From a bacterium (GTDB lineage: Bacteria > Myxococcota > UBA727 > JAUIJE01), in NCBI GenBank assembly GCA_030431455.1, contig JAUIJE010000006.1:248001-312000 (forward strand): 64,000 nt of DNA, given 5' to 3'. Positions within the stretch are counted from its first letter, which is position 1. Each line of letters begins with the position of its first letter. Made by a program: the position numbers and the translations under genes. The notes under the pieces are model-generated. The model was given only the letters and a program-made list of their open reading frames with translations, was not told the DNA's origin and made no database searches. Of this stretch, positions 1 to 64,000 are shown piece by piece.

Positions 1-247
1 GAGGCATTTCGGCCACCGCTTGGGTGCCGGGTGACGCCCCGTCGAACACGACGTGGACCGGACCGTCGGGACCGATGACAACCACGCCATGCGGGGTCGC
101 GCGCACGGCAAATGACGCGGCGCGCCCGACGAGGCCTTCGGGGGTGTCGCGGAAAAAGTGGGCCGCGGCCCCGGCTGGTCCGGCGGTCAAGACCCCCGCC
201 ACGACGAGCGCCGCCGCCCCCCGGTTGAACGCGTGCGTATTGGACAT
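1..247 (-). CDS. Secreted protein, N-terminal fragment (runs off left edge)
   Basis: Reading leftward from the ATG at 247 gives 82 open codons up to the window edge. The N-terminus has a basic start (MSNTHAFNRG), a hydrophobic stretch (AAALVVAGVLTAG) and an Ala-rich cleavage-like site, which together look like a Sec signal peptide. The mature part begins HFFRDTPEGLVGRAA and continues with a short beta-like segment containing PHGVVVIGPDGPV. No family can be named from this fragment. It is transcribed away from the large secreted protein at 395, so 248-394 is a shared divergent promoter region in which I see no clear promoter boxes. Coding is supported by the signal peptide and the absence of stops; the function is unknown. 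Confidence 0.6.
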   Translation of the reverse strand, partial: MSNTHAFNRGAAALVVAGVLTAGPAGAAAHFFRDTPEGLVGRAASFAVRATPHGVVVIGPDGPVHVVFDGASPGTQAVAEMP

Positions 248-394
248 ACCCCACCCCCTTAGGCGCTCAGAGGTATCAGATCCCCGCGCTGGGTTTGAGT
301 GGGGTCGCGCAATTGGTGCGTGCGGTCAGACGGTGATCGAGGTCGTTGGCTCGGGCCGGTGGCCGCAGTATGTATGGTCGCCGGGGGTGAGGTG

Positions 395-3300
395 ATGGCC
401 AAGCGACTTTGGGTGGCCCTTCCAACACTGTGCGTGCTCTTCGGCGTGGCCGACGGGTCGTGGGCGAAAGGGTACGGCGGCCAGACGCTGACCAAGAAGG
501 CGGAGGGCACCGACCCCTTTTTGGAGGCGTACCGCTTGTTGCTGATCACGCCCTTGGGCTGCCCGGGGGCGAGTCCGGCCCAATGCTTAGACAGTACGTA
601 TGGCATGACCACCTGCGGGCAAAAACAAGCGCAGGTGCTGATCGATTGGGACGCCGGCACCTGTGCGGCCACCTGTGACGCCTACGTTCCGACCCTGCAG
701 GAATGCCAGACCGCCGACTTCCTCAATTCCATCTGTGGTCAACGCGAGCGCGACCGCATGTTTGACGCGGACGCCTACTCCCTGATCGCCGACGACCAAG
801 AGCAGATTCCCATCCCCGACCACCCCTCGACATGTGTCGACATTCTGCGGGTGTTTGGCGAAGACGCGCAGAACACAAGCCCCTTTCAGTCGGTGTTCGA
901 CAATGCCATTGAAACGGTCGCGGTGGTGGCCGATACCTCGGCGGTGGTGGTGGGTGACGACAACAACCCCACCGTCGGTGATGAGACCCTCCTGTCCCAC
1001 GGCTACAGCGACCCCAACTTCCCGACGCATGCCGTACGCCAAACCCCGCCGGCCTTCGCCCGGTTCGAGACCGACGGCACCAGCTCGTTGTTTGGGGTGA
1101 AGGTCGCCCAAGAAGACATCGGGCTGCGCAACCAGGACAGCGCCGCCTACGAGACCAACATCTTCCTCGCCATTCGCAACGGCTGGGACGCCAACGGCAT
1201 CGCGGTGGAGAGCTGTCGCGAATACGCCTACGAGAAGTTCTACGACTATTCCAAATGGGAAGACCGCACCCACTACCTGGGCGCCGACGCCCGGGCCAAG
1301 GTCCTGGCCGCCTACGACGACGAGGTCCTGCCTTGGTCCATCGGCACGCGCATGATCAACGGGATAAAGCTGCGCCGCAAGGATGGGGTGCAGACCTACG
1401 AACAGGTGTTCTTCGGGTCGGGCTTCACCGCCAAAAACGAGTTCTTCGCCACCCCCACCCACTTCCCCAGCGATCCCGACCGCCAGGAGAACATCACCGA
1501 ATGGAACATGAACGGGTACAACCTCTCGTTTCCCGATCCCACCACCGGGGAGGTGTATACCGCCAACACCATTCGCCCACTGGACATCCTCAACCCCATC
1601 ATCCTCGACGAGGACTTGTGGAACACGCTGGTGGACGGACGGCTGCACCACAAGGTCACCAAGACCTGGGCCTGGCACAAACAAATGAGCGAGGACCTGT
1701 TCGCAGCGGGCTACATCGATGAAGAGCTGTTCGCGCGGGACCGGCTCAAGGAGCGCTATGCACAGTTGCTCCACCAGCGCCACCTGCTGAAGTGGTACCT
1801 CGCGGACCAAATTCTCGAGGCCTACGGCTTCTCGTTGAACCAGTTCCTCGAGGTCCCCGACTTGGTTCCGGGCTTTCACCCCGAGCAGCTCGTCAATCCT
1901 GCCGACGACCTGCTCAACCTCGGCACCTTCAGCCAGGCCCTCACCCAGATCGACGTCCAGAACGAAGAAGTACAAGAATCCATCGGCCTCACCACCGAGG
2001 CCATCCACCCTGGGGCCATCGGGGCCATCAACCTCGGGTTCGTGCAGAACAACCTCCCCGGGGGCACGACCCAGACCGCCTATTCGGGGACGTCCAACGT
2101 TGGCCCGACAAAAAACTACGGGCTGTCGAGCGGTCTCATCCACCAACTGACAAAGACCCACCACAGCAGCTTTTCCGACATCTTTGAGATCAAGCCGGGC
2201 GAGAACAAGTTCGAACGGTTGGCCCGCTTGGCCGAGGCCTTGGCGGTGGCCGACTTCCGGCTCGAGTCCTATCTCAACTACGCCGCCGACTACGGCTGCT
2301 TGGACCTCGAGGGTCCCAACCCGTGCGATTGGTCGCCGGACTACTTCGCCAACACCCTGCGCGACTTCGTCGCCTCGGCCCGCGAGCGGGACTACCAGAC
2401 CTGCCTGAAAAAGACCGCGCCCCCGGGGGCGGCCAACCTCGACCCCAACACCGTCGACGCGGTTGGCTTTGCCCAGTTGTTCACCCCCACCGACTTCGTA
2501 GAGGACCGCTTCTACATTGATGTGGGGCAGACCCAGAAGTTTGCCGGGTACTACGACGCCCAAGGCAATCCGCAGAAGCTGTGCAATCTCTCCGCCTACA
2601 ACGGCAACACCGAGGACGTGGAATGGTTCTTTCGGTGCATCGACCTCTACCGCGGTCAGCTGATCTACGCGCTCGACAACGCGCTCGACGGGGGCGGGGT
2701 GGCGCTCGACCCCGCGACCAACGAGGTCAAGCTGTCCGACAACACGTCCGACGGCGAATGGCTGGGCGGGGATGCCTTCGGGGTCGGCTACGACTACGCG
2801 GCCCGTTGGAGCTTGACCGGGCTCAAAGAGGGGGCCGGCTACGACCCGAACAACCCCGACGCCCCCGCCGGGGATCAGGACTGGTGCGCCCTCAAGCCCC
2901 ACCTGCACGGCCACATGGACGTCGAGGCGCGGGCGATGTACGCCGACGTGGACCTCTTTTCGGCCAGCGCCGACGTCGGGCTCGACCCCGCCGAGGGACC
3001 GCCCAACGGCTACATCGAAATCTTGGGCCAGACCCTGATCGGCACCAAGGGCAATCTGCAGACCCCCCAAGCAGACACGTTCCACGTCATCTTCAAGGAC
3101 AAAAAAGAGCTCTCGGAGACGTTCTTCTCGGTGCGGGCCACGGTGATGATCGGCCCGGTCCCGGTGACGATCAAGGCCGGGCTCGCCGGGCGCATCGGGG
3201 CCAACTTCGAGCTGTCGGTGGGCTCGGGCCCGGGGTCGGGCGGCAGCACGTGCCAGGCCGGGGGCATGGTCTTGAGCGCTCGCTTTGCCCCATTTGCGTC

Positions 3301-3676
3301 CGTGGACGCGTTCGCGTCGGCGAGCTTGGACGCGCTCATCGTGGAGGCGGGGGTCAAGATCTCGTTGGTGATCGCGGGCATCACGTTCCCGTTCACGACG
3401 ACGTTGCGGGCGGAGGGCAAGGTGATCAGCCCGACCAACACCGACGTTCGGCTGGTCATCGACAGCAACCTGGACGTGGTGTTTTGGTTCCTGTCCGGGC
3501 GGGTCTCGGCGTTCGTAAAGTTTTGCTTCATCATTTGCGAAACCATCGAAGGGACCATTTTTGAATGGGACGGGCCCCGCATCGTGATCCCCCTGGTGGA
3601 CACGTCCTTCAGCATTCGCCTCGTCCCGCTGGCGGGCATCAACCCGCCCGCCCCCGCGTCGAGCGCGGCCCCATGA
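395..3676 (+). CDS. Very large secreted protein of unknown function (1093 aa)
   Basis: I chose the ATG at 395 because it follows a GGGGTGAGG ribosome site and opens a classic signal peptide (MAKRLWVALPTLCVLFGVA, cleavage near SWA/KGYGG). An in-frame start at 299 would bury the signal. The first 150 residues are rich in Cys pairs. The middle is mixed alpha/beta and rich in Tyr, Trp and Asp. The last 250 residues (from about NGYIEILGQTLIG) are a run of alternating hydrophobic beta strands, with some Cys, ending VPLAGINPPAPASSAAP. No catalytic motif stands out. Its stop overlaps the start of the next gene (ATGA at 3673-3676), so the two are almost certainly co-translated and probably work together outside the cytoplasm. 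No family recognised. Confidence 0.85.
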   Translation: MAKRLWVALPTLCVLFGVADGSWAKGYGGQTLTKKAEGTDPFLEAYRLLLITPLGCPGASPAQCLDSTYGMTTCGQKQAQVLIDWDAGTCAATCDAYVPTLQECQTADFLNSICGQRERDRMFDADAYSLIADDQEQIPIPDHPSTCVDILRVFGEDAQNTSPFQSVFDNAIETVAVVADTSAVVVGDDNNPTVGDETLLSHGYSDPNFPTHAVRQTPPAFARFETDGTSSLFGVKVAQEDIGLRNQDSAAYETNIFLAIRNGWDANGIAVESCREYAYEKFYDYSKWEDRTHYLGADARAKVLAAYDDEVLPWSIGTRMINGIKLRRKDGVQTYEQVFFGSGFTAKNEFFATPTHFPSDPDRQENITEWNMNGYNLSFPDPTTGEVYTANTIRPLDILNPIILDEDLWNTLVDGRLHHKVTKTWAWHKQMSEDLFAAGYIDEELFARDRLKERYAQLLHQRHLLKWYLADQILEAYGFSLNQFLEVPDLVPGFHPEQLVNPADDLLNLGTFSQALTQIDVQNEEVQESIGLTTEAIHPGAIGAINLGFVQNNLPGGTTQTAYSGTSNVGPTKNYGLSSGLIHQLTKTHHSSFSDIFEIKPGENKFERLARLAEALAVADFRLESYLNYAADYGCLDLEGPNPCDWSPDYFANTLRDFVASARERDYQTCLKKTAPPGAANLDPNTVDAVGFAQLFTPTDFVEDRFYIDVGQTQKFAGYYDAQGNPQKLCNLSAYNGNTEDVEWFFRCIDLYRGQLIYALDNALDGGGVALDPATNEVKLSDNTSDGEWLGGDAFGVGYDYAARWSLTGLKEGAGYDPNNPDAPAGDQDWCALKPHLHGHMDVEARAMYADVDLFSASADVGLDPAEGPPNGYIEILGQTLIGTKGNLQTPQADTFHVIFKDKKELSETFFSVRATVMIGPVPVTIKAGLAGRIGANFELSVGSGPGSGGSTCQAGGMVLSARFAPFASVDAFASASLDALIVEAGVKISLVIAGITFPFTTTLRAEGKVISPTNTDVRLVIDSNLDVVFWFLSGRVSAFVKFCFIICETIEGTIFEWDGPRIVIPLVDTSFSIRLVPLAGINPPAPASSAAP
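901..911. repeat. Iterated dyad CAATGNCATTG, perfect copy
   Basis: CAATGCCATTG inside the large secreted protein gene, read as Asn-Ala-Ile with the codons AAT and ATT, which are unusual against the GC-rich codon use around it. Confidence 0.6.
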
Positions 3677-5535
3677 CCGCCCGGCGCGCCCCCTGGTTGC
3701 TCGGCGGGCTGGCCCTCGCGGGCCTGCTCACCTGGGCCCTGTGGCCCGCCTCCCCGTCGTCGGACCCGGTGTCGGCACCGGCGCCGGGCGCGCGCCCCCT
3801 GCGGTTTGTCGTCCCCGAGGGACAGACTTTCCAGTACCATTGGACGTTCGCGCAGGAAAATCGCACCCATACCTTCGCGGGCCAGAACGGTGATGTCCCG
3901 GTGACCGCGACCATGGACCTCGCGGTGGACGTCGACATCACCGGGCGGGGCGGCACGGATCTGATCGAGGCCGACATCCAGTTTGCGCGCTTCGTGCGCC
4001 ACGACGTGCGGGCGCAGGACAAGCCCTTGCTCGACGAGCCGGCGGTGCGCGCGGCGTTGCTCGGGCCCGCGGCCCGGGTCCGGTTCGCGCGCGACGGCCG
4101 CGTGCGCTCGCTCTCGGTGGCGCAGGGCGCGCCCCCCATGTTCGAACGGTTGGTGCAGATGCTGCTGGGCGAGACCCAGATGCAGCTCGGCGCGGGCGAG
4201 ACCTGGACGGTGTCCGAGGACACCTTGCATGGCCGTGCGTCCGCGACCTACACCCGCGGGCCGGATGAGGACGGCGGCGCCCGGCTGCAAAAGGCCCGCA
4301 CCGGCTATGCACAGTTGCGCGTCGGCCAGATCGTGCCCACGGTGGGCCCGGCCCGCGTCGACGCCGCGTACACCATCTCCCTGGACGCGGACGGGGCCCT
4401 GCTCGCCCACCGCGGCCACGAACGGCTCACCGCCGCGCTCCCCACCGGCCAGGAAGTGCTCCACGTCGACACCGAGGTCGCGTTGGTCCGGGGCGCGGCC
4501 CGGCCCGCCGCCCGCGTGGCCGCTGCCCCGCTCGAGCCCGTGCAGGTGGGTGACCCTGCGCTCAGCGCCGACGTCGAGCGGGACGCGCTGCGCCGCCAAG
4601 CGGATGGCCTCACCGCCGCCCAAGTGCTGGCCGACCTGAACGAACACGGCCTCGGCGGCATGGTGCCCGATCACAACCGGTGGCTGTGGCGGGCGGTGGC
4701 CGCGCTTCAGCTCGAGCCCGCGCGGGCCGCGGACATCGCCGCCTACGCCATGCGCACCGACGTGAACACCGAAGCGCGCGAACTCGCGCTCGATTTGCTG
4801 GTGGGCGCGGGCCACCCCGCGGCCCAGGCCGCGCTGATCCGGGCGTTGCAGAGCCCCGCGGTCAAGGGCGACCGCAGCTATGCCCTGTTGTACCAGCGGC
4901 TCAATCTGGTGACCTCGCCGACGCCCGACCTGGTCGCGTTCGCGGAGGCCACCCGCGAACGTGGCAGCCCGCTGGAGCGCCGTCTGGCCACCAACACCCT
5001 GGGCAGCGCCGCCGGCCACCTCGTGCACAGCGCGGAGCCCCAGGAGGGCTACCGCATCGCCCAGGGTTTGGCCGACGAGTTGGCCGCGGCCGAAGAGGAA
5101 GACGAGCAAGAGGTCCTGCTCATCGCGCTCGGCAACGCCGCGCTCGAGGAGCACGGCGCTCTGGTGATGGGCCACCGCGGCTCGGCGTCGTCGACGGTGC
5201 GCCACGCCTCGGCGGTGGCGATGCGCAAGCTGGCGAGCGACGAGACCCGCGACGCGTTGTTGCAGATGGTGATCGATCCCGTGGAGCGGGTGCAGATCCG
5301 GGCGTTGGTGAGCCTGGACGTGCGCAAGGACTTGACCGCCGCCGACCGGCTCCAGCTGCACCAGTGGGTGATGGAGCGGCGCATTCACGAGGGGGCCTAC
5401 CCGTCCTTGATCACCCTGCTCGGTCGGTATCTCAAAGACGATCCCCAGGTCGCCACCACCTTCCGCACGATGTTGCGGCAGGACCTGAAAGACAGCGAGA
5501 TCAAGGTGCGCCTCACCGCCATGCTCGGCGGCTGA
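3673..5535 (+). CDS. Membrane-anchored HEAT-repeat protein, possibly vitellogenin-N-like
   Basis: This is a 620-residue protein starting at the ATGA overlap with the upstream secreted protein. Residues about 6-25 (PWLLGGLALAGLLTWALW) form a single N-terminal membrane segment or uncleaved signal. Residues about 35-290 are beta-rich and open with FVVPEGQTFQYHWTF. From about 300 to the end, helical pairs with the HEAT/Armadillo look alternate (for example ARELALDLLVGAGHPAAQAAL and ASDETRDALLQMVIDPVERV). A beta-barrel followed by a helical solenoid resembles the vitellogenin/apolipoprotein N-terminal module, relatives of which occur in some bacteria; this is my inference from domain order, not a motif match. 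The shared junction with the large beta-rich upstream protein would fit a lipid- or polymer-carrying pair. The alternative is a plain HEAT-repeat scaffold. Confidence 0.8.
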   Translation: MTARRAPWLLGGLALAGLLTWALWPASPSSDPVSAPAPGARPLRFVVPEGQTFQYHWTFAQENRTHTFAGQNGDVPVTATMDLAVDVDITGRGGTDLIEADIQFARFVRHDVRAQDKPLLDEPAVRAALLGPAARVRFARDGRVRSLSVAQGAPPMFERLVQMLLGETQMQLGAGETWTVSEDTLHGRASATYTRGPDEDGGARLQKARTGYAQLRVGQIVPTVGPARVDAAYTISLDADGALLAHRGHERLTAALPTGQEVLHVDTEVALVRGAARPAARVAAAPLEPVQVGDPALSADVERDALRRQADGLTAAQVLADLNEHGLGGMVPDHNRWLWRAVAALQLEPARAADIAAYAMRTDVNTEARELALDLLVGAGHPAAQAALIRALQSPAVKGDRSYALLYQRLNLVTSPTPDLVAFAEATRERGSPLERRLATNTLGSAAGHLVHSAEPQEGYRIAQGLADELAAAEEEDEQEVLLIALGNAALEEHGALVMGHRGSASSTVRHASAVAMRKLASDETRDALLQMVIDPVERVQIRALVSLDVRKDLTAADRLQLHQWVMERRIHEGAYPSLITLLGRYLKDDPQVATTFRTMLRQDLKDSEIKVRLTAMLGG

Positions 5536-5644
5536 CCGGGGCCCAGGCCGGACACCACAACATCATTCTGATGCCACAGCAACCGTGACGACGTTTTGAC
5601 AACCAAGGGGGCCTACGCTGGGAGAAACCCAAACGGAGGCTCCC

Positions 5645-6385
5645 ATGCAAACCCCGCACATCTCTCGACCTGAACTCGCGCTGGTGACCGGCGCCTCCCG
5701 TGGCCTGGGCTTGGCCTTGTCCCACGAGCTCGCCCGCCGCGGGGTGGCCGTGGTCATGGTCGCCCGGGACCCAGACCGGCTCCGCGAGGCCCGGGACCGG
5801 GTGGCGGCCGACGCCGCCGCGAATGTCTATGCACTGCCCGCGGATGTGGGCGACGTCGAACAAGCCCGGGCGCTGCCCGCGAAGGCGGCCGGCCTCACCG
5901 GACAGGCGGTGACCCTGGTGGTGCAGAACGCAAGCACCCTCGGCCCCTTGCCCATGCCCTTGCTCGCGGACCTCGGCCCCGAGGCGTTTGCCCGGGTCCT
6001 CGACGTCAACCTCGTCGGCCCCTTCGCCATCGCCCAGGGCGCGCTCGGCAACATGGTGCTGCACGACCACGGCCAGCTGGTGTTCATCTCGTCCGACGCC
6101 GCGGTGAGCGCCTTTCCCCACTGGGGGGCGTACGGGACGAGCAAGGCCGCGTCCGATCAACTCGCGCGGTCGTTCGCGGCCGAGCTCGAGGGCACCGGCG
6201 TGCGCGTGCGGGCGGTGGACCCGGGGGAGATGAACACCGACATGCACCGGGACGCGATCCCCGACGCCGATCCTGCGACATTGCGCGACCCCCGGGCGGT
6301 GGCCCGGCGGTTGGTGGATGACCTGCTGTCGGTGGTGGACCGGCCGGTCCGGTACACCGTGGCGCTGGACGGAGGTGAGCGATGA
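5645..6385 (+). CDS. Short-chain dehydrogenase/reductase
   Basis: A 246-residue classical SDR. The Rossmann nucleotide-binding motif TGASRGLG is at residues 15-22, the structural Asn motif appears as QNAS, the active-site Ser lies in VFISSDAAVS, and the catalytic Tyr-Lys pair is in YGTSKAASDQL. The sequence ARDPDRL after strand 2 has an Arg, favouring NADP(H); that cofactor preference is inference. The start is set by a strong GGAGG six bases before the ATG. A TTGACA hexamer at 5596-5601 could be part of its promoter. The stop overlaps the next gene (ATGA, 6382-6385), a QueA relative, so the two form a coupled pair. The substrate cannot be predicted from sequence. Confidence 0.92.
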   Translation: MQTPHISRPELALVTGASRGLGLALSHELARRGVAVVMVARDPDRLREARDRVAADAAANVYALPADVGDVEQARALPAKAAGLTGQAVTLVVQNASTLGPLPMPLLADLGPEAFARVLDVNLVGPFAIAQGALGNMVLHDHGQLVFISSDAAVSAFPHWGAYGTSKAASDQLARSFAAELEGTGVRVRAVDPGEMNTDMHRDAIPDADPATLRDPRAVARRLVDDLLSVVDRPVRYTVALDGGER

Positions 6386-7383
6386 ACGCGGCTCGATTCC
6401 CCCGTCGTCGCGGCCGCATGTTGGTCGTGGATCCCTTGGCCCGGGCCTACGATCTGCGGGCCCCGGATGACCTTGTCCGGTTGCTGCCGCCCGGCGCGCT
6501 GGTGGTGGTCAATGAGTCCGGGACATGGCCGGCATCGTTGGCCCTCGTGACCGAGACGAACACCGCGCTCGAGGCGCGGTTTTACGACGTGGACGGTGGG
6601 CGGGCGGTGACCTTCGGGCCCGGGGACTGGCGTACGCCCACCGAGCAGCGCGGGCCGGGGCCGGCGCTGCACCGGGGCCAAACTGTGAAGAGCAGAGGCG
6701 GACATAGGATGCGTGTGCTCGCCGCCCAGACCGGGCGGGTCACGGTGGTGGGGGTGGACGCGCCGCTTCGCGAGGTGTTGCTCGCCGAGGGCCGGCCGGT
6801 GCAGTACAGCTATCTCGATGATGACCTGCGCTTGGTCGACGTGCAGTCGCCGATCGCGGGGGCGCCGGCATCGAGCGAGATGCCGAGCGCTTCGCGGGTG
6901 CTCAACGTCGAGCGCCTCATCGGTCTGCGCCGCGCCGGCTTTGTGGTGGTGCCGCTGACGCACGGGGCCGGGTTGTCGGCGGTGGGCGCGGCCGAGGAGG
7001 ACATGACCTTGCCGTGGCCCGAGCGGTACCGCATCCCCGCGGACAGCTGGGCCGCGGTGCGGCGGGCCAAGCGTGAAGGGCGGGCCGTCGTCGCGGTGGG
7101 CACCACCGTGGCCCGGGCCCTCGAAGGGGGGCAAGGGGTGTCGGGGACCACCGACCACGTGCTCGGGGCGGGGGTGCGGCGGGCGGTGGTCGACGCCATC
7201 GTCACCGGGGTGCACGACCTGGACTCGTCGCACCACCGGTTGCTGGGGGCGTTTTTGGACGCGGACCTGCTGCGCGACGCCAACGGCCACGCCACGGCCG
7301 CGGGGCTGCTGGGCCACGAGTTCGGCGATTTTACCCTGGTGGCGCCGGGGGCGTTGGCCGGGCACCGCCAGGCCGCGGCCTGA
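6382..7383 (+). CDS. QueA-family (SAM:tRNA ribosyltransferase-isomerase-like) divergent protein
   Basis: A 333-residue protein with the QueA fold signatures in order: LLPPGALVVVNESGTWPASL (compare the canonical LVVNDTRVIPARL), then a segment equivalent to the PTAGLHFT region but reading SSEMPSASRVLN, then the conserved AKREGRAVVAVGTTVARALE block and a C-terminal HEFGDFTL stretch like YRFFSYGD of QueA. Queuosine QueA transfers the ribosyl group of SAM to preQ1 in tRNA and then isomerises it. Here the N-terminal tRNA-guanine-deaza motif and the PTAGLHFT loop are changed, so this is more likely a paralogue with a different or lost substrate. It overlaps the upstream SDR by 4 nt, which suggests a shared small pathway. 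No tgt, queC or other queuosine gene is in the window. Confidence 0.82.
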   Translation: MNAARFPRRRGRMLVVDPLARAYDLRAPDDLVRLLPPGALVVVNESGTWPASLALVTETNTALEARFYDVDGGRAVTFGPGDWRTPTEQRGPGPALHRGQTVKSRGGHRMRVLAAQTGRVTVVGVDAPLREVLLAEGRPVQYSYLDDDLRLVDVQSPIAGAPASSEMPSASRVLNVERLIGLRRAGFVVVPLTHGAGLSAVGAAEEDMTLPWPERYRIPADSWAAVRRAKREGRAVVAVGTTVARALEGGQGVSGTTDHVLGAGVRRAVVDAIVTGVHDLDSSHHRLLGAFLDADLLRDANGHATAAGLLGHEFGDFTLVAPGALAGHRQAAA

Positions 7384-7436
7384 GGGCGCGAGAACAGTGG
7401 GTTTACAGCCCGCCTGCGCCAGTGCATACGAGGGAG

Positions 7437-9446
7437 ATGAAATCAATCAATTGTTCGATTCTGTGGGGACTCAGCCTGTCCGCGTTCTTGGTCGTCGCCT
7501 GCACGGGCGGGACCGGCGGCGGCGATGGCGACGGGGACGGCGACGGCGACGGGACGGGGGACGGCGACGGTGACGGCGATGGCGACGGGGATGGGGACTT
7601 GGAGGTGCTCGACATCGACCTCGAGCCGCGGTGCACGCCGGGCACCGCCCATGCGCCCGGGACCGCGAGCTTTGTCGAGGTCACCGACGCTGTGGGGCTG
7701 TCCGCGATCGGGGCGCAGGGCACGCGGTTGGTCGCGTCCGACGTCAACGGCGACGGGTACGCGGACTTGTGGGTGCGGCGGGGGGGCACGCGGGCGGACG
7801 ATTTTTCCGCCGGCACCCGGCACAGTTGGTTGTTGATCAACCAAGCCGGCACCGCGTTCACCGACGAGACGGAATCGAGCGGGATCACCGCGCGCCGGGC
7901 CGGGACCGGCGGTCGGCCCTACGAAATCGTGGCCCTCGCCGACGTGGACAACGACGGCGACATCGACGCCTACACCGGCACCGCCACCGCAGACCAAACG
8001 GTGGCCGACGGCGAGACCAGCGAAGTCTTGCTCAACGACGGGACCGGGTTGTTCTCCCTCGCCGACGTGAACAGCGCCGCCCGCCGCGCGTTCAATGTCG
8101 ATGCACCCGCCTCGGCGAGTTTTGTCGACGTCGACCGCGACGGGGTGCTCGACCTGTGGGTGCCGCAACACAACTACGACGCCGGGGCGGGTACGATTTT
8201 CGCCGCCGACCAGTTGTACAAAGGCCGCGGCGACGGCGGGTTCGACCCCGCGCCGGGTACGTGGGGCCTGTCCAGCGTCGACTGGGTGAACATCGCGGAG
8301 ATGAACCAAGGTTTGGCCCACACCCGGGCTTGGGGGGGCAACGCCTGCGACCTGAACAACGACGGCCGCGCGGACCTGCTCGCCTCCTCGTACGGGCGCT
8401 CGCCCAACCACCTGTGGCGGTGGGGCGGGCTGTTCGGTTTTGCCAACGAATCCGTCGCCTCCGGCTACGCCTACGACGACGACATGACCTGGAAGGACAA
8501 CCAGTTCGCGCGCTGCTTCTGCGCGGCCAACCCGCTGGCCGAAGATTGCGCCGACGTGCCCGCCCCCCAGTTGAGCTGCTCGCCCAACTGGAACCACGAC
8601 TTCGATCGCGAGCCGTTCCGCCTCGGGGGCAACAGCGGCACCACGTTGTGCGCCGACTTCAACCGCGACGGCTGGCTCGACTTGTTCACCACCGAAATCA
8701 AACACTGGTGGGCCGGCGCGGGCGCGGACGGGTCCGAAATCCTCCTCAACCAACAAGACGAGCTCATCCGGTTCTCCCGTCCCGGGGATGACGCGATGGG
8801 GCTCGCCATCGATCACAGCGGGGGCTTGAGCTGGGACGAAGGGCACATGACCGCCGCGACCTTGGACTTTGACAACGACGGGCGCCTCGACTTGTACCTC
8901 GGGGCCTCGGACTACGCCGGCAACCGGGGCCGCCTGTACCGGCAGCTCGACGACGGCACCTTCGAGGAGCTCGCGCCCGCCGCGTTCTTCTCACACCACC
9001 GCAGCCACGGCGTGGCCGTGCTCGACTATGACCGCGACGGTGACCAAGACCTCATCGTCGGCCACTCCCGCTCCCGGTGCGACCCCGCGGGGGAGTTCGA
9101 TTGTTACGAGACCACCCAGGTCCGGCTGTTCGAAAATACCCTCGGCCAAGACGGCAACTTCCTGCAGCTCGACCTCGTCGGCACCGGCGGCTCCAATGTC
9201 TCTGCAGTGGGGGCCCAGGTCCGCGTGACCACCGAGGCCGGGACCCAACTGCTCGAGCGCAGCGCGGGCCACGGTCACTACGGCATGCAAGATGAAGCCA
9301 CATTGCACTTCGGGCTTGGCGACGCGTGCACGGCCACGGTTCAAGTGCGCTGGCCCGACGCGGACAACACCACCGAGACGTTCACCCTGCCCGCGGGCTA
9401 CCGCATCGTGCTCGAACAGGGCGCGGCCCCGCGGTTGGCGGAATAG
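7437..9446 (+). CDS. Lipoprotein with FG-GAP/VCBS repeats and UnbV/ASPIC domain
   Basis: A 669-residue predicted lipoprotein: signal MKSINCSILWGLSLSAFL, then lipobox LVVAC, then a Gly-Asp spacer. The body carries at least seven Ca-binding-like repeats of the FG-GAP/VCBS type (DVNGDGYADLWV, DVDNDGDIDAY, DVDRDGVLDLWV, DLNNDGRADLL, DFNRDGWLDLFT, DFDNDGRLDLYLG, DYDRDGDQDLIVG), expected to form a beta-propeller. The last 100 residues (VGAQVRVTTEAGTQLLER onward, ending with a WPDADNTTETFTLPAG segment) match the ASPIC/UnbV domain often found after such propellers. The ATG at 7437 gives the cleanest signal peptide but its AGGGAG lies directly against it; a GTG at 7422 is the alternative. Probably a surface adhesion or binding protein; the ligand is unknown. 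It converges on the phosphodiesterase gene with only 2 nt between. Confidence 0.9.
   Translation: MKSINCSILWGLSLSAFLVVACTGGTGGGDGDGDGDGDGTGDGDGDGDGDGDGDLEVLDIDLEPRCTPGTAHAPGTASFVEVTDAVGLSAIGAQGTRLVASDVNGDGYADLWVRRGGTRADDFSAGTRHSWLLINQAGTAFTDETESSGITARRAGTGGRPYEIVALADVDNDGDIDAYTGTATADQTVADGETSEVLLNDGTGLFSLADVNSAARRAFNVDAPASASFVDVDRDGVLDLWVPQHNYDAGAGTIFAADQLYKGRGDGGFDPAPGTWGLSSVDWVNIAEMNQGLAHTRAWGGNACDLNNDGRADLLASSYGRSPNHLWRWGGLFGFANESVASGYAYDDDMTWKDNQFARCFCAANPLAEDCADVPAPQLSCSPNWNHDFDREPFRLGGNSGTTLCADFNRDGWLDLFTTEIKHWWAGAGADGSEILLNQQDELIRFSRPGDDAMGLAIDHSGGLSWDEGHMTAATLDFDNDGRLDLYLGASDYAGNRGRLYRQLDDGTFEELAPAAFFSHHRSHGVAVLDYDRDGDQDLIVGHSRSRCDPAGEFDCYETTQVRLFENTLGQDGNFLQLDLVGTGGSNVSAVGAQVRVTTEAGTQLLERSAGHGHYGMQDEATLHFGLGDACTATVQVRWPDADNTTETFTLPAGYRIVLEQGAAPRLAE
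7521..7598 (+). repeat. Gly-Asp hexanucleotide tract (about 13 units)
   Basis: In-frame repeat of GGNGAY hexamers just after the lipid-anchor Cys of the FG-GAP lipoprotein. One unit is altered so that Thr interrupts the Gly-Asp run. Confidence 0.95.
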
Positions 9447-9448
9447 CG

Positions 9449-9967
9449 TCAACCCGGCGGGAGCTGGACCTGGCCGACGCTCCAGGCCCCCGCGGTCGCG
9501 GTCAACCACAGGGCGGCCGGGCCCCCAAAGGTCCGGACCCGCCCGGCGGCGCCGGGGTTGAGCACCCAGGGGCGGTCCGCGTCGTCGACGCAGGCGTGGT
9601 GGCTGTGGCCGTAGACCACCGCGCGCGCCTCGGGGTAGGCGGCCCGAAGGCGGGCGTGCCGCACCCCCGGGGGCCCGTGTCGGTGGCCGTGGTCGACGAC
9701 GAGCACGCCCCCGGGGACACGCACCGCGGCCCGCCACGGGATGCGGTCGAGCACGGCCTGATCCCCCGCCGGCCACTTCGCGGCAATGTCATTGTTGCCG
9801 CGCACCATCAACACGCGGGGGGCCACCGCGGACAGGGCATCGAGCACGGCGCGATCGCCGATGTCGCCCGCGTGCACCACGAGATCGGCCGCCCCCGCCG
9901 CGGACAGCAGGCGCGGGTCGATCGAGCCATGGGTGTCCGAGACCAACAGCACGTCCATGGGCTGCAT
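9449..9967 (-). CDS. YfcE-type metallophosphoesterase
   Basis: A 172-residue cytoplasmic phosphodiesterase of the calcineurin-like superfamily. The dinuclear metal motifs appear in order: SDTHG (residues about 10-14), HAGDIGD, RGNND, DHGHRHG and YGHSHHA. The length and the compact motif spacing fit the YfcE/MJ0936 subgroup, which hydrolyses phosphodiesters in vitro; the physiological substrate is not known. The start is either the ATG at 9967 (MQPMDVL) or the one at 9958; a longer open frame upstream has no homologous features. It is transcribed divergently from the subtilase gene across 172 bp and ends 2 nt from the convergent FG-GAP lipoprotein. Confidence 0.88.
   Translation of the reverse strand: MQPMDVLLVSDTHGSIDPRLLSAAGAADLVVHAGDIGDRAVLDALSAVAPRVLMVRGNNDIAAKWPAGDQAVLDRIPWRAAVRVPGGVLVVDHGHRHGPPGVRHARLRAAYPEARAVVYGHSHHACVDDADRPWVLNPGAAGRVRTFGGPAALWLTATAGAWSVGQVQLPPG
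9784..9794. repeat. Iterated dyad CAATGNCATTG, perfect copy
   Basis: CAATGTCATTG inside the phosphodiesterase gene, read on the minus strand as Asn-Asp-Ile. Confidence 0.6.
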
Positions 9968-10139
9968 TTGAGCACGCCCAGCGGCCCGGCCGTACCGCGT
10001 GCCGGCGCATTTCCGCCACCCGCTCCCGGATTTTGCATGAACGGATGTCCGCCCTGCGCCGACAAACACGCACCACCGGCAACCGCCGGCCCGGGCACGG
10101 TCTCTGCACTTCGATGCCCGACGCCCATCGGGAGGACCC

Positions 10140-12911
10140 ATGATTTCGCTGCTGACCGCCTTGCTGATCGCCACCGCGCCCCCGGCGCCGGACGCCGTCC
10201 GGGCCCGATTTGTCGACGACGCGCGCGTCGCGCCGGCCCTCCGGCTGCAAGCCCAGCGCGCGCGAAGTGTGCGCGGCGCGTACGATCCGATCACGGACGG
10301 CAACTTCATCGCGGTGTTCGAGCACGCCCTCGCGGACACCGAGCAAAAAGCCCTCGAGGCCTCCGGGGTTCGGTTCTTGCCCGCGGGCGATGGGCTCGCG
10401 CGGATCGGTCTCAGCTACGGCGTGACCGCGAGCGCCGACGGGCTCTCCGCCTTGCTCCAGCACCCGGCGTTGGCCGCGCTCGATGACGGTCGGGTCCCCG
10501 ACGTGCCGCCGGCCGCACCCCACGACTACGGTTTGGTGCACGAGCAGACCACCACGTCGTCGATCTGGGGCCTGCGGCAAGACGGCGCGCGCCTCGACGG
10601 CGAGGGCGTCACATTGTGCGACCTGGATTCCGGCGTGGACATCTTCCACCCGCTCTTCTTTCGGGCCGACGCGGGGACGTACCGCTGGACCGACGTGAAC
10701 AACAACGGCGTGCTCGATTTCGGGGTCGACGGTGTCGACCTCGATGGCGACGGGTCCGTGGCCAGCGACGAGGTCGTCCAGTACATGGGCGGGGCCCTCG
10801 CCGGCCTGGGCGGGGGCGTGCCGGTGCCGAGTGGTCCATTCGAAGCGGGCAAACAGTTCGTGTACGTCGACCGCAACGGCAACGGGGTTCGCGACCACGG
10901 CCCGGCGGCAGGGTTCGACGACAGCACTCCCGCGTTTGGCGAGCCGTTGTTTGTGGTGGACGACGTGGACGAGGACGCCGCCGCCTCGGTCGACGAGCGC
11001 CTGTTGCGCTTGGGCTCGAGCAAGATCGCCGGCATTTACAACCCCACCAACAACGAGGTCTTCACCCGGGGCATCGACCTCACCGACTACGTGTCCGGAG
11101 AGGACGGCCATGGCACCGGGGTCGCGGGCATCCTCGTCGGGGGCGTGCTCGACCGCACCTATGTGCAGGGGGTCGCGCCGGGGGCGGACTTCTTGCTCAT
11201 CGACCAAGGTCAGTCCGGCGAAGGGGTCGACGGCGAGACCTACGAAGCCAACCTCGTCGCCGCGATGAGCTGGGCCGAATCCCAAGGCTGCGACGTGATG
11301 GTCCACGAATACGGCGTCAACGTGAGCGACTTCGCTGACGGGTCGTCGGCCCGCGAAGCCATCATCGACCAACTCGCCGACGACGGCATGGTTCAGACCA
11401 CCGCGACCCACAACTTTGCCGACAACAACAGCCACGCCGAGCTCTCGGTGGGCCCGGGACAAACCGTCAACGTGCTCGTGAGTGTGCAAGACATGGGGCC
11501 GTTCGGCTATCCCGCCTACTACCTGCTGGGCGCGCTGCGGTGGACGGCCCCGGTCTCCATCTCCGCCACAATGACCCTGCAGAACGGGACCGCCTACGAC
11601 CTGACCCAAGAAAACGCGGTGGGGAGCGAATACTGCTCGGGCGGCGGCTATACGTCGACGCGCGGCACCCAGCTGATCTCCTGGTACGCGGGCTTCTGGG
11701 ACCCTGGCACCGGCGTGCCCCACACCCTGCCCGCCGGCACCTACGCCATCCAGGTGACCAACCAAGGGGCGGAGGCCGCGGTCATTCACCTGAGCCTCAC
11801 CGACGAGTACCAGTACTCAGTGTCCAATGACATTGTGGCGGGGGCGGGGGTGTCGGTCACCAACCTCGGGACCATCGCTTGGCCCGCCACCGCCGACCGG
11901 GCGATCAGCGTCGGCGCCACCGTCGGCAACTTCGTGCACGACAACGAAGTGGAGGGCGGGCTGCGGACGTTCTCGGGACGGGGCCCGCGCATCGACGGGG
12001 ACCGGGGCGTCGACGTGGTGGCCCCGTCCGATCACTACAGCGCGGCCCCGTTGAGCGTGGGCGAGGACGGGGCGTACTTGGTGTTCGGCGGGACCTCGGG
12101 GGCGTTGCCGCAGGTGGCCGGCGCGGTGGCCCTGCTGCTGCAAAAAGACCCCGCCCTGACCCCGGACGAGGTCAAGGACCTGGTGGTGGCGCGCTCGTCG
12201 GAAGACGCGCTCAGCGGCGCGGTGCCCAACGTCGAATGGGGCGGGGGGCGGTTGGCCACGTACCGGTTGTTGATGGACGAAGACCCGCCCGCGAACGAGG
12301 CCCCGGTGCTCGGCGTCGACGCGCCCACCGCGGTGTACGTCGGCGAGGTCGCGACCATCGATGCGTCGGCGACCACCGACGCCGACGACGGACTGGCGGG
12401 CCTCACGTTCTATTGGGACGTGGACTACGACGGGGTCTTCGACGAGAGCGGCGCGACCCCCACCCTCGAGGTCACCGCGATGGCGTACGGGCGGCGGGTG
12501 GTGAAGGTCCGGGTGGAAGATGCCTTTGGGGCCGCGGACGAGCAGTTGGTGGCGTTCGACGTGAACGAGGTCGTCGGCGATGGGGACGGCGACGGCGACG
12601 GTGACGGTGATGGTGATGGGGACGGCGACGGTGATGGTGATGGCGACGGTGACGGGGACGGTGATGGGGACGGCGACGGTGATGGGGACGGCGACGGTGA
12701 TGGGGACGGCGACGGTGATGGGGACGGAGACGGCGATGGGGACGGCGATGGGGACGGCGATGGGGACGGCGACGGCGACGGGGACGGCGACGATGCCGGG
12801 TTTGGCTGTGGGTGTGCCGCGTCGGCCTCGCCGGTCGAGGCCGGGCTCGGCTTGGCCCTGCTGTTCGGGCTGTGGATTCGTCCCCGCCGTCGTCGAGACC
12901 GGGCCGCGTAG
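10140..12911 (+). CDS. Surface subtilisin-like serine protease (S8) with Gly-Asp stalk
   Basis: A 923-residue secreted protease. A short N-terminal hydrophobic signal ([13 protein letters not shown]) is followed by a propeptide-like region, then the S8 catalytic domain with Asp163 in [11 protein letters not shown], His324 in [12 protein letters not shown] and Ser653 in [12 protein letters not shown]. The gap between Asp and His contains an insertion with Asp-rich [12 protein letters not shown]-type loops, probably calcium sites. After the catalytic domain comes a PKD/Ig-like module ([18 protein letters not shown]), a 72-residue Gly-Asp stalk and a MYXO-CTERM-like tail: GCGC, hydrophobic helix, RPRRRR. 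The start has a GGGAGGA ribosome site. Such tails are processed by a sorting peptidase and leave the enzyme on the cell surface; that step is inferred from the family. Confidence 0.93.
11825..11835. repeat. Iterated dyad CAATGNCATTG, perfect copy
   Basis: CAATGACATTG inside the subtilase gene, read as Asn-Asp-Ile (AAT GAC ATT). Confidence 0.6.
12576..12791 (+). repeat. Gly-Asp hexanucleotide tract (36 units)
   Basis: 36 consecutive GGNGAY hexamers encode an uninterrupted (Gly-Asp)36 stalk between the PKD-like domain and the C-terminal anchor of the subtilase. Third codon positions vary among synonymous bases. Confidence 0.97.
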
Positions 12912-12919
12912 ACCGCCTC

Positions 12920-12952
12920 GCACGGCCGAACGCCCCGGGCGTCCGGCCGTGC
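12920..12952. terminator. Strong intergenic hairpin after subtilase gene
   Basis: The arms GCACGGCCG (12920-12928) and CGGCCGTGC (12944-12952) are perfect complements, and an inner ACGCC/GGCGT pair extends the stem. It sits in the 53-bp gap between the subtilase stop and gloA. There is no T-run, so it is not a textbook intrinsic terminator; it may be a GC-type terminator or an mRNA 3-prime stabiliser. Confidence 0.5.
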
Positions 12953-12964
12953 TACCGTCCGGCC

Positions 12965-13384
12965 ATGCGTTATCTGCACACCATGATCCGCGTGAAAGAC
13001 CTCGACGCGGCCCTCGACTTTTTTGTGAACAAGCTCGGCCTCGTCGAGACCCGCCGCAAGGACAACGAAAAAGGGCGCTTCACCCTCGTGTTCTTGTCGA
13101 CGGAACCGGGCGCGCCCGAGGTCGAGCTCACCCACAACTGGGACCAAGACGCGCCGTACTCGGTGGGGCGCAACTTCGGCCACCTCGCGTACGAGGTCGA
13201 CGACATCTACGCGCTCTGTGAACGGCTCCAGGACGCCGGCGTCACCATCCTGCGCCCGCCCCGCGACGGGCACATGGCGTTTGTCCGCTCCCCCGACCAA
13301 ATCTCCGTCGAGCTTCTGCAAAAAGGGCCCGCGCTCGCCCCGCGCGAACCCTGGGCCTCGATGCCGAGCCAGGGCGAGTGGTGA
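12965..13384 (+). CDS. gloA: Lactoylglutathione lyase (glyoxalase I)
   Basis: A 139-residue protein that aligns over its full length with GloA, which converts the methylglyoxal-glutathione hemithioacetal to S-lactoylglutathione in the cytoplasm. All four metal ligands of the E. coli-type enzyme are present: His5 (MRYLH), Glu54 (EVELTHNW), His73 (FGHLAYEV) and Glu116 (ISVELLQ). The start [17 protein letters not shown] is the usual GloA N-terminus, so the ATG at 12965 is secure even though a longer frame is open. It may be co-transcribed with the upstream protease, but the hairpin in the gap argues for its own promoter or partial termination. It converges on the prodomain-like lipoprotein gene with 3 nt between. 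Confidence 0.95.
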
Positions 13385-13387
13385 GCG

Positions 13388-13948
13388 TCACCAGCCGGTC
13401 TGGGGCGCGGCCTGTTCGCCCTTGGGCGCGGCCTGTTCGCCCTTGCCCTTGGCCTTGAGCATCCGGTCGGCCTCGACATACTTGAACACGCTCGCGCCCT
13501 TCAGCTTCTCGACGAGGGCGGCTTGGTCCTCGGCGGTGCGCGGGGGCTCTTTGGGGGCGAACACCACCAGGGTCATGCCCACCGCGCCGCCCCGGACCCG
13601 GTCCACCTTCTGGCCGGTCTTGTCCTCGACGAGCTTGATCAGGGCCGCCTCGTCCAGGTCCGCGGCCCGCTCGGGCAAAACTTTTACAATCACGCGATTG
13701 TAGATGTGAGCGTCCGGGGGCCGGCCGGTGGGGTGCGAAGTCTCCCCACCGCCCGCAGGCGCGGCCACGGTCGCCTCCTGCGTGACCGTGCCGGTGGCCA
13801 GGGGCGCATCCCCGCCGGTGGTCTCCTCGGGCGCGGATTCGTCCTGCGCTTGCGGGGCCGGCCCCACCGGCGCGGGGTCGTCCTTTTTGTCCCCCTGACA
13901 GCCCACCGCCGCCAACAAAGCCATCGTCACCATCCACCGGGTCATCAT
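13388..13948 (-). CDS. Lipoprotein with subtilase-prodomain-like C-terminal domain
   Basis: A 186-residue predicted lipoprotein: MMTRWMVTMALLAAVGC gives a short signal and lipobox AAVGC. A low-complexity Pro/Ala/Glu linker follows to about residue 80. Then comes a compact domain (NRVIVKVLPERAADLDEAAL ... SVFKYVEADRMLKA) whose beginning, with strands ending in a V-x-Y-V-E-A-D motif, resembles the inhibitory prodomains of subtilases (I9/fervidolysin type). The C-terminus repeats the block KGEQAAP. It overlaps the upstream helicase gene by 4 nt and lies under 1 kb from the surface subtilase. That raises the idea of a separately encoded chaperone or inhibitor for that protease; this link is inference. 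Confidence 0.8.
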   Translation of the reverse strand: MMTRWMVTMALLAAVGCQGDKKDDPAPVGPAPQAQDESAPEETTGGDAPLATGTVTQEATVAAPAGGGETSHPTGRPPDAHIYNRVIVKVLPERAADLDEAALIKLVEDKTGQKVDRVRGGAVGMTLVVFAPKEPPRTAEDQAALVEKLKGASVFKYVEADRMLKAKGKGEQAAPKGEQAAPQTGW

Positions 13949-16008
13949 GCCTCCTCCTCGTCGTCGCGCCGGACCACACGTTCAAAAAACTGCTCGACCG
14001 TCTTGCGCGACCCGAGCCGCACCATGTCCGGCAGGCTGTCCAAGAACAGCTTGCCGTACCGCTTTTTGCGCAACCGCCCGTCGAGCACCGCCACCACCCC
14101 CCGGTCCGCCTCGGTGCGCACCAGCCGGCCCACGCCCTGCTTGAGCGCCACCGTGGCCTCGGGGAGCGAGAGCGTCTTGAACGGGTCGTGGCCCTTCTGT
14201 TTTTCAAGCTCGGCGCGGGCCGCCCCCACCGGGTCGGTGGGCGAACGGAACGGCAACTTGTCGATCACCACCAGGCGCAACGCCGCCCCCCGCACGTCGA
14301 CGCCCTCCCAAAAACTCTGGGTGGCGAACAGCACCGCGTCCTCGTCGTCGCGAAAGCGCGCGAGCAACAGGTGCTTGGGCGCGTCGCCCTGCTTGAGCAC
14401 CAAGCGCCCGGCCGCGACCATGCCCGGGGCCAGCGCCTCGTGGGCCTGGCGCAACGCGCGGTGGCTGGTGAACAACAGCAGCGCGCCCCCGCCGAAAAGC
14501 GCCACCAACCACTCGATCTCGTCGTGCAACCGCGGCGTGAAGTCCGCCGCCGACGGCTCGGGCATGCCTGTGGGCGCATAGAGGCCGGCCTGCTCGCGGT
14601 AGGCGAAGGGGCTTTCGAACACCACCCCCACCCGGGGAGCTTCCTCGTCGAGATCGAGGCCCACCCGGTGCTCAAACGGCGCGGTGTCGCCCCCGCTCGC
14701 CAATGTCGCTGAGGTCAGGATCACCGGCCGGCCGTCCTTCCAGAGCGCTTCGTGCAGCGCCGCGGCCACGTCGATGGGGGCCGCGCCCACGGAGTAGCCA
14801 CGCAACCCGTCCTCGCAGAAGGCCACGAAGCGCGGGTCGCGGATGCCTTTGTCGAGGACAAACCGCAGCTCCTCGGTGAGGTCTTCGGCCCGCCGCACGA
14901 TGCCGAGCCCGTCGGCGTAGGACGCGTTTTTGTCGGCAAAGGTGGAGAGCACCTCTTCGGCCGCGAGCACGATGCCGTCGAGGGTGGACACCAATCGTTC
15001 GCGGCTGAGATCGATGTCCTCGAGGTCCCCGTCGGCGGCGATGCGCGCCCGGTCCCCGCGGCCGAGGTGGGGCAACAGGTGTTCGCCGAGCACTTCGGCT
15101 TGGGCTTTGAGCTGGGCGGAGAGACCGAGCAGCTTGCTGTGCTGGCTCTTGGCCCCCGGGGGCTGCCAGCGGGACAGGTCGGTGGCGAGCCGGCCGAGGC
15201 GCCCGCCGGTGACCGACACCCCGAAATATTTCGTGGCCACGTCGGGCAGCGCGTGGGCCTCGTCGATGATCACCGCGTCGGCCGCGGGGATGACCTGGGC
15301 GAAGGGCATCGAGTCCTCGTCGGGGCCGCCCTGGCCGGTGCGGGGCACGCCCTCGAGACGGATGCGGGCGTCGGCGCACAGCAGGTGGTGGTTGACGACG
15401 ACGATGTCCGCGGCCTCGGCCCGTTTGCGCATCTTGGTCACGAAGCAGTCTTCGTACAGCGCGCACTTTTGGCCGATGCAGGTGTCCGAGCCCGCGTCGA
15501 GGTCGGACCAGGTCTGAAAGGTGTCCGGCAGATGCGAGAGCTCGGCGCGGTCGCCGGTGGGGGTCGATTCGGCCCAGGCCACGATGTCGTCGAAGTGTTC
15601 GGCCTCGCTCTGGAACGCGAACAGCGGGCGGGCGGCGAAGCCCTCGAAGCGCAGCTTGCACAGGTAGTTGGCGCGGCCCTTCATCAGGGCGGCGGTCTTT
15701 TTTTGCCCCGTGGCCGCCGTGAGCGCGTCGAGGACCACGGGCAGGTCCTTGTCGAACAGCTGGTCTTGCAGGGCCTTGGTCCCGGTCGCGATCACCACCT
15801 TCTTGTCGCTGAGCAACGCCGGCACCAGGTACGCAAAACTCTTGCCCGTGCCCGTGCCCGCCTCGATCACCGCGCGCCCCCCGGGCTCGTCCAGGGTCTG
15901 GGCCACGAGCAGGGCCATGTCGGTCTGCAGGCTGCGGGGCACAAACCCTTCGACGCGCCGGGCCAAAGGCCCGTCCTCGTCGAAAAAGCGCAACACGTCC
16001 TCTTGCAC
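13945..16008 (-). CDS. dinG: DinG/YoaA-type Fe-S ATP-dependent DNA helicase
   Basis: A 687-residue superfamily 2 helicase of the XPD/DinG group. Walker A GTGTGKS is at residues 51-57, followed by motif Ia (ATGTKALQDQLF), an Fe-S cluster region with Cys in YLCKLRFEG, SDTCIGQKCALYEDC, then VVVNHHLL, the DEAH box, and motifs V-VI (FWEGVDVRGAAL and QGVGRLVRTEADRG). Enzymes of this group unwind 5-prime overhang, D-loop or R-loop structures during repair and replication. The length is typical for YoaA. It is transcribed divergently from the sigma54 activator across an 81-bp gap and is translationally coupled to the prodomain-like lipoprotein downstream (4-nt overlap). Confidence 0.94.
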   Translation of the reverse strand: MQEDVLRFFDEDGPLARRVEGFVPRSLQTDMALLVAQTLDEPGGRAVIEAGTGTGKSFAYLVPALLSDKKVVIATGTKALQDQLFDKDLPVVLDALTAATGQKKTAALMKGRANYLCKLRFEGFAARPLFAFQSEAEHFDDIVAWAESTPTGDRAELSHLPDTFQTWSDLDAGSDTCIGQKCALYEDCFVTKMRKRAEAADIVVVNHHLLCADARIRLEGVPRTGQGGPDEDSMPFAQVIPAADAVIIDEAHALPDVATKYFGVSVTGGRLGRLATDLSRWQPPGAKSQHSKLLGLSAQLKAQAEVLGEHLLPHLGRGDRARIAADGDLEDIDLSRERLVSTLDGIVLAAEEVLSTFADKNASYADGLGIVRRAEDLTEELRFVLDKGIRDPRFVAFCEDGLRGYSVGAAPIDVAAALHEALWKDGRPVILTSATLASGGDTAPFEHRVGLDLDEEAPRVGVVFESPFAYREQAGLYAPTGMPEPSAADFTPRLHDEIEWLVALFGGGALLLFTSHRALRQAHEALAPGMVAAGRLVLKQGDAPKHLLLARFRDDEDAVLFATQSFWEGVDVRGAALRLVVIDKLPFRSPTDPVGAARAELEKQKGHDPFKTLSLPEATVALKQGVGRLVRTEADRGVVAVLDGRLRKKRYGKLFLDSLPDMVRLGSRKTVEQFFERVVRRDDEEEA

Positions 16009-16089
16009 CGAAAGCCCCGTTCGCGGTCGTCTTTTGTCCCGCCGCTCTGACTGCTATCAGACCCAAAGCCAACAAAAAGGGCCGAGACA

Positions 16090-17451
16090 ATGACGGAAAA
16101 GACCGCGCGCGGCGCGACGGTGGTGGTCAAGAGCGACAAGGGGCTGTCTTTGCAGCACCCCTCGTTCGAACTCGTTCACGACAACGGCAAACGCGAGACC
16201 TTCGACACCCCGCGCGCCCGCGTCGGCGCCGGCCCCGGCAATGACCTCATCATCGACGACCCCACCGTGAGCGCGGTGCACCTGGAGATCGCGGCCACCG
16301 AGCGCGGCTTTCGCCTGCGGGACCTCGACTCGACCAACGGCACCCGGGTCAACGGCGTGCGGGTCAGCGACGCGATGCTCGAGCCCGGACAGGTGGTGAG
16401 CGTGGGGGCGGTGCCGCTCACGTTCCAGATCGGGCAAGAGTCGATCCGCCAACCGATGAGCGACAAGCAAGAGCTGTTCGGCGCGGTGGGCCAAAGCCCG
16501 GCGATGCGCGCGATCTTCTCCCGGGTCGAACGCGCGGGCCGCACCGACGCCACCGTGCTCATCCAAGGGGAGACCGGCACCGGCAAAGAGGTCATCGCCT
16601 GGTCGATCTACGAAGCGTCCAAACGCAAAGACCAGCCCTTTGTCGTCGTGGACTGCGGGGCCATCGCCAAGAACTTGATCGAGTCGGAGCTGTTCGGCCA
16701 CGAAAAGGGCGCGTTCACCGGCGCGGTCAACAAGCGGCTCGGCGCGTTCGAGCGGGCCCACGGGGGCACGGTGTTCCTCGACGAGCTGGGCGAGCTTGAC
16801 ATCGAACTGCAGCCCAAGCTGTTGCGTGTCCTGGAGCGCCGCGAAATCACCCGGGTGGGGGGCGAGAAGACAATCCCCGTCGACGTGCGCATCATCGCCG
16901 CCACCAACCGCGACCTGCGGGGCATGGTCGCCCGCGGCGAGTTCCGCGAGGACCTCTACTACCGCTTGGCGGTGGTCACCCTCGAGCTGCCCGCCCTGCG
17001 CGAACGCAAAGAGGACATCCCGCTGTTGGTCGACCGCTTCCTCGACGACATCGGCAGCAGCATGGGCGAGCTGCCCGAGGGCGCGATGGACCGGTTCATG
17101 GATCACGCCTGGCCGGGCAACTGCCGCGAGCTCAAAAACGCGGTCGAGCGCGCGGTGGTCCTCGGCGAGACCCGCTTTTTGGGCCGGCCGTCCGCCAGCG
17201 GGGGGGCATCGGCCGAAGGGCGGCCCGTGCCCGAGGGGCAGGGCCAGTTCGAGATCGACCTCGAGATTCCGTACAAAGACCAAAAGAACGCCGTGATCGC
17301 TGACTTCGAAGAACAGTACGTGAAGAAGCTGGTCAAGCACCACAAGGGCAATGTCTCTGCGTCAGCCCGCCAGGCGGGCATCGACCGCATGAGCCTGCAC
17401 AAGATCTTGGCCCGCTACGGTCTCGACGCCCGCGAGGTCGGCCGCTCCTAG
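16090..17451 (+). CDS. FHA-domain sigma54-dependent response activator
   Basis: A 453-residue enhancer-binding protein. An N-terminal FHA domain (residues about 25-115; [33 protein letters not shown]) should bind a phosphothreonine partner. It is followed by the AAA+ domain with Walker A GETGTGKE, the sigma54-contacting loop [13 protein letters not shown], Walker [13 protein letters not shown] and an arginine-finger stretch. A C-terminal Fis-type helix-turn-helix ([19 protein letters not shown]) follows. There is no receiver domain, so control probably comes from a Ser/Thr kinase through the FHA domain, a design common in myxobacteria. No kinase is in the window, so the signal and target genes are unknown. 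Confidence 0.94.
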
Positions 17452-17457
17452 CCTTCT

Positions 17458-17480
17458 GCGAGGGGGCGTAGGCCCCTCGC
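17458..17480. terminator. Hairpin after sigma54 activator gene
   Basis: The arms GCGAGGGG (17458-17465) and CCCCTCGC (17473-17480) are perfect. They lie 7 nt after the stop codon of the activator, in the 168-bp convergent gap before the amidohydrolase stop. No T-run follows. A second perfect hairpin, CGTATGC-CACT-GCATACG, is at 17566-17583 in the same gap. One or both may end transcription from the two sides. Confidence 0.45.
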
Positions 17481-17619
17481 CCCTTCACGGCTCGCGAGCT
17501 CGCCGAATCAGGGGCCCCACTCCCCCCTCGAATCCTCCATGGCCTCCGGCCGTCGGATTCGATATCGTATGCCACTGCATACGACCAGCTGGGGTTTTGG
17601 GATGCGCTGTAGCTTCCCC

Positions 17620-19029
17620 CTAGGGTGTGTCGACGCGGCGGCCCTGGGCGAACACCATGTGGCGCCGGCGCAACGCCGACAGGTCCGTGAGCGGGTCGCC
17701 CTCGACGACGAGCACGTCGGCGCGCGCGCCTTCGGACAGCTCGCCAAAGCGGGGCATGCCCTCGCGCCACTTGAGCGCGGCCGCGTCCACCGTGGCGCGG
17801 TGCACGAGGACGTCCGCGGGCATGCCCGCGTCGTGCATCAAGTCCAGCTCCTCCAGGTAGCTCCCCCCGGGGAAGACCGCGGCGATGGGGCTGTCGGTGC
17901 CGGGCAACACCATGACCCCGGCTTCGTGCAGGCGCCGGACGTTATCGCGCAATGTTTTTGCATCTGCGATGGTGCGGGCGAAGTCCGCGAGCACCTCTTG
18001 CTCGTCGAAGGCCGCGCCCGCCTGGCCCGACACCGCGGCGAGGATGGCGGGATCGGTGGTGGGGGCGATGGCGGGGTCGGGCGCGTAGCGGCCCTGGGTC
18101 ATGTCGCGGGTGTTGTCGAACCCCGCCGCGGTGTAGGTCACGCCCACCTTCCGCTCGACGAGGGCGGCGATGAGCTCGTCGGAGATCGGGGCGTTGTACA
18201 CCCCGTGGGCGAGGTGGTCGGCGCCGGCGGCGAGGGCCTCGAGGCCGTCCTGGTTGGACCCGATGTGCACAAATACAGCCAGCCCCTCGTCGTGGGCGGC
18301 CCGGCTCAGGGCCTTTAGGCGGTCTACGTCGAGGCGCGGGGCCCCGGGGGGCAGGGCGTCGTGGATGATCTTGATGTGCCCGGCGCCGCGCTCCTTCATC
18401 GTTCGGACGAGGGCGGCGGCGTCGGCGGCGCGCTCCAGGGTCGGGACTTGGCCGGCGAGCAGCGCGCCCAGCGGCCAGGGGAGCAGGGCCTTGATCGCGG
18501 GGATGGGGTGGCCGCCGGGGGCGGTGATCGGCTCGTGGCCAAAAAAGATGCGCGGGCCCGGCAATGTCCCTGCTTCGGTCTTCGCCGCGAGCTCGGCCAG
18601 CTCCGCGGGGTCGCCGCCCATGTCGTAGACGGTGGTGATGCCGGTGTGCAGCCAGGCTTCGAGGTTGTGGGCCGCGTCAGGGGCGGTGAACGCCCAGGGG
18701 GGCGCGTCGGTGGCGGTGACATGCACGTGGGTGTCGACGAGCCCCGGCATCACGGTGTGCCCCCCCACGTCGATGCGCGCGGCCCCCGCGGGCCAGGTCT
18801 GGGGGGCGCCGGCTTGGACGACGGTGAGCCGCCCCCCGGCAAAACACACCGTGGCGTCATCGACGGGCACCAGCGCGGGCCCGGTCAACACGCGGCCCCC
18901 CACCAGGCAGACCGCGTCGGGGGCGGGGCTCACCCGGGCCAATGGGGGATAGCTGGCCCGGCACCCCGCGCCCGCGGCGCCGGCGGCCGCGACCAGTGCG
19001 GCCAAGGCCCACAGAAATTGAACTTTCAT
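17620..19029 (-). CDS. Secreted lipoprotein amidohydrolase
   Basis: A 469-residue TIM-barrel metal-dependent hydrolase of the amidohydrolase superfamily, exported as a lipoprotein (MKVQFLWALAALVAAAGAAGAGC). The metal sites are recognisable: GLVDTHVHV (HxH), a Lys in HIKIIHDALPPG that could be the carboxylated ligand, then FVHIGSN, DHLAHG and the Asp in LPGTDSP. The small N- and C-terminal beta domain surrounds the barrel as in imidazolonepropionase-like and dipeptidase-like members; the substrate is not predictable. A perfect inverted repeat overlaps its start codon, and a TetR regulator is divergent, so it is very probably under that regulator. Confidence 0.9.
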   Translation of the reverse strand: MKVQFLWALAALVAAAGAAGAGCRASYPPLARVSPAPDAVCLVGGRVLTGPALVPVDDATVCFAGGRLTVVQAGAPQTWPAGAARIDVGGHTVMPGLVDTHVHVTATDAPPWAFTAPDAAHNLEAWLHTGITTVYDMGGDPAELAELAAKTEAGTLPGPRIFFGHEPITAPGGHPIPAIKALLPWPLGALLAGQVPTLERAADAAALVRTMKERGAGHIKIIHDALPPGAPRLDVDRLKALSRAAHDEGLAVFVHIGSNQDGLEALAAGADHLAHGVYNAPISDELIAALVERKVGVTYTAAGFDNTRDMTQGRYAPDPAIAPTTDPAILAAVSGQAGAAFDEQEVLADFARTIADAKTLRDNVRRLHEAGVMVLPGTDSPIAAVFPGGSYLEELDLMHDAGMPADVLVHRATVDAAALKWREGMPRFGELSEGARADVLVVEGDPLTDLSALRRRHMVFAQGRRVDTP

Positions 19030-19047
19030 GTTACTAGTCGTAACATG
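19027..19047. promoter_or_regulatory. Perfect inverted-repeat operator between amidohydrolase and tetR-type gene
   Basis: CATGTTAC (19027-19034), spacer TAGTC, GTAACATG (19040-19047): 8-bp arms without mismatch. The left end contains the start codon of the amidohydrolase gene on the minus strand and the right end is 11 bp before the TetR-family start. The position and shape are those of an autoregulatory TetR operator controlling both genes. Confidence 0.75.
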
Positions 19048-19058
19048 CCCGGGCGCCC

Positions 19059-19706
19059 ATGCCGAGCCCCCCTGCCAAACCTGCGCGCCGCCGCCGGCCC
19101 TACCACCACGGCAACCTGCCCGCGGCCGCGGTGCGGGAGGCCAAGCGGTTGCTCACCGGTCGGACCAAGCGCGACTTCACCCTCGCTGAGGTCGCGGCCG
19201 CCCTGGGGGTGTCACACCAGGCCCTGTACCGGCACTTCTCGGGCAAGCGGGGCCTGCTCGCGGCCTTGGCCCTGGAGGGACACCGCACGTTCTATGCGCA
19301 GTTGGTGCGGCGCACCGAGGGCCTGTCCGGGCGCGGGCTGCTGCGGGCCACCGCCCAATGTTATTGTGACATCGCCCGGCACGACCTCGCGGTGTTCCGC
19401 GCGATGTTCGACCCCGGGCTGACCACCAAAAAGGACTTCCCCGACCTGCGCGAGGCCTCGGACCGCAACTTCGCGGCCCTGGGGCAGATTCTCCAGCGGG
19501 TGGGCAACCAGAGCCCCCTGCCGCCCGCGGTGGTGCAGGCCGCGGTGTGGTCCGCGCTCCACGGCATGGCCGTGCTCGAGGCCGAGGGCTGGTTGAGCCA
19601 GCGCGCGGGGCTGACCAAGGCCCAGCTCGCCGCCGATTTGCCCTGCGCCACCGCCGATGCGCTCTACGACGGGCTGCTCCAAGGTCAGGTGGAGTCCGCC
19701 GGGTAA
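19059..19706 (+). CDS. TetR-family transcriptional regulator
   Basis: A 215-residue TetR-type repressor. The N-terminal DNA-binding domain is clear: RRRPYHHGNLPAAAVREAKR is followed by FTLAEVAAALGVSHQALYRH and the FSGKRGLLAALA stretch. The YHHGNL start is typical of a TetR subgroup (WHG-type C-terminal domain). The C-terminal ligand domain contains CYCDIARHDLAVFRAMFDPG. Its start is 11 bp from a perfect 21-bp inverted repeat shared with the divergent amidohydrolase lipoprotein, so it most likely represses itself and that gene. No strong ribosome site precedes the ATG, and the leader between operator and start is very short. Its 3-prime end overlaps the convergent folB fusion by 22 nt. Confidence 0.93.
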   Translation: MPSPPAKPARRRRPYHHGNLPAAAVREAKRLLTGRTKRDFTLAEVAAALGVSHQALYRHFSGKRGLLAALALEGHRTFYAQLVRRTEGLSGRGLLRATAQCYCDIARHDLAVFRAMFDPGLTTKKDFPDLREASDRNFAALGQILQRVGNQSPLPPAVVQAAVWSALHGMAVLEAEGWLSQRAGLTKAQLAADLPCATADALYDGLLQGQVESAG

Positions 19707-20434
19707 TAGTGCAGAGCCTCGACGGGGGTCACGGGGGCGTCCACCGCGATCTCGTCATCGGGAACAAACGCCGGCCGGTCCACACAGAGCACGGTGTGTT
19801 CTTCGTCGGTGGGGTTGTCGTACCGGTGGGGCAGGTCGTGCGGCCAGCTCACCACCGCGCCGCTCACCTGGGGCACGCCCTGGAGCAGCAGGCCGCTCGA
19901 CAACATCATCTCGCGCTCGTGCATGGTCTTGTGCACGTGGGTGGGGATTGATTTCCCCGGGCCCACCCGGAGCCGGTAGATGCCGCAGTCGCGGGTCTCG
20001 TAGATGACGTCCACGGTGCCGAAGGGTTTTTGTTCATGACCGACCTCGAAGTCCCCGCGCCGGCGGTGCACGATGAGCGACGGGCGGGCCGCGGACAGGG
20101 CGGCGGGTTTTTCCAAGGTCAGGGTCACAGACTCGATCTGGGCCCGGGGCGCGTCGGGCACAGGGGGCGCGAGCAGGTACGCGCACAATGCTTCTGCAGC
20201 GGTCTCGAGCAACAAAAAGTGGCAGCTCTCGAGCAAAAAGCGCAGCTCGGCGGAGATCTTGGCGTAGTCCACGGTGCCGGACAGCCCGGTGCGGTGGTGG
20301 GCCTGGGCCTCGAGGGCGAGGTCCACATCGACGGTGAGGGGCTGGGGCGTGAGCCGCTCGTGGGGGTAGACCCCGATGATGCAATGCACGGCCAAGCCGC
20401 GCAGGCGGATGATGTCGCAGGGACGTTCGCTCAT
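19685..20434 (-). CDS. folB: Dihydroneopterin aldolase (FolB) fused to a cupin domain
   Basis: A 249-residue two-domain protein. Residues 1-120 are FolB: VHCIIGVYPHER with catalytic-type Glu26, VDYAKI, and the conserved Lys109 in LTLEKPAAL. FolB cleaves or epimerises dihydroneopterin in folate or tetrahydromonapterin synthesis. Residues about 140-249 form a cupin-like barrel with THVHKTMHERE and a later WPHDLPHRY, a possible 2-His/Glu metal site. Stand-alone FolB is about 120 residues, so the C-terminal half is an extra domain. The start at 20434 fits the domain; the longer frame from 20470 would run into the upstream gene. It lies 10 nt behind a folM-like reductase, so the pair forms a pterin operon. 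Confidence 0.9.
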   Translation of the reverse strand: MSERPCDIIRLRGLAVHCIIGVYPHERLTPQPLTVDVDLALEAQAHHRTGLSGTVDYAKISAELRFLLESCHFLLLETAAEALCAYLLAPPVPDAPRAQIESVTLTLEKPAALSAARPSLIVHRRRGDFEVGHEQKPFGTVDVIYETRDCGIYRLRVGPGKSIPTHVHKTMHEREMMLSSGLLLQGVPQVSGAVVSWPHDLPHRYDNPTDEEHTVLCVDRPAFVPDDEIAVDAPVTPVEALHYYPADST

Positions 20435-20444
20435 GGGACCATTC

Positions 20445-21170
20445 TCACAACCGCGTGAAGCGTCCGCCATCCACCCGCAAGACGTGGCCGGTGACGTAGG
20501 GCGCGTCGAGGGCGAGGTAGGCCACCGCCGAGGCGATGTCCTCGGCGCGGCCTTCCCGCTGCAGGGGGATGCGCTTCAGGATCTGGGCCCGGGTCTTTTC
20601 GTCGTAGTCCTCGGGGAACATGACCGTGCCCGGGGCCACCGCGTTGACCCGCACGGTGGGCGCGAGCTCGACCGCGAGGGCCCGGCTGAGCATGTCGAGG
20701 CCGGCCTTGCTCACGCTGTAATGGGCATAGCCGGACAGGGGGCGTTCGCTCCCGATGTCGGTGATGTGCACGATGCTCGGGTCGGTCCCCGTTTGCAGGG
20801 CCGGAAGCAGGGCTTGGCTCAAAAAGAACGGCGCGTCCACGTTGACCGCGAGCATGCGCCGGTAGTGGGCCACGCTGATGTCGCCGAACGCGACCTTCTC
20901 GAACAGCCCCGCGTTGTGCACCACCACGTCGAGGACCGGGCTCTTTTTGAGGATGGCCCCGGCCAGCCGCCTGACCTCCTCGAGGTCGGACAGGTCCGCT
21001 TGGTGCACGTGGGCGGCGCGGCCCTGCTGCCGGGCTTTTTCGGCCACGCCCTCGGCCCCGTCGCGCGACCGGTTGACGCACAGGTGCAGGTCACAGCCGC
21101 GCGACAGCAACGTCTCAGCAATGCAGAGGCCGAGCCGTTGCCCGGCGCCGGTCACCACCGCGGTGGGCAT
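20445..21170 (-). CDS. folM: Pteridine/dihydromonapterin reductase-like SDR (FolM/PTR1 type)
   Basis: A 241-residue SDR. The nucleotide motif TGAGQRLGL, with Arg at this place, and the N-R-S sequence after strand 2 (CVNRSRDGAE) are marks of pteridine reductases and FolM, which reduce dihydromonapterin or dihydrofolate with NADPH. The catalytic Ser lies in HITDIGSERP and the Tyr-Lys pair in YSVSKAGLD. Its position directly in front of a FolB-type aldolase supports a role in pterin metabolism: reductase and aldolase/epimerase are successive functions in tetrahydromonapterin synthesis. The family assignment is strong; the exact pterin substrate is inferred. Confidence 0.87.
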   Translation of the reverse strand: MPTAVVTGAGQRLGLCIAETLLSRGCDLHLCVNRSRDGAEGVAEKARQQGRAAHVHQADLSDLEEVRRLAGAILKKSPVLDVVVHNAGLFEKVAFGDISVAHYRRMLAVNVDAPFFLSQALLPALQTGTDPSIVHITDIGSERPLSGYAHYSVSKAGLDMLSRALAVELAPTVRVNAVAPGTVMFPEDYDEKTRAQILKRIPLQREGRAEDIASAVAYLALDAPYVTGHVLRVDGGRFTRL

Positions 21171-21203
21171 CAGGGCGCGCTCCTCGTCGAGAACACCGGG
21201 CGC

Positions 21204-21692
21204 TCAGTCCCGAAAGTTGTTGTAGGTGAGCGCGACCGGGAGGTCTTTGTCCTTGAGCATGGCGATGACCGCCTGCAGGTCGTCCCGCTTCTTGCCCGTG
21301 ACCCGGACCGCGTCGCCCTGGATCGCCGGCGTGACCTTGAGTGACTTTTCGTCCTTGATCATCTTCACGATCTTCTTCGCGTTCTCTTTGTCGATGCCCT
21401 TTTTCAGCAGCACCTCCATGTTGAACGTCTGGCCCCCCGCGGGCTGGGGGTCCTTTTTGTCGAGGAACTTCAGCGAGAGCTTGCGCTTGACGAACTTGTC
21501 CTCGAGCACCTGGTACGCGGCGATGACCCGGTCCTCCCCGTTGGCGCTGATCTTGAATCCGGCGTCGGTGCGCTCGATGTTCGCGTCGGTGCCCTGAAAA
21601 TCGTAGCGCTGGCGCAGCTCGCGCACCGCCTGGTCATAGGCATTGGTCACTTCGTGATCGTCGACTTCGCTCACCACGTCAAAGGATGGCAT
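21204..21692 (-). CDS. yajQ: YajQ-family nucleotide-binding protein
   Basis: A 162-residue full-length member of the UPF0234/YajQ family: MPSFDVVSEVDDHEVTNA at the start, RYDFQG, KRKLSLKFLD, GIDKENAKKIVKMIKD, VTGKKRDDLQAVI and ending VALTYNNFRD. YajQ-family proteins bind nucleotides; in Xanthomonas a member binds cyclic di-GMP and modulates a transcription factor. Whether this one does so is unknown. It lies between purD (16 nt upstream) and the pterin genes (33 nt downstream), all on the minus strand, so a single long transcript from the lipoprotein gene at 24053 through folB is plausible. Confidence 0.95.
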   Translation of the reverse strand: MPSFDVVSEVDDHEVTNAYDQAVRELRQRYDFQGTDANIERTDAGFKISANGEDRVIAAYQVLEDKFVKRKLSLKFLDKKDPQPAGGQTFNMEVLLKKGIDKENAKKIVKMIKDEKSLKVTPAIQGDAVRVTGKKRDDLQAVIAMLKDKDLPVALTYNNFRD

Positions 21693-21708
21693 TCGGTACT
21701 CCTCCAGG

Positions 21709-22992
21709 TCACAACAGCGACGCGCCGATGTCGCGCCGCACTTGTTTGTCGTCCAATGTCACTTGCCGTTCGAGGGCGTAGGCGGCCTCCACCGCCGCCC
21801 GCATGTCCTCGCGCCGGGCGCAACAGGCCAAGACCCGGCCCCCCGACGAGACCAACCCCTGGGCCCCGGCCTTGACCCCGGCGTAAAAGACCGCGTCGTC
21901 CCCGCCCACCGGGGGCACCGACAGCGCCTTGCCGGTCTCGGCGGGGCCGGGGTAGCCCGCGCTCGCCACCACCACCGCGCACGTCGGGCGGCAGGTGAGG
22001 GTCAGGTTCTCGTCGACGTCGCCCCCCCGGGCCACGGCCAGGAGCGTCTCGGTCAGATCCTGTTCGAGCCCGAACAGCACCGCCTGGGCCTCGGGGTCGC
22101 CAAAGCGCACGTTGAACTCGACGATGGCGAGCCGGCCGGTGCCCCGGTCCCACATCAGCCCCGCGTAGAGCAGGCCCCGGTAGGGCGCACCCCGCCGCGA
22201 CATCTCCGCGAGCACGGGGGCGAACACGTCCCGCTGCACCCGGGCCATAAACGCCGCGTCGATGCCGTCGTCGGGCCCGAGGGGGGCCACCGCGCCCATG
22301 CCCCCGGTGTTCGGGCCTTGGCCCCCGTCGAAGAGCTGTTTGTGATCGCGCGCCACCGGCAACAACAGGGCCCGGGCGCCGTCGCACACCCCGAGCACGC
22401 TCAGCTCTTCCCCGACGAGGAAGGACTCGATCACCACCGTCTGGCCGGCGTCGCCAAACCGCGCCGGCCCGCCCACCCCAAAGTACTCGTCGAGCACCGC
22501 GCGGGCCGCGGCCACGTTGTCGGCGATGGTCACGCCCTTGCCCCCGCAGAGCCCATCGGCCTTGATCACCACCCGCTCGCCGGGGCCGAACGCGTCGAGC
22601 GCGGCCCGGGCCTCTTCGATGGTCGCGCACACGTCGAATCGAGCGGTGTCCGCCCCCGCGGCCCGGCACACGTCCTTCATGAACGCCTTGCTGCCCTCGA
22701 GGGTGGCCGCGGCCTGGGAAGGACCAAAACACGCGACCCCGGCGTCGGCCAGCGCGTCGGCCACGCCGTCGACCAAGGGCTGTTCGGGCCCCACGAGCAC
22801 AAAGTCCACCTCGAGCGAACGGGCCAGGCCCACCACCCCGTGGTGGCCGGCGCGGTCGGGGGCGGGGCAGGGCACGGTCTTTTCGATGCCGGCGTTGCCC
22901 GGGCTGCACCACACGTCGTGCCCATGTTCCTGCAGGTGGTGGCACAGGGCGTGTTCGCGTCCGCCGCCGCCGAGCACCAACACCCGGCTCAT
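21709..22992 (-). CDS. purD: Phosphoribosylamine-glycine ligase (GARS)
   Basis: A 427-residue ATP-grasp enzyme of purine synthesis that joins glycine to phosphoribosylamine to form GAR. The N-terminal domain starts with MSRVLVLGGGGREHALC. The hallmarks follow in order: WCSPGNAGI, VGPEQPLVDG, GSKAFMK, VIKADGLCGGKGV, ESFLVGEELSV, DHKQLFDGGQGPNTGGMGA and NVRFGDPEAQ. The length is normal. A much longer open frame runs upstream through the next gene, but the GARS N-terminus fixes the ATG at 22992, where it overlaps the upstream lipoprotein stop by 4 nt. It is followed by yajQ. Confidence 0.97.
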   Translation of the reverse strand: MSRVLVLGGGGREHALCHHLQEHGHDVWCSPGNAGIEKTVPCPAPDRAGHHGVVGLARSLEVDFVLVGPEQPLVDGVADALADAGVACFGPSQAAATLEGSKAFMKDVCRAAGADTARFDVCATIEEARAALDAFGPGERVVIKADGLCGGKGVTIADNVAAARAVLDEYFGVGGPARFGDAGQTVVIESFLVGEELSVLGVCDGARALLLPVARDHKQLFDGGQGPNTGGMGAVAPLGPDDGIDAAFMARVQRDVFAPVLAEMSRRGAPYRGLLYAGLMWDRGTGRLAIVEFNVRFGDPEAQAVLFGLEQDLTETLLAVARGGDVDENLTLTCRPTCAVVVASAGYPGPAETGKALSVPPVGGDDAVFYAGVKAGAQGLVSSGGRVLACCARREDMRAAVEAAYALERQVTLDDKQVRRDIGASLL

Positions 22993-24053
22993 GGCGCGAC
23001 CCCGATGTCGAAGGCCCGCACCGCGGTCCCGCCCCGGCCGTCGCGCATCACCACCCAGGCGTGCACCACGTCGTCGACCACCGCCTCGCCCTCCTCGGGC
23101 CAGGTGAAGAGCACCCCGGGGGTGAGCGCGTCGGGGGGCACCTCGGGACAGGTGACGCCGCGCGGCGCGTAGACCTGGGTCACCACGTGCACGTCGCGGG
23201 TCAGCTCCCGGCGCAAGATCCCGCCGGTCACGTACCATTGGAAGGTGGGGATCTCGCACTGCGCCTCGACCACGAACCGCTGGGCCTTCTCCGCGTCGGG
23301 CATGGTGGTGAGCGCATCGTCCGAGCGCAGGTTGAGCCCGGAAAAATCCGCCACCAAGGTCTCGTAGCTCTCCAGGCTGTCCGGGTCGTAGCGGGGAATG
23401 AAGCGCACCGTCTGGCCGCGCCCGACGGTGGTGACCGCCTCGCCGCCGACCTTGTCTTCGCGCACCTCCACCGCGGTGAGCACGGGGTTTGCGTTGGGGC
23501 GCAGTTGCCCCCCTTCGTCGCGCCACACGTCGAAGGGCCCGAAGCTCTCGTCCGCGGTGGCCAGCCGGGCGGGGGGCATCACCGTCACCCGCTTGAACCC
23601 GTCGGCGTACATGCCTTGGTATTTGCCGCTCACACCCACAATGGCATTGTGGCCGAGCATCGCCGCCAGCCACCGCTCGGTGGTCGAGTACGGGCCGCGA
23701 TCGCCCTCTGGCCCTCCAAAGCTCTCGGGAAACAGGCCGGGGGCGAACGCCACCGGCCCCCCCGGGCCCTCGCCCAAGGTCACGCGGTCTTCGCAGGTGG
23801 GGTCCATGTCCAAGACCTCGTCGCGCCGCAGCGGACAGGTCCAGAAGGTCGCGTCCACCTCGACCACACCGTCGGGCGCGCCCCACACCGGGGTGATGAC
23901 CGCGTCGGTGCCCGACGGGACCTGGGTCGGGGTCGCCACCACCGCCAGCAACCGAAAGTCGGTGACCGCGTACGCGGGCGCGAACGGGTCGTCGCACCCG
24001 CCGCCCAGCACCGCCCCAAGAAGGCCCAACAGGGCCCCGGCCATTCGCACCAT
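22989..24053 (-). CDS. Lipoprotein of unknown function, coupled to purD
   Basis: A 354-residue predicted lipoprotein; the start MVRMAGALLGLLGAVLGGGC gives a good signal and lipobox LGGGC. The body has beta-rich Ig-like segments (FRLLAVVATPTQVPSGTDAV near the N-terminus, VHAWVVMRDGRGG near the C-terminus) and a few Cys (WTCPLRRDEVL, PTCEDRV). I do not recognise a family. It begins the minus-strand run that continues with purD through a 4-nt overlap, an odd pairing of a surface protein with a purine gene; this may just reflect gene packing. It is divergent from the thioredoxin-like gene, with 76 bp between. Confidence 0.82.
   Translation of the reverse strand: MVRMAGALLGLLGAVLGGGCDDPFAPAYAVTDFRLLAVVATPTQVPSGTDAVITPVWGAPDGVVEVDATFWTCPLRRDEVLDMDPTCEDRVTLGEGPGGPVAFAPGLFPESFGGPEGDRGPYSTTERWLAAMLGHNAIVGVSGKYQGMYADGFKRVTVMPPARLATADESFGPFDVWRDEGGQLRPNANPVLTAVEVREDKVGGEAVTTVGRGQTVRFIPRYDPDSLESYETLVADFSGLNLRSDDALTTMPDAEKAQRFVVEAQCEIPTFQWYVTGGILRRELTRDVHVVTQVYAPRGVTCPEVPPDALTPGVLFTWPEEGEAVVDDVVHAWVVMRDGRGGTAVRAFDIGVAP
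23639..23649. repeat. Iterated dyad CAATGNCATTG, perfect copy
   Basis: CAATGGCATTG inside the lipoprotein gene, read on the minus strand as Asn-Ala-Ile. Confidence 0.6.
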
Positions 24054-24129
24054 GCCGCCTGTTAGTACGGCCGTATGCGCCACGAAAGCCCGCTTTGCCC
24101 CCGCCGGGTCCGGCCGCTATCGTCGCGCC

Positions 24130-25095
24130 ATGCGCGCCCCCTGGCTTTTGTGTTCGGGCCTTGTTTTGGCTGTCCCCGTCCTGTCCGTGCCCGCGGCGGC
24201 GGGCCCCCCCCACGCCGGGGTCACCTTCTTCGAGGGCAGCGTGCAAGACGCCCTCGCCTCGGCCCAAAAGGGGCAACAGACCGTGCTCGTCGAGGTGTAC
24301 GCGACGTGGTGCGGGCCCTGTAAGCGCCAAGCCAAAGAGGTGTTCGACACCGCCGACGGCGCGCTCCTCGCCAAAGGCACCATCCCGCTGCGCCTCGACT
24401 TCGACGCCCCCGCGCAGCAAGCGTTCATGAAGCAGCACAACGTGCTGTCGCTGCCCACGATCTTGTTCCTCCGCCCCGACGGCACCGAGATCGGTCGCAT
24501 CGAAGGTTACGAGGACAAAGCCGCGTTCTTGGCCGAGGCCGAGCCGCTGGTGCGCGGGGACGACGCCCTCGCCCGGGCGAAGGCCAAGCTGACCGGGCAG
24601 CGGGTGTTGCCCCCCCAAGAGGCGCGCGCCCTGCGTTTGACCGTGGCCCACGCCGAGCTCGTGCGCGGCCACACCCAGGTGGGCCTGCAGGGCCTCACCG
24701 AGCTCGCGCGATCGAAGACCGGCCCCGACGACGAGGTCGCGCAGGACGCGCTGTTTTTGAAGGGGCGCTATTTCTCGCGGGTCAAAGAAGACCACGCGCG
24801 GGGGCACGAGGTGTGGATGACGCTGTTCACGTCGTTCCCCACCGGCAAGTACCGCCAGACCGCCCTGTGGTGGGCGGCGGGCGACCTGCTCGCGCAGGGG
24901 GCGCCCGACGCTGCGATCGAGCTGTTGGCCGACCACACCCGCAGCGTCGAGGACGCGGACTTGTTCGTGTCCTTCGTCGAGGAACACCACGTCGGGGCCG
25001 AACAAGCCCGGCGCACCCTCGACAAGCTCAAGCTTCGGGCCCCGGACCGGGCGAAGCTGATGAAGCGGCTCGACAAGGTGGGTGGCAAGAGTTGA
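24130..25095 (+). CDS. Secreted thioredoxin-fold protein with helical C-terminal domain
   Basis: A 321-residue exported protein. The signal peptide MRAPWLLCSGLVLAVPVLS ends near AAAGPP. A thioredoxin domain (residues about 30-140) has the redox motif WCGPC at 60-64 and the cis-Pro loop LSLPTILF, followed by the IEGYEDKAAFL segment typical of DsbD-gamma-like thioredoxins. From about 150 the chain is helical with TPR-like pairs (ALFLKGRYFSRVKEDHARG, TALWWAAGDLLAQGAPDAAI). It probably reduces or relays disulfides in the periplasm. The TGA stop overlaps the TTG start of the glycosyltransferase gene, so the two are translationally coupled. Confidence 0.92.
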   Translation: MRAPWLLCSGLVLAVPVLSVPAAAGPPHAGVTFFEGSVQDALASAQKGQQTVLVEVYATWCGPCKRQAKEVFDTADGALLAKGTIPLRLDFDAPAQQAFMKQHNVLSLPTILFLRPDGTEIGRIEGYEDKAAFLAEAEPLVRGDDALARAKAKLTGQRVLPPQEARALRLTVAHAELVRGHTQVGLQGLTELARSKTGPDDEVAQDALFLKGRYFSRVKEDHARGHEVWMTLFTSFPTGKYRQTALWWAAGDLLAQGAPDAAIELLADHTRSVEDADLFVSFVEEHHVGAEQARRTLDKLKLRAPDRAKLMKRLDKVGGKS

Positions 25096-26246
25096 TCGCC
25101 GCAGGGTTGGCCGTCGTGTGCATCGGCGTGTCGGTGGGGCTCACCCTGCTCGGGGTATTTCGCGGGGGCAAGGACAGCGGCGCCCTCGTGGTGATCCACC
25201 CCGGCCGGACCCCGGCGGACCTGCCGATCATCATCCCCGCCCGCAACGAGGAAGAGCGCATCGGTGAGACCCTCGAGGCCCTGCGCGCCGACGACGATCC
25301 CCGGCTGCGGGTATTCGTGGTCGACGACAGCAGCACCGACGGGACCGCCGGCATCGTGCAGCAACATGCCGACCAAGACCCGCGCATCACCCTGCTCAGC
25401 GCCCCGGAAAAGCCGCCCCAGGCCTTCGGCAAACCTTGGGTGCAACATTGGGGCGCCGAACAAGTGGTCAAAGACCCCGACACCACGATCCTGTTTCTCG
25501 ACGCCGACGTCGTGCTCACCCCCGGCACCGCCGGGGGCCTGGTGCGCGCGTTCGAACAGGAGCAGGCGGGGGCGCTGTCGGTGGTGACCCAGGTGACCTA
25601 CGAGTCCTTGATCGAAGAGATGTTTGTGCCCCCGTTCTGGACCGCGGTGGGGGCGATGTATTCGGTGCCCAAGGTGCACGACGAACACGCGCCGGATGCC
25701 TTCCTCAACGGCCAGGCGATCGTGATCAAAAAGCGCACCCTCGACGACGTGGGCGGGTGGATCGCGATGGACGGCTGCGTGCTCGAGGACGTGGGTCTGG
25801 CCCACAAGCTCAAGGCAAAGGGCCACCGGCTGCGGTTGGCCCAGGGCCGGGACATGGTGAAGACCCGGATGTACCGCAGCTTCGAAGAGATCCGCGAGGG
25901 CTTCGGCAAGAACGCAGTGGCATTGGTGAAGTCACCGGCCAAGGCCGCGTTTGTCGGGGTGTTCGGTCTGTTGGTCTCGTTGTTGCCGTGGCTGGCCACC
26001 GGCTTGGCCGCGTTGTCGGGCCGACCCGATGTGCTCGCGGTGGCCCTCGGGGGCTGGGCGGTGGTGTTCGCCTCGCAAATGTGGCTGCGCACCAAGCTCG
26101 CGGCCCCGCGCTGGCCGGTCCTGGTGATCCCGATCTGCTATGCAGGGTTTTGTTATGTGCAGTGCCTCGCGGCCTGGCGCGCCTGGCGCGGCGGCGAGGT
26201 CACCTGGCGCGGGCGGCGTTATGCCGCCCGCGACGCGCTGCAATAG
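25092..26246 (+). CDS. Membrane glycosyltransferase family 2 (CrtQ/HpnB-like)
   Basis: A 384-residue GT2 enzyme. I place the start at the TTG at 25092 (TTGA overlap with the previous stop) because it gives a natural N-terminal membrane segment (LAVVCIGVSVGLTLLGVF) and AAGG(T)GGG lies just upstream; earlier codons in this frame read through the previous gene. The catalytic domain has PIIIPARNEEERIGETL, VVDDSSTDGTAG, the metal-binding LFLDADVVL and the acceptor-loop EDVGLAHKLKAKGH. Two or three C-terminal membrane helices follow (VFGLLVSLLPWLATGLAAL and onward). The layout matches carotenoid/hopanoid-associated transferases of the CrtQ and HpnB groups; the true acceptor is unknown. Confidence 0.9.
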   Translation: MIAAGLAVVCIGVSVGLTLLGVFRGGKDSGALVVIHPGRTPADLPIIIPARNEEERIGETLEALRADDDPRLRVFVVDDSSTDGTAGIVQQHADQDPRITLLSAPEKPPQAFGKPWVQHWGAEQVVKDPDTTILFLDADVVLTPGTAGGLVRAFEQEQAGALSVVTQVTYESLIEEMFVPPFWTAVGAMYSVPKVHDEHAPDAFLNGQAIVIKKRTLDDVGGWIAMDGCVLEDVGLAHKLKAKGHRLRLAQGRDMVKTRMYRSFEEIREGFGKNAVALVKSPAKAAFVGVFGLLVSLLPWLATGLAALSGRPDVLAVALGGWAVVFASQMWLRTKLAAPRWPVLVIPICYAGFCYVQCLAAWRAWRGGEVTWRGRRYAARDALQ

Positions 26247-26258
26247 CGCGGGGCCCGC

Positions 26259-28172
26259 TCAGCGACGACGCCGGCGCACCCGGCCCGCGACCACCATCAT
26301 CAACCCGATGGACAGGGCGGGCAGGCCAGAGGCGGGCACTTCGCTCGACGAGCAACCGCCCGCGAGCGGGGTCTGTCCGTCGGGGTCCTCGGTCTGGATG
26401 CGCACCTGGGGCTCGGGCTCGAACGTCGCCTCCGGTTCGCCCTCGGGCTGCGGCTCGGGTTGGGCTTCGGGCTCGGGCTGCGGCTCGGGTTGGGCCTCGG
26501 GCTCGGGCTGCGGTTCGGGTTGGGGCTCGGGCTCGGTGACGGTCACCGGCGACAGGCCGACCTGCACGGTGGTGGTCTCGCCGGGCACGATGAGCTCGTT
26601 CAACGACGCGGGCTCGTAGCCTTCGGCCGACACTTGGATGGCGATGTTGCCCGCGGGCAGGGTGAGCTCGGCCACCCCGTCGGCGTCGGTGCTGACGGGG
26701 ATGGCCCCGGTGATGTCGACGGTGGCGTTTTGGATGACGCCGGTGGGGCCGGCGTTCACGTCGAAGACGGTGAGGGACAGCGTGCCCTCGGTGAGGGGCT
26801 CGGGCTCGGGCTCGGGCTGCGGCTCAGGCTCGGGCACCACCGCGGGGGAGATGCCCATCGAGTTCCACACCGCGACGCCGGCGGTCACGGTCACGGTGTC
26901 GGACGCCGGGGCGAACCCGTCGAGGGCGACGGTGAGGGTGTAGTTGCCCGGCTCCGCGTCAAAGGACCAAAAACCGTCCCCCTCGCGCGACTCGGTGGTT
27001 TGCCCGTCGGACAGGGTGATGGTGGCGCCTTCGAGGCGCGCGCCGAGGTCGAGGCTTTGGCTCGCGTCGGTGGTGATGGACAGATCCCAGATCACGCCCT
27101 GCACCGTGCCCGTCGAGGTCGCGCCGTTGGCGATGTCGCGCAGGTCGGGCAAGCGGCTGTGCAGGTTGTCGCCCGGGCACGACGTGCTCTGCCCGGGGTT
27201 GTCGCGGTGGCCGATGACGGTGTTCCCGTTGACGTTGATGCCGTAATAGGACGCGAGCTTGCCGATGAGGTCCCCGCCGCCGTCGATCATCGCTTGCGGG
27301 GGGTTGACGGGGGCAAACGCGGATTGGGTGCAGGGGTCGACCCCAGGTTGGAAACACCCAATGAAACTGACCCCCAGGTTGTTGGTGTTGTTCCCCCCGA
27401 CGTGGGCCCCGAGGTATTTGGCCTCCCGCGCTTCCCAGCCTTGGCCGTCGCTGGTGACCATGAAGTGGTAGCCGATGTCGCACCAGCCGTTGGAGTCCAT
27501 GTGGTAGTTCTGAATGCCCCGCACCGCGGCCGGGTAGTTGCCCGAGCCGGTCGGGGTCACGGTGTGGTGCACCGAGATTTTGGTCTTGGTGGTGTTGAGC
27601 GACGAGCACAGCGTGGCCCGCGCGTTCCAGGCGGCGCGGTTGTTGACCCCGGAGATGGTGATCGCGTTTTGGGCTTGAGCGGTGCCGACCCCGTCGAGTT
27701 GCACGTCGACGTCGGGGGTCTCGATGCGGGCCGGGTCACCGGGCACGATCGCGTCGTAGGTCAGGTGGGTGATGAGCCCGGCTTGTTCGAGCGGCAACCG
27801 CACCTCGACCGCGGTGGAGATGACGTCGAGCTCGATCCGGCCGACCCGCATGTTGTCCTCGGCCCAGGTGAACTCCGCGGGCTGCCATGCGCCCCGGGGC
27901 TCGACGCTGCGCGCCGCGAGCTGCAGCACCACGTCCTCGGCGTGTTCGGCCACGTGCAACATGAACCCCACCCGGGTGGCGCCGTCGGGGGCGGCGAGCA
28001 CGGGCGAGACCTTCATGCCGTCGTCCAGACGGAAGCTCTCCATGAGTTTTTGGCCCGACACCACCCGTTCGGGGACCCGGTCCATGGGGGTGGGGTCCAG
28101 GGGTTGTCCGCAGGCGGCGAGCGCCAGGGCGGCCAGGGTCGAGACAAGAAGGGAGCGGGATGGGGTCTTCAT
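26259..28172 (-). CDS. Surface lipoprotein with PGRP/amidase_2 domain and two carboxypeptidase-regulatory-like modules
   Basis: A 637-residue protein. The N-terminus is a lipoprotein signal (STLAALALAAC). Residues about 190-330 form a peptidoglycan-recognition/N-acetylmuramoyl-alanine amidase domain with the zinc ligands visible: VHHTVTP, and later GHRDNPGQSTSCPGD with His and Cys; YHFMVTSDGQGWEAR and the GAHVGG stretch are family signatures. Two CarboxypepD_reg-like beta modules follow, separated by Pro-Glu-rich linkers, and the tail CSSSEVPASGLP, hydrophobic helix, RVRRRRR looks like a C-terminal anchor. The protein therefore has anchoring signals at both ends. It may bind or cut peptidoglycan, of self or prey; which one is not shown. 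Confidence 0.92.
   Translation of the reverse strand: MKTPSRSLLVSTLAALALAACGQPLDPTPMDRVPERVVSGQKLMESFRLDDGMKVSPVLAAPDGATRVGFMLHVAEHAEDVVLQLAARSVEPRGAWQPAEFTWAEDNMRVGRIELDVISTAVEVRLPLEQAGLITHLTYDAIVPGDPARIETPDVDVQLDGVGTAQAQNAITISGVNNRAAWNARATLCSSLNTTKTKISVHHTVTPTGSGNYPAAVRGIQNYHMDSNGWCDIGYHFMVTSDGQGWEAREAKYLGAHVGGNNTNNLGVSFIGCFQPGVDPCTQSAFAPVNPPQAMIDGGGDLIGKLASYYGINVNGNTVIGHRDNPGQSTSCPGDNLHSRLPDLRDIANGATSTGTVQGVIWDLSITTDASQSLDLGARLEGATITLSDGQTTESREGDGFWSFDAEPGNYTLTVALDGFAPASDTVTVTAGVAVWNSMGISPAVVPEPEPQPEPEPEPLTEGTLSLTVFDVNAGPTGVIQNATVDITGAIPVSTDADGVAELTLPAGNIAIQVSAEGYEPASLNELIVPGETTTVQVGLSPVTVTEPEPQPEPQPEPEAQPEPQPEPEAQPEPQPEGEPEATFEPEPQVRIQTEDPDGQTPLAGGCSSSEVPASGLPALSIGLMMVVAGRVRRRRR
26438..26545 (-). 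repeat. Pro-Glu/Gln linker repeat (PEPQPEPEAQ type)
   Basis: Imperfect tandem repeat, period about 30-36 bp, encoding Pro-Glu-Pro-Gln runs between the second beta module and the C-terminal anchor of the PGRP-domain protein. A shorter related linker is at about 26796-26838. Confidence 0.8.
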
Positions 28173-28586
28173 CGGTTCTCCTCACGCGCGCACACCGTAG
28201 GATGAGTATCCACATCGACGCACAGCGGTTGCGGTTGATCCATGGGTAGATGGGACCACCCCCCGCCCGGGCCGACAACAAAAAGCTCCTGACGATGGCC
28301 TGCCGCCAAACAGCGTAAGTATCTATAAAACAATAAGAATCAGTTCTTTCAGGGCGGCGGTGGGAGGTCCGCCCACACCCTGGGCCCGCGGGCCCGCGGG
28401 AGGCTCAATCACATTGTGGGCCCTCCGCGCGGGGCGGGAGCCCCCACCCGGACCGGCCGGGGCGACGCGGCCTGCGCAGCCCGGGGCCCGTGCAGTCACA
28501 TTGCCGCCCGCATTGTGCCGCCCGCATCGGGCGCGTCCGCGGGTGGGCGCCACACGCGCGCGGCCCCCGGTCAGGCCCGAACGCGC
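28173..28586. other. Intergenic region upstream of tRNA-Ser without a recognisable gene
   Basis: About 410 bp. An AT-rich island at 28312-28350 (contains TATAAAACAATAAG) stands out from the GC-rich surroundings and could hold the promoter of a short transcript or of the minus-strand amidase-like gene. A perfect 14-bp palindrome GGGCCCGCGGGCCC is at 28382-28395. I see no convincing open frame. Confidence 0.5.
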
Positions 28587-28615
28587 TTGACCTCCTCGGC
28601 CGGTGCGGCAGTCTG
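28587..28615 (+). promoter_or_regulatory. Possible tRNA-Ser promoter
   Basis: TTGACC (28587-28592), a 17-nt GC-rich spacer, then AGTCTG (28610-28615), 11 nt before the tRNA. The -35 is good and the -10 weak. Confidence 0.35.
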
Positions 28616-28626
28616 CGCACAGCCAC

Positions 28627-28716
28627 GGAGGGGTGGCAGAGCGGTTGAATGCACCGGACTTGAAATCCGGCGTGCCGGCAACGGTACCGTGGGTTCGAAT
28701 CCCACCTCCTCCGCCA
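28627..28716 (+). tRNA. tRNA-Ser(UGA)
   Basis: A 90-nt class II tRNA with encoded CCA. The acceptor GGAGGGG pairs with CTCCTCC, with discriminator G before CCA. The anticodon stem CCGGA/TCCGG closes the loop CTTGAAA, giving anticodon TGA. A long variable arm as expected for Ser and a T arm GTGGG-TTCGAAT-CCCAC follow. The last 19 nt of the gene are repeated twice more downstream in a 142-bp tandem repeat. Confidence 0.97.
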
Positions 28717-29040
28717 GCCATGACTTGCCATGGCGCCCGCGCAGAGGTGGGTGAGAACCCACGTGTCTGACGGCAGCGGCTCGCGGTGTGTGTTTCTTTC
28801 ACAATGCGACTGCCGCGCTTCCGTCAGACGTCCGGTGACAATCCCACCTCCTCCGCCAGCCATGGCTTGCCATGGCGCCCGCGCAGAGGTGGGTGAGAAC
28901 CCACGTGTCTGACGGCAGCGGCTCGCGGTGTGAGTTTTTTTCACAATGCGACTGCCGCGCTTCCGTCAGACGTCCGGTGACAATCCCACCTCCTCCGCCA
29001 GCCATGGCTTGCCATGGCGCCCGCGCAGAGGTGGGTGAGA
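28698..29040 (+). repeat. 142-bp tandem repeat beginning with the tRNA-Ser 3-prime end (2.4 copies)
   Basis: Copies begin at 28698 (inside the tRNA), 28840 and 28982; the spacing is exactly 142 bp each time and the third copy stops after about 59 bp. Each copy starts with the same 19 bases (AATCCCACCTCCTCCGCCA), the tRNA 3-prime terminus with CCA, and identity with the tRNA does not extend further upstream. Copies 1 and 2 differ at only a few positions. Each full unit can fold: in copy 2, GCCATGG-CTTG-CCATGGC (28859-28876), GTGGGT-GAGA-ACCCAC (28889-28904), and a long pairing GTCTGACGG (28907-28915) with CCGTCAGAC (28963-28971). Open frames across this stretch look like artefacts of the repeat. 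Confidence 0.93.
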
Positions 29041-29063
29041 AGCCGCGTGTCCCTTTTTGCGGC

Positions 29064-30821
29064 TCACCCCGTCAAATCGATCACGTCCGCGCCCGGCGAT
29101 GCCGCAAACAAGCGGTCGACGGCGCCCGCGCGCCGGAGCAAGACCCGGCGCTGGTTGGTGTAGCCCTTGTCGGTGGTTTCGCCGTCGTCGAGGGACAAGG
29201 GCTCGTCGAGCACGAGGGCCCGCGCCACCCGCTGGCTGTTGCCGGGGTGGGCCGCGTTGTGGGCCCGCAGGCCGGCCTCGACGCGGTCCCGCAGGGCCGT
29301 GGGATCCTGGTCGCGCGCGGCGGGGCTGGGGATCAGCAGCGCGCCCAGGGAAGGGCGGTCGTGGCCGGCGATGACACAATCCGACAGCATGGGCGAACAG
29401 GCTTCGACGATGGCGAGGCGCAACCCGCCGACGTTGACCCAGGTGCCGCTGGAGAGCTTGAAGTTCTCGCTGATCCGGCCGTCGAACCGCACGCCGGCGT
29501 TGGGGTCATCGGCGTCGACCAAGGCCCCGGCGTCGCCGGTGGGCAAAAAGCCGTCCGCGTCGCGCTCGACCGGGGTCATGCCGCCGCCGCGTTGCCAATA
29601 CCCGGGGGTGACGTGCGGGCCTTTGACCCGCAGCTCGAGCCGGTCGCCGACGGGGGCGAGCTTCAGCTCCACCCCGGGGACCGGTACGCCGAGGGTGCCG
29701 GAGGTGGTGGTGCGGAAATGGGCCGAGGTGGTCAGCGGGGCGGTCTCGGTCGAGCCCCAGGCCGAGGTGAAAAAGACGTCGCGTTTGCCCGCGGCGTCGG
29801 CCACCGCTTCGAGGCGTTTTCGCGTCGAGGGGCCGAGGGCGGCGGCGGCGTAAAAAAGCACCCGCAGGCGCCGAAACACCGCGCGCGCGAGGTCAGGGTC
29901 CTGCTCCAGGGCGAGCACCGCTTGGTCGAACCCCCGGGGCACGTTGAACCAGATGGTGGGGCCCACCTCGGCGAGGTTTCGCAGCGTGGTGTCGAGCAAC
30001 CCGGGCGCGGGGCGCCCCGCATCGATGTACAGCGTGCCCCGGTGGCGCAGCACCATGTGGAAGTTGTGGTTGCCGCCGAAGGTGTGGCTCCAGGGGAGCC
30101 AGTCGACGACCACGGGGGGCTCGTCGTCGAGAAATGGCCAGCACGCGGCCAGGCTCTCCTGGTTGGCGGTCAACATGCGGTGGGTGTTGATCACCCCTTT
30201 GGGGTCACCGGTTGACCCCGAGGTGAACAACACCTTGGCCACGGTGTCGGGCCCGATGTTCGCGCGGGGGGCCGCGGCACCGTCCGCCATCGCGCGGGCC
30301 ACCGCCGGGCCGTCGAGAACCTGCGTGTCCGCCATGCCAAGGGCCACAAGCGCCCCGTGGACCCGGCCCCGGTCGGCCGCGAACACCACCCCGGGTTGGA
30401 TCAGGTCGTGCACGTACCGCAGCCGCGCGAACGTCGACGTCGGGGCCGAGTACGCCGACGACACCGGCACCACCGGCGCGCCCACCCACATCGCGGCGAG
30501 GCCGACGACGGCGTGGTCGACGCCATTGTCGGACAGAATCATCACCGGGCGCGTGGCCTCGGCCCCGCGGTCCAGGAGCAACCGGGCGACGCGGCCGACC
30601 CCCTGGTGGACCGCGGCGTAGGTGAGGGTCCGCCAGGCCCCGTCCCCGCTGCGCTCGGCCAAGAACACCCGGTCTGGCGCGGCCTCGGCGGCCTGGTCCA
30701 ACCAAGACAGCACCGTCGGCGCCGGCGCGGGGAGCGCGGTGGTCGAGGCGAGGACGGTGCCGCCCGGACCCGAGGTCGCGCGGATCGAGGGGCGAAGCAA
30801 TCGCAGGGGGGTGGCGGTCAT
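29064..30821 (-). CDS. Feruloyl-CoA synthase-like acyl-CoA ligase
   Basis: A 585-residue ANL-superfamily enzyme that should activate a carboxylic acid to its adenylate and then the CoA thioester. The P-loop [17 protein letters not shown], the block [42 protein letters not shown] and the hinge-near Lys in [13 protein letters not shown] are all present. The [14 protein letters not shown] and TLYID blocks are particularly close to feruloyl-CoA synthases, which act on phenylpropanoid acids; an alternative is another aryl- or fatty-acid ligase. No vanillin or beta-oxidation partner is next to it. It is divergent from the GFA gene, with about 180 bp between. Confidence 0.9.
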
Positions 30822-31000
30822 GGATTCACCTCGAGGGGCCGCGGGCCCCGTTGGCTATGCACAATAGACAACCTTAGCAGACTTGTGGGATCCGCGGGGC
30901 GGCGCCCGGGCGAGTCGCCGTGCGCCTGCGGCCCCGCGCAACCGGTGGCCTCGCCGCGGCCGGGCGCGGTAGCCTGGGCCGCACCTTGGTTGGAGACCCC

Positions 31001-31420
31001 ATGAGCGAACAGACGATCACCGGAAGCTGTGTGTGCGGGGCCGTCCGCTACGCGGCCACCCCGCCGTTTTTTGCGTTTCAGTACTGTCACTGCACGCGCT
31101 GCCGCAAGGCCAGCGGCACGGCCCACGCCACCAACCTGTTCGTGAAGACCGCACAGTTTCATTGGGTGGCGGGCGAGGACAACGTCCAGCGCTTTGACCT
31201 GCCCACGGCCAAGTACTGGAGCCACACGTTCTGCAAGACCTGCGGCTCGTCCACGCCGTGGTTGTCCCGCACCGGCAAGGCGGTGATCATCCCCGCGGGC
31301 ACCCTCGACGACGACCCGGGCATGGCCCCGGAGCGCAACATCTTCTTCGCTTCCCGCGCGAGTTGGTACGCGCACGCGGCGGACCTGGAGACGTTCGACG
31401 AGTCTCCGCCGCGAAGCTGA
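31001..31420 (+). CDS. GFA (glutathione-dependent formaldehyde-activating-like) family protein
   Basis: A 139-residue zinc-binding protein of the GFA/CENP-V fold. The zinc Cys motifs are all there: GSCVCGAVRY near the N-terminus, YCHCTRCRKASG and CKTCGSSTPW. Family members were first linked to the S-hydroxymethylglutathione reaction, but most have no proven activity. The start at 31001 gives the normal N-terminus (MSEQTITGSCVCGAV) and follows a GGAGA ribosome site. It is convergent with the LamG lipoprotein gene, with 3 nt between. Confidence 0.93.
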   Translation: MSEQTITGSCVCGAVRYAATPPFFAFQYCHCTRCRKASGTAHATNLFVKTAQFHWVAGEDNVQRFDLPTAKYWSHTFCKTCGSSTPWLSRTGKAVIIPAGTLDDDPGMAPERNIFFASRASWYAHAADLETFDESPPRS

Positions 31421-31423
31421 CGG

Positions 31424-32716
31424 TCACAGCCCTTCGATGTACAGCGCGTCGATTTCGCTTTGGCTCAGGGCCCGTTCGTACACGCGCACGTCGTCGATGT
31501 AGCCCGGGTACCCCGAGAACTCATCCGCGCTGGTCCCGCTGCAGAGGTTCCCGTCGGGCCAGGACCCGATGTAGAAGCGGCAGGTGTCCCCCGGCTGCAC
31601 GAAGGTGGTGGCGGGCATCGTGATGCCCGCCTGGGTCCCGTCGAGGTACACCGCGACCTCGGTCATGCCCGGGGCCACCCGCGACACCACCCCGACGATG
31701 AAGTGCCAACCCTCGCCGGGGTTGGCCCCGGTGCTCGGCCAGCTGTACGCGGTGGAGGCAAACAGGCCGTCTAGGTCGCCCATCACCACGCCGGATCCGG
31801 GCGAGAACAGGTTGAACCAATCCCCCTGGCCCATCAGCCGCACGTCGTTGCCCTGAAAGCCGCCCCCCACCGGCGCGTTGTTGATCCACAGCGCGTAGCT
31901 AAACGATTCGTTGAGCTCGATGTGGGGCGCGGACACGAGCGGAATCGATCCAGAGTCATTGTTGGCCCAAAAGTCGCGCGCCTTGTCCCCGAACCCGAAC
32001 CGATCGGTCTCGTACAGGTCCACGCCATCGCTGCTCAACGGAATGCCGCCGGCCACATCTTCGGTGGTGCCGTCGAACGGCACTTGCAGCACCAGCCCGT
32101 CGGTGGGCAGCCGGATCATCACCGGCCAGGTGTCCTCATCGCTCACCCCCATCCCGTCGCTGACCGACACCACGATGGTCACATCCATGGGCACCGCCCC
32201 GTACTCGTGCGTGTGGTTCGAGACCCCGTCGGTGGCCGCCACCATCTCCACCGCCGCGTCTCCCCAATCCAACTGCAGCTGCGCGGCCGACCCTGCGGTG
32301 TCGGTCACCGTCACCGTCAACGCCACGGTCAAACCATCCACCACAGGCTCATCGACCGCCACCGTGGGCCGGTCTCCGTCTCCATCTCCATCTCCATCTC
32401 CATCCCCGTCACCATCCCCGTCACCATCCCCGTCGCCGTCACCATCTCCATCTCCATCTCCATCTCCATCGCCGTCGCCATCGCCGTCGCCGTCCCCGTC
32501 TCCATCGCCGTCCCCGTCCCCGTCGCCGTCACCGTCGCCGTCCCCGTCCCCGTCGCCATCGCCGTCGCCATCCCCCGGCCCGGCGGCGCAGAACCCGTCG
32601 GTGCAGACTTCATCGTCCGCACAGTCGGACGCGGCGTTGCAGACGGTGGGACAGCCCCCCGCGCACATCACCGCCGCCATCACCAGCACGAACATCCCCA
32701 CCCGCCAACCGATCAT
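31424..32716 (-). CDS. Lipoprotein with Gly-Asp stalk, PKD-like and LamG-like domains
   Basis: A 430-residue lipoprotein: the signal MIGWRVGMFVLVMAAVMCAGGC is followed by a small Cys-rich knot (TVCNAASDCADDEVCTDGFC), a 68-residue Gly-Asp stalk, a PKD/Ig-like domain (PVVDGLTVALTVTVTD) and a C-terminal concanavalin/LamG-like jelly roll (VPFDGTTEDVAGG, FSYALWINN, YIDDVRVYERALSQSEIDALY). The last motif is the usual end of LamG_3 domains. Probably a carbohydrate- or matrix-binding surface protein; the ligand is unknown. It lies 16 nt behind the FlgO/TolB-like gene on the same strand. Confidence 0.9.
   Translation of the reverse strand: MIGWRVGMFVLVMAAVMCAGGCPTVCNAASDCADDEVCTDGFCAAGPGDGDGDGDGDGDGDGDGDGDGDGDGDGDGDGDGDGDGDGDGDGDGDGDGDGDGDGDGDGDGDGDGDGDRPTVAVDEPVVDGLTVALTVTVTDTAGSAAQLQLDWGDAAVEMVAATDGVSNHTHEYGAVPMDVTIVVSVSDGMGVSDEDTWPVMIRLPTDGLVLQVPFDGTTEDVAGGIPLSSDGVDLYETDRFGFGDKARDFWANNDSGSIPLVSAPHIELNESFSYALWINNAPVGGGFQGNDVRLMGQGDWFNLFSPGSGVVMGDLDGLFASTAYSWPSTGANPGEGWHFIVGVVSRVAPGMTEVAVYLDGTQAGITMPATTFVQPGDTCRFYIGSWPDGNLCSGTSADEFSGYPGYIDDVRVYERALSQSEIDALYIEGL
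32372..32575 (-). repeat. Gly-Asp hexanucleotide tract (34 units)
   Basis: 34 hexamers encode (Gly-Asp)34 directly after the N-terminal Cys-rich knot of the LamG lipoprotein. The opposite strand reads as Ser-Pro repeats, which is not a gene. Confidence 0.95.
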
Positions 32717-32732
32717 CGCGACCTCCTCGTCA

Positions 32733-33512
32733 TCATTCCCCCGCCGACAGCGCGGCGAGCGCGCCCCCGGTGATCACCGCCACCGCCCCGAGCACGGCCA
32801 CCGCCGCCCCGCCCGCGATCCCCACCGGCGCGACCTCGCGGACCTGGGTGGGGGCGCTGTTCTGCGTAAAATATACGTAGGTCGACGCGGCCGCGCCCCC
32901 CGCCCCGAGCACGACGGCGGCCACGCCGAGCACGGCTACGCCGCCCGCGGCATAGAGCGCCCACGGCGTGCCCTGCGCCTCGACGGGGGCGATGCCGTTC
33001 TCGGCGGCATGGACCGCCCGGGCCTCGGTCAAAAGAGGCCCCACCGCCTCGTCGAGCCGCGCGCCGACCTCGCCGATGTCGTCCGCTTGCAGCGCGGTGC
33101 GCTTCAGCGGCGTCACCCGCTCGACGTCGAGCAGGCTCATGTTCACCACCAGCTGCTCGCCCAGCGGGCTCACCCGGCCGAACACCACAAACCGCGCCCC
33201 CAGCGCCCCCGCCATCTCGGCCAAGCACACCGTGGTGCCCTCGCACCCCAGGGCCTGCTTTTGTCCCTCGAGCTCGACGAGGTTTTTGACGTCGGCGCTC
33301 GACAGCGCGACGAACCCGTCCGCCTGCGACACCCGGGTGGTGATCAGGTCGGTGAGGGTGCGGGCCACCCCGGGGTCGACCGCGTCGTCGTGCTCGAGCT
33401 CCACGATCAGAACCTGGATGGGCCCTGTCGCAGGGTCATCGGACGGCGCGGCCGCAGCCAGCGCGAGCAGAGGAAAAACAAACACAAAAAACCCCAGATC
33501 GTTGCGCCGCAC
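32733..33512 (-). CDS. Exported protein with FlgO/TolB-N-like domain and C-terminal membrane helices
   Basis: A 259-residue protein with a signal-like N-terminus (MRRNDLGFFVFVFPLLALAAA). Residues about 30-150 have the fold pattern of FlgO/CsgG/TolB-N-like domains: IQVLIVELEHD, an ARTLTDLITTRVSQADGF helix, and RFVVFGRVSPLGEQLVVNMSL. Such domains sit at the outer membrane or periplasm and often assist assembly of surface structures. The C-terminal third has two hydrophobic, Gly/Ala-rich segments (YAAGGVAVLGVAAVVLGAGG and IAGGAAVAVLGAVAVITGG). No specific role can be assigned. It is first in a two-gene unit with the LamG lipoprotein and divergent from the gene at 33590. Confidence 0.75.
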   Translation of the reverse strand: MRRNDLGFFVFVFPLLALAAAAPSDDPATGPIQVLIVELEHDDAVDPGVARTLTDLITTRVSQADGFVALSSADVKNLVELEGQKQALGCEGTTVCLAEMAGALGARFVVFGRVSPLGEQLVVNMSLLDVERVTPLKRTALQADDIGEVGARLDEAVGPLLTEARAVHAAENGIAPVEAQGTPWALYAAGGVAVLGVAAVVLGAGGAAASTYVYFTQNSAPTQVREVAPVGIAGGAAVAVLGAVAVITGGALAALSAGE

Positions 33513-33589
33513 CCTACCGCAAAGGCCCCGGGCCCGGCCACAGACCGATCTGCGGTGCCGCGCGTTGACACCTGCACCAGGAGGAACCG

Positions 33590-34996
33590 ATGCCGCGATG
33601 GACCCGACAACCTGTGCTGTGCACCCTGCTTGTGGCCGGCGTGGTGGGCTTTCTGCCCCAGACCGCGTGGGCCGCGGCGAGCACCGCCGCCCCCAAGCTC
33701 TGGTACACGACGTACTTTTACACCGCGACCGAGGCGGTGGTGCATGGCTACGAGAAGGACACCACGGTCAAGATCGTGTCCCTCGACAAGAACAAGACGG
33801 TGTGGTCCGGCAAGGTCAACCCCGGCGACACCAAGCTCATCCCCACCGGCCGGGGGGTGTTCGGCTTTTTGTCGGACAAAAAGGCCTCCATTCTCGTCGG
33901 GACCCCGTCGAGCTGCGCGGTGGCCGGCTACTTCGTGCGCGACGAAGATGGCCACCAACGCAGCCGGCGGTTCTACTCCGCGCTGCCCTCCAGCGTGTAC
34001 GACGGCGATGAGCGGGTGGTGGCGTTCGCCTGGGAAGACATCGAGTTGACCATCACCGACACCACCACCGACAAAATGGTGTTCAAAGGGCCGGTGAAAA
34101 AGGACGCTTGGCACGAAATCCCGTTCGCCACCCTGCGCGGCATCAGCGGTCACACCCTGCACTTCGCGGCCGACAAGGCGGCCTTGAGTGTGCAGGTGTA
34201 TTACGACCAAGGCTTCTTTGTGCCGTCGGACAAAGGCCCCGCCGCGGGCAAACGGTTCCGAAGCTACGTCGGGAAAATCACCTCAGGCCCCAACCACCTG
34301 AACTTGATCAGCCACCGGCTGGACGTGCCCGTCACCGTCACCGACGTGGTGAGCAAAAAGCCCCTTTGGTCAGGGGTGGTGAAGAAAGGAACTGTGCATA
34401 CCCTCTCGGTGGACCGCAAGTTCGTCGAGGTCACCGCCGAGAAACCGATCCTGGTGTCGGTCTCGCCCACCAACTTCCCCGGCTACGCCGAGCATCACTT
34501 CGCCGCGGGCCTGGAAGGCCTCGGCATCGACAACGAGTTCTTGCTCAGCACGCCCGGAGAGGTGTGGCTGTTCAGCTATTTCGACGGCAACCCGGTCAAG
34601 GTCTACGACCTGGACGGCAAGGAGTTGTTCACGACCACCCTGCAGGCGGGACACGTGCACGGCCTCACCCCCGGTGCAGGCACATTCCGGGTGGTGTCGG
34701 ACAAAGGCCTGAGCGTGATGGGGGGGGCGTCGTCGTGCGGGGCTGAGTTTTCCCCCGCCGGAGGTCTGTTCGCCGTCGACGAAGCATTGTTCGCGGTGGC
34801 CGAGACCATCCTCGAGGAGCGCCGGATGCGGGCCCAGCAGGAGGGCCGGACCTTCACCGCGGAGGACGCGGCCGCGCCCTACTCCCGGGCGGAGCTCAGC
34901 CGGGCCAAGTCCGCGGTGGAGGGCGCCACCGGGCAGTCCTACAGCGCCGACGAGATCGAACAGCGCATGAAAAAGCTCCAAGAGAGCCATGACTGA
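33590..34996 (+). CDS. Secreted beta-repeat protein of unknown function
   Basis: A 468-residue exported protein with a signal peptide ending near TAWA/AASTAA. The body seems to contain repeated beta units in which a short element of the type V-x-V-x-D-x-x-x-K-x-x-x-x-x-x-V-x-x-G recurs (TVKIVSLDKNKTVWSGKV, LTITDTTTDKMVFKGPV, VTVTDVVSKKPLWSGVV, VKVYDLDGKELFTTTL), so four related beta modules are likely; this resembles the layout of IgGFc-binding-type repeat proteins but is not a firm match. The C-terminal 80 residues are charged and helical. The ribosome site AGGAGG lies 9-10 nt before the ATG. The function is unknown. Confidence 0.88.
   Translation: MPRWTRQPVLCTLLVAGVVGFLPQTAWAAASTAAPKLWYTTYFYTATEAVVHGYEKDTTVKIVSLDKNKTVWSGKVNPGDTKLIPTGRGVFGFLSDKKASILVGTPSSCAVAGYFVRDEDGHQRSRRFYSALPSSVYDGDERVVAFAWEDIELTITDTTTDKMVFKGPVKKDAWHEIPFATLRGISGHTLHFAADKAALSVQVYYDQGFFVPSDKGPAAGKRFRSYVGKITSGPNHLNLISHRLDVPVTVTDVVSKKPLWSGVVKKGTVHTLSVDRKFVEVTAEKPILVSVSPTNFPGYAEHHFAAGLEGLGIDNEFLLSTPGEVWLFSYFDGNPVKVYDLDGKELFTTTLQAGHVHGLTPGAGTFRVVSDKGLSVMGGASSCGAEFSPAGGLFAVDEALFAVAETILEERRMRAQQEGRTFTAEDAAAPYSRAELSRAKSAVEGATGQSYSADEIEQRMKKLQESHD
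34676..34687. other. Near match to the iterated CAATG dyad
   Basis: On the minus strand GAATGTGCCTGC, inside the secreted beta-repeat gene, read on the plus strand as GCA GGC ACA TTC; one base off the CAATGNNNNTGC form. Confidence 0.35.
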
Positions 34997-35130
34997 GCGC
35001 GCGCGGGTCCGGGCCGCGCCGCGGGTGGGGCCTTGCGTCCTCCGCCGCGGGGGCGAACGGGTGGGGGGACCGGGGGGCCGCTTGGTGCGGCACCGCACCG
35101 GCCGCGCCCGCGGCGTGCTATCACCGCGGC

Positions 35131-35661
35131 ATGCCCCTGTCCGACGCCCTGCGGCCTCTGCGCGGCGCTGACGCCGACGCCCTGGACCGGCTGTTCAACG
35201 ACCCCGTCGTGGGCCGCTACCTGTGGGACGGCAACAAGGTCGAACGCCACGTCATCGACGACATCATCAAACAGAGCCAAGCGAACTTTCAACAACACGG
35301 CCACGGCCTGTGGGTCCTCGACGACGGGGCGCAGATGGCGGCGGTGGCCGGGCTGTGGCCGTTCCGCGAAGAGCAAAGCCTCGAGCTCATCTACGCGGTG
35401 GCGGTCAAGTGGCAAGGCAAAGGCATTGCCACCCGCCTGGCCCACAGCATCTGCAACTTCGCGTTCACCGAGCTCGGGTTTGACGTGGTGCGCGCGTCCA
35501 CCGACGCGCCCAACCGCGCCTCGGTGCGGGTGCTGGAGAAGGCCGGGTTTGAGGGGACCGACGGCAAGACCATCGACGACAAGCCCACGCTCTTTTTCGA
35601 GCGGCGCGGGGGGGCCACGGTGCCGTACGCCCCGGGGGCGTTCGAGGTCCTGACCCCCTGA
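35131..35661 (+). CDS. GNAT-family N-acetyltransferase (RimJ/RimL-like)
   Basis: A 176-residue acetyltransferase. The N-terminus (LRPLRGADADALDRLFNDPVVGRYLW) and the acetyl-CoA motif (VAVKWQGKGIATRLAHSICNFAF), with the QGKGIA pyrophosphate loop and the closing NRASVRVLEKAGFE, are those of RimJ/RimL-type GNAT enzymes, which acetylate protein N-termini or small amines. The substrate is not predictable. It stands 53 bp in front of the photolyase gene and is likely the first gene of the plus-strand run reaching 40.6 kb. Confidence 0.93.
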   Translation: MPLSDALRPLRGADADALDRLFNDPVVGRYLWDGNKVERHVIDDIIKQSQANFQQHGHGLWVLDDGAQMAAVAGLWPFREEQSLELIYAVAVKWQGKGIATRLAHSICNFAFTELGFDVVRASTDAPNRASVRVLEKAGFEGTDGKTIDDKPTLFFERRGGATVPYAPGAFEVLTP

Positions 35662-35713
35662 TCGCGGCGAGGGCGCGCGGTGACCCCCGCGTCGTGTCCG
35701 GCATCTGACGAAG

Positions 35714-37369
35714 ATGGATGTCCTGACCCAACTGCAGCAGCGGCACCGGGGCCAAAAGGCCCCGGCACGGTTTGTCTATGTGGCCTACGACCAGCTGCAC
35801 CGCGACCTCGGCGCGCTCAAAGACGCGGACCCGGCCGACACCGGGGTGCTGCTCGTCGAGAGCGCGGACAAGGGCCGCCGGCGGCCGTACCACAAACAAA
35901 AACTCGCCTGGGTCTTGGCCAACCAACGCCACTTCGCGCTCGAGCTCGCGGACGCGGGCTTTTTCGTCGACCTGCGCTTCACCCCCGGGCCCTATGCCCC
36001 GTTGTTGCGCACGGTCGCCCAGGAGCACGGGCCGCTCACCATGACCGCGCCCGCCGAGCGCGAACTGCGGGCCGAGCTCGCCCCCCTCGTCGAGGACGGT
36101 GCGCTCACGCTCGTGCCCCACGACGGCTGGCTCACCACCGAGCAAGACTTCCAAAAGGGCGCGGGCCGTCCCTTTCGCATGGACCGGTTCTACCGCCACG
36201 TGCGCAAGCGCACCGGCGTCCTCATGGACGAGCAGGGCAAACCCGTGGGCGGGCGCTTCTCGTTCGACGGGGAAAACCGCGAACCTTACCGGCCGGACAA
36301 AGGCGCGCCGCCCCCTCCGCCGCCCCTGCGCTTCGCGGTCGACGATGTCAAACGGGAAGTGAAAGACCTGATCGAGACCCACTACGCCGACCATCCCGGC
36401 GTCATCGACCTCGACCGCCTCGCCGCCTCCGCCGATGACCACGCCCAGCACCTCGCGTACGTCCAACAACATTGCCTGACGTCGTTCGGGCCGTACGAAG
36501 ACGCGATGCACACCGATTCGGCGGTGCTCTTTCACACCCTGCTCTCCGCCCCGCTCAATCTCCACCGCATCCTGCCCGCGGCCGCGCTCACCCTCGTGCT
36601 CGAGGCAGACATCCCCCTCAACAGCAAAGAAGGCTTTGTCCGGCAGCTCATCGGGTGGCGCGAATATGTCCGCCACGTGCACCGGGTCACCGACGGCTTT
36701 CGCACCGGGCTCGACGTCGGCCACGACGACACCCGCCACGTCCCCGACGCGGGCTACTTCGCCTGGCGCGACCAGCCATCGCCCGCCCCTCTCGACCCCG
36801 CCTTCGCGGGGGCCCGCCCCCAGGCGATGCAGTCCCATACCGACCTGCCCCCCGCCTACTGGGGCCAAAAGAGCGGCCTGCACTGTCTCGACCACGTCGT
36901 CGGCCACGTCTGGCAAACCGGGTACAGCCACCACATCACCCGGCTCATGGTGCTGAGCAACATCGCGATGTTGCTCGACGTGGACCCGCGCCAGCTCACC
37001 GATTGGTTCTGGGTCATGTACATCGATGCCTACGACTGGGTGGTCGAGCCCAACGTGCTCGGCATGGGCACCTACGCGGCGGGGGAGGTCATGACCACCA
37101 AGCCCTACGTGGCCGGCTCGGGCTACATCAAAAAGATGAGCAACTTCTGTTCGGACTGCGCGTTCCATCCCCAGAAGACGTGCCCCTTGCCGCACCTCTA
37201 TTGGGCCTACCTCGACCGGCACCAGGACGCCCTGCAAGACAACCAGCGCGTGGCCATCCCCCTCGCGTCGTTGAAAAAACGCGACCCAGCCAAAAAGCAC
37301 GAGGACCGCGCGGTGTTCGAGCGCACCCTCGTCACCCTCGGCAAAGGCGAGCGGCTCACCCCCGCCTGA
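35714..37369 (+). CDS. Fe-S bacterial photolyase/cryptochrome (PhrB/FeS-BCP type)
   Basis: A 551-residue flavoprotein of the prokaryotic (6-4) photolyase group. The N-terminal domain begins like deoxyribodipyrimidine photolyase-related proteins (YDQLHRDLGAL). The FAD-binding region has GFVRQLIGWREYVRHVH, GYSHHITRLMVLSN and WFWVMYIDAYDWVVEPN. The iron-sulfur Cys are visible in LHCLDHVVGH and, near the end, NFCSDCAFHPQKTCPL, matching the four-Cys pattern of this subgroup. It repairs UV photoproducts using light. Genes around it (GNAT, YdeI-like, DUF4863) may share a stress-related transcript. Confidence 0.95.
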   Translation: MDVLTQLQQRHRGQKAPARFVYVAYDQLHRDLGALKDADPADTGVLLVESADKGRRRPYHKQKLAWVLANQRHFALELADAGFFVDLRFTPGPYAPLLRTVAQEHGPLTMTAPAERELRAELAPLVEDGALTLVPHDGWLTTEQDFQKGAGRPFRMDRFYRHVRKRTGVLMDEQGKPVGGRFSFDGENREPYRPDKGAPPPPPPLRFAVDDVKREVKDLIETHYADHPGVIDLDRLAASADDHAQHLAYVQQHCLTSFGPYEDAMHTDSAVLFHTLLSAPLNLHRILPAAALTLVLEADIPLNSKEGFVRQLIGWREYVRHVHRVTDGFRTGLDVGHDDTRHVPDAGYFAWRDQPSPAPLDPAFAGARPQAMQSHTDLPPAYWGQKSGLHCLDHVVGHVWQTGYSHHITRLMVLSNIAMLLDVDPRQLTDWFWVMYIDAYDWVVEPNVLGMGTYAAGEVMTTKPYVAGSGYIKKMSNFCSDCAFHPQKTCPLPHLYWAYLDRHQDALQDNQRVAIPLASLKKRDPAKKHEDRAVFERTLVTLGKGERLTPA

Positions 37370-37400
37370 CAAAGTCTGAGGGAGCGGCTAGACCACGGGC

Positions 37401-37655
37401 ATGGCCGATCCCACGTTCGACAACCTCAAGCGCCCCCGGCAGCCGATGCCCGGCTGGGTCAAGGCCTTGCTCGACGAGCGCGGCCTCATGGCCGCCTACC
37501 GCGCGCGCCCCGCCTACCAACAGAACGACTATCTCGGGTGGATCGCGCGGGCCAAGCGGGAGGCCACCCAACAAAAGCGCTGCGCCCAGATGCTCGACGA
37601 GCTCGCGCGCGGCGACGTCTACATGAACATGGACTGGCGCGGCCAGCCCACGTGA
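37401..37655 (+). CDS. Small YdeI/OmpD-associated (OmdA) family protein
   Basis: An 84-residue protein matching the C-terminal part of the YdeI/OmpD-associated family: the block AYQQNDYLGWIARAKREATQQKRCAQML, with the AKR-x-x-T-x-x-x-R core, is diagnostic. Full-length members are about twice as long, so this is a short or stand-alone form. The family is linked to stress or bacteriocin tolerance in enterobacteria, with unclear chemistry. It lies 31 bp after the photolyase and 14 bp before the DUF4863 gene. Confidence 0.85.
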   Translation: MADPTFDNLKRPRQPMPGWVKALLDERGLMAAYRARPAYQQNDYLGWIARAKREATQQKRCAQMLDELARGDVYMNMDWRGQPT

Positions 37656-37669
37656 CCTTGGAGCGTTCC

Positions 37670-38143
37670 ATGGACAAAGCCGCCTTCGCCGACCTGCTCG
37701 CCCCCGTGACCGCGTTTGTCGCCACCCTGGACCTGTCCAACCCCGCCGCGGCCAAGCAGCGGCTCCACGACAAGTTCCCCCTCGGGAGCGCGACCCTCCA
37801 GGCCGTGCGCGAGGGCCTGCGCGCCGGGATCGAAGCAGGCACATTGTGCACCCGGGAGAACGACGGGGTCCGCTTTTCCCGGCTGCAGAAGCCCGAAGGC
37901 GAGGGCGCGTGGTCCATCGACCTGGTGCACATGAACGGCCCCGGCCCCGCCCACACCCACGGGCAGGGCGAGGTCGACCTGTGTTTTGCCGTCGAGGGGC
38001 GCGCCACCTTCGACGGCCAGCCCGAGGGCTGGACCGTCTACCCGCCGGGCAGTTGGCATGTGCCCACCGTGGCCGACGGCGTGATGGACATCGTGTATTT
38101 CCTGCCCGGCGGCGCCATCGAGTTCGGCCCCCAAAAGCCCTGA
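37670..38143 (+). CDS. DUF4863 protein (hydroxylaminobenzoate lyase PnbB-like)
   Basis: A 157-residue protein of the DUF4863 family. The C-terminal half is a cupin-like barrel with SIDLVHMNGPGPAHTHGQGE and YPPGSWHVPTVADGVM, carrying the His and Glu expected for a metal site. One family member, PnbB, is a 4-hydroxylaminobenzoate lyase; most others are untested, so the exact reaction here is unknown. The ATG at 37670 suits the family N-terminus; an in-frame TTG at 37658 is the alternative. It is part of the photolyase gene run. Confidence 0.85.
   Translation: MDKAAFADLLAPVTAFVATLDLSNPAAAKQRLHDKFPLGSATLQAVREGLRAGIEAGTLCTRENDGVRFSRLQKPEGEGAWSIDLVHMNGPGPAHTHGQGEVDLCFAVEGRATFDGQPEGWTVYPPGSWHVPTVADGVMDIVYFLPGGAIEFGPQKP
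37835..37846. other. Relative of the iterated CAATG dyad
   Basis: On the minus strand CAATGTGCCTGC, inside the DUF4863 gene; fits CAATGNNNNTGC but lacks the C at position 7. Confidence 0.35.
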
Positions 38144-38185
38144 CCTCGTCGGGAAGCGTTCGCGCTCATCGGCGGTTGTGCGGAG

Positions 38186-38671
38186 GTGTTCATCGCGCAC
38201 CTGCCCGCGGGCTATCTGCTGAGTCGTCGCGCCACCACCCGCCGGGTGCGGGTGGCGCTGCTCGTCGGGAGCGTGCTGCCCGACCTCGACTTGTTGTGGT
38301 TCTACCTCGTCGACCACGGGGCGGTGCACCACCATCGCTATGTCCCGCACATCCCCCTGCTCTGGGGCGCGGTGCTCGTCGTGGGCCTGGCGCTGCGCCG
38401 CGCGTTCTCCGTCGGTGACGTGCTCACCGGGCTGGGCGTCGGCGGGCTTTTTCACGTCGTGCTCGACACCGCGGTGGGGCACATCATGTGGCTGTGGCCG
38501 TGGTCGGACGAGATGTGGGCGATCTGGACCGTGACCCGCCGGTTCGAGCCGTGGTGGCTCAACTTCCTGCTGCACGAGAGCTTCGGGCTCGAGATCGCCC
38601 TCTGCCTGGCCGCCCTCATGGTGTGGAAAAAATCCAAACAAAACAAAAGGTTGGCAGCGACGGTACCGTGA
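38186..38671 (+). CDS. Membrane-bound metal-dependent hydrolase-like protein (YdjM/DUF457 type)
   Basis: A 161-residue integral membrane protein beginning at a GTG with GGAGG just upstream. The N-terminus MFIAHLPAGYLLSR, followed by LLVGSVLPDLDLLWFYL and GAVHHHRYVPHIPLLWG, has the His/Asp pattern of the YdjM/LexA-binding inner-membrane hydrolase-like family; a later FHVVLDTAVGHIMW adds another His/Asp pair. Four membrane segments are likely. The activity of this family is not established. Confidence 0.85.
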   Translation: MFIAHLPAGYLLSRRATTRRVRVALLVGSVLPDLDLLWFYLVDHGAVHHHRYVPHIPLLWGAVLVVGLALRRAFSVGDVLTGLGVGGLFHVVLDTAVGHIMWLWPWSDEMWAIWTVTRRFEPWWLNFLLHESFGLEIALCLAALMVWKKSKQNKRLAATVP

Positions 38672-38788
38672 AGTACCCGGCGCCAAAAAGGGCCGGCCGC
38701 CGCTATACCCCCCACGCGACCGGGGCGTCTTTGCGCGGCCTGATATCGTGACACCCTTTCGGCCACACGCCCTTCCCCGAGGCCCCTC

Positions 38789-39733
38789 ATGAGCAGCATC
38801 AAACGCCCCGACTTCAACCGCCACCTGCAGAACACGTCCATCGACGTCAACAAAGCCAAGCAGGACACCGACCTCGCCGGGGTCAACCTCGACAAAGCCG
38901 ACCTCAACCACGACGGCAAGATCGCGGGGGCGGCGGAGACCGACCAGCTGTTCCTCGAGATCGACAAGATGGACCGCGACGGGTCCTACCAGTCCATGGA
39001 CGTCGGCAACGACAAGGTCAAAAGCGCGATCCTCGCCGCCGCCGACCAAGCCGGCGCGCCCGGCCTCAAGGCCCACATGGCCCGCATCGAACAGATGACC
39101 GGCACCGGTGGCACCGGCCCCACCAACACCGACGTGGCCAAGGCCGCCGACGACCTCGTCAGCAACTACGCACAGAACTACGGCGTCGACGATCCCTGGT
39201 TCAACCTCGACCCCAAACACGCGCTCCCCGCCAACGTGCGCCTCGGGGGCCTCAAGGGCCGCTGGAAGTGCAACCTGTTCGCCGGCAACGTCATGGCCAA
39301 GGCCGGGTTCGAGCCGCCCTATTACGGCAACCGGGGCAGCGGCGAGTACCCCAACGCCAACCAGTTCTTCAAGTGGAGCGACAAGTACGCGGGCCAGTAC
39401 GGCAACAAGGAGCACTTCAAGCTCAAGGCCGAGGTGCTCAACGTCGACCAGATGTCGTCCGACGAGAAGAAGACCGCGATCATGGAGCTGCTCAAAAAGG
39501 CCGAGCCCGGCGACTTCATCTTTGTCGATCACCGCGGCGCGGACGTGTCCGACGGCGGGCACTGCCGGGTGGTCACGGAGAACACCCTCGACGACCAAGG
39601 CAACGGCGCGGTGAAATGTGCCCAGGCCTCGCACGGCCAGGCCGAGGTGCAGGACGAGAAGGTGTTCGACTTCACCGGCGAAGAACACATCTGGCTGATG
39701 AAGGCGACCAAGCCGCGGGTGGGCAACAGCTGA
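38789..39733 (+). CDS. EF-hand protein with Cys/His amidase-like (NlpC/P60-CHAP-like) domain, no signal peptide
   Basis: A 314-residue protein without any hydrophobic N-terminus. Residues about 30-70 hold one canonical EF-hand loop (DLNHDGKIAGAAE) and a second degenerate one (DKMDRDGSYQSMD). Residues about 140-314 look like a papain-fold peptidoglycan amidase: GRWKCNLFAGNVMAKAG, with a Cys at the head of a helix, and later GDFIFVDHRGADVSDGGHCRVV with a His; these would be the Cys-His pair. Such domains cut peptide bonds in cell walls, yet nothing here directs it to the Sec pathway. It could be a cytoplasmic enzyme or a toxin/effector exported by a specialised route. The assignment is inference from motifs. 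Confidence 0.8.
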   Translation: MSSIKRPDFNRHLQNTSIDVNKAKQDTDLAGVNLDKADLNHDGKIAGAAETDQLFLEIDKMDRDGSYQSMDVGNDKVKSAILAAADQAGAPGLKAHMARIEQMTGTGGTGPTNTDVAKAADDLVSNYAQNYGVDDPWFNLDPKHALPANVRLGGLKGRWKCNLFAGNVMAKAGFEPPYYGNRGSGEYPNANQFFKWSDKYAGQYGNKEHFKLKAEVLNVDQMSSDEKKTAIMELLKKAEPGDFIFVDHRGADVSDGGHCRVVTENTLDDQGNGAVKCAQASHGQAEVQDEKVFDFTGEEHIWLMKATKPRVGNS

Positions 39734-39780
39734 CGCGCCGCCCGGCTGGCTGAACATTCCGGTTGGGCTATCGTCGGAGC

Positions 39781-40641
39781 ATGATGCGCGCCCTTTTGTG
39801 TTTGGCTTTGTTGTGTGTGCCCACGGCCGGGCTGGCCGCGGGCACCAACTCGATGGTGGGGCTGCTCACCGACAAGCTCATGCTCCCCACCGCCAAGGTG
39901 GACCCCCGGGGCGCGCTCCCCGACGTCAACGCCCCGCACGTGATCGTCACCCAGAAGGCGGTGTGGTGGGCGGACAACGGCCAGTCGCTGCAAAAGGCGA
40001 CGCAGCTCTACCTCACCCGCGACACCGACATCCACGACCCCAAGATGCGCATCGACGCGCTCTTTGACGCGGTGACCCGGGCCCAGGCCGGGGGCCAGAC
40101 CCCGGTGGTGCTCCTCGACACCCGCCTGCCCCAGCCGGTGCGCATGCGGGTGTTCGCGACCTTGACCCAAGCCAATGCCAATGCGTGCGTGGCCGTGGCC
40201 TACGGCCGGCGGGCGCACTGCGCGGGGCCCATCGAGTACCGCCAGGCCGCGGGGGAGCTGTTCTCGCCGGGGGCGGCCGAGCACACCGCGGCGGGGGAGA
40301 AGCGGCCGGGCAAGGCCGAGCGCCCGGTGACGTCGAAGAAGGCGGCCGCGGCCGCGGGCCTGAGCGAGGCCCACGTCAAGGCGGTGATGCGCAAGTACGA
40401 GCCCCGGGTCCAACAATGTTACCGCAAGAAGCTCGTGCACCGGACGCGCCTCAAGGGCAAGCTGGTCATGCGGGTGGTGGTGGGCAGCACCGGCAAGGTG
40501 GTCGAAGTCGGGGTCAAGCGCGACTTCCTCAAGGACGGGGACGTCGCCGCCTGCGTCATCGACGTGCTCTACGACGCCCAGTTCAACCGGCGGGGCACGG
40601 GGACGATCGAGATCACCTACCCGTTCACGTTCAAGTCCTGA
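39781..40641 (+). CDS. AgmX/PglI C-terminal domain protein, exported
   Basis: A 286-residue exported protein. The signal peptide MMRALLCLALLCVPTAGLA is followed by an N-terminal domain with a YLTRDTDIHDPKMRIDAL stretch, and the C-terminal 90 residues match the TonB-like AgmX/PglI domain: VMRKYEPRVQQCYRKKL, LKGKLVMRVVVGSTGKVVEV, DVAACVIDVLYDAQF and a final TYPFTFKS. This domain is common in Myxococcota, in gliding-motility and other envelope proteins. Its role is probably structural at the envelope. It ends the plus-strand run and converges on the trypsin-like protease gene 51 bp away. Confidence 0.9.
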   Translation: MMRALLCLALLCVPTAGLAAGTNSMVGLLTDKLMLPTAKVDPRGALPDVNAPHVIVTQKAVWWADNGQSLQKATQLYLTRDTDIHDPKMRIDALFDAVTRAQAGGQTPVVLLDTRLPQPVRMRVFATLTQANANACVAVAYGRRAHCAGPIEYRQAAGELFSPGAAEHTAAGEKRPGKAERPVTSKKAAAAAGLSEAHVKAVMRKYEPRVQQCYRKKLVHRTRLKGKLVMRVVVGSTGKVVEVGVKRDFLKDGDVAACVIDVLYDAQFNRRGTGTIEITYPFTFKS

Positions 40642-40692
40642 GCGTGTGCGCGCGGCGCGCCGCGGCCGGTTGGGTCTGCGACGATGATTTGC

Positions 40693-41949
40693 TCAATCAG
40701 GCCGGCGCCGGCCCGTGACCGGTGGCCGGGCGTGGCGCCGCCGCGCGCGGCGCACGGCGAGCGCGGCCGCGGGCCACGTCCAGCCCCACCAAGAGCCGGT
40801 CGACGGCCCGGTCGTGCACCCGATCAGGGGCGGGTCGACGTCGGGCTCCGGCTCGGGGTCTGCGGCCGGCTCCGGTTCGGGCGCGGGTTCGGGCGTGGGC
40901 TCCGGCGTGGGCTCGGGCTCGGGCGCGTCGGGCGGCGCCCCACATCCGGTGCCGTCCTCGTTGCACCCGTCGGCGCAGGGGCTTTCGGTGAACGTGCCCG
41001 CGCTGCACGACACGCGCACCCCGTCCAAGCAGCGGTCGCCGAGGTCGGGGCAGGCCAGCCACGCATCGCTGAGGGCTTGGGGCCAAAAATCGTCTGTGCG
41101 CTCCAGCGAGGTCACGGCCACCCGCGGGGGCACCACCGTCGACAGCACCCCCGCCACCGCCGGCGCACCGTCTTGCAGAATGATCGCCGGCCCCCCGGAG
41201 TCGCCGTGGGTGGGAAGCCCCGCGCCGGACGCGACGGCGATGAAATAGTCGGCCGCGGTGTCGGTGGTCTCGGTCTGAAAGACGCCGTACCGGCGCGGCC
41301 CGAACATGGTGTGGGCCTCGTCCAAATACCCGAACCCCCCGAACAGGACATCCTCACCCACCGCGGGGGCAAAGCCGCCCAGCAAGGTGCGCGCGGCCGG
41401 GGCCACGGGCACCGCCACGTCGCCGAGCGGGGACGTCGCCGGCCAGCAGGCATCGAAGGGTGACTCGGCCAACGCGAGCAGGGCCACGTCACGGTCGATG
41501 ACCCCGAGGTTGGCCGCGGGGAGGGCGTCGGCGGCGACCACGTCCTCGACGTCGAGGGCACAGGTGAACGCCCCCCGCTCGGGGCCGAACGAGACCACAA
41601 ACCCGGCCGGGTCCCCGACGATGGCGGGCTCACCGTCGAGGTACCAGGCGCTGAGATTGTCGACGACACAGTGCACCGCGGTGATGACCACGCGGCCGCC
41701 GGCCCAGGTCCCGGAACACTCCGAGGGGCCGAACTGCACGTGCACCACCGCGTTCTGTTGGGCCGCGCTCAGGCCCCAGGCCTCGGGGGCGGCGGCGGTT
41801 CCGCCGATCACCGCGGCGGTGTGCGCGGGCTTGGGCGCGAGGTCGAGCGGGGGGCCACCACAGCCGAGCAGGAGGACGGCGGCCAGTCCCATGGCGAGGG
41901 GGGCAGCGGGGCGGGGCGAATCGATGCGCGTGATGGTCCGGGCGGTCAC
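40693..41949 (-). CDS. Surface trypsin-like serine protease with both lipobox and C-terminal anchor
   Basis: A 418-residue S1-family protease. The catalytic triad is clear: His in GGRVVITAVHCV, Asp in IDRDVALLAL and Ser in GLPTHGDSGGPAI. An N-terminal lipobox (VLLLGC) follows about 30 residues of leader. After the protease domain comes a Cys-rich module (ACPDLGDRCLDGVRVSC, CADGCNEDGTGC), a Pro-Glu linker, then IGCTTGPSTG, a hydrophobic stretch and RRARRR, a MYXO-CTERM-like tail. It is probably held at the cell surface, and may be cut free by its own or other proteases. It is divergent from the LuxR-type regulator. Confidence 0.92.
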   Translation of the reverse strand: MTARTITRIDSPRPAAPLAMGLAAVLLLGCGGPPLDLAPKPAHTAAVIGGTAAAPEAWGLSAAQQNAVVHVQFGPSECSGTWAGGRVVITAVHCVVDNLSAWYLDGEPAIVGDPAGFVVSFGPERGAFTCALDVEDVVAADALPAANLGVIDRDVALLALAESPFDACWPATSPLGDVAVPVAPAARTLLGGFAPAVGEDVLFGGFGYLDEAHTMFGPRRYGVFQTETTDTAADYFIAVASGAGLPTHGDSGGPAIILQDGAPAVAGVLSTVVPPRVAVTSLERTDDFWPQALSDAWLACPDLGDRCLDGVRVSCSAGTFTESPCADGCNEDGTGCGAPPDAPEPEPTPEPTPEPAPEPEPAADPEPEPDVDPPLIGCTTGPSTGSWWGWTWPAAALAVRRARRRHARPPVTGRRRPD

Positions 41950-42068
41950 GGGTTCTCCTTTGGCCTTTTTGGGGCTCTCTTGGGGCGCACGCGATGACGG
42001 TAGGGAGCGGGGGCTCTGTGCGAACCGGCCGATCGGCCGCTGCGTGGTACCCTGACGAGGTTGTGGTG

Positions 42069-43037
42069 ATGGTCGACGACCCCGTGGCGGCGCTCGGCGA
42101 GTTGCTCACGCGGCTCGACGACGCCGAGGGCATCGTCCAGCTGGTGGCCGATGAGCTGTCGCAGGTGGGGCCGCACGTGATCGGCTTCTGCGCCCTCTAC
42201 CGGGGCAACCCCGCGCTCGAGCTCGATTGCGCCGCGGCCGCCGCGCACGGCGCGGCCTCGGGACTTGGCCCCGGGTTGTCGGAAGCATTTGCCCGGAGCG
42301 CCACGTTGTTCGACCGCTGGGCGGTCCAGTACAGCGAACGCAACCGCTGGCGCACCAAATCGTTGTCGATGATCGAGGGCTCACGGCTGGCCGCGTACTG
42401 GGGGGACGCCCCGTTGGCCTTTTCGCGCATCATCGTGTGCGAGGGCGCGGTGCCGGTGGGCTACATGGCCTTCGCGGCGGTGCAGGGACATTCCCTCCCG
42501 ACCCCCTCGCCGGGGTTTCGCCAGAAAGCCAAGACCCTGGCCAGCATCCTGCGCGCCGTCGCCCACCGCCGGGCCAAGGGCGAGGCCAGGGCGCTGGCCG
42601 ACCGGTTGCTGCAGCGTCACGACGGGGTCGCGATCTATTCGCTCGAGGGCGACCTGCTGGCGAGCACCCCCTCGGTGCGCCGCTTGGCGCAAGGTGACGC
42701 CCTGGACGCCGGCCGCTCCGCGCAAGAAGCGGCCGCGTTCGCCTCGGAGGTTTCGCTGCTCGACGGCCAACACGGATCGTTTCGGGTCGCTCACGTGTCG
42801 CTGCGTCGACCGATCACCGCGCCGACCCCCGCCGCGGCCTTCGGGACCCTGACCCCGCGGGAGCACGACATCGTGGCCGCGCTTCTCGAAGGGGGGTCGA
42901 ACAAAGACATCGCCGACCGTCTCGGGGTCAAACCCTCGTCGGTGAAGTCATCGCTCGAGCGGGTCTACCAAAAGACCGGCACCCCCGGCCGCGCCGAGCT
43001 CGTGCGTTGGGCCCTCGAGCACCGATCCGCGCCCTGA
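42069..43037 (+). CDS. LuxR-family transcriptional regulator with N-terminal sensor-like domain
   Basis: A 322-residue regulator. The last 65 residues are a LuxR/GerE helix-turn-helix (FGTLTPREHDIVAALLEGGSNK, then DIADRLGVKPSSVKSSLERVYQKTG). The N-terminal 250 residues have no receiver Asp, but the pattern of a GAF/PAS-like sensor (CALYRGNPALELDCAAAA, SRIIVCEGAVPVGYMAF). I chose the ATG at 42069 because GAGG lies 8 nt upstream; a longer frame from 41994 lacks a ribosome site. It is divergent from the trypsin-like protease and may control it. Confidence 0.88.
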   Translation: MVDDPVAALGELLTRLDDAEGIVQLVADELSQVGPHVIGFCALYRGNPALELDCAAAAAHGAASGLGPGLSEAFARSATLFDRWAVQYSERNRWRTKSLSMIEGSRLAAYWGDAPLAFSRIIVCEGAVPVGYMAFAAVQGHSLPTPSPGFRQKAKTLASILRAVAHRRAKGEARALADRLLQRHDGVAIYSLEGDLLASTPSVRRLAQGDALDAGRSAQEAAAFASEVSLLDGQHGSFRVAHVSLRRPITAPTPAAAFGTLTPREHDIVAALLEGGSNKDIADRLGVKPSSVKSSLERVYQKTGTPGRAELVRWALEHRSAP

Positions 43038-43074
43038 GCCTCTCGCGGCGGGGCCCCGGTTGTTTTCGGCCGGG

Positions 43075-44325
43075 CTACTCGTCCTCATTGCGCAGCCGTC
43101 CGCCGCTGCGCAGTGAGTTGGCGCTGTTGACCGCGGCGTAGCCGAACTTCTGGCGAATGTCGTCGACCGCGCGGTTGACCTCGGTGCCGGGCGCGAACAG
43201 GTCGAGCTGGCGGTCATGGCGCCCGAGGTTGCTCAGCTTGATGCCGAGCAACCGGATGGGCTTTTTTCGCCGGCGGGCCTGGCGGTACAGGTCGAGCACC
43301 ACCGGGAGCACGTCCCGCTCGTCGTGGGTGGCCTCGATCGTGCGGCTGCGGGTCAGGGTCTGAAAATCTGCATAGCGGAGCTTGAGGGTCACGGTGCGGG
43401 CCTTGACCTGTCGTTTGCGCGCGCGCCAGCAGACCCGCTCGGTGAGGGAGCAGATGCGCTCTTCGATGTCGTGGGCGTTGGTCATGTCCTCGCGGAACGT
43501 GCGTTCGTTGGAGATGCTGCCCACGGTGCCGCCCACGGGGTCGTGTTCGCGGAAGTGGGGCCGCTCGCGGCCGAGCTCGGCGCGGGCGATGCCGCGGGCG
43601 TGGCTTTGCACCATCCCCGCCCGGGAGCCGAACACCTCGCGCAGCTCGTCGAGGGAGGCCCGCGCGACCTCGCCGAGGGTGAGGATGCCGCGCTGGTGCA
43701 GCTCGTGTTCTGCCACCGGACCGATGCCGGGCAGCTTGCGCACGCCGAGGGGGGCGAGGAACGCGGCCTCTTGCCCCGCGGGGACGAGGCGGATGCCCGC
43801 TGGCTTGGCACAGTTGGACGCGACCTTGGCCACCGGCTTGCACGAGGCGATGCCGCAGCTCGCGGGCAGACCCAGCTCGTCCTGGATGCGCCCGGTGATG
43901 TCGCCCACCACCCGGAGGATGGTGGCGTCCCCGTCGATGTCGTGGGGCTTTTTGTACAGCCGGTCACAGCCGCGGAAATCCAGATACATTTCGTCGATGC
44001 TCGCCACCCGGCTCTCGGGGGTGTAGCTCTGGGCGATGGCCCGCACCTTCTCGGCGTAGTCGCTGTACACCCCGTGGGTCCCGGACATGAAGATCGCCTC
44101 GGGGGGCGCCTTGCGGGCGGCTTCGGTCAGGGACATGCCGGACTTGACCCCAAACGCCCGGGCTTCGTAGCTGCAGGCGGTCACCACGCCCCGCGCGCCA
44201 CGGGGCCCACCGACGACCACGGCTTTGCCCACCAGGTCGGGGTTGAGCACGCGCTCGACGGACACGAAGAAGGTGTCGAGGTCCAGGCAACAGATGCGCG
44301 CGGGGGGGCCAGGGGGAGCGGACAT
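43075..44325 (-). CDS. dinB: DNA polymerase IV (Y-family)
   Basis: A 416-residue translesion polymerase. The catalytic carboxylates are visible: CLDLDTFFVSVE (first Asp) and VASIDEMYLDF (Asp-Glu). Palm/fingers motifs (ACSYEARAFGVKSGM, YSDYAEKVRAI), a helix-hairpin-helix (KLPGIGP) and the little-finger domain (RTVTLKLRYADF) follow. It copies damaged templates with low fidelity. The start at 44325 (MSAPPGPPARICCLDLDTFF) is chosen over an upstream ATG at 44385 because a LexA-type operator lies between them. Confidence 0.96.
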   Translation of the reverse strand: MSAPPGPPARICCLDLDTFFVSVERVLNPDLVGKAVVVGGPRGARGVVTACSYEARAFGVKSGMSLTEAARKAPPEAIFMSGTHGVYSDYAEKVRAIAQSYTPESRVASIDEMYLDFRGCDRLYKKPHDIDGDATILRVVGDITGRIQDELGLPASCGIASCKPVAKVASNCAKPAGIRLVPAGQEAAFLAPLGVRKLPGIGPVAEHELHQRGILTLGEVARASLDELREVFGSRAGMVQSHARGIARAELGRERPHFREHDPVGGTVGSISNERTFREDMTNAHDIEERICSLTERVCWRARKRQVKARTVTLKLRYADFQTLTRSRTIEATHDERDVLPVVLDLYRQARRRKKPIRLLGIKLSNLGRHDRQLDLFAPGTEVNRAVDDIRQKFGYAAVNSANSLRSGGRLRNEDE

Positions 44326-44354
44326 GGGCTGGACCTCAACGGGGGGCGGCGAGG

Positions 44355-44370
44355 CTGAACAAATGTTCAG
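44355..44370 (-). promoter_or_regulatory. LexA/SOS-box-like palindrome upstream of dinB
   Basis: CTGAACAAATGTTCAG: a perfect 7-bp dyad (CTGAACA/TGTTCAG) with the GAAC-N4-GTTC core known for LexA of Gram-positives and with ends like those described for myxobacteria. It is 30 bp ahead of the dinB start, where a repressor would block transcription. No lexA gene is in the window. Confidence 0.75.
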
Positions 44371-44610
44371 ATAGCGTAGCGCCACGCGACCGGGCCCGGC
44401 AAATGCGTTCGCGGATCAAGCGGGGCCGCGGGCCGGATGCGATTGGCGCCCGGGGACCGCGTGCGGCACATTGCTGGCGCGCGACCAGGGGGCTCAGGAG
44501 AGCCCCTGTTGGGGCGGGCGCGCTGGGACCGGCGTCGTCTGATCTGGTGGCGAAACGTTTTGGGGGGGCCGCGCGCACTGATGCGTCGCGCCCTGAGGAG
44601 GATGAAGTCC

Positions 44611-46959
44611 ATGCGCCACGTCTTGTTTCCGTTGTCGCTTTGCCTGTTTCTGTTGAGCGGGGTGCCGGTCCTGTCCGGGTGCCCCAGCGGCGATGGGGAT
44701 GGGGACGGTGACGGGGATGGCGACGGGGATGGGGATGGCGACGGTGACGGCGACGGGGATGGCGACGGGGATGGTGACGGTGACGGTGACGGCGACGGTG
44801 ACGGCGACGGGGATGGCGACGGCGACGGGGATGGCGACGGCGACGGGGATGGCGACGGTGACGGGGATGGTGACGGCGACGGGGACGGCGACGGTGACGG
44901 TGACGGTGATGGAGACGGTGACGGTGACGGGGACGGTGACGGGGATGGCGACGGCGACGGGGACGGGGACGGCGACACCTGGACGTGCGACCCCGAGTAC
45001 TTCGATGAGACCGGCCAAGGTCTGCCCGCGTACTGTGACTGCAATTGCGGGATCTACGACCCCGACTGCGACAACCCGGGGCTCAGCTTGTTTGGTTGCC
45101 CCGCGGGGGCGGCCCAAGGGTGGACCTGCGACGCGGCGGGCGAGTGCACCAACGAGGCCTGCGGCGACGGGGTGATCGACCTGCTCAACGGAGAGGACTG
45201 CGACGACGGCAACACCACCGGCGGGGATGGGTGCACCACCTGCGAGATCGACGACGGGTTTGTGTGCAATGGCGCGCCGTCGATGTGCACCGCCCAATGC
45301 GGCAACGGGGTGGTCGAGCCCGCGGAGGAATGTGACGACGCCAACGCGGTGGCGGGGGACGGGTGCACCAATTGCGCGGCCGACGTCGGCTACACCTGCG
45401 CCGGCGCGCCCTCGGTGTGCACGCTGACCTGCAGCGATGGGGTCATCGACACCGGGATCGGCGAGGTCTGTGACGACGGCAATCTCGTGGCCGGGGACGG
45501 GTGCGATCCCGCGTGCGCGTTGGAGCCCGGGTACGGCTGTACCGGGGAGCCGTCGGTGTGTGTGTTCACCTGCGGCGACGGGGTGCTCGACCCCAACGAA
45601 GAATGCGACGACGGCAACCTCATCGATGGCGACGACTGCAGCGCGCTGTGCCTGATCGAGTTCAGCTGTGACCCCGGCGAGTACCAGTGCAGCATCGACG
45701 ACGAGTGCATCCCCCTCAACTACGTGTGCGACAACTTCACCGACTGCAGCGACGGCGAAGACGAGAGCGTCGAGGTGTGCGGGGCCTGCGGCGACGGCGA
45801 GCTCAACCCCGACGAGCAGTGCGACGACGGCAACCTCACCCCTGGCGACGGGTGCTCGGCCTCGTGCACCATCGAAGGCTGCGGCAACGGGTTCATCGAC
45901 GTGGGCGAGGAGTGCGACGACGGCAACCAAGCGGACGGCGACGGGTGCACCGCGGACTGCGCCATCGAGGACCTGTCCACCGTGCACGAGACCGAACCCA
46001 ACGACGATGGCACCCCCGAGGTGGACATCCTCGACTTCGACTCCGCCGCCGCCAACGGACCGTTTACCCAGAGCGAGATCATCGCCGCGTCGATCAACCC
46101 CGCGGGGGACGAGGACGTGTTCGCCTTCGCCAACCTCGGCACCGAGACCCAGGTGCTGCGGCTGTTCACCTATGACCTCGGCGGGCCCGGGAGCTGCAAC
46201 ATCGACACCCGGCTGTGGGTGCGCGACGCGGCCGGGCTCGAGCTCGCGTTCGACGACGACAGCGGCCCGGGCTATTGCTCGGTGGTGGAGTACGCGGTGG
46301 GCCCGGGGGTCACGGTCTATGCCCACGTCGACGAGTGGGGGGACAACAACGTGCTCAACAACTACTACCTCGAAGCCCAGTTCTACGTGCCGGTGTGCGG
46401 CGACGGCCTGCTCGACGCCGGGGAGGAGTGCGACGACGGCAACAACGTGGGCAACGATGGTTGCGCGGCGGATTGTCAGTTCGAGACCATCTGCGGCAAC
46501 ACCGCGGTGGAGCCGGGCGAGCAGTGTGACGACGGGAACGTCGTCGACGGCGATGGCTGTTCGGCCCTGTGCGAGTACGAGGTCGAGGCCGAGATCGAGC
46601 CCAACAACGACGCGGCCAACGCCCAAGCGGTCAACGGCAGCGTGTCCGGCCTGATCGAGGTGGCGGGCGACTTTGACTACTATGCCTATGCACTGGTGGC
46701 CGGTCAGACCATCACCGCCGAGACCGTGGACAACGGCGACGGCACCTGCGCGGCCAACCAGAAGGATTCGGAAATCCGCATCTACGCCGTCGACGGCGTG
46801 ACCGAGCTGGGCGACGACGACGACGACGGGGCCGGGTGGTGCTCGCGGCTGTCGGTCACCGTGCCCGCCGACGGCGTGTACTTCGTGCGGGTGGCCGCGT
46901 CCCAAGCCTTCGCCCAGAACGCGACCTTCGACTACATCCTGACCATCAACATCCAGTGA
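44611..46959 (+). CDS. Lipoprotein with Gly-Asp stalk, DUF4215 repeats, an LDL-receptor A-like module and two PPC domains
   Basis: A 782-residue lipoprotein; AGGAGG ends 9 nt before the chosen ATG and the signal ends [12 protein letters not shown] 96-residue Gly-Asp stalk follows. Then come eight Cys-rich DUF4215 repeats ([18 protein letters not shown] is the first), interrupted by a six-Cys module [14 protein letters not shown] ... [13 protein letters not shown] that matches the LDLa pattern, including its acidic Ca site. Two pre-peptidase C-terminal (PPC) jelly-roll domains ([15 protein letters not shown] and [16 protein letters not shown]) lie in the C-terminal half. No enzyme domain is present, so it is probably a binding or adhesive surface protein. 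Confidence 0.93.
44689..44976 (+). repeat. Gly-Asp hexanucleotide tract (48 units)
   Basis: The longest such tract in the window: 48 GGNGAY hexamers starting three codons after the lipid-anchor Cys of the LDLa-like lipoprotein. Confidence 0.97.
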
Positions 46960-46991
46960 CGGCGCCCCCCGGCGGTCTGCTAGGCTGGGGC

Positions 46992-48233
46992 ATGGTCCGC
47001 ACCGTCGTCGCTCTGGGGCTCGGGGTCTGCATCGGCGCGGGCTGCCCCGGCCCCGCGCCCGCGCCCGAGCCGGACCCCGCCTACGACTTCCCGGGGGTCT
47101 ACGATCTGCCCGACGTCGAGGGGCTGCCGGACCTGTTCGCGTCGACCTTCGATCCCGACAAGACCGCCACCACCCCCGACGACTTCACCGGCTGGCGCCG
47201 CGACGAGCTGCTCGCGCTGTTCGCCCACCATGTGTATGGAAAGAGCCCGCCCGGTCACGGGCTCATCGACGTCGAACAGACCGCCCGCCTCGAGGACATC
47301 GACGGCCTGGACGCGGATTTGACCCTCTACGACCTGACCCTGCAAAGCGGCGTGGTGCTGCACCTCGCGCTGCTGTTGCCCCAAGGCGCGGGCCCCGCCC
47401 CCGTGATCGTGGCCCCCAACAAATGTGGCAACCACACCGTGTTCGCGGACGAGGCGGTGCCCGGCACCACCGCGTTCTCCTCCTGCGGCGGTGACGTGGA
47501 CGCGACCCGCAACACCCGGCGCATCTACTTTTCGCCCGAGCACATCGTGGGCGCCGGCTTCGGGCTGGCCACCTATCACGAGAGCGACGCCGCCCCCGAC
47601 GACCAGGACCGCATCGCGGACTTCATCGTCGACGCCGACCGCGGCCCGCACGACGGCGCGATGATCGCGGCCTGGACCTTGGCCAACCAGCGGGTGATGG
47701 ACGCCCTCGTCGAGCTCGACACCGGGGCGGTCGACACCGACCACGTCTTTGTCTACGGGCACTCCCGGCGGGGCAAGACCGCCCTGTGGACGGCGGCCAA
47801 CGACCGCCGCTTTTTCGGGGTCATCGCCCACCAGTCCGGCACCGGGGGCGCCCCGCTGCTGCGCAACGGGCTCGGCGAGACCATCGAGTTCGTCACCGGC
47901 CTGTACCCGCATTGGTTCTGCGACGACTTCCGCACCTTCCAGGGCTACGAGCAGCGCCTGCCGGTGGACAGCCACCAGCTGTTGGCGCTGCTCGCCCCCC
48001 GCCCGGTGTGGCTCTCCGACGGGGCGGACGACTTCTGGGCCGATCCCGACGGGGCGCGCGACGCGGCGGTGGCGGCGGTTCCCGCCTACGCGCTGCTCGG
48101 CCGGGGCACGTTTGATCCGGTGGTCGACGACGGGCCGCTGTCGTGGCGGCTGCGCCCGGGGGCCCACAGCGTCGAGGCCGCGGACTGGGAGCGGTTCATG
48201 GCGTTCGCCGCCGCGGCGGTGGCGGGCGAATAG
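46992..48233 (+). CDS. Lipoprotein esterase of the glucuronoyl esterase (CE15)-like alpha/beta hydrolase group
   Basis: A 413-residue exported hydrolase; the signal [18 protein letters not shown] has a lipobox. The core is an alpha/beta hydrolase with the nucleophile elbow [11 protein letters not shown], which is the signature of CE15-like enzymes (Ser followed by Arg, and a Lys three residues after that), and the catalytic-type His in [14 protein letters not shown]15 enzymes cleave ester bonds between lignin and glucuronoxylan. Here the substrate is not proven, but an envelope-bound esterase acting on plant or microbial polysaccharide is likely. It lies 32 nt behind the LDLa-like lipoprotein and may share its transcript. 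Confidence 0.9.
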
Positions 48234-48339
48234 CGCCAGGCTATTGCGCCATCCAGACAATCGATTTTACCGATGCACAGCTGGTGGCGATGCTGCGGTA
48301 AGACACCGTTCAATCATCCGTTTCTCAAAAGGAGCTCCC

Positions 48340-48864
48340 ATGACCACCCACGTCCCCCAAGTCACCTTCCGCACCCGCGTCCGCGATGAATCCATCGGCG
48401 GCGAGAACCCCTTCCGCTGGCAAGACGTCACCACCGACGAGGTGTTCAAGGGCAAGAAGGTCGTGCTGTTCGCGCTGCCCGGCGCCTTCACCCCCACCTG
48501 CAGCTCCACCCACCTGCCGGGCTACGAGGCGCACTTTGACGACTTCAAAGCCGCCGGCGTCGACGACGTGGTGTGCTTGTCGGTCAACGACGCGTTTGTG
48601 ATGTACCAATGGGGCAAGAAGCTCGGCGCCGAAAAGGTGCGCCTGCTCCCCGACGGCAACGCCGAGTTCACCCGCAAGATGGGCATGCTCGTCAACAAAG
48701 ACAACCTCGGCTTCGGGGCGCGTTCGTGGCGCTACTCGATGTTCGTCAACGACGGGAAGATCGAGAAGATGTTCGTCGAGCCCAACCTGCGCGACAACGC
48801 GGACAGCGACCCCTTCGAGGTGAGCGACGCCGACACCATGCTCGCCTGGCTCAAAGGGCGTTGA
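48340..48864 (+). CDS. Peroxiredoxin of the Prx5/AhpE-like type
   Basis: A 174-residue thiol peroxidase. The peroxidatic site [16 protein letters not shown] is the typical Prx5 motif with the Cys after TPT. Downstream motifs [19 protein letters not shown] and the [16 protein letters not shown] segment also fit Prx5 proteins, which reduce H2O2 or organic peroxides with glutaredoxin or thioredoxin. The AAAAGGAG ribosome site is good. It has its own short leader (48234-48339) and overlaps the convergent nhaR-like gene by 14 nt. Confidence 0.95.
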
Positions 48865-49774
48865 TCGCCCCGTCGAAAAGCCCGCTCTGGGCCCGGCGCC
48901 GGATCTCGGCCACCGCGGGGTGGCGGATCCGGCGCTCGACGGTGATGGCGAAGAACTTCTCGGTGGCGCCGTCGATCACGCCCAGGGGCACCACGTTGTA
49001 GTACTGGCCGACCTCGTCGAGGATGAGGTTGGCCACGGGGAAAATGCCTTCCCCTTTGTCGCCAAAATGTTTCAGCAAGGCGCTGTCGGCGATCTCGGCC
49101 ATCACCCGGGGGTGGATGTTGTGCTGGTCGAACCACGCGTCCACCGAGCGCCGCAGGGCGGTGTCCTCGGTGGGCAACAGAAACGGCGCCCCCGACAGGC
49201 CCTCGGGGAAGTTGCTGCGGTACCGCTCGGCGAGGTCGGGTGACGCCATCCACACCACCCCGCATTCGCCCAGCGGGTGGTTGTAGGCCTTGATGTTGAC
49301 CCCCTGGGGAATGGGCGCGTCGTTGAGCACCAGGTCGAGGTTGTGCAGCGCCAGTTCCGCGAGCAGGCGCTCGACGCCGTCCTCGCGGCAGATGAGGCGG
49401 ATGCCCTCGCGCATGTGCAGCGTGGGCTCAAGCAGCCGGTGGCACACCAACTTGGGCAGCGCGTCGCTCACCCCCACGCGCAGCTCCCGCACCGAACCGC
49501 CCGGTTCTCCCCGGAGCGCGGCCTGCAGCTCACGGCTGAGCCCAAAGATCTCGTCGGCGTAGACCTTGGTGGTCTGGCCCGCGTCGGTGAGGCCCAGCCC
49601 GCGTCCCCGCCGCTCGAACAGCTCGACCCCGAGGCTGTCCTCGAGCAGTTTGATCTGCGCGGAGATGGTCTGGGGGGTGACGTGCAGGACTTTGCTGGCG
49701 GCGGTGATCGAGCCCTCGCGGGCCGTGACCCAGAAGTACAACAGGTGGTTGTGGTTCACGTGGGTGGTCGGCAT
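48851..49774 (-). CDS. nhaR: NhaR-type LysR-family transcriptional activator
   Basis: A 307-residue LysR-type regulator that follows the NhaR pattern closely: [65 protein letters not shown] and, near the C-terminus, IRHPAVAEI. NhaR senses sodium/ionic conditions in E. coli and activates nhaA. Here it is divergent from a SulP-type transporter across 219 bp, so it probably controls that gene. The transporter is not NhaA, so the signal may differ. Confidence 0.92.
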
Positions 49775-49920
49775 GCGGCCAAAGCATAAGGCAAAAGCTG
49801 ATTAAAAGCCTCATTCTTCGTTGAAGGTCGACCGGATCTTCGGCCGAGCCCGCATGGCCGCACAGCCAATTGGCTGAAAAGGCGAAGAAATTGGGTTTTT
49901 TATCAAGAATTACCTGATTT

Positions 49921-49943
49921 TCACATAGGACATTCCGATGTGA
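49921..49943. promoter_or_regulatory. Inverted repeat in the nhaR-SulP divergent region, possible LysR-type operator
   Basis: TCACAT (49921-49926), 11 nt, ATGTGA (49938-49943): perfect 6-bp arms in an AT-rich stretch. The spacing suits a LysR-type binding site. It lies 51-73 bp ahead of the transporter ATG; the in-frame GTG at 49940 falls inside it and is therefore an unlikely start. Confidence 0.45.
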
Positions 49944-49993
49944 TTTTACCATGTCCAGATTCGAGGTACGTGGACGGGGGAGGTGGCGAGTTG

Positions 49994-51577
49994 ATGGGAC
50001 TGACCCTGGCGCATTGGCGCCGTGACATCCCGGCCGGATTGGTCGTGTTCTTGGTGGCGGTGCCGCTTTGTTTGGGCATTGCTTTGGCTTCGGGCGCGCC
50101 GCTGTTCTCCGGAATTCTGGCCGGCATCGTGGGCGGACTGGTGGTCACCCTGTTCTCCGACTCCGCCTTGGGGGTGAGCGGACCCGCCGCCGGGCTTGCG
50201 GTCATCGTGCTCTCCGCGATCGAGAGCCTGGGGGACTTTCGCGTCTTCCTGCTCGCGGTGGTGATCGGGGGGGCGCTGCAAATGTTACTGGGTGTGGCCC
50301 GGGCCGGCATCATCGCCTACTACTTTCCGTCCTCGGTGATCAAAGGCATGCTCGCCGCCATCGGCATCATCCTCATCCTCAAGCAGCTCCCCCACGCGGT
50401 GGGCTACGACAAGGACTACGAGGGGGACATGGATTTCTTCCAGCCCGACGGCCACAACACCCTGAGCGAGCTGGTCTACATGTTCGACGCGGTGAGCCTC
50501 GGGGCGATCATCGTGGCCGCGGTGTCGCTGGCCATCCTCATGCTCTGGGAGACCAAGTGGTTCAAGGCCATGAAGTTCACCCAGCTCGTGCAAGGGCCGT
50601 TGGTGGCGGTGGCCATCGGCATCATCCTCGGCGTGGTGTTCAGCGGGAGCGAGCAGCTGGCGATTTCTCCCGAACACATGGTCGCCCTTCCCGTGCTCGA
50701 CTCCCTCACCGAGGTGGGCACGTTGCTGACGTTGCCGGACTTCTCCGCCTGGACCAACCCCGCGGTCTTCAAAGTCGGAGCCACCATCGCGATTGTGGCC
50801 AGCATCGAGACCCTCCTGTGCGTTGAGGCCACCGACAAGCTGGACCCAGAAAAACGCATCACGTCATCGAACAAGGAGCTGCGGGCCCAGGGCATCGGCA
50901 ACATGGTGGCGGGCCTCATCGGCGGCTTGCCCGTGACCCAGGTGATCGTGCGCTCGTCGGCCAACATCAACTCCGGGGGCAAGACCAAGACCGCGGCCTT
51001 CATCCATGGCGCCTTCATCGTTCTGGCGGTGTTGTTGTTTCCACAACTGATGAACATGATTCCGCTCTCGTGTCTGGCCGCGGTGCTCATCGTGGTCGGC
51101 TTCAAACTCGCCCGCATCTCGCTGTTCGTGCAGATGTACAAAAAAGGTCAGTCTCAGTTCCTGCCGTTTGCGGTCACCGTGGCCGCGATTGTGTTCACCG
51201 ACCTTCTCATTGGCATTGGCATCGGCATGGCCGTGGCCATGTTCTTCGTGCTCTACAACAACTTCAGGCTCCCCTTTCACATCAACCACCGAAAGGACGA
51301 GGAGGGGCGCGAGGTGTACGAGTTCTTGCTCAGCGAAGAGGTCTCGTTCCTCAACCGCGGACGGATCATGCGGGCCCTGTACGATGTACCCAAGGGCAGC
51401 CACATCATCCTCGACCGGTCGCGGGTGGTGAGCATCGACCCCGACGTGGTCGAGGTGATCAATGACTTCCGCCAACACGTCGAGACCCACGGCGACGTGG
51501 TGCTCGAGATCCGCGAAGCCAAAAGCCCCTATGCGGTGCCGGGCAAAGACGACCTCGCCAACACCGCCGCGGCCTGA
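49994..51577 (+). CDS. SulP/SLC26-family anion transporter with STAS domain
   Basis: A 527-residue membrane transporter. The N-terminal membrane domain opens with WRRDIPAGLVVFLVAVPLCLGIALASG, a SulP hallmark, and has 10-12 hydrophobic helices; a later QVIVRSSANINSGGKTK block is the SulP signature loop in bicarbonate-type members. The cytoplasmic C-terminal part (VSFLNRGRIMRALYDVPKGSHIILDRSRV onward) is a STAS domain. This type exchanges or co-transports sulfate, bicarbonate or related anions, often with Na. I chose the ATG at 49994 after GGGGGAGGTGG; GTG at 49940 is unlikely. It is under the divergent NhaR-type regulator by position. Confidence 0.93.
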   Translation: MGLTLAHWRRDIPAGLVVFLVAVPLCLGIALASGAPLFSGILAGIVGGLVVTLFSDSALGVSGPAAGLAVIVLSAIESLGDFRVFLLAVVIGGALQMLLGVARAGIIAYYFPSSVIKGMLAAIGIILILKQLPHAVGYDKDYEGDMDFFQPDGHNTLSELVYMFDAVSLGAIIVAAVSLAILMLWETKWFKAMKFTQLVQGPLVAVAIGIILGVVFSGSEQLAISPEHMVALPVLDSLTEVGTLLTLPDFSAWTNPAVFKVGATIAIVASIETLLCVEATDKLDPEKRITSSNKELRAQGIGNMVAGLIGGLPVTQVIVRSSANINSGGKTKTAAFIHGAFIVLAVLLFPQLMNMIPLSCLAAVLIVVGFKLARISLFVQMYKKGQSQFLPFAVTVAAIVFTDLLIGIGIGMAVAMFFVLYNNFRLPFHINHRKDEEGREVYEFLLSEEVSFLNRGRIMRALYDVPKGSHIILDRSRVVSIDPDVVEVINDFRQHVETHGDVVLEIREAKSPYAVPGKDDLANTAAA

Positions 51578-51607
51578 TCGGAACATGCCGGGCCAGACCG
51601 GGGTCGG

Positions 51608-52255
51608 GTGAGCATGCGCTGGTCACGCCGCCATGTTCTCGTCGGGCTCGCCGGCTCGGCCCTCCCGCTTCGCGCCGAAAGTGGGGCCAAGCTCCAGGTC
51701 GCGATCCAACCCTACGGCAAAGCGCTGGCCGCGCGGGACGTCGCGTTTGTGAAGACCGCGATCGCGGCGTTCTTTGACGTCGACGTGCACGTGCTCGACC
51801 GCGTGCCCCATCCGGCCGCGGCCTGGACCGCCCCCCGCCAACGCTGGCGCGCGGGCGTGCTCCTCGACGACTTCGTGGCCAGAAAGCCGCGCGAGGCGGT
51901 GCAGATCCTGGGGCTCACCCGCGCGGACATCTCGGTGACCAAGGGCGACATCCCCGACTGGGGCGTGCTCGGCTACGGCATGGTGGGCGGGCCCGCATGT
52001 GTGGTGTCGCGGCATCGTTGCCGCATCGGGGCCAAAGGGCCGCGCCACATCCGGCAGCGGTTGGCCAAGGTGTGTCTGCACGAGCTCGGGCACACCCTGG
52101 GCAGCGGCCATTGCCCCACCCGGGGCTGCTTGATGCACGATGCCGAGGGCCAGGTGAAGCCGCTGGACATCGAGCACACCTTTTGTGCCGATACAATGGC
52201 ACTGTTTCGCAAACGGGGCGCGCCCCTGCGCGACGACGTCAAGCTGCCCTGGTAG
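51608..52255 (+). CDS. Archaemetzincin-like metalloprotease with Tat-type signal
   Basis: A 215-residue protein with the archaemetzincin zinc motif HELGHTLGSGHCPTRGCLM: HExxHxxGxxH with the added Cys-x4-Cys-Met that defines the family. The N-terminus MSMRWSRRHVLVGLAGSALPL has a twin-arginine (SRRHVLV) and a hydrophobic core, so it should be exported folded. Archaemetzincins are mostly without known substrates. The start is a GTG at 51608 or the ATG at 51614. It lies 30 bp after the transporter gene and converges on pth with 12 bp between. Confidence 0.9.
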   Translation: MSMRWSRRHVLVGLAGSALPLRAESGAKLQVAIQPYGKALAARDVAFVKTAIAAFFDVDVHVLDRVPHPAAAWTAPRQRWRAGVLLDDFVARKPREAVQILGLTRADISVTKGDIPDWGVLGYGMVGGPACVVSRHRCRIGAKGPRHIRQRLAKVCLHELGHTLGSGHCPTRGCLMHDAEGQVKPLDIEHTFCADTMALFRKRGAPLRDDVKLPW

Positions 52256-52267
52256 CGCCCGGGCGGC

Positions 52268-52888
52268 TCAGCCCTCAGCCGCGCTGTCCCCGTCGGGGGC
52301 GGGCTTTTTGGGCTTCTTCTTTTTCTTGTTCTTGGTGTGGAAGGTCTGCTGCGCGGCGAGCAGACCGTCCTTGATCACCATCTCGACGGCGTCGGCGCAG
52401 CGCTTGACCAGGATCTGGGCTTCCTCGGTCTCGGCCCCTTGGAAGTTGCCGAGCACGAAGTTGCTCACGTCGCGTTTGCCGTCGGGGCGACCGATGCCCG
52501 CGCGCACCCGGACGAACTCCGGGCCCATGCGTTGGGTGATGCTGCGCAGGCCGTTGTGGCCGCCGTGGCCGCCGCCTTTTTTGAGCTTGAGCTCGCCGAG
52601 GGGCAGGTCCAGGTCGTCGTGGATGACGATGACCTGCTCGGGCGGCACCTTGAAGAAGGCGGCCGCGGGCTGGACCGCGTCGCCGGACACGTTCATGTAG
52701 GTGAGCGGCTTGAGCAGACCGCAGCGCTCGGTGCCGAGGTTGGTGGAGACAAACTCCCCCTTGAACTTCGACGCAAATGCTCCTGCACGGGTGCGGTCGG
52801 CGATCTCGTCCGCGACCATGAACCCGATGTTGTGCCGGGTGCCAGCATATTTCTCGCCCGGATTGCCCAGGCCGCAGACCAACCACAC
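52268..52888 (-). CDS. pth: Peptidyl-tRNA hydrolase
   Basis: A 206-residue enzyme that frees tRNA from drop-off peptidyl-tRNA. The family motifs are present: LVCGLGNPGEKYAGTRHNIGF with catalytic-type His, PLTYMNVSG, IHDDLDLPLG and GGGHGGHNGLRS. The C-terminus has an added Lys/Pro tail (KNKKKKKPKKP). I favour the GTG at 52888: GAGGAG lies 6 nt ahead and VWLVCGLGNPG is the normal Pth N-terminus. An upstream ATG at 52996 overlaps the rplY stop by 4 nt and would add 36 residues, partly encoded by a perfect hairpin. Both starts are possible. Confidence 0.95.
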   Translation of the reverse strand: MWLVCGLGNPGEKYAGTRHNIGFMVADEIADRTRAGAFASKFKGEFVSTNLGTERCGLLKPLTYMNVSGDAVQPAAAFFKVPPEQVIVIHDDLDLPLGELKLKKGGGHGGHNGLRSITQRMGPEFVRVRAGIGRPDGKRDVSNFVLGNFQGAETEEAQILVKRCADAVEMVIKDGLLAAQQTFHTKNKKKKKPKKPAPDGDSAAEG

Positions 52889-52917
52889 GATGGGCTCCTC
52901 GTGAGCAGAAGGGTCAA

Positions 52918-52951
52918 CAGAAAGACCGCTCGTCGCCGAGCGGTCTTTCTG
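52918..52951 (-). terminator. Perfect 15-bp hairpin between rplY and pth
   Basis: The arms 52918-52932 and 52937-52951 are exact complements (CAGAAAGACCGCTCG), with loop TCGC. On the minus strand the stem ends in TTTCTG with no clean T-run, so it may be a weak terminator or attenuator that reduces pth relative to rplY, or an mRNA processing site. If pth starts at 52996, it would be inside the coding region. Confidence 0.55.
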
Positions 52952-52992
52952 GGCGGACGTGCCGCCGAGCCACCGGCGCAAAAAGCGCGCGA

Positions 52993-53586
52993 TCAAGCTT
53001 TCGGGGCCTCGCCTTCGGCCGCGTCGGTGGTGGCCGCGCCGCGGGGGCGGCTGATGGTCAGCACCGTGAGGTCAGCTTGCTCGAGCAGGGTGCACCCCGC
53101 GGGCATGTTGAGCTCTTTGGCCCGGGTGGGGCCCACCGGCGAATCGGTGATGTCGTGGTCGATTTTCTCGGGGATGGCGTCGGGCAGCACCGAGACCTTG
53201 ATGGTCCGGAGCACGACGTTGAGCTTGGCCCCGGCCACGACCTGCTTGCTGCGGCCGGTGGTGTGCAGCGGCACGCGCACTTCGATCGGCTTGCTGCTGT
53301 CCACCGCCCAGAAGTCGACGTGCTTGGGGGTGCGGCGCAGGGGGTCGATTTGGATGTCCTTGACCATCACCGTCTTGGCCCCGCCGTCGAGCTCGAGGTT
53401 GATCAAGGTGTTGCGGCGCAGGGGACCGCGCAGGACCTTGGAGAATTCTTTGGGGGACACCGCCACCGAGGTGGCGCTGTCGCCTCCCTGGTACACGACG
53501 CCGGGCAGCAGGCCCGAGCGACGGAGACGGCGCGCGGCGCCTTTGCCTTTTTCAGTGCGAACTTCAGCTTTGAGCTGGACAGCCAT
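52993..53586 (-). CDS. rplY: 50S ribosomal protein L25/general stress protein Ctc
   Basis: A 197-residue L25 with the long CTC-type C-terminal domain. The N-terminal 5S rRNA-binding part (LKAEVRTEKGKGAARRLRRSG, LLPGVVYQGG) and the later DIQIDPLRRTPKHVDFWAVD and PVGPTRAKELNMPAGC blocks are canonical. It binds 5S rRNA in the large subunit. The rplY-pth order is the classic arrangement in many bacteria. A 120-bp gap (53587-53706) separates it from the downstream end of the MAPEG gene; I see nothing in that gap except the promoter space for rplY. Confidence 0.96.
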   Translation of the reverse strand: MAVQLKAEVRTEKGKGAARRLRRSGLLPGVVYQGGDSATSVAVSPKEFSKVLRGPLRRNTLINLELDGGAKTVMVKDIQIDPLRRTPKHVDFWAVDSSKPIEVRVPLHTTGRSKQVVAGAKLNVVLRTIKVSVLPDAIPEKIDHDITDSPVGPTRAKELNMPAGCTLLEQADLTVLTISRPRGAATTDAAEGEAPKA

Positions 53587-53706
53587 TTTGGCCTCCCTCG
53601 ATGACGCGACCTCCGGCCGCCTCGCAGGATGGATGTGACGGGGACAATCCCCGCTCGGGACAACCGCGCCCCGAAGCGCGAGATGTGGATCGCGCGGACG
53701 GCTTCG

Positions 53707-54129
53707 TCAAGACAGGGCGGCGCGGAGCGCGAGGCCGCCGAGGGCGAGCCAGCCGAGGGCCTGCAGCACATAAAACGCCGCGCGCACGGTCACCGCGGCG
53801 CGCCCGCCGGACAGGATGTGCACCGTCGATTGCAGCACCCGCGCCCCGAGCACGGCCCAGCACAGGGCGGCGACAAGGTCAGGCGCGGCCTGAAGCCACA
53901 CCCCGCAGAGGGTCACGGTGGCGAAAATCGGTAGATTTTCCAGGGTGTTGGCGTGGGCCCGGTTCAGCCGCCAGTACCGCTCGGGGCCGTGGGGTTGGCC
54001 GCTGGGCACGTTCCCCCAGGCGAGGGTCCCGGACTGCAGATACACGGTGCGCACCGCCACGATGGCGAGGCCGAGCAACACGGCCCAGATCGCGAACAGC
54101 ACCAACGGGGTCAAGGCCGCGAGGTTCAT
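53707..54129 (-). CDS. MAPEG-family membrane protein
   Basis: A 140-residue protein with four hydrophobic helices and the family motif RAHANTLENLPIFA in the first loop. MAPEG members are membrane glutathione transferases/peroxidases or eicosanoid enzymes in animals; bacterial ones are largely unassigned. The first helix (LTPLVLFAIWAVLLGLAIVAV) starts just after the ATG. It stands alone between rplY and a bidirectional terminator. Confidence 0.92.
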   Translation of the reverse strand: MNLAALTPLVLFAIWAVLLGLAIVAVRTVYLQSGTLAWGNVPSGQPHGPERYWRLNRAHANTLENLPIFATVTLCGVWLQAAPDLVAALCWAVLGARVLQSTVHILSGGRAAVTVRAAFYVLQALGWLALGGLALRAALS

Positions 54130-54158
54130 GACCGGCTGCTACCACCCGCGCGGGCCAC

Positions 54159-54188
54159 AAAAAAGCGCGCCTTGCGGCGCGCGTTTTT
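54159..54188. terminator. Bidirectional Rho-independent terminator
   Basis: Stem GCGCGCC (54165-54171)/GGCGCGC (54176-54182), loop TTGC, preceded by an A-run and followed by GTTTTT. It serves the minus-strand Gly-Asp protein gene ending at 54217. The stem-loop is the same as the one at 55028. Confidence 0.85.
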
Positions 54189-54216
54189 GATCAGGTGATC
54201 AGGTCAAGCCCGCGGC

Positions 54217-54900
54217 TCAGCGCCGCCGGCGCCGGCTGAGCCACAGCCCACACGCGATGAGCGCGAGGGAAGCAGCGGGGGCCGCCCCCGAGGAGGGTTG
54301 GGCATGGGAGCAACCGCCGGGCTCGTCGTCGCCGTCGCCGTCGCCATCCCCGTCGCCATCCCCGTCGCCATCGCCGTCCCCGTCGCCGTCTCCATCACCA
54401 TCGCCGTCTCCATCTCCATCTCCATCTCCATCTCCATCTCCATCTCCATCTCCATCTCCATCTCCGTCGCCGTCTCCATCCCCGTCTCCGTCGCCATCCC
54501 CGTCTCCGTCGCCGTCACCGTCTCCGCCACAGACGCTGTCTTGGTCATCGGCGGGATCGCTGGTGGGGCCGGCGGGGTCGGGATCGCCGGTGGTCCAATC
54601 GCCGTTGGGGTCGCCGAGCTCCTCGCCGTTCGTGCAACCGTCGCCGTCGGCGTCGAGGTTGTACAGCAGCGACCAGTCCACGTTGCCCGCCGCGCCCGCC
54701 GCGTCGAGCCCGTCGGACTCGACCTGTTGCCCAAAGACATTGCGGGGGCCGCCGCCGCCGGCGCTGACGTGGCAGTTCCCACAACCGAAGCTGTTGGGGA
54801 TCTGACCGACCCGTTGGGGCCGCGCCTCGGCATCGGCCGCGAGCATCCACACCGCGCCGGCCATCGCGCCCCAGACCACGAGTGACGAATTCTTCATCAT
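54217..54900 (-). CDS. Secreted protein with heme-type CxxCH motif, Gly-Asp stalk and MYXO-CTERM-like tail (paralogue 1)
   Basis: A 227-residue protein. The signal peptide (SLVVWGAMAGAVWMLAADAEA) is followed by QRVGQIPNSFGCGNCHVSAG, a single c-type heme-attachment motif CGNCH. A segment PRNVFGQQVESDGLD and a thrombospondin-3-like Ca loop (LDADGDGCTNGEELGDPNGD) come next, then a Gly-Asp stalk of 66 residues and a tail GGCSHAQPSSG, hydrophobic helix, SRRRRR. With only one CxxCH and no clear Met ligand, heme binding is possible but not certain. The neighbour at 55070 has the same order of domains, so the two arose by tandem duplication. Confidence 0.9.
   Translation of the reverse strand: MMKNSSLVVWGAMAGAVWMLAADAEARPQRVGQIPNSFGCGNCHVSAGGGGPRNVFGQQVESDGLDAAGAAGNVDWSLLYNLDADGDGCTNGEELGDPNGDWTTGDPDPAGPTSDPADDQDSVCGGDGDGDGDGDGDGDGDGDGDGDGDGDGDGDGDGDGDGDGDGDGDGDGDGDGDGDGDGDGDGDGDGDDEPGGCSHAQPSSGAAPAASLALIACGLWLSRRRRR
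54328..54525 (-). repeat. Gly-Asp hexanucleotide tract (33 units)
   Basis: (Gly-Asp)33 just before the C-terminal anchor of paralogue 1. It contains a run of GGAGAT units (seen as CCATCT on the plus strand), the most homogeneous stretch of any tract here. Confidence 0.96.
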
Positions 54901-55020
54901 GAAACGATTCCTCCTCCCCGACGTCGCGCCGGGACCATCCTCAAAAACCTACCCGATGCGGGCCGCCCTTCAACTTTTGGTCCATCCTTCAGACCTCAAG
55001 TGTCCCGTCGGCGCCGGCAC

Positions 55021-55049
55021 AAAAACAAAGCGCGCCTTGCGGCGCGCTT
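55021..55049 (-). terminator. Rho-independent terminator of paralogue 2
   Basis: Stem AAGCGCGCC (55028-55036)/GGCGCGCTT (55041-55049), loop TTGC; on the minus strand it runs into TTTGTTTTTG. The core is identical to the terminator behind paralogue 1 at 54159. Confidence 0.88.
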
Positions 55050-55069
55050 CATTCACGGACGAGCCCCGC

Positions 55070-56131
<1,062 letters not shown>

Positions 56132-56169
56132 GAAATGATCCTCTCTGGCCAACGCGGCCTGGACGGACC

Positions 56170-56724
56170 CTACAGATTGTTCGAATTTCGTAAAGGGGCT
56201 GGTCGCCGGAGGCGGGGCCACCAACAGCGCACTTGCGCGCGGTAGGCCGCGTAGTCATCGCCGAACCGCGCGAGCAGGTCGCGTTCTTCCACCGGGCGCA
56301 CCGCCACGTGCCAGAGCAGCGCGCCGGCCAGGGCGTACCCGATGGTGAACGGTGAGCCGAGCCAGAGCCCGACCGCGACGCCCGCGCCGATGCCCCCGAC
56401 GGCCATGGGGTTGCGTACCCACCGGTACGGGCCCGCCCGGACCAGCCGGTTGGCCATGTCGAGGGGCAGGGGGGTGCCTTGGCCCCGCCGGGCCATCACA
56501 ATGCCACTGTACACGTTGAGCAGACCGAACGCGATGAACAGCCCCAAGGCGAGGGCGGCTTGGCCGGGGAACGAAAACGGGGCGAGACCCCGGGCGGCCT
56601 CGAGGCGCACGATCCCCGCGGGCAGCAAAAACAAGAACGCGGCCCAGAACAAGCTGCTCTGGACCGCGGTCTTGAAGAGGTTCCACGCTGCCGAAGCGGG
56701 CCGGGCGGCGCGAAACAGTCTCAT
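56170..56724 (-). CDS. Isoprenylcysteine carboxyl methyltransferase/phospholipid methyltransferase-like membrane protein
   Basis: A 184-residue membrane protein with four to five hydrophobic helices. The SAM-binding signature of the ICMT/PEMT superfamily is at the C-terminal half: AGPYRWVRNPMAVGG, then EERDLLARFGDDYAAYRAQVRCWWPR, the usual RHP/EE pattern (here RNP). It may methylate a lipid or a thiol/carboxyl of unknown nature. It starts 4 nt after glnA on the same strand, so it is the last gene of the glnB-glnA unit; the functional link is unclear. Confidence 0.88.
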   Translation of the reverse strand: MRLFRAARPASAAWNLFKTAVQSSLFWAAFLFLLPAGIVRLEAARGLAPFSFPGQAALALGLFIAFGLLNVYSGIVMARRGQGTPLPLDMANRLVRAGPYRWVRNPMAVGGIGAGVAVGLWLGSPFTIGYALAGALLWHVAVRPVEERDLLARFGDDYAAYRAQVRCWWPRLRRPAPLRNSNNL

Positions 56725-56728
56725 TGTC

Positions 56729-58144
<1,416 letters not shown>

Positions 58145-58164
58145 GTGCGTGCTCCTCCTAGGAG

Positions 58165-58506
58165 TCAGGTCAAGGCGTCATCCCCCCGCTCGCCGGTGCG
58201 AATGCGAATCGCGTCGAGCATGGGCAGGATGAAAATTTTGCCGTCGCCGATGCGGCCTGACCGCGCGGAATTGACCAGCGCGTCGACGGTGGTGTCCACC
58301 AGCTCATCGGGAACGGCGATTTCAATGCGGAGTTTGGGTACGAAATCGACGACATACTCGGCGCCTCGGTAGAGCTCGCTGTGGCCCTTTTGGCGTCCGT
58401 GTCCCTTGACTTCGGTGACGGTCAGACCCGCCGCCCCCACGTCGTCCAGGGCGTCCTTGATGTCGTCGAGGCGGAAAGGCCGAACCATGGCCACGATCAG
58501 TTTCAC
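58165..58506 (-). CDS. glnB: Nitrogen regulatory protein P-II
   Basis: A 113-residue PII trimer subunit. It starts at a GTG at 58506 with GGAGGG directly upstream ([20 protein letters not shown]). The T-loop has [19 protein letters not shown] with the uridylylation Tyr, and the C-terminus has [25 protein letters not shown], the ATP/2-oxoglutarate-binding part. It signals nitrogen and energy state and regulates glutamine synthetase. Much longer frames upstream are artefacts of high GC. Confidence 0.97.
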
Positions 58507-58538
58507 CGCACCCTCCTCGGGAGCCCTCGTCCTCCGTC

Positions 58539-58553
58539 TGACACGGTGTGTCA
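58539..58553. promoter_or_regulatory. Palindrome in the glnB promoter region
   Basis: TGACAC-GGT-GTGTCA, 6-bp perfect arms, 33-47 bp ahead of the glnB GTG; on the minus strand its edge also forms TTGACA. It may be an operator over the glnBA promoter. The regulator is unknown. Confidence 0.4.
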
Positions 58554-58627
58554 AGGCGGGTCGCGCCGATTTCGCTCGCTCCCGGACGGTGGTGCGGGCC
58601 GGGCGGCCGGCTGTGTATCGTGGAGCG

Positions 58628-60439
58628 GTGCACACGCGGCGTACGATCGGCCTTTGGGGCCTGGGCTTCACGGTGGTCATCCTCGGGGGGTGCCCGCGCG
58701 ACATCGAAGGCCTGCTCTGCGCCGATGACGAAGGCTGCATCGACGGGTACGTGTGCGTCGAAGAGGTCTGCGTTCGGCGAGACCAGGCGCTCGGCCCCGA
58801 CGGGGGCGCGGACCGGGACGCGGGGGCGCCCGACCACGTGACGTTCGACGCGGGGGCGGACGCGGGCCCCCCCGGCGTGGACGCTGGCCCGCCGGACAGC
58901 GGCCGGCCCGACGCGGGGGCGGGGGACGCGGGCGACGGCGGCGCGGCGGGCCTCGACGGGGGCCCCACCGACGATGCCGGCGCGGATGCGGGCGGGCCCG
59001 ACGCGGGGGGCCCGGACGCCGGGGGCGCCGACGCGGGGGGCCCGGTGGGCGACGTGGGGCCGGTGGTCGCGTTCTCGTTCGATGAGTTGTTTGGCGCGGT
59101 GGCCCACGACGGGGTCGCCGGGTTGGCCGGGCCGGTGGCGGGCCGCGAGGACAACGCCGCCTACATCGAGGACGGCCGCTACCGGGGCGCGATGGACGTG
59201 TCCGACGGGCGGCTCAACATCGGCTATCTCGCCGACCAGGGGCTGCCCTATGGCGGGGACATGTCGGCGTTTTCGGTGTGCGCGTGGGTGCGGACGTCGA
59301 CGCCCGCGGCGGGCGATTGGCAGGTCGTGTACCAGACCGGCGGGGCGACCAACGGCTTGGTGCTCGGGCTCAGCCCGGCGGGCGTGCCGGCGGCGTTGGC
59401 CCGGCGCACCGACCCCTTGTCGGAGGTCCTGCTCGCGGGCAGCACCGACGTGCCCCCGGACACCTGGACCCACCTGTGCGCCAGCTTCGGCGACGGGGCG
59501 TTCCGGTTGTACGCCGATGGGGTGATGGTCGACGAGGAGCTGCCCAGCGAGGCCACCTTCAGCCTCGGGGTGGTGGGGCAGGGCTTGGGGCGCATCAACG
59601 GCATGTCGTCGACGTTCACCGGCAGCAACCCGGCGGGCAGCACCGAACAGTTCACCGGGGCCATCGACGACGTGCAGCTGTTTTTGGGCACCCTCGACGA
59701 CGCGGACATCGTGAAGGTGATGAACACCCCCGCGCCCGCCCCCGGCCCGGCGTTGGCGTGGTCGTTCGACGACACCGCCGCCGCCGCGGTGCAGAGCAGC
59801 GGGATCGAGGACTTGGCGCTGACCATGGCCGGGGTGTCCGACGCGGGCCACACCAACGCGGCCCTCCTCGTGCCGTCGGTGTCGGAGACCGCCTGGATGT
59901 GGCACCCGGTGGGCGATTCGTTGTTCGACGAGGGCACCACCCGCCGCACGGTGTCGTTGTCGGCGTGGGTGTGGCTGGACGCCTCCGCCCGCACCGCGCC
60001 CCGGACGGTGATGCAGATCGGGGGCGGCAGCAACTGTTTGTCGTTTGGCTTCACCGACACCCTGGCGCCGTTTGTGTCCTCTCGTCACGCGTCGGTGCAG
60101 AGCCTGCTCGTGGCCGAGGGCGCGGTATTGTCCGAGACCTGGGTGCACGTGGCCGCGGTGCGGGACGCGAGCACCATGCAACTGTTTGTCGACGGCGCCG
60201 AGGTCGCCACCGGGCCCACCGCCGGCCCCGCGTTTCACGTCGGGGTCGGCAACGCCCTCACCGTGGGGGCGCCGAGCCGGCCCAACTGGATCGAAGCGAG
60301 CTGCCTGGCGGGGGCCGACATCACCGACCCGACCGCGAGCCAATGGCTCGAGGGCCGGGTCGATGACCTTCGCATCTACGCGTACGCCCTCGACGACAGC
60401 GAGATCCTCGACGCCATGGCCACGCCGGTGTCGCCCTAG
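58628..60439 (+). CDS. Lipoprotein with Asp-Ala-Gly-Pro stalk and two LamG-like domains
   Basis: A 603-residue lipoprotein starting at a GTG (58628); the signal ends GFTVVILGGC. A small Cys module (LLCADDEGCIDGYVCVEEVC) is followed by about 90 residues rich in Asp-Ala-Gly-Gly-Pro (58800-59050), then two jelly-roll LamG/concanavalin domains (VVAFSFDELFGAVAHDGVAG ... IDDVQLFLGTLDDADIVKVM and ALAWSFDDTAAAAVQSSG ... VDDLRIYAYALDDSEILDAM). Both end with the usual closing motif. It is probably a carbohydrate-binding surface protein, parallel in design to the LamG lipoprotein at 31424. It is divergent from glnB across 121 bp. Confidence 0.9.
   Translation: MHTRRTIGLWGLGFTVVILGGCPRDIEGLLCADDEGCIDGYVCVEEVCVRRDQALGPDGGADRDAGAPDHVTFDAGADAGPPGVDAGPPDSGRPDAGAGDAGDGGAAGLDGGPTDDAGADAGGPDAGGPDAGGADAGGPVGDVGPVVAFSFDELFGAVAHDGVAGLAGPVAGREDNAAYIEDGRYRGAMDVSDGRLNIGYLADQGLPYGGDMSAFSVCAWVRTSTPAAGDWQVVYQTGGATNGLVLGLSPAGVPAALARRTDPLSEVLLAGSTDVPPDTWTHLCASFGDGAFRLYADGVMVDEELPSEATFSLGVVGQGLGRINGMSSTFTGSNPAGSTEQFTGAIDDVQLFLGTLDDADIVKVMNTPAPAPGPALAWSFDDTAAAAVQSSGIEDLALTMAGVSDAGHTNAALLVPSVSETAWMWHPVGDSLFDEGTTRRTVSLSAWVWLDASARTAPRTVMQIGGGSNCLSFGFTDTLAPFVSSRHASVQSLLVAEGAVLSETWVHVAAVRDASTMQLFVDGAEVATGPTAGPAFHVGVGNALTVGAPSRPNWIEASCLAGADITDPTASQWLEGRVDDLRIYAYALDDSEILDAMATPVSP
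58800..59050 (+). repeat. Asp-Ala-Gly-Gly-Pro low-complexity tract
   Basis: Imperfect repeat of units such as GACGCGGGGGGCCCG, encoding Asp-Ala-Gly-Gly-Pro, next to the lipid anchor of the two-LamG protein. A different composition from the Gly-Asp tracts but in the same place in the protein. Confidence 0.85.
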
Positions 60440-61476
60440 GCGCGGTCACCGCCTGCGGCCAGGGCCGCGGTCAATGCCTCGACGTCGTCCACCTGCAGAT
60501 CAAGGCTGTTGACCTCGCGCGCGCCCCCGAGCCCGGTCACCGACACCGGGGCGACAAAGCGCAGCCGGAGGTTGGCGGGACCCAGCAGCGCGGCCCGGGC
60601 CCCGTCGTCCGCCGGCCGTTCAAACCGCCCGGTCTCGACGTGGGCGATGTTGTTCGCCTCGATCCACGCTTCGGTCCGCAGCCCCACCCGCAGCTGCAGG
60701 CGGGTCCCCTGCGCGTCGGCGAGCACCCGCGACGGACGGCGTCGCAATGCCTGTGCATCGCCCAGCAACCAGGCGAACCCGTAGAGGTGCAAAAGGCCCA
60801 CCACCACCCCGGCCACGTCGTGTCCCGCCCGGTGCAGCCAGAGGTGCACCAGGCTCGCCTCCACCAGCGACAGGAACACGAACACCCCGACCAGCGCCAT
60901 CCACTGCGGCTTTTTGTGATGGGTCACGACCAGGGCCGCGTCCTTGTCGTCGGTGGGCAGCCACCAGCCCAACAGGGCATAGGTCCACAGCCCGGCCTCG
61001 ATGCGCACGTACCGGGCGAGGCCGGGGGCGAAGGGGGCCACCGCCCGCATCGCCGCCTCCACCGCGTCGAGGCGCGAGCGCCCCGCGCGGCGGGCGGCGC
61101 GAAAGCCGCGGACCAGGACGGTGATGCGAAAGATGACAAGCCCGAGCACCAAAAGCTCCACCGCGGCCATCGCCAAAAGGGCCACGTCGTCGGGGAGCGC
61201 GGCCTCGGCCGGGAGGATCAAACGAGACGCGGTGGCGCCGAGCCCGATGACGGGGACCACGGTCCAGCCCGGCAACCCGCCGCGGCGGATGCCGAGCCAG
61301 GCGTGGAGCAGCGCGGCGGTGAGGGTGAGGTCGACGGTGACCGCGACCCCGATGAGACCGGGGTCGGCGCGCACCAGGGCGGATTGCGCCACCGCGAGGG
61401 ACACCGCGACGAGGCCGAGCAAGGCGGCGGCGTCGGTGAGCAAAAACGGAGGGCGAAGCGGGCGGGCGGTGTCCAT
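60436..61476 (-). CDS. Multi-pass membrane protein of unknown function
   Basis: A 346-residue protein with about eight hydrophobic segments in the first 250 residues (LLGLVAVSLAVAQSALV, LLAMAAVELLVLGLVIF, WMALVGVFVFLSLVEASLV and others), several His on the loops (VVTHHKKPQW), and a soluble C-terminal part (VLADAQGTRLQLRVGLRTEAWIEANNIAHVE), which looks like a small beta domain. No family recognised. The ATG at 61476 is preferred over an upstream start, which would add a charged leader. It overlaps the end of the LamG gene by 4 nt. Confidence 0.8.
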   Translation of the reverse strand: MDTARPLRPPFLLTDAAALLGLVAVSLAVAQSALVRADPGLIGVAVTVDLTLTAALLHAWLGIRRGGLPGWTVVPVIGLGATASRLILPAEAALPDDVALLAMAAVELLVLGLVIFRITVLVRGFRAARRAGRSRLDAVEAAMRAVAPFAPGLARYVRIEAGLWTYALLGWWLPTDDKDAALVVTHHKKPQWMALVGVFVFLSLVEASLVHLWLHRAGHDVAGVVVGLLHLYGFAWLLGDAQALRRRPSRVLADAQGTRLQLRVGLRTEAWIEANNIAHVETGRFERPADDGARAALLGPANLRLRFVAPVSVTGLGGAREVNSLDLQVDDVEALTAALAAGGDRA

Positions 61477-61526
61477 GCCCCCAGCATAGCGAACGCGGCG
61501 GGGGCGGGCCGCGGTCGTCGGGCGCA

Positions 61527-61554
61527 CAAAAAAACGCCCGGGGGGACCGGGCGT
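61527..61554 (-). terminator. Rho-independent terminator after the heme/copper protein gene
   Basis: ACGCCCGG (61534-61541)/CCGGGCGT (61547-61554), loop GGGGA, with a seven-A run at 61527-61533 that reads as a T-run on the minus strand, about 20 bp after the stop of the gene ending at 61573. Confidence 0.85.
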
Positions 61555-61572
61555 CTTGGGGGACGGGGCCGG

Positions 61573-62868
61573 CTACTCGGCGCCGGTGATGAACAGGATG
61601 CCGAGGCACATCTCGTCGTAGCTGCCGTCACCCCAGGCCACGTCGCGGGGGGCGGCGGCTTCGCCGTTGATGATGGGTTGGTTCTCGGCGCTGTTGTCCC
61701 ATTGGCACTCGATGGCCACGGTGTCCTCGGGCTGGAGCACGAGCGGTTCCTGCAACCGGTAGCTGAGCTGCCAGTTGAAGTCCCAGTCGCTCACGGTGAG
61801 GATGCAGTCACGTTCGCCGGTGGCGCGGTCGACCCACATCGAGCCGTTCTCGCCGAGCTGGTGCATGTGCAGGGAGGCGTCGTAGACGGTGAAGGGTTGG
61901 TCGGTGACGTCGTCGAGCCCGAGCTCAAAGGTGTGCACCACGCCTTTTTCGCCGGCGGGGATCTGCATGGCCCCATCCGTCACCCACAGGGGGTTGGTGA
62001 GGAGGGCAAAGAAGCCGGGCTTCTCCACTTGGTCGGCGAGGGTGAAGGCCACCCGGGTCTGGTCCGCGCCGGTGCCGGCCACGACGTTGTAGTGCATTTG
62101 GATCACGATCTTCGAGTTGGGGCGCACCTGCAGGCCGGTGCCGGCGGGGAACGGTCCCGAGACCGCGCCCGGGGCCCAGGCCCCGAGCCACTCGGCGTCA
62201 TTCACGCCGGAGCCGCCATAACATGAATAGCCGGGTTCGGGGTCGCTGTCGTCGAGGGCTTGGACCTCGGCCACGTGGTTGGGGGGCACGTAGTAGGCGA
62301 TGACGTGGTGCACGATCTCGGCGTTGTCGGGGAAGGTCCAGAATCCGGTGATGAACTTGGTGTCCGGCTCGTTCCAGTCGAGCACGAAACAGCGGTAGTC
62401 GTCGTTGGCCTCGAGGGTGGGGACGTAGGCGACGGGCAACGAGAGCTCGACGTCGAGGTTGAGGGCTTGCTCGTCGGCGTTGTCATCGGTGAGATCGAGC
62501 GGGGCGACGTAGTCGGCGGGGTCGCCTTCGGGGGCGCCCTCGTCGACCCAGGCCGCGATGAGGCCGATCTCGTCGTCGGTGAGGGAGGGGTCGGCCACGT
62601 AGTTGTTGCACCCGGGATCGGCGAGCCAGGGGGGCATGGTGCGGTTCTGGACGGCGGTCTTGATCAAAGGCGCGTAGTTGGACGCGTCGTCGAACGACGT
62701 GAGGGTGAACGGGCCGATGGCCCCTTCGGTGTGACACCCCATGCACGAGCGCTCAAAGATGGGGCGAACGTCGCGGTGGTAGGACGTCTCCGACTCGGGT
62801 TCGGTCTCGGTGGGACCGCACGCGGTGAACAAAAGAGGGGCCAGCACGATCAGGGAAAAGCGATTCAT
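61573..62868 (-). CDS. Lipoprotein with c-type heme motif and PHM-like copper monooxygenase domain
   Basis: A 431-residue lipoprotein (MNRFSLIVLAPLLFTAC). Residues about 30-125 are a small cytochrome-like domain with CMGCH, and NRTMPPWLADPGCNN and TDDEIGLIAAWVDEGAPEG as in cytochromes of the PSCyt/DUF1588 type. The rest resembles the copper type II ascorbate-dependent monooxygenases (PHM/DBH): VHHVIAYYV, IQMHYNV, SLHMHQLG and a final Met-containing YDEMCLGI give the two copper sites. PHM enzymes hydroxylate an activated C-H bond; here the heme domain may feed electrons. The substrate is unknown. An upstream frame to 62922 is open but lacks the lipobox position. Confidence 0.9.
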   Translation of the reverse strand: MNRFSLIVLAPLLFTACGPTETEPESETSYHRDVRPIFERSCMGCHTEGAIGPFTLTSFDDASNYAPLIKTAVQNRTMPPWLADPGCNNYVADPSLTDDEIGLIAAWVDEGAPEGDPADYVAPLDLTDDNADEQALNLDVELSLPVAYVPTLEANDDYRCFVLDWNEPDTKFITGFWTFPDNAEIVHHVIAYYVPPNHVAEVQALDDSDPEPGYSCYGGSGVNDAEWLGAWAPGAVSGPFPAGTGLQVRPNSKIVIQMHYNVVAGTGADQTRVAFTLADQVEKPGFFALLTNPLWVTDGAMQIPAGEKGVVHTFELGLDDVTDQPFTVYDASLHMHQLGENGSMWVDRATGERDCILTVSDWDFNWQLSYRLQEPLVLQPEDTVAIECQWDNSAENQPIINGEAAAPRDVAWGDGSYDEMCLGILFITGAE

Positions 62869-63065
62869 GACAAGCAGCATGCGGACGACGACGGCACGAT
62901 GCAAGGGCCGGCTTGTTCGCATTTTCGTTCGCGGCCCAAACCGCTTGAACGCGCGGCCTGGCCGACGTGGGCCGCGCGCGGTGGGCGCGGCTGTGCAAAT
63001 AGGTGCGACGAATCCCTACACACCGGCCTTGACCGACCACGACAGCGGGCGAACGGGCAGAGCGC

Positions 63066-64000
63066 TCAGAAGCCGAGGCGGTAGCCCACCGACGCGGACA
63101 CCCCGGTGGGGGTGCCGAACGCAATGGGACTGATCGCGTAGTAGTAGCCGGCGCGCACCTGGGCCTCGAGCTCGCCGGGCCCGAGCCGGTAGGCGGCCCC
63201 CAGCGACAGGTGCGCCCCGGGAGCGATGTACGTGAACCGGCCCGCAATGCCATTGGGAGCGAACACGGTGAGATCGCCCACCGTCACCCCCGCGCCCCCG
63301 CCGAGATGCAGCACCACATCGTCGAGCACCAGGGGGCGCCAGGCCACTTCCAGCGCGAACGGAAAAGCCTGGTGGAACTTCACGTCCTGGCGCCCGGTGG
63401 CGTGCTCCACCGGCAGGGGCACGCTCGGCAAGTAGGCAAGATTGACCCCCACGTGCAGGGCCTCGTCGAGCACCCAGGGCACCCGGAGCAACAAGCTCGC
63501 CTCGGGCCCGGCCGCGAACACGGACCCGTAGTTCCAATCCGTGCGCAATGACAATGCAGCGGTGAGCACGGGGCGGGGCGGGGGCAGGACCTGGACCGCG
63601 GTGCGGGCCTCGACGGGGCCGGCTTTTGCGGTCACCGCGACGTTCTTGATCTGGCTGACCCGGTGGGGCACGAACTGCGCGGTCATGATCAACCCGTCGC
63701 GGCTCTCGCCCACCACCTCGCCCCCCTCGCTGGCGAAGCGCACCCCCTCCGCGGGGACCTGGTTGCCGGCCTGGTCGAAGGCGCGCACGGACAGCGCGGT
63801 GGTGTGTTGGCCGTCGGACAGCACCTTGCCCGGGGGGTCAAACCGCAGCCGGGCCAACGCGCCGGCCTCGAGCTTGACGAAGGCCCCGCCCAGTTCCTCG
63901 CCGGTGGTGGTGCGGGCCACCAGGTTGGCCCGCTTGCGCTGGATGTTGCGGGGCAGAACCCAATGTGCCTGGACACGGCCGGGCCCCACCCGGGTGTAGT
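63066..64000 (-). CDS. Ig-like/outer-membrane beta-barrel protein, 5-prime end cut by window edge
   Basis: The frame is open from the right edge to the stop at 63066, so the true start is outside. The visible part reads YTRVGPGRVQAHWVLPRNIQ and contains bacterial Ig-like repeats (SVRAFDQAGNQVPAEGVRFAS, then VAVTAKAGPVEARTAV) followed by a C-terminal beta-barrel of about 190 residues, with alternating hydrophobic strands and a terminal aromatic (VSASVGYRLGF) as in outer-membrane proteins. It is probably a surface-exposed anchor or adhesin. No partner is visible. Confidence 0.85.
   Translation of the reverse strand, partial: YTRVGPGRVQAHWVLPRNIQRKRANLVARTTTGEELGGAFVKLEAGALARLRFDPPGKVLSDGQHTTALSVRAFDQAGNQVPAEGVRFASEGGEVVGESRDGLIMTAQFVPHRVSQIKNVAVTAKAGPVEARTAVQVLPPPRPVLTAALSLRTDWNYGSVFAAGPEASLLLRVPWVLDEALHVGVNLAYLPSVPLPVEHATGRQDVKFHQAFPFALEVAWRPLVLDDVVLHLGGGAGVTVGDLTVFAPNGIAGRFTYIAPGAHLSLGAAYRLGPGELEAQVRAGYYYAISPIAFGTPTGVSASVGYRLGF
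63245..63255. repeat. Iterated dyad CAATGNCATTG, perfect copy
   Basis: CAATGCCATTG inside the outer-membrane protein gene, read on the minus strand as Asn-Gly-Ile. Another relative (CAATGACAATG) is at 63546-63556. Confidence 0.6.

What the first reader, a model, noticed from the sequence alone, without database searches (positions are those of the whole stretch)
28627..29040. tRNA-Ser followed by a 142-bp tandem repeat that copies the last 19 nt of the tRNA
Seen: tRNA-Ser(UGA) is followed by 2.4 copies of a 142-bp unit, each beginning with the identical 19 nt of the tRNA 3-prime end including CCA; identity stops exactly there. Each unit has strong hairpins, one closed by GAGA and one by CTTG. 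Known: in E. coli tyrT a repeat unit of about 178 bp likewise begins with 19 bp of the tRNA 3-prime end and yields rtT RNA on processing. Inference: this is an independent example of that design in a distant phylum, so the unit may be released as a small RNA by the tRNA 3-prime maturation enzymes, or the duplicated ends may act as integration/attachment cores.
Basis: partly seen in the sequence, partly recalled or inferred. Interest (0 to 1): 0.8.

Follow-up and report, generated by a model that had tools for sequence, protein, structure and literature searches.

The report
rtT-type tRNA-tail repeats after tRNA-Ser
Behind a serine tRNA gene sits a tandem non-coding repeat whose every copy ends in an exact replica of the tRNA's tail; it has the same build as the old E. 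coli "rtT" repeat, and the survey made here shows that such repeats follow many different tRNAs in many bacteria, each copy carrying the tail of its own tRNA.

Summary
tRNA-Ser(UGA) (28627-28716) is followed by 2.5 copies of a 142-bp unit, bounded by exact copies of the tRNA's last 19 nt. A genome of the same phylum (G033) and E. coli tyrT/tyrV have the same build, with 95-97 nt between inverted T-arm and tail. In Gammaproteobacteria an rtT-like core occurs in 66 of 369 species genomes, behind Ser, Arg, Gln, Tyr, Glu, Pro and Val tRNAs. Its tail matches its own tRNA (<=1 mismatch in 45 of 74 units) but never another isotype's (0 of 74). In one genome nearly the same core (80/84 nt) sits behind tRNA-Gln and tRNA-Val, each with fitting ends. 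E. coli strains carry 0, 2 or 3 units, gained or lost exactly at the CCA. Best reading: a tRNA-sparing repeat unit, inserted and removed as DNA at the tRNA 3' end, a new variant of the rtT kind. Release as an RNA is known for E. coli and untested here.

The parts
28627..28716 (+). tRNA-Ser(UGA) gene, CCA encoded
   Evidence: ARAGORN; Rfam tRNA 61.1 bits
28698..28716 (+). original tRNA 3' end, nt 58-76 (AATCCCACCTCCTCCGCCA)
   Evidence: sequence
28698..28839 (+). repeat unit 1 (142 bp)
28840..28981 (+). repeat unit 2 (142 bp, 98% to unit 1)
28982..29051 (+). partial third unit: tail copy, spacer and inverted T-arm only
   Evidence: (96% over 70 bp)
28840..28858 (+). tail copy 1, exact 19-nt copy of the tRNA 3' end
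28982..29000 (+). tail copy 2, exact 19-nt copy of the tRNA 3' end
28744..28763 (-). inverted T-arm of unit 1: GAGGTGGG-TGAGAA-CCCACG, antisense of tRNA nt 61-68 and 48-53 with altered loop
   Evidence: sequence
28886..28905 (-). inverted T-arm of unit 2
29028..29041 (-). inverted T-arm of the partial unit (GAGGTGGGTGAGAA)
   Evidence: sequence
28744..28858 (+). 115-nt core of unit 1, closed by the 8-bp helix GAGGTGGG/CCCACCTC, 8-nt 3' overhang CTCCGCCA
28886..29000 (+). 115-nt core of unit 2
28765..28829 (+). long interior hairpin of unit 1 (GTCTGACGG...CCGTCAGAC)
   Evidence: (pair I2)
28907..28971 (+). long interior hairpin of unit 2
   Evidence: pair I4
28717..28734 (+). spacer hairpin GCCATGACTTGCCATGGC (loop CTTG) between tRNA CCA and the inverted T-arm; repeated at 28859-28876 and 29001-29018
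   Evidence: sequence

Best explanation
This is an rtT-type tRNA-tail repeat: a small non-coding DNA unit that sits directly behind a tRNA gene. Each unit has four parts: a spacer, an inverted copy of that tRNA's T-arm, a hairpin-rich interior, and a fresh copy of the tRNA's nt 58-76. Because each unit ends in the tRNA's own 3' end, units can be inserted, lost or multiplied exactly at the CCA without harming the tRNA. The tail copies are the recombination boundaries, so the array grows and shrinks by whole units. Read-through transcripts from the tRNA promoter may be cut at the duplicated CCA by the tRNA 3'-end maturation enzymes, as annotated for E. coli RttR. Shown: the anatomy; the same build in G033, in E. 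coli and in many Gammaproteobacteria; tails that fit the adjacent tRNA; one core behind different tRNAs in one genome; filled and empty sites in E. coli strains. Inferred: the window's array arose and varies in the same way; how a unit reaches a new tRNA and acquires fitting ends; any transcript.
For: Exact 19-nt tails and the inverted T-arm in every unit. G033: the same build after tRNA-Ser(TGA) with exactly the same 95-nt span from GGTGAGAACC to GGTGAnAATCC, and a unit body identical in two copies whose spacers differ. E. coli tyrT-tyrV: the same build. A model trained on window, G033 and E. coli units (R1) found further units behind Ser and Tyr tRNAs in Gammaproteobacteria. A core pattern taken from those units hits 66 of 369 Gammaproteobacteria genomes, against 1 for the reversed control. 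Tail fits own tRNA with <=1 mismatch in 45 of 74, and no other-isotype tail fits with fewer than 4 mismatches. G220: core 80/84 identical behind tRNA-Gln and tRNA-Val, with matching ends at each. E. coli: the tyrT-tyrV spacer is 34 nt in N-01 and EP91A and holds an extra unit in K-12; downstream of tyrV there are 0, 2 and 3 units; every junction falls right after the 19-nt tail. rtT units are in 4695 of 5426 E. coli genomes, median 3 places, maximum 14.
Against: The window's own locus has no close relative with an empty site, so gain or loss was not seen there. Only two of about 190 genomes of the phylum have this kind of unit. The window's interior has none of the gamma-type linkers, so common descent rests on the ends and the spacing. 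Precise loss between 19-bp direct repeats needs no dedicated machinery, and no mobilising enzyme was identified. R1 was trained on the window units, so its scores for them are not independent evidence. 18 of 95 gamma cores have no tRNA within 900 nt upstream in the stretch held, and 19 of 74 scorable units have tails with more than 3 mismatches.
Confidence: 0.66

Rival explanations
1. A functional small RNA, with the tail copies and inverted T-arm kept because the RNA needs them. The unit is co-transcribed with tRNA-Ser, folds into a structure closed by the 8-bp helix with the tail, and is released by tRNA 3'-end maturation at the duplicated CCA. The RNA then acts on stress or tRNA metabolism, as proposed for rtT.
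For: The fold is much more stable than shuffles, and more so on the + strand (z -4.6 against -3.5). Gamma units share a helix closing a set of hairpins, with strongly covarying stems. RttR in K-12 ends exactly at the duplicated CCA. RtT-family RNAs were reported expressed in Actinobacillus, and a role in the stringent response is cited there to Bosl and Kersten 1991 (PMC4986893).
Against: In several gamma loci an intrinsic terminator lies between the tRNA and each unit. The P3 stems carry very few G.U pairs (3 against 598 Watson-Crick; tRNA arms 39 against 2300; p = 0.03, weak). In tRNA-Arg loci the inverted T-arm matches the tRNA but does not pair with the tail copy. RttR showed no listed effect in one E. 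coli sRNA screen (PMC4606813). Many E. coli genomes lack the unit altogether.
Confidence: 0.3
2. Attachment-site relics. Each tail copy is the right att core left by a tyrosine-recombinase element that used the tRNA T-loop, and the inverted T-arm is a second core-type site; the integrating DNA itself is gone.
For: A 19-bp tRNA 3'-end direct repeat is what T-loop integration leaves behind. In G051, same genus as G033, a phage integrase gene (PF00589, 2.6e-33) starts 9 bp after the same tRNA-Ser. In G033 a further array copy is preceded by the 3' half of the tRNA, as after integration in the anticodon loop.
Against: No integrase or phage gene next to the window's array; the neighbours are an amidase and an acyl-CoA synthetase. 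Units are uniform, structured and tandem, share interiors across loci, and have no match in phages or plasmids beyond the tRNA itself. The sequence left of the tail core does not follow the tRNA (same GGAGT before Gln and Val tails), unlike a paired core arm.
Confidence: 0.18
3. An ordinary tandem duplication at a tRNA 3' end, or an assembly artefact, without further meaning.
For: Only one locus in this genome.
Against: Two unit copies differ by a few bases, so the array is not a collapsed or duplicated read. The same anatomy recurs in G033, E. coli and 66 gamma genomes, and tails fit 11 different tRNA anticodons.
Confidence: 0.03

Closest known systems
RtT / rttR RNA of the E. coli tyrT operon (Rfam RF00391; Bosl and Kersten 1991)
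   Same: Tandem units behind a tRNA, each bounded by the tRNA's last 19 nt; inverted T-arm (GGGGAAGG-GTGAGAA-CCTTCG) pairing with the tail; 95-97 nt between the two.
   Different: tRNA-Ser instead of tRNA-Tyr; unit 142 against 178 bp; interior is one long hairpin without the GGUUCGAC...CCCGNAGGG linkers; Rfam score 15.8 bits against a cut-off of 45.
sX4 (Rfam RF02223, Xanthomonas)
   Same: The model contains a tRNA-Ser-like 3' half and ends in GGGGGGUGAGA, and it aligns to the window's tRNA plus the first inverted T-arm (37.7 bits).
   Different: Below its cut-off of 70 bits; most of the score is the tRNA; the one gamma locus above the cut-off (L174) has no unit.
Genomic-island attachment sites at tRNA 3' ends (tyrosine integrases)
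   Same: Direct repeat of the tRNA 3' end; the tRNA stays intact.
   Different: The unit is about 123 bp beyond the tail, codes for nothing recognised, is repeated in tandem, and carries an inverted T-arm.
REP/BIME palindromic repeats
   Same: Short non-coding palindromic repeats; rtT-like sequences were linked to BIMEs in enterobacteria (PMC2965389).
   Different: Tied to tRNA 3' ends and end-matched to each tRNA; the window's genome has a single locus.

Membership tests
RtT RNA (RF00391) as defined by Rfam | Covariance-model score at or above the gathering cut-off (45 bits) | tested here: not met
   15.8 bits, full length 1-130, for both units; no match over the cut-off in 19 relatives
RtT RNA (RF00391) as defined by Rfam | Gamma-type interior (GGUUCGAC, GNACG, CCCGNAGGG linkers with covarying hairpins) | tested here: not met
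   absent in the window and in G033
rtT-type tRNA-tail repeat (class as drawn here) | Unit directly behind a tRNA, bounded by copies of that tRNA's nt 58-76 | tested here: met
   own-tail against other-tail control
rtT-type tRNA-tail repeat (class as drawn here) | Inverted T-arm upstream of the interior, complementary to the tail copy | tested here: met
   8 of 8 pairs in both units, G033 and E. coli
rtT-type tRNA-tail repeat (class as drawn here) | About 95 nt between inverted T-arm and tail | tested here: met
   95 nt in window and G033, about 97 in E. coli
RttR small RNA | Stable RNA ending at the duplicated CCA | not testable with these tools
   needs RNA from this organism
RttR small RNA | tpr-like small ORF inside the unit | not tested
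   present in E. coli annotation; not examined in the window
sX4 (RF02223) | Score at or above 70 bits | tested here: not met
   37.7 bits, carried mainly by the tRNA
Tyrosine-integrase island at a tRNA | Integrase gene next to the repeat | tested here: not met
   Pfam of the flanking genes: amidase and AMP-binding
REP/BIME | Many dispersed copies in the genome | tested here: not met
   one locus only

The most novel reading that the evidence does not exclude
rtT-type units are a distinct, widespread kind of minimal mobile DNA element, non-coding and about 120-190 bp. They colonise the 3' ends of many different tRNA genes, rebuilding the tRNA's tail and an inverted T-arm to fit each new host tRNA while carrying the same hairpin core from tRNA to tRNA. 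The arrays in the window and in G033 would be a lineage of these elements with a different core.
Probability: 0.35. Interest if true: 0.85.

Novelty: new variant of a known kind. Interest (0 to 1): 0.62.

Why it matters
rtT has stood for over thirty years as a by-product of the E. coli tyrT operon, with a loosely proposed role in the stringent response. The comparison here suggests that it is one member of a broad class of tRNA-tail repeats found behind at least seven tRNA isotypes. Their ends are rebuilt to match each tRNA, and whole units come and go exactly at the CCA. That makes two questions testable: what moves these units from one tRNA to another and rewrites their ends, and whether the RNA has a function or the unit is a tRNA-sparing genomic passenger. 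It also warns that sRNA annotations such as RtT and sX4 may mark this repeat class or plain tRNA rather than regulators.

Tried and rejected
(1) A two-motif pattern over genome contigs and viral contigs: all hits but G033 were coding repeats or chance. (2) A T-arm plus GGTGAGAACC pattern in viral contigs: mostly chance; one real inverted T-arm after tRNA-Arg (L148) without a tail copy. (3) sX4 as the parent family: the gamma hits are mostly plain tRNAs and the one above the cut-off has no unit. (4) A TGAGAA loop as an obligatory RNA motif: in gamma units the loop varies between the exact antisense ATTCGAA and ATGAGAA, ATTTGAA and others. (5) A G.U against A.C strand test to separate RNA from DNA: a first count looked striking, but with a fair control it is only p = 0.03, so it is treated as weak. 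(6) Inverted T-arms as a general feature of tRNA flanks: rare without a unit. (7) The 40-nt hit elsewhere in the own genome (C18) appears to lie inside a coding gene and is unrelated. (8) Phage and plasmid collections: only the tRNA part matches. (9) Gamma-type cores in the window's phylum: the pattern hits look like chance, and one alphaproteobacterium (G646) has a tandem pair.

Full report
OBSERVATION. The tRNA and the array are as described. tRNA-Ser(UGA) lies at 28627-28716 and a 142-bp tandem repeat at 28698-29051 (2.5 copies, 97% matches). Two full copies are 98% alike; the third stops early. AATCCCACCTCCTCCGCCA (tRNA nt 58-76) is exact in the tRNA and in both later positions, and the base before it differs, so the match is exactly 19 nt. 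The unit exists nowhere else in the 7.7-Mb genome. The array is squeezed between the tRNA and the stop codon (29064) of a convergent acyl-CoA synthetase gene; on the other side of the tRNA lies an amidase gene. There is no integrase, transposase or phage gene at the spot.

ANATOMY. Each unit reads: tail copy, spacer with a CATGGC palindrome, GAGGTGGG-TGAGAA-CCCACG, long hairpin (GTCTGACGG...CCGTCAGAC), CCGGTGAC, next tail copy. The GAGGTGGG...CCCACG piece is the reverse complement of the tRNA's T-arm (nt 48-53 and 61-68) with an altered loop. It can pair with the tail copy over 8 bp, leaving the 8-nt overhang CTCCGCCA. The fold is well below shuffles (z -4.6 for +, -3.5 for -).

RELATIVES. Of about 190 genomes of the same phylum only one other, G033 (JACRCV010000034.1, a groundwater 'Deltaproteobacteria' MAG), has the structure. 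The phylum is unnamed by the tools; I take it to be Myxococcota from genome sizes and record titles (inference). G033 has two units after the same tRNA-Ser(TGA), plus a third unit behind a 3' half of the tRNA 1.3 kb downstream, as left by an integration in the anticodon loop. The G033 stem is GAGGAGGG against CCCTCCTC, so it changes together with its tRNA. The span from GGTGAGAACC to GGTGAnAATCC is 95 nt in both genomes. The two G033 spacers differ while the unit bodies are identical, so the body is the kept part.

E. COLI rtT. The K-12 tyrT-tyrV region shows the same anatomy: GGGGAAGG-GTGAGAA-CCTTCG, about 97 nt, then AATCCTTCCCCCACCACCA. The annotated RttR RNA ends at the last A of the duplicated CCA. 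Rfam's RtT model aligns over its full length to both window units but far below its cut-off (15.8 against 45 bits). By the Rfam definition the window is therefore not a member; by anatomy it is the same kind of repeat.

A WIDE CLASS. A model built from window, G033 and E. coli units (R1) found further units in Gammaproteobacteria. Their common interior (GGTTCGAC, hairpin, GNACG, hairpin, CCCGNAGGG) was then used as a pattern: 66 of 369 genomes, about 135 sites, reversed control 1. In the 95 units examined, units follow tRNA-Ser (four anticodons), Arg, Gln, Tyr, Glu, Pro and Val. Of 74 scorable units, 45 have a tail within one mismatch of their own tRNA. Against the tail of another isotype the best fit was never below 4 mismatches. 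The inverted T-arm also fits its own tRNA better (8 of 8 pairs in 20 units against 4 with a wrong tRNA). In genome G220 the core behind tRNA-Gln and the core behind tRNA-Val agree at 80 of 84 positions, with two of the four differences forming a compensating pair, while both ends match the respective tRNA. Similar pairs occur among Ser and Arg loci. Alphaproteobacteria gave one real-looking case in 240 genomes, and the phylum of the window gave no gamma-type core.

FILLED AND EMPTY SITES. E. coli strains N-01 and EP91A have a 34-nt spacer between tyrT and tyrV. K-12 has the same 34 nt preceded by one unit plus a tail copy. Downstream of tyrV, N-01 has no unit, EP91A two and K-12 three, each followed at once by the same native sequence. 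So units are gained and lost as wholes, exactly at the tRNA's last A. rtT sequence is in 4695 of 5426 E. coli genomes, median 3 places, up to 14.

MECHANISM. The best-supported account is a DNA-level one: a tRNA-sparing repeat unit inserted and removed at the tRNA 3' end, multiplying in tandem through its tail copies. How the inverted T-arm and the tail come to fit a new tRNA is not shown; templated copying from the tRNA gene or later selection are both open. An RNA-level role is not excluded. Gamma units have strongly covarying hairpins, E. coli RttR is annotated as an RNA, RtT-family RNAs were reported expressed in Actinobacillus (PMC4986893), and rtT-like sequences were noted among BIME-related attenuator candidates (PMC2965389). 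Against a required RNA: terminators stand before units in several loci, G.U pairs are few (weak evidence), and in tRNA-Arg loci the inverted T-arm fits the tRNA but not the helix with the tail. The attachment-site reading has support from G051, where a tyrosine integrase gene starts 9 bp behind the same tRNA.

VERDICT. The finding is real and is a new variant of a known kind (rtT-type repeats) in a distant phylum. The broader class that emerged while checking it appears, as far as the searched open-access papers show, not to have been described as such. Subscription papers, including Bosl and Kersten 1991, could not be read.

Noticed in passing
L039 (G033) 2187-3668: A 1.3-kb segment with a small helix-turn-helix gene lies between the array and a second 3' half of tRNA-Ser (starting CTTGAAAACCG) followed by another unit: looks like an integrated element using the anticodon loop of the same tRNA.
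   Followed up: partly
L043 (G051) 1010-1771, minus strand: A tyrosine integrase (PF00589) begins 9 bp after the same tRNA-Ser(TGA) in a genome of the same genus as G033: the locus is an integration site.
   Followed up: yes
L148 (IMG/VR contig) about 500-680, minus strand: tRNA-Arg(tcg), then an intrinsic terminator, then CCCGGAGGG-TGAGAA-CCCCCA: an inverted T-arm with no tail copy within 400 nt.
   Followed up: partly
L210 (G468) 1429-1622: A unit flanked by tail copies on both sides but with no tRNA upstream in the stretch; a transposase-like sequence seems to lie upstream; possibly the right edge of an island that cut the tRNA.
   Followed up: no
window 12575-12792, 32373-32572, 44688-44976, 55168-55391: Long 6-18 bp repeat tracts; the one at 32373-32572 codes for a poly-Gly-Asp stretch in a predicted lipoprotein-like ORF (31424-32716, minus strand).
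   Followed up: no
window 29034-29071: The array's end forms a hairpin GGGTGA-GAA-GCCGC...GCGGC-TCACCC that overlaps the last codons of the convergent acyl-CoA synthetase gene.
   Followed up: no
Rfam RF02223 (sX4) searches: sX4 hits below its cut-off in 76 of 114 gamma genomes; those looked at are tRNA-Ser or other tRNA genes, so published sX4 'sRNA' calls may be tRNAs.
   Followed up: partly
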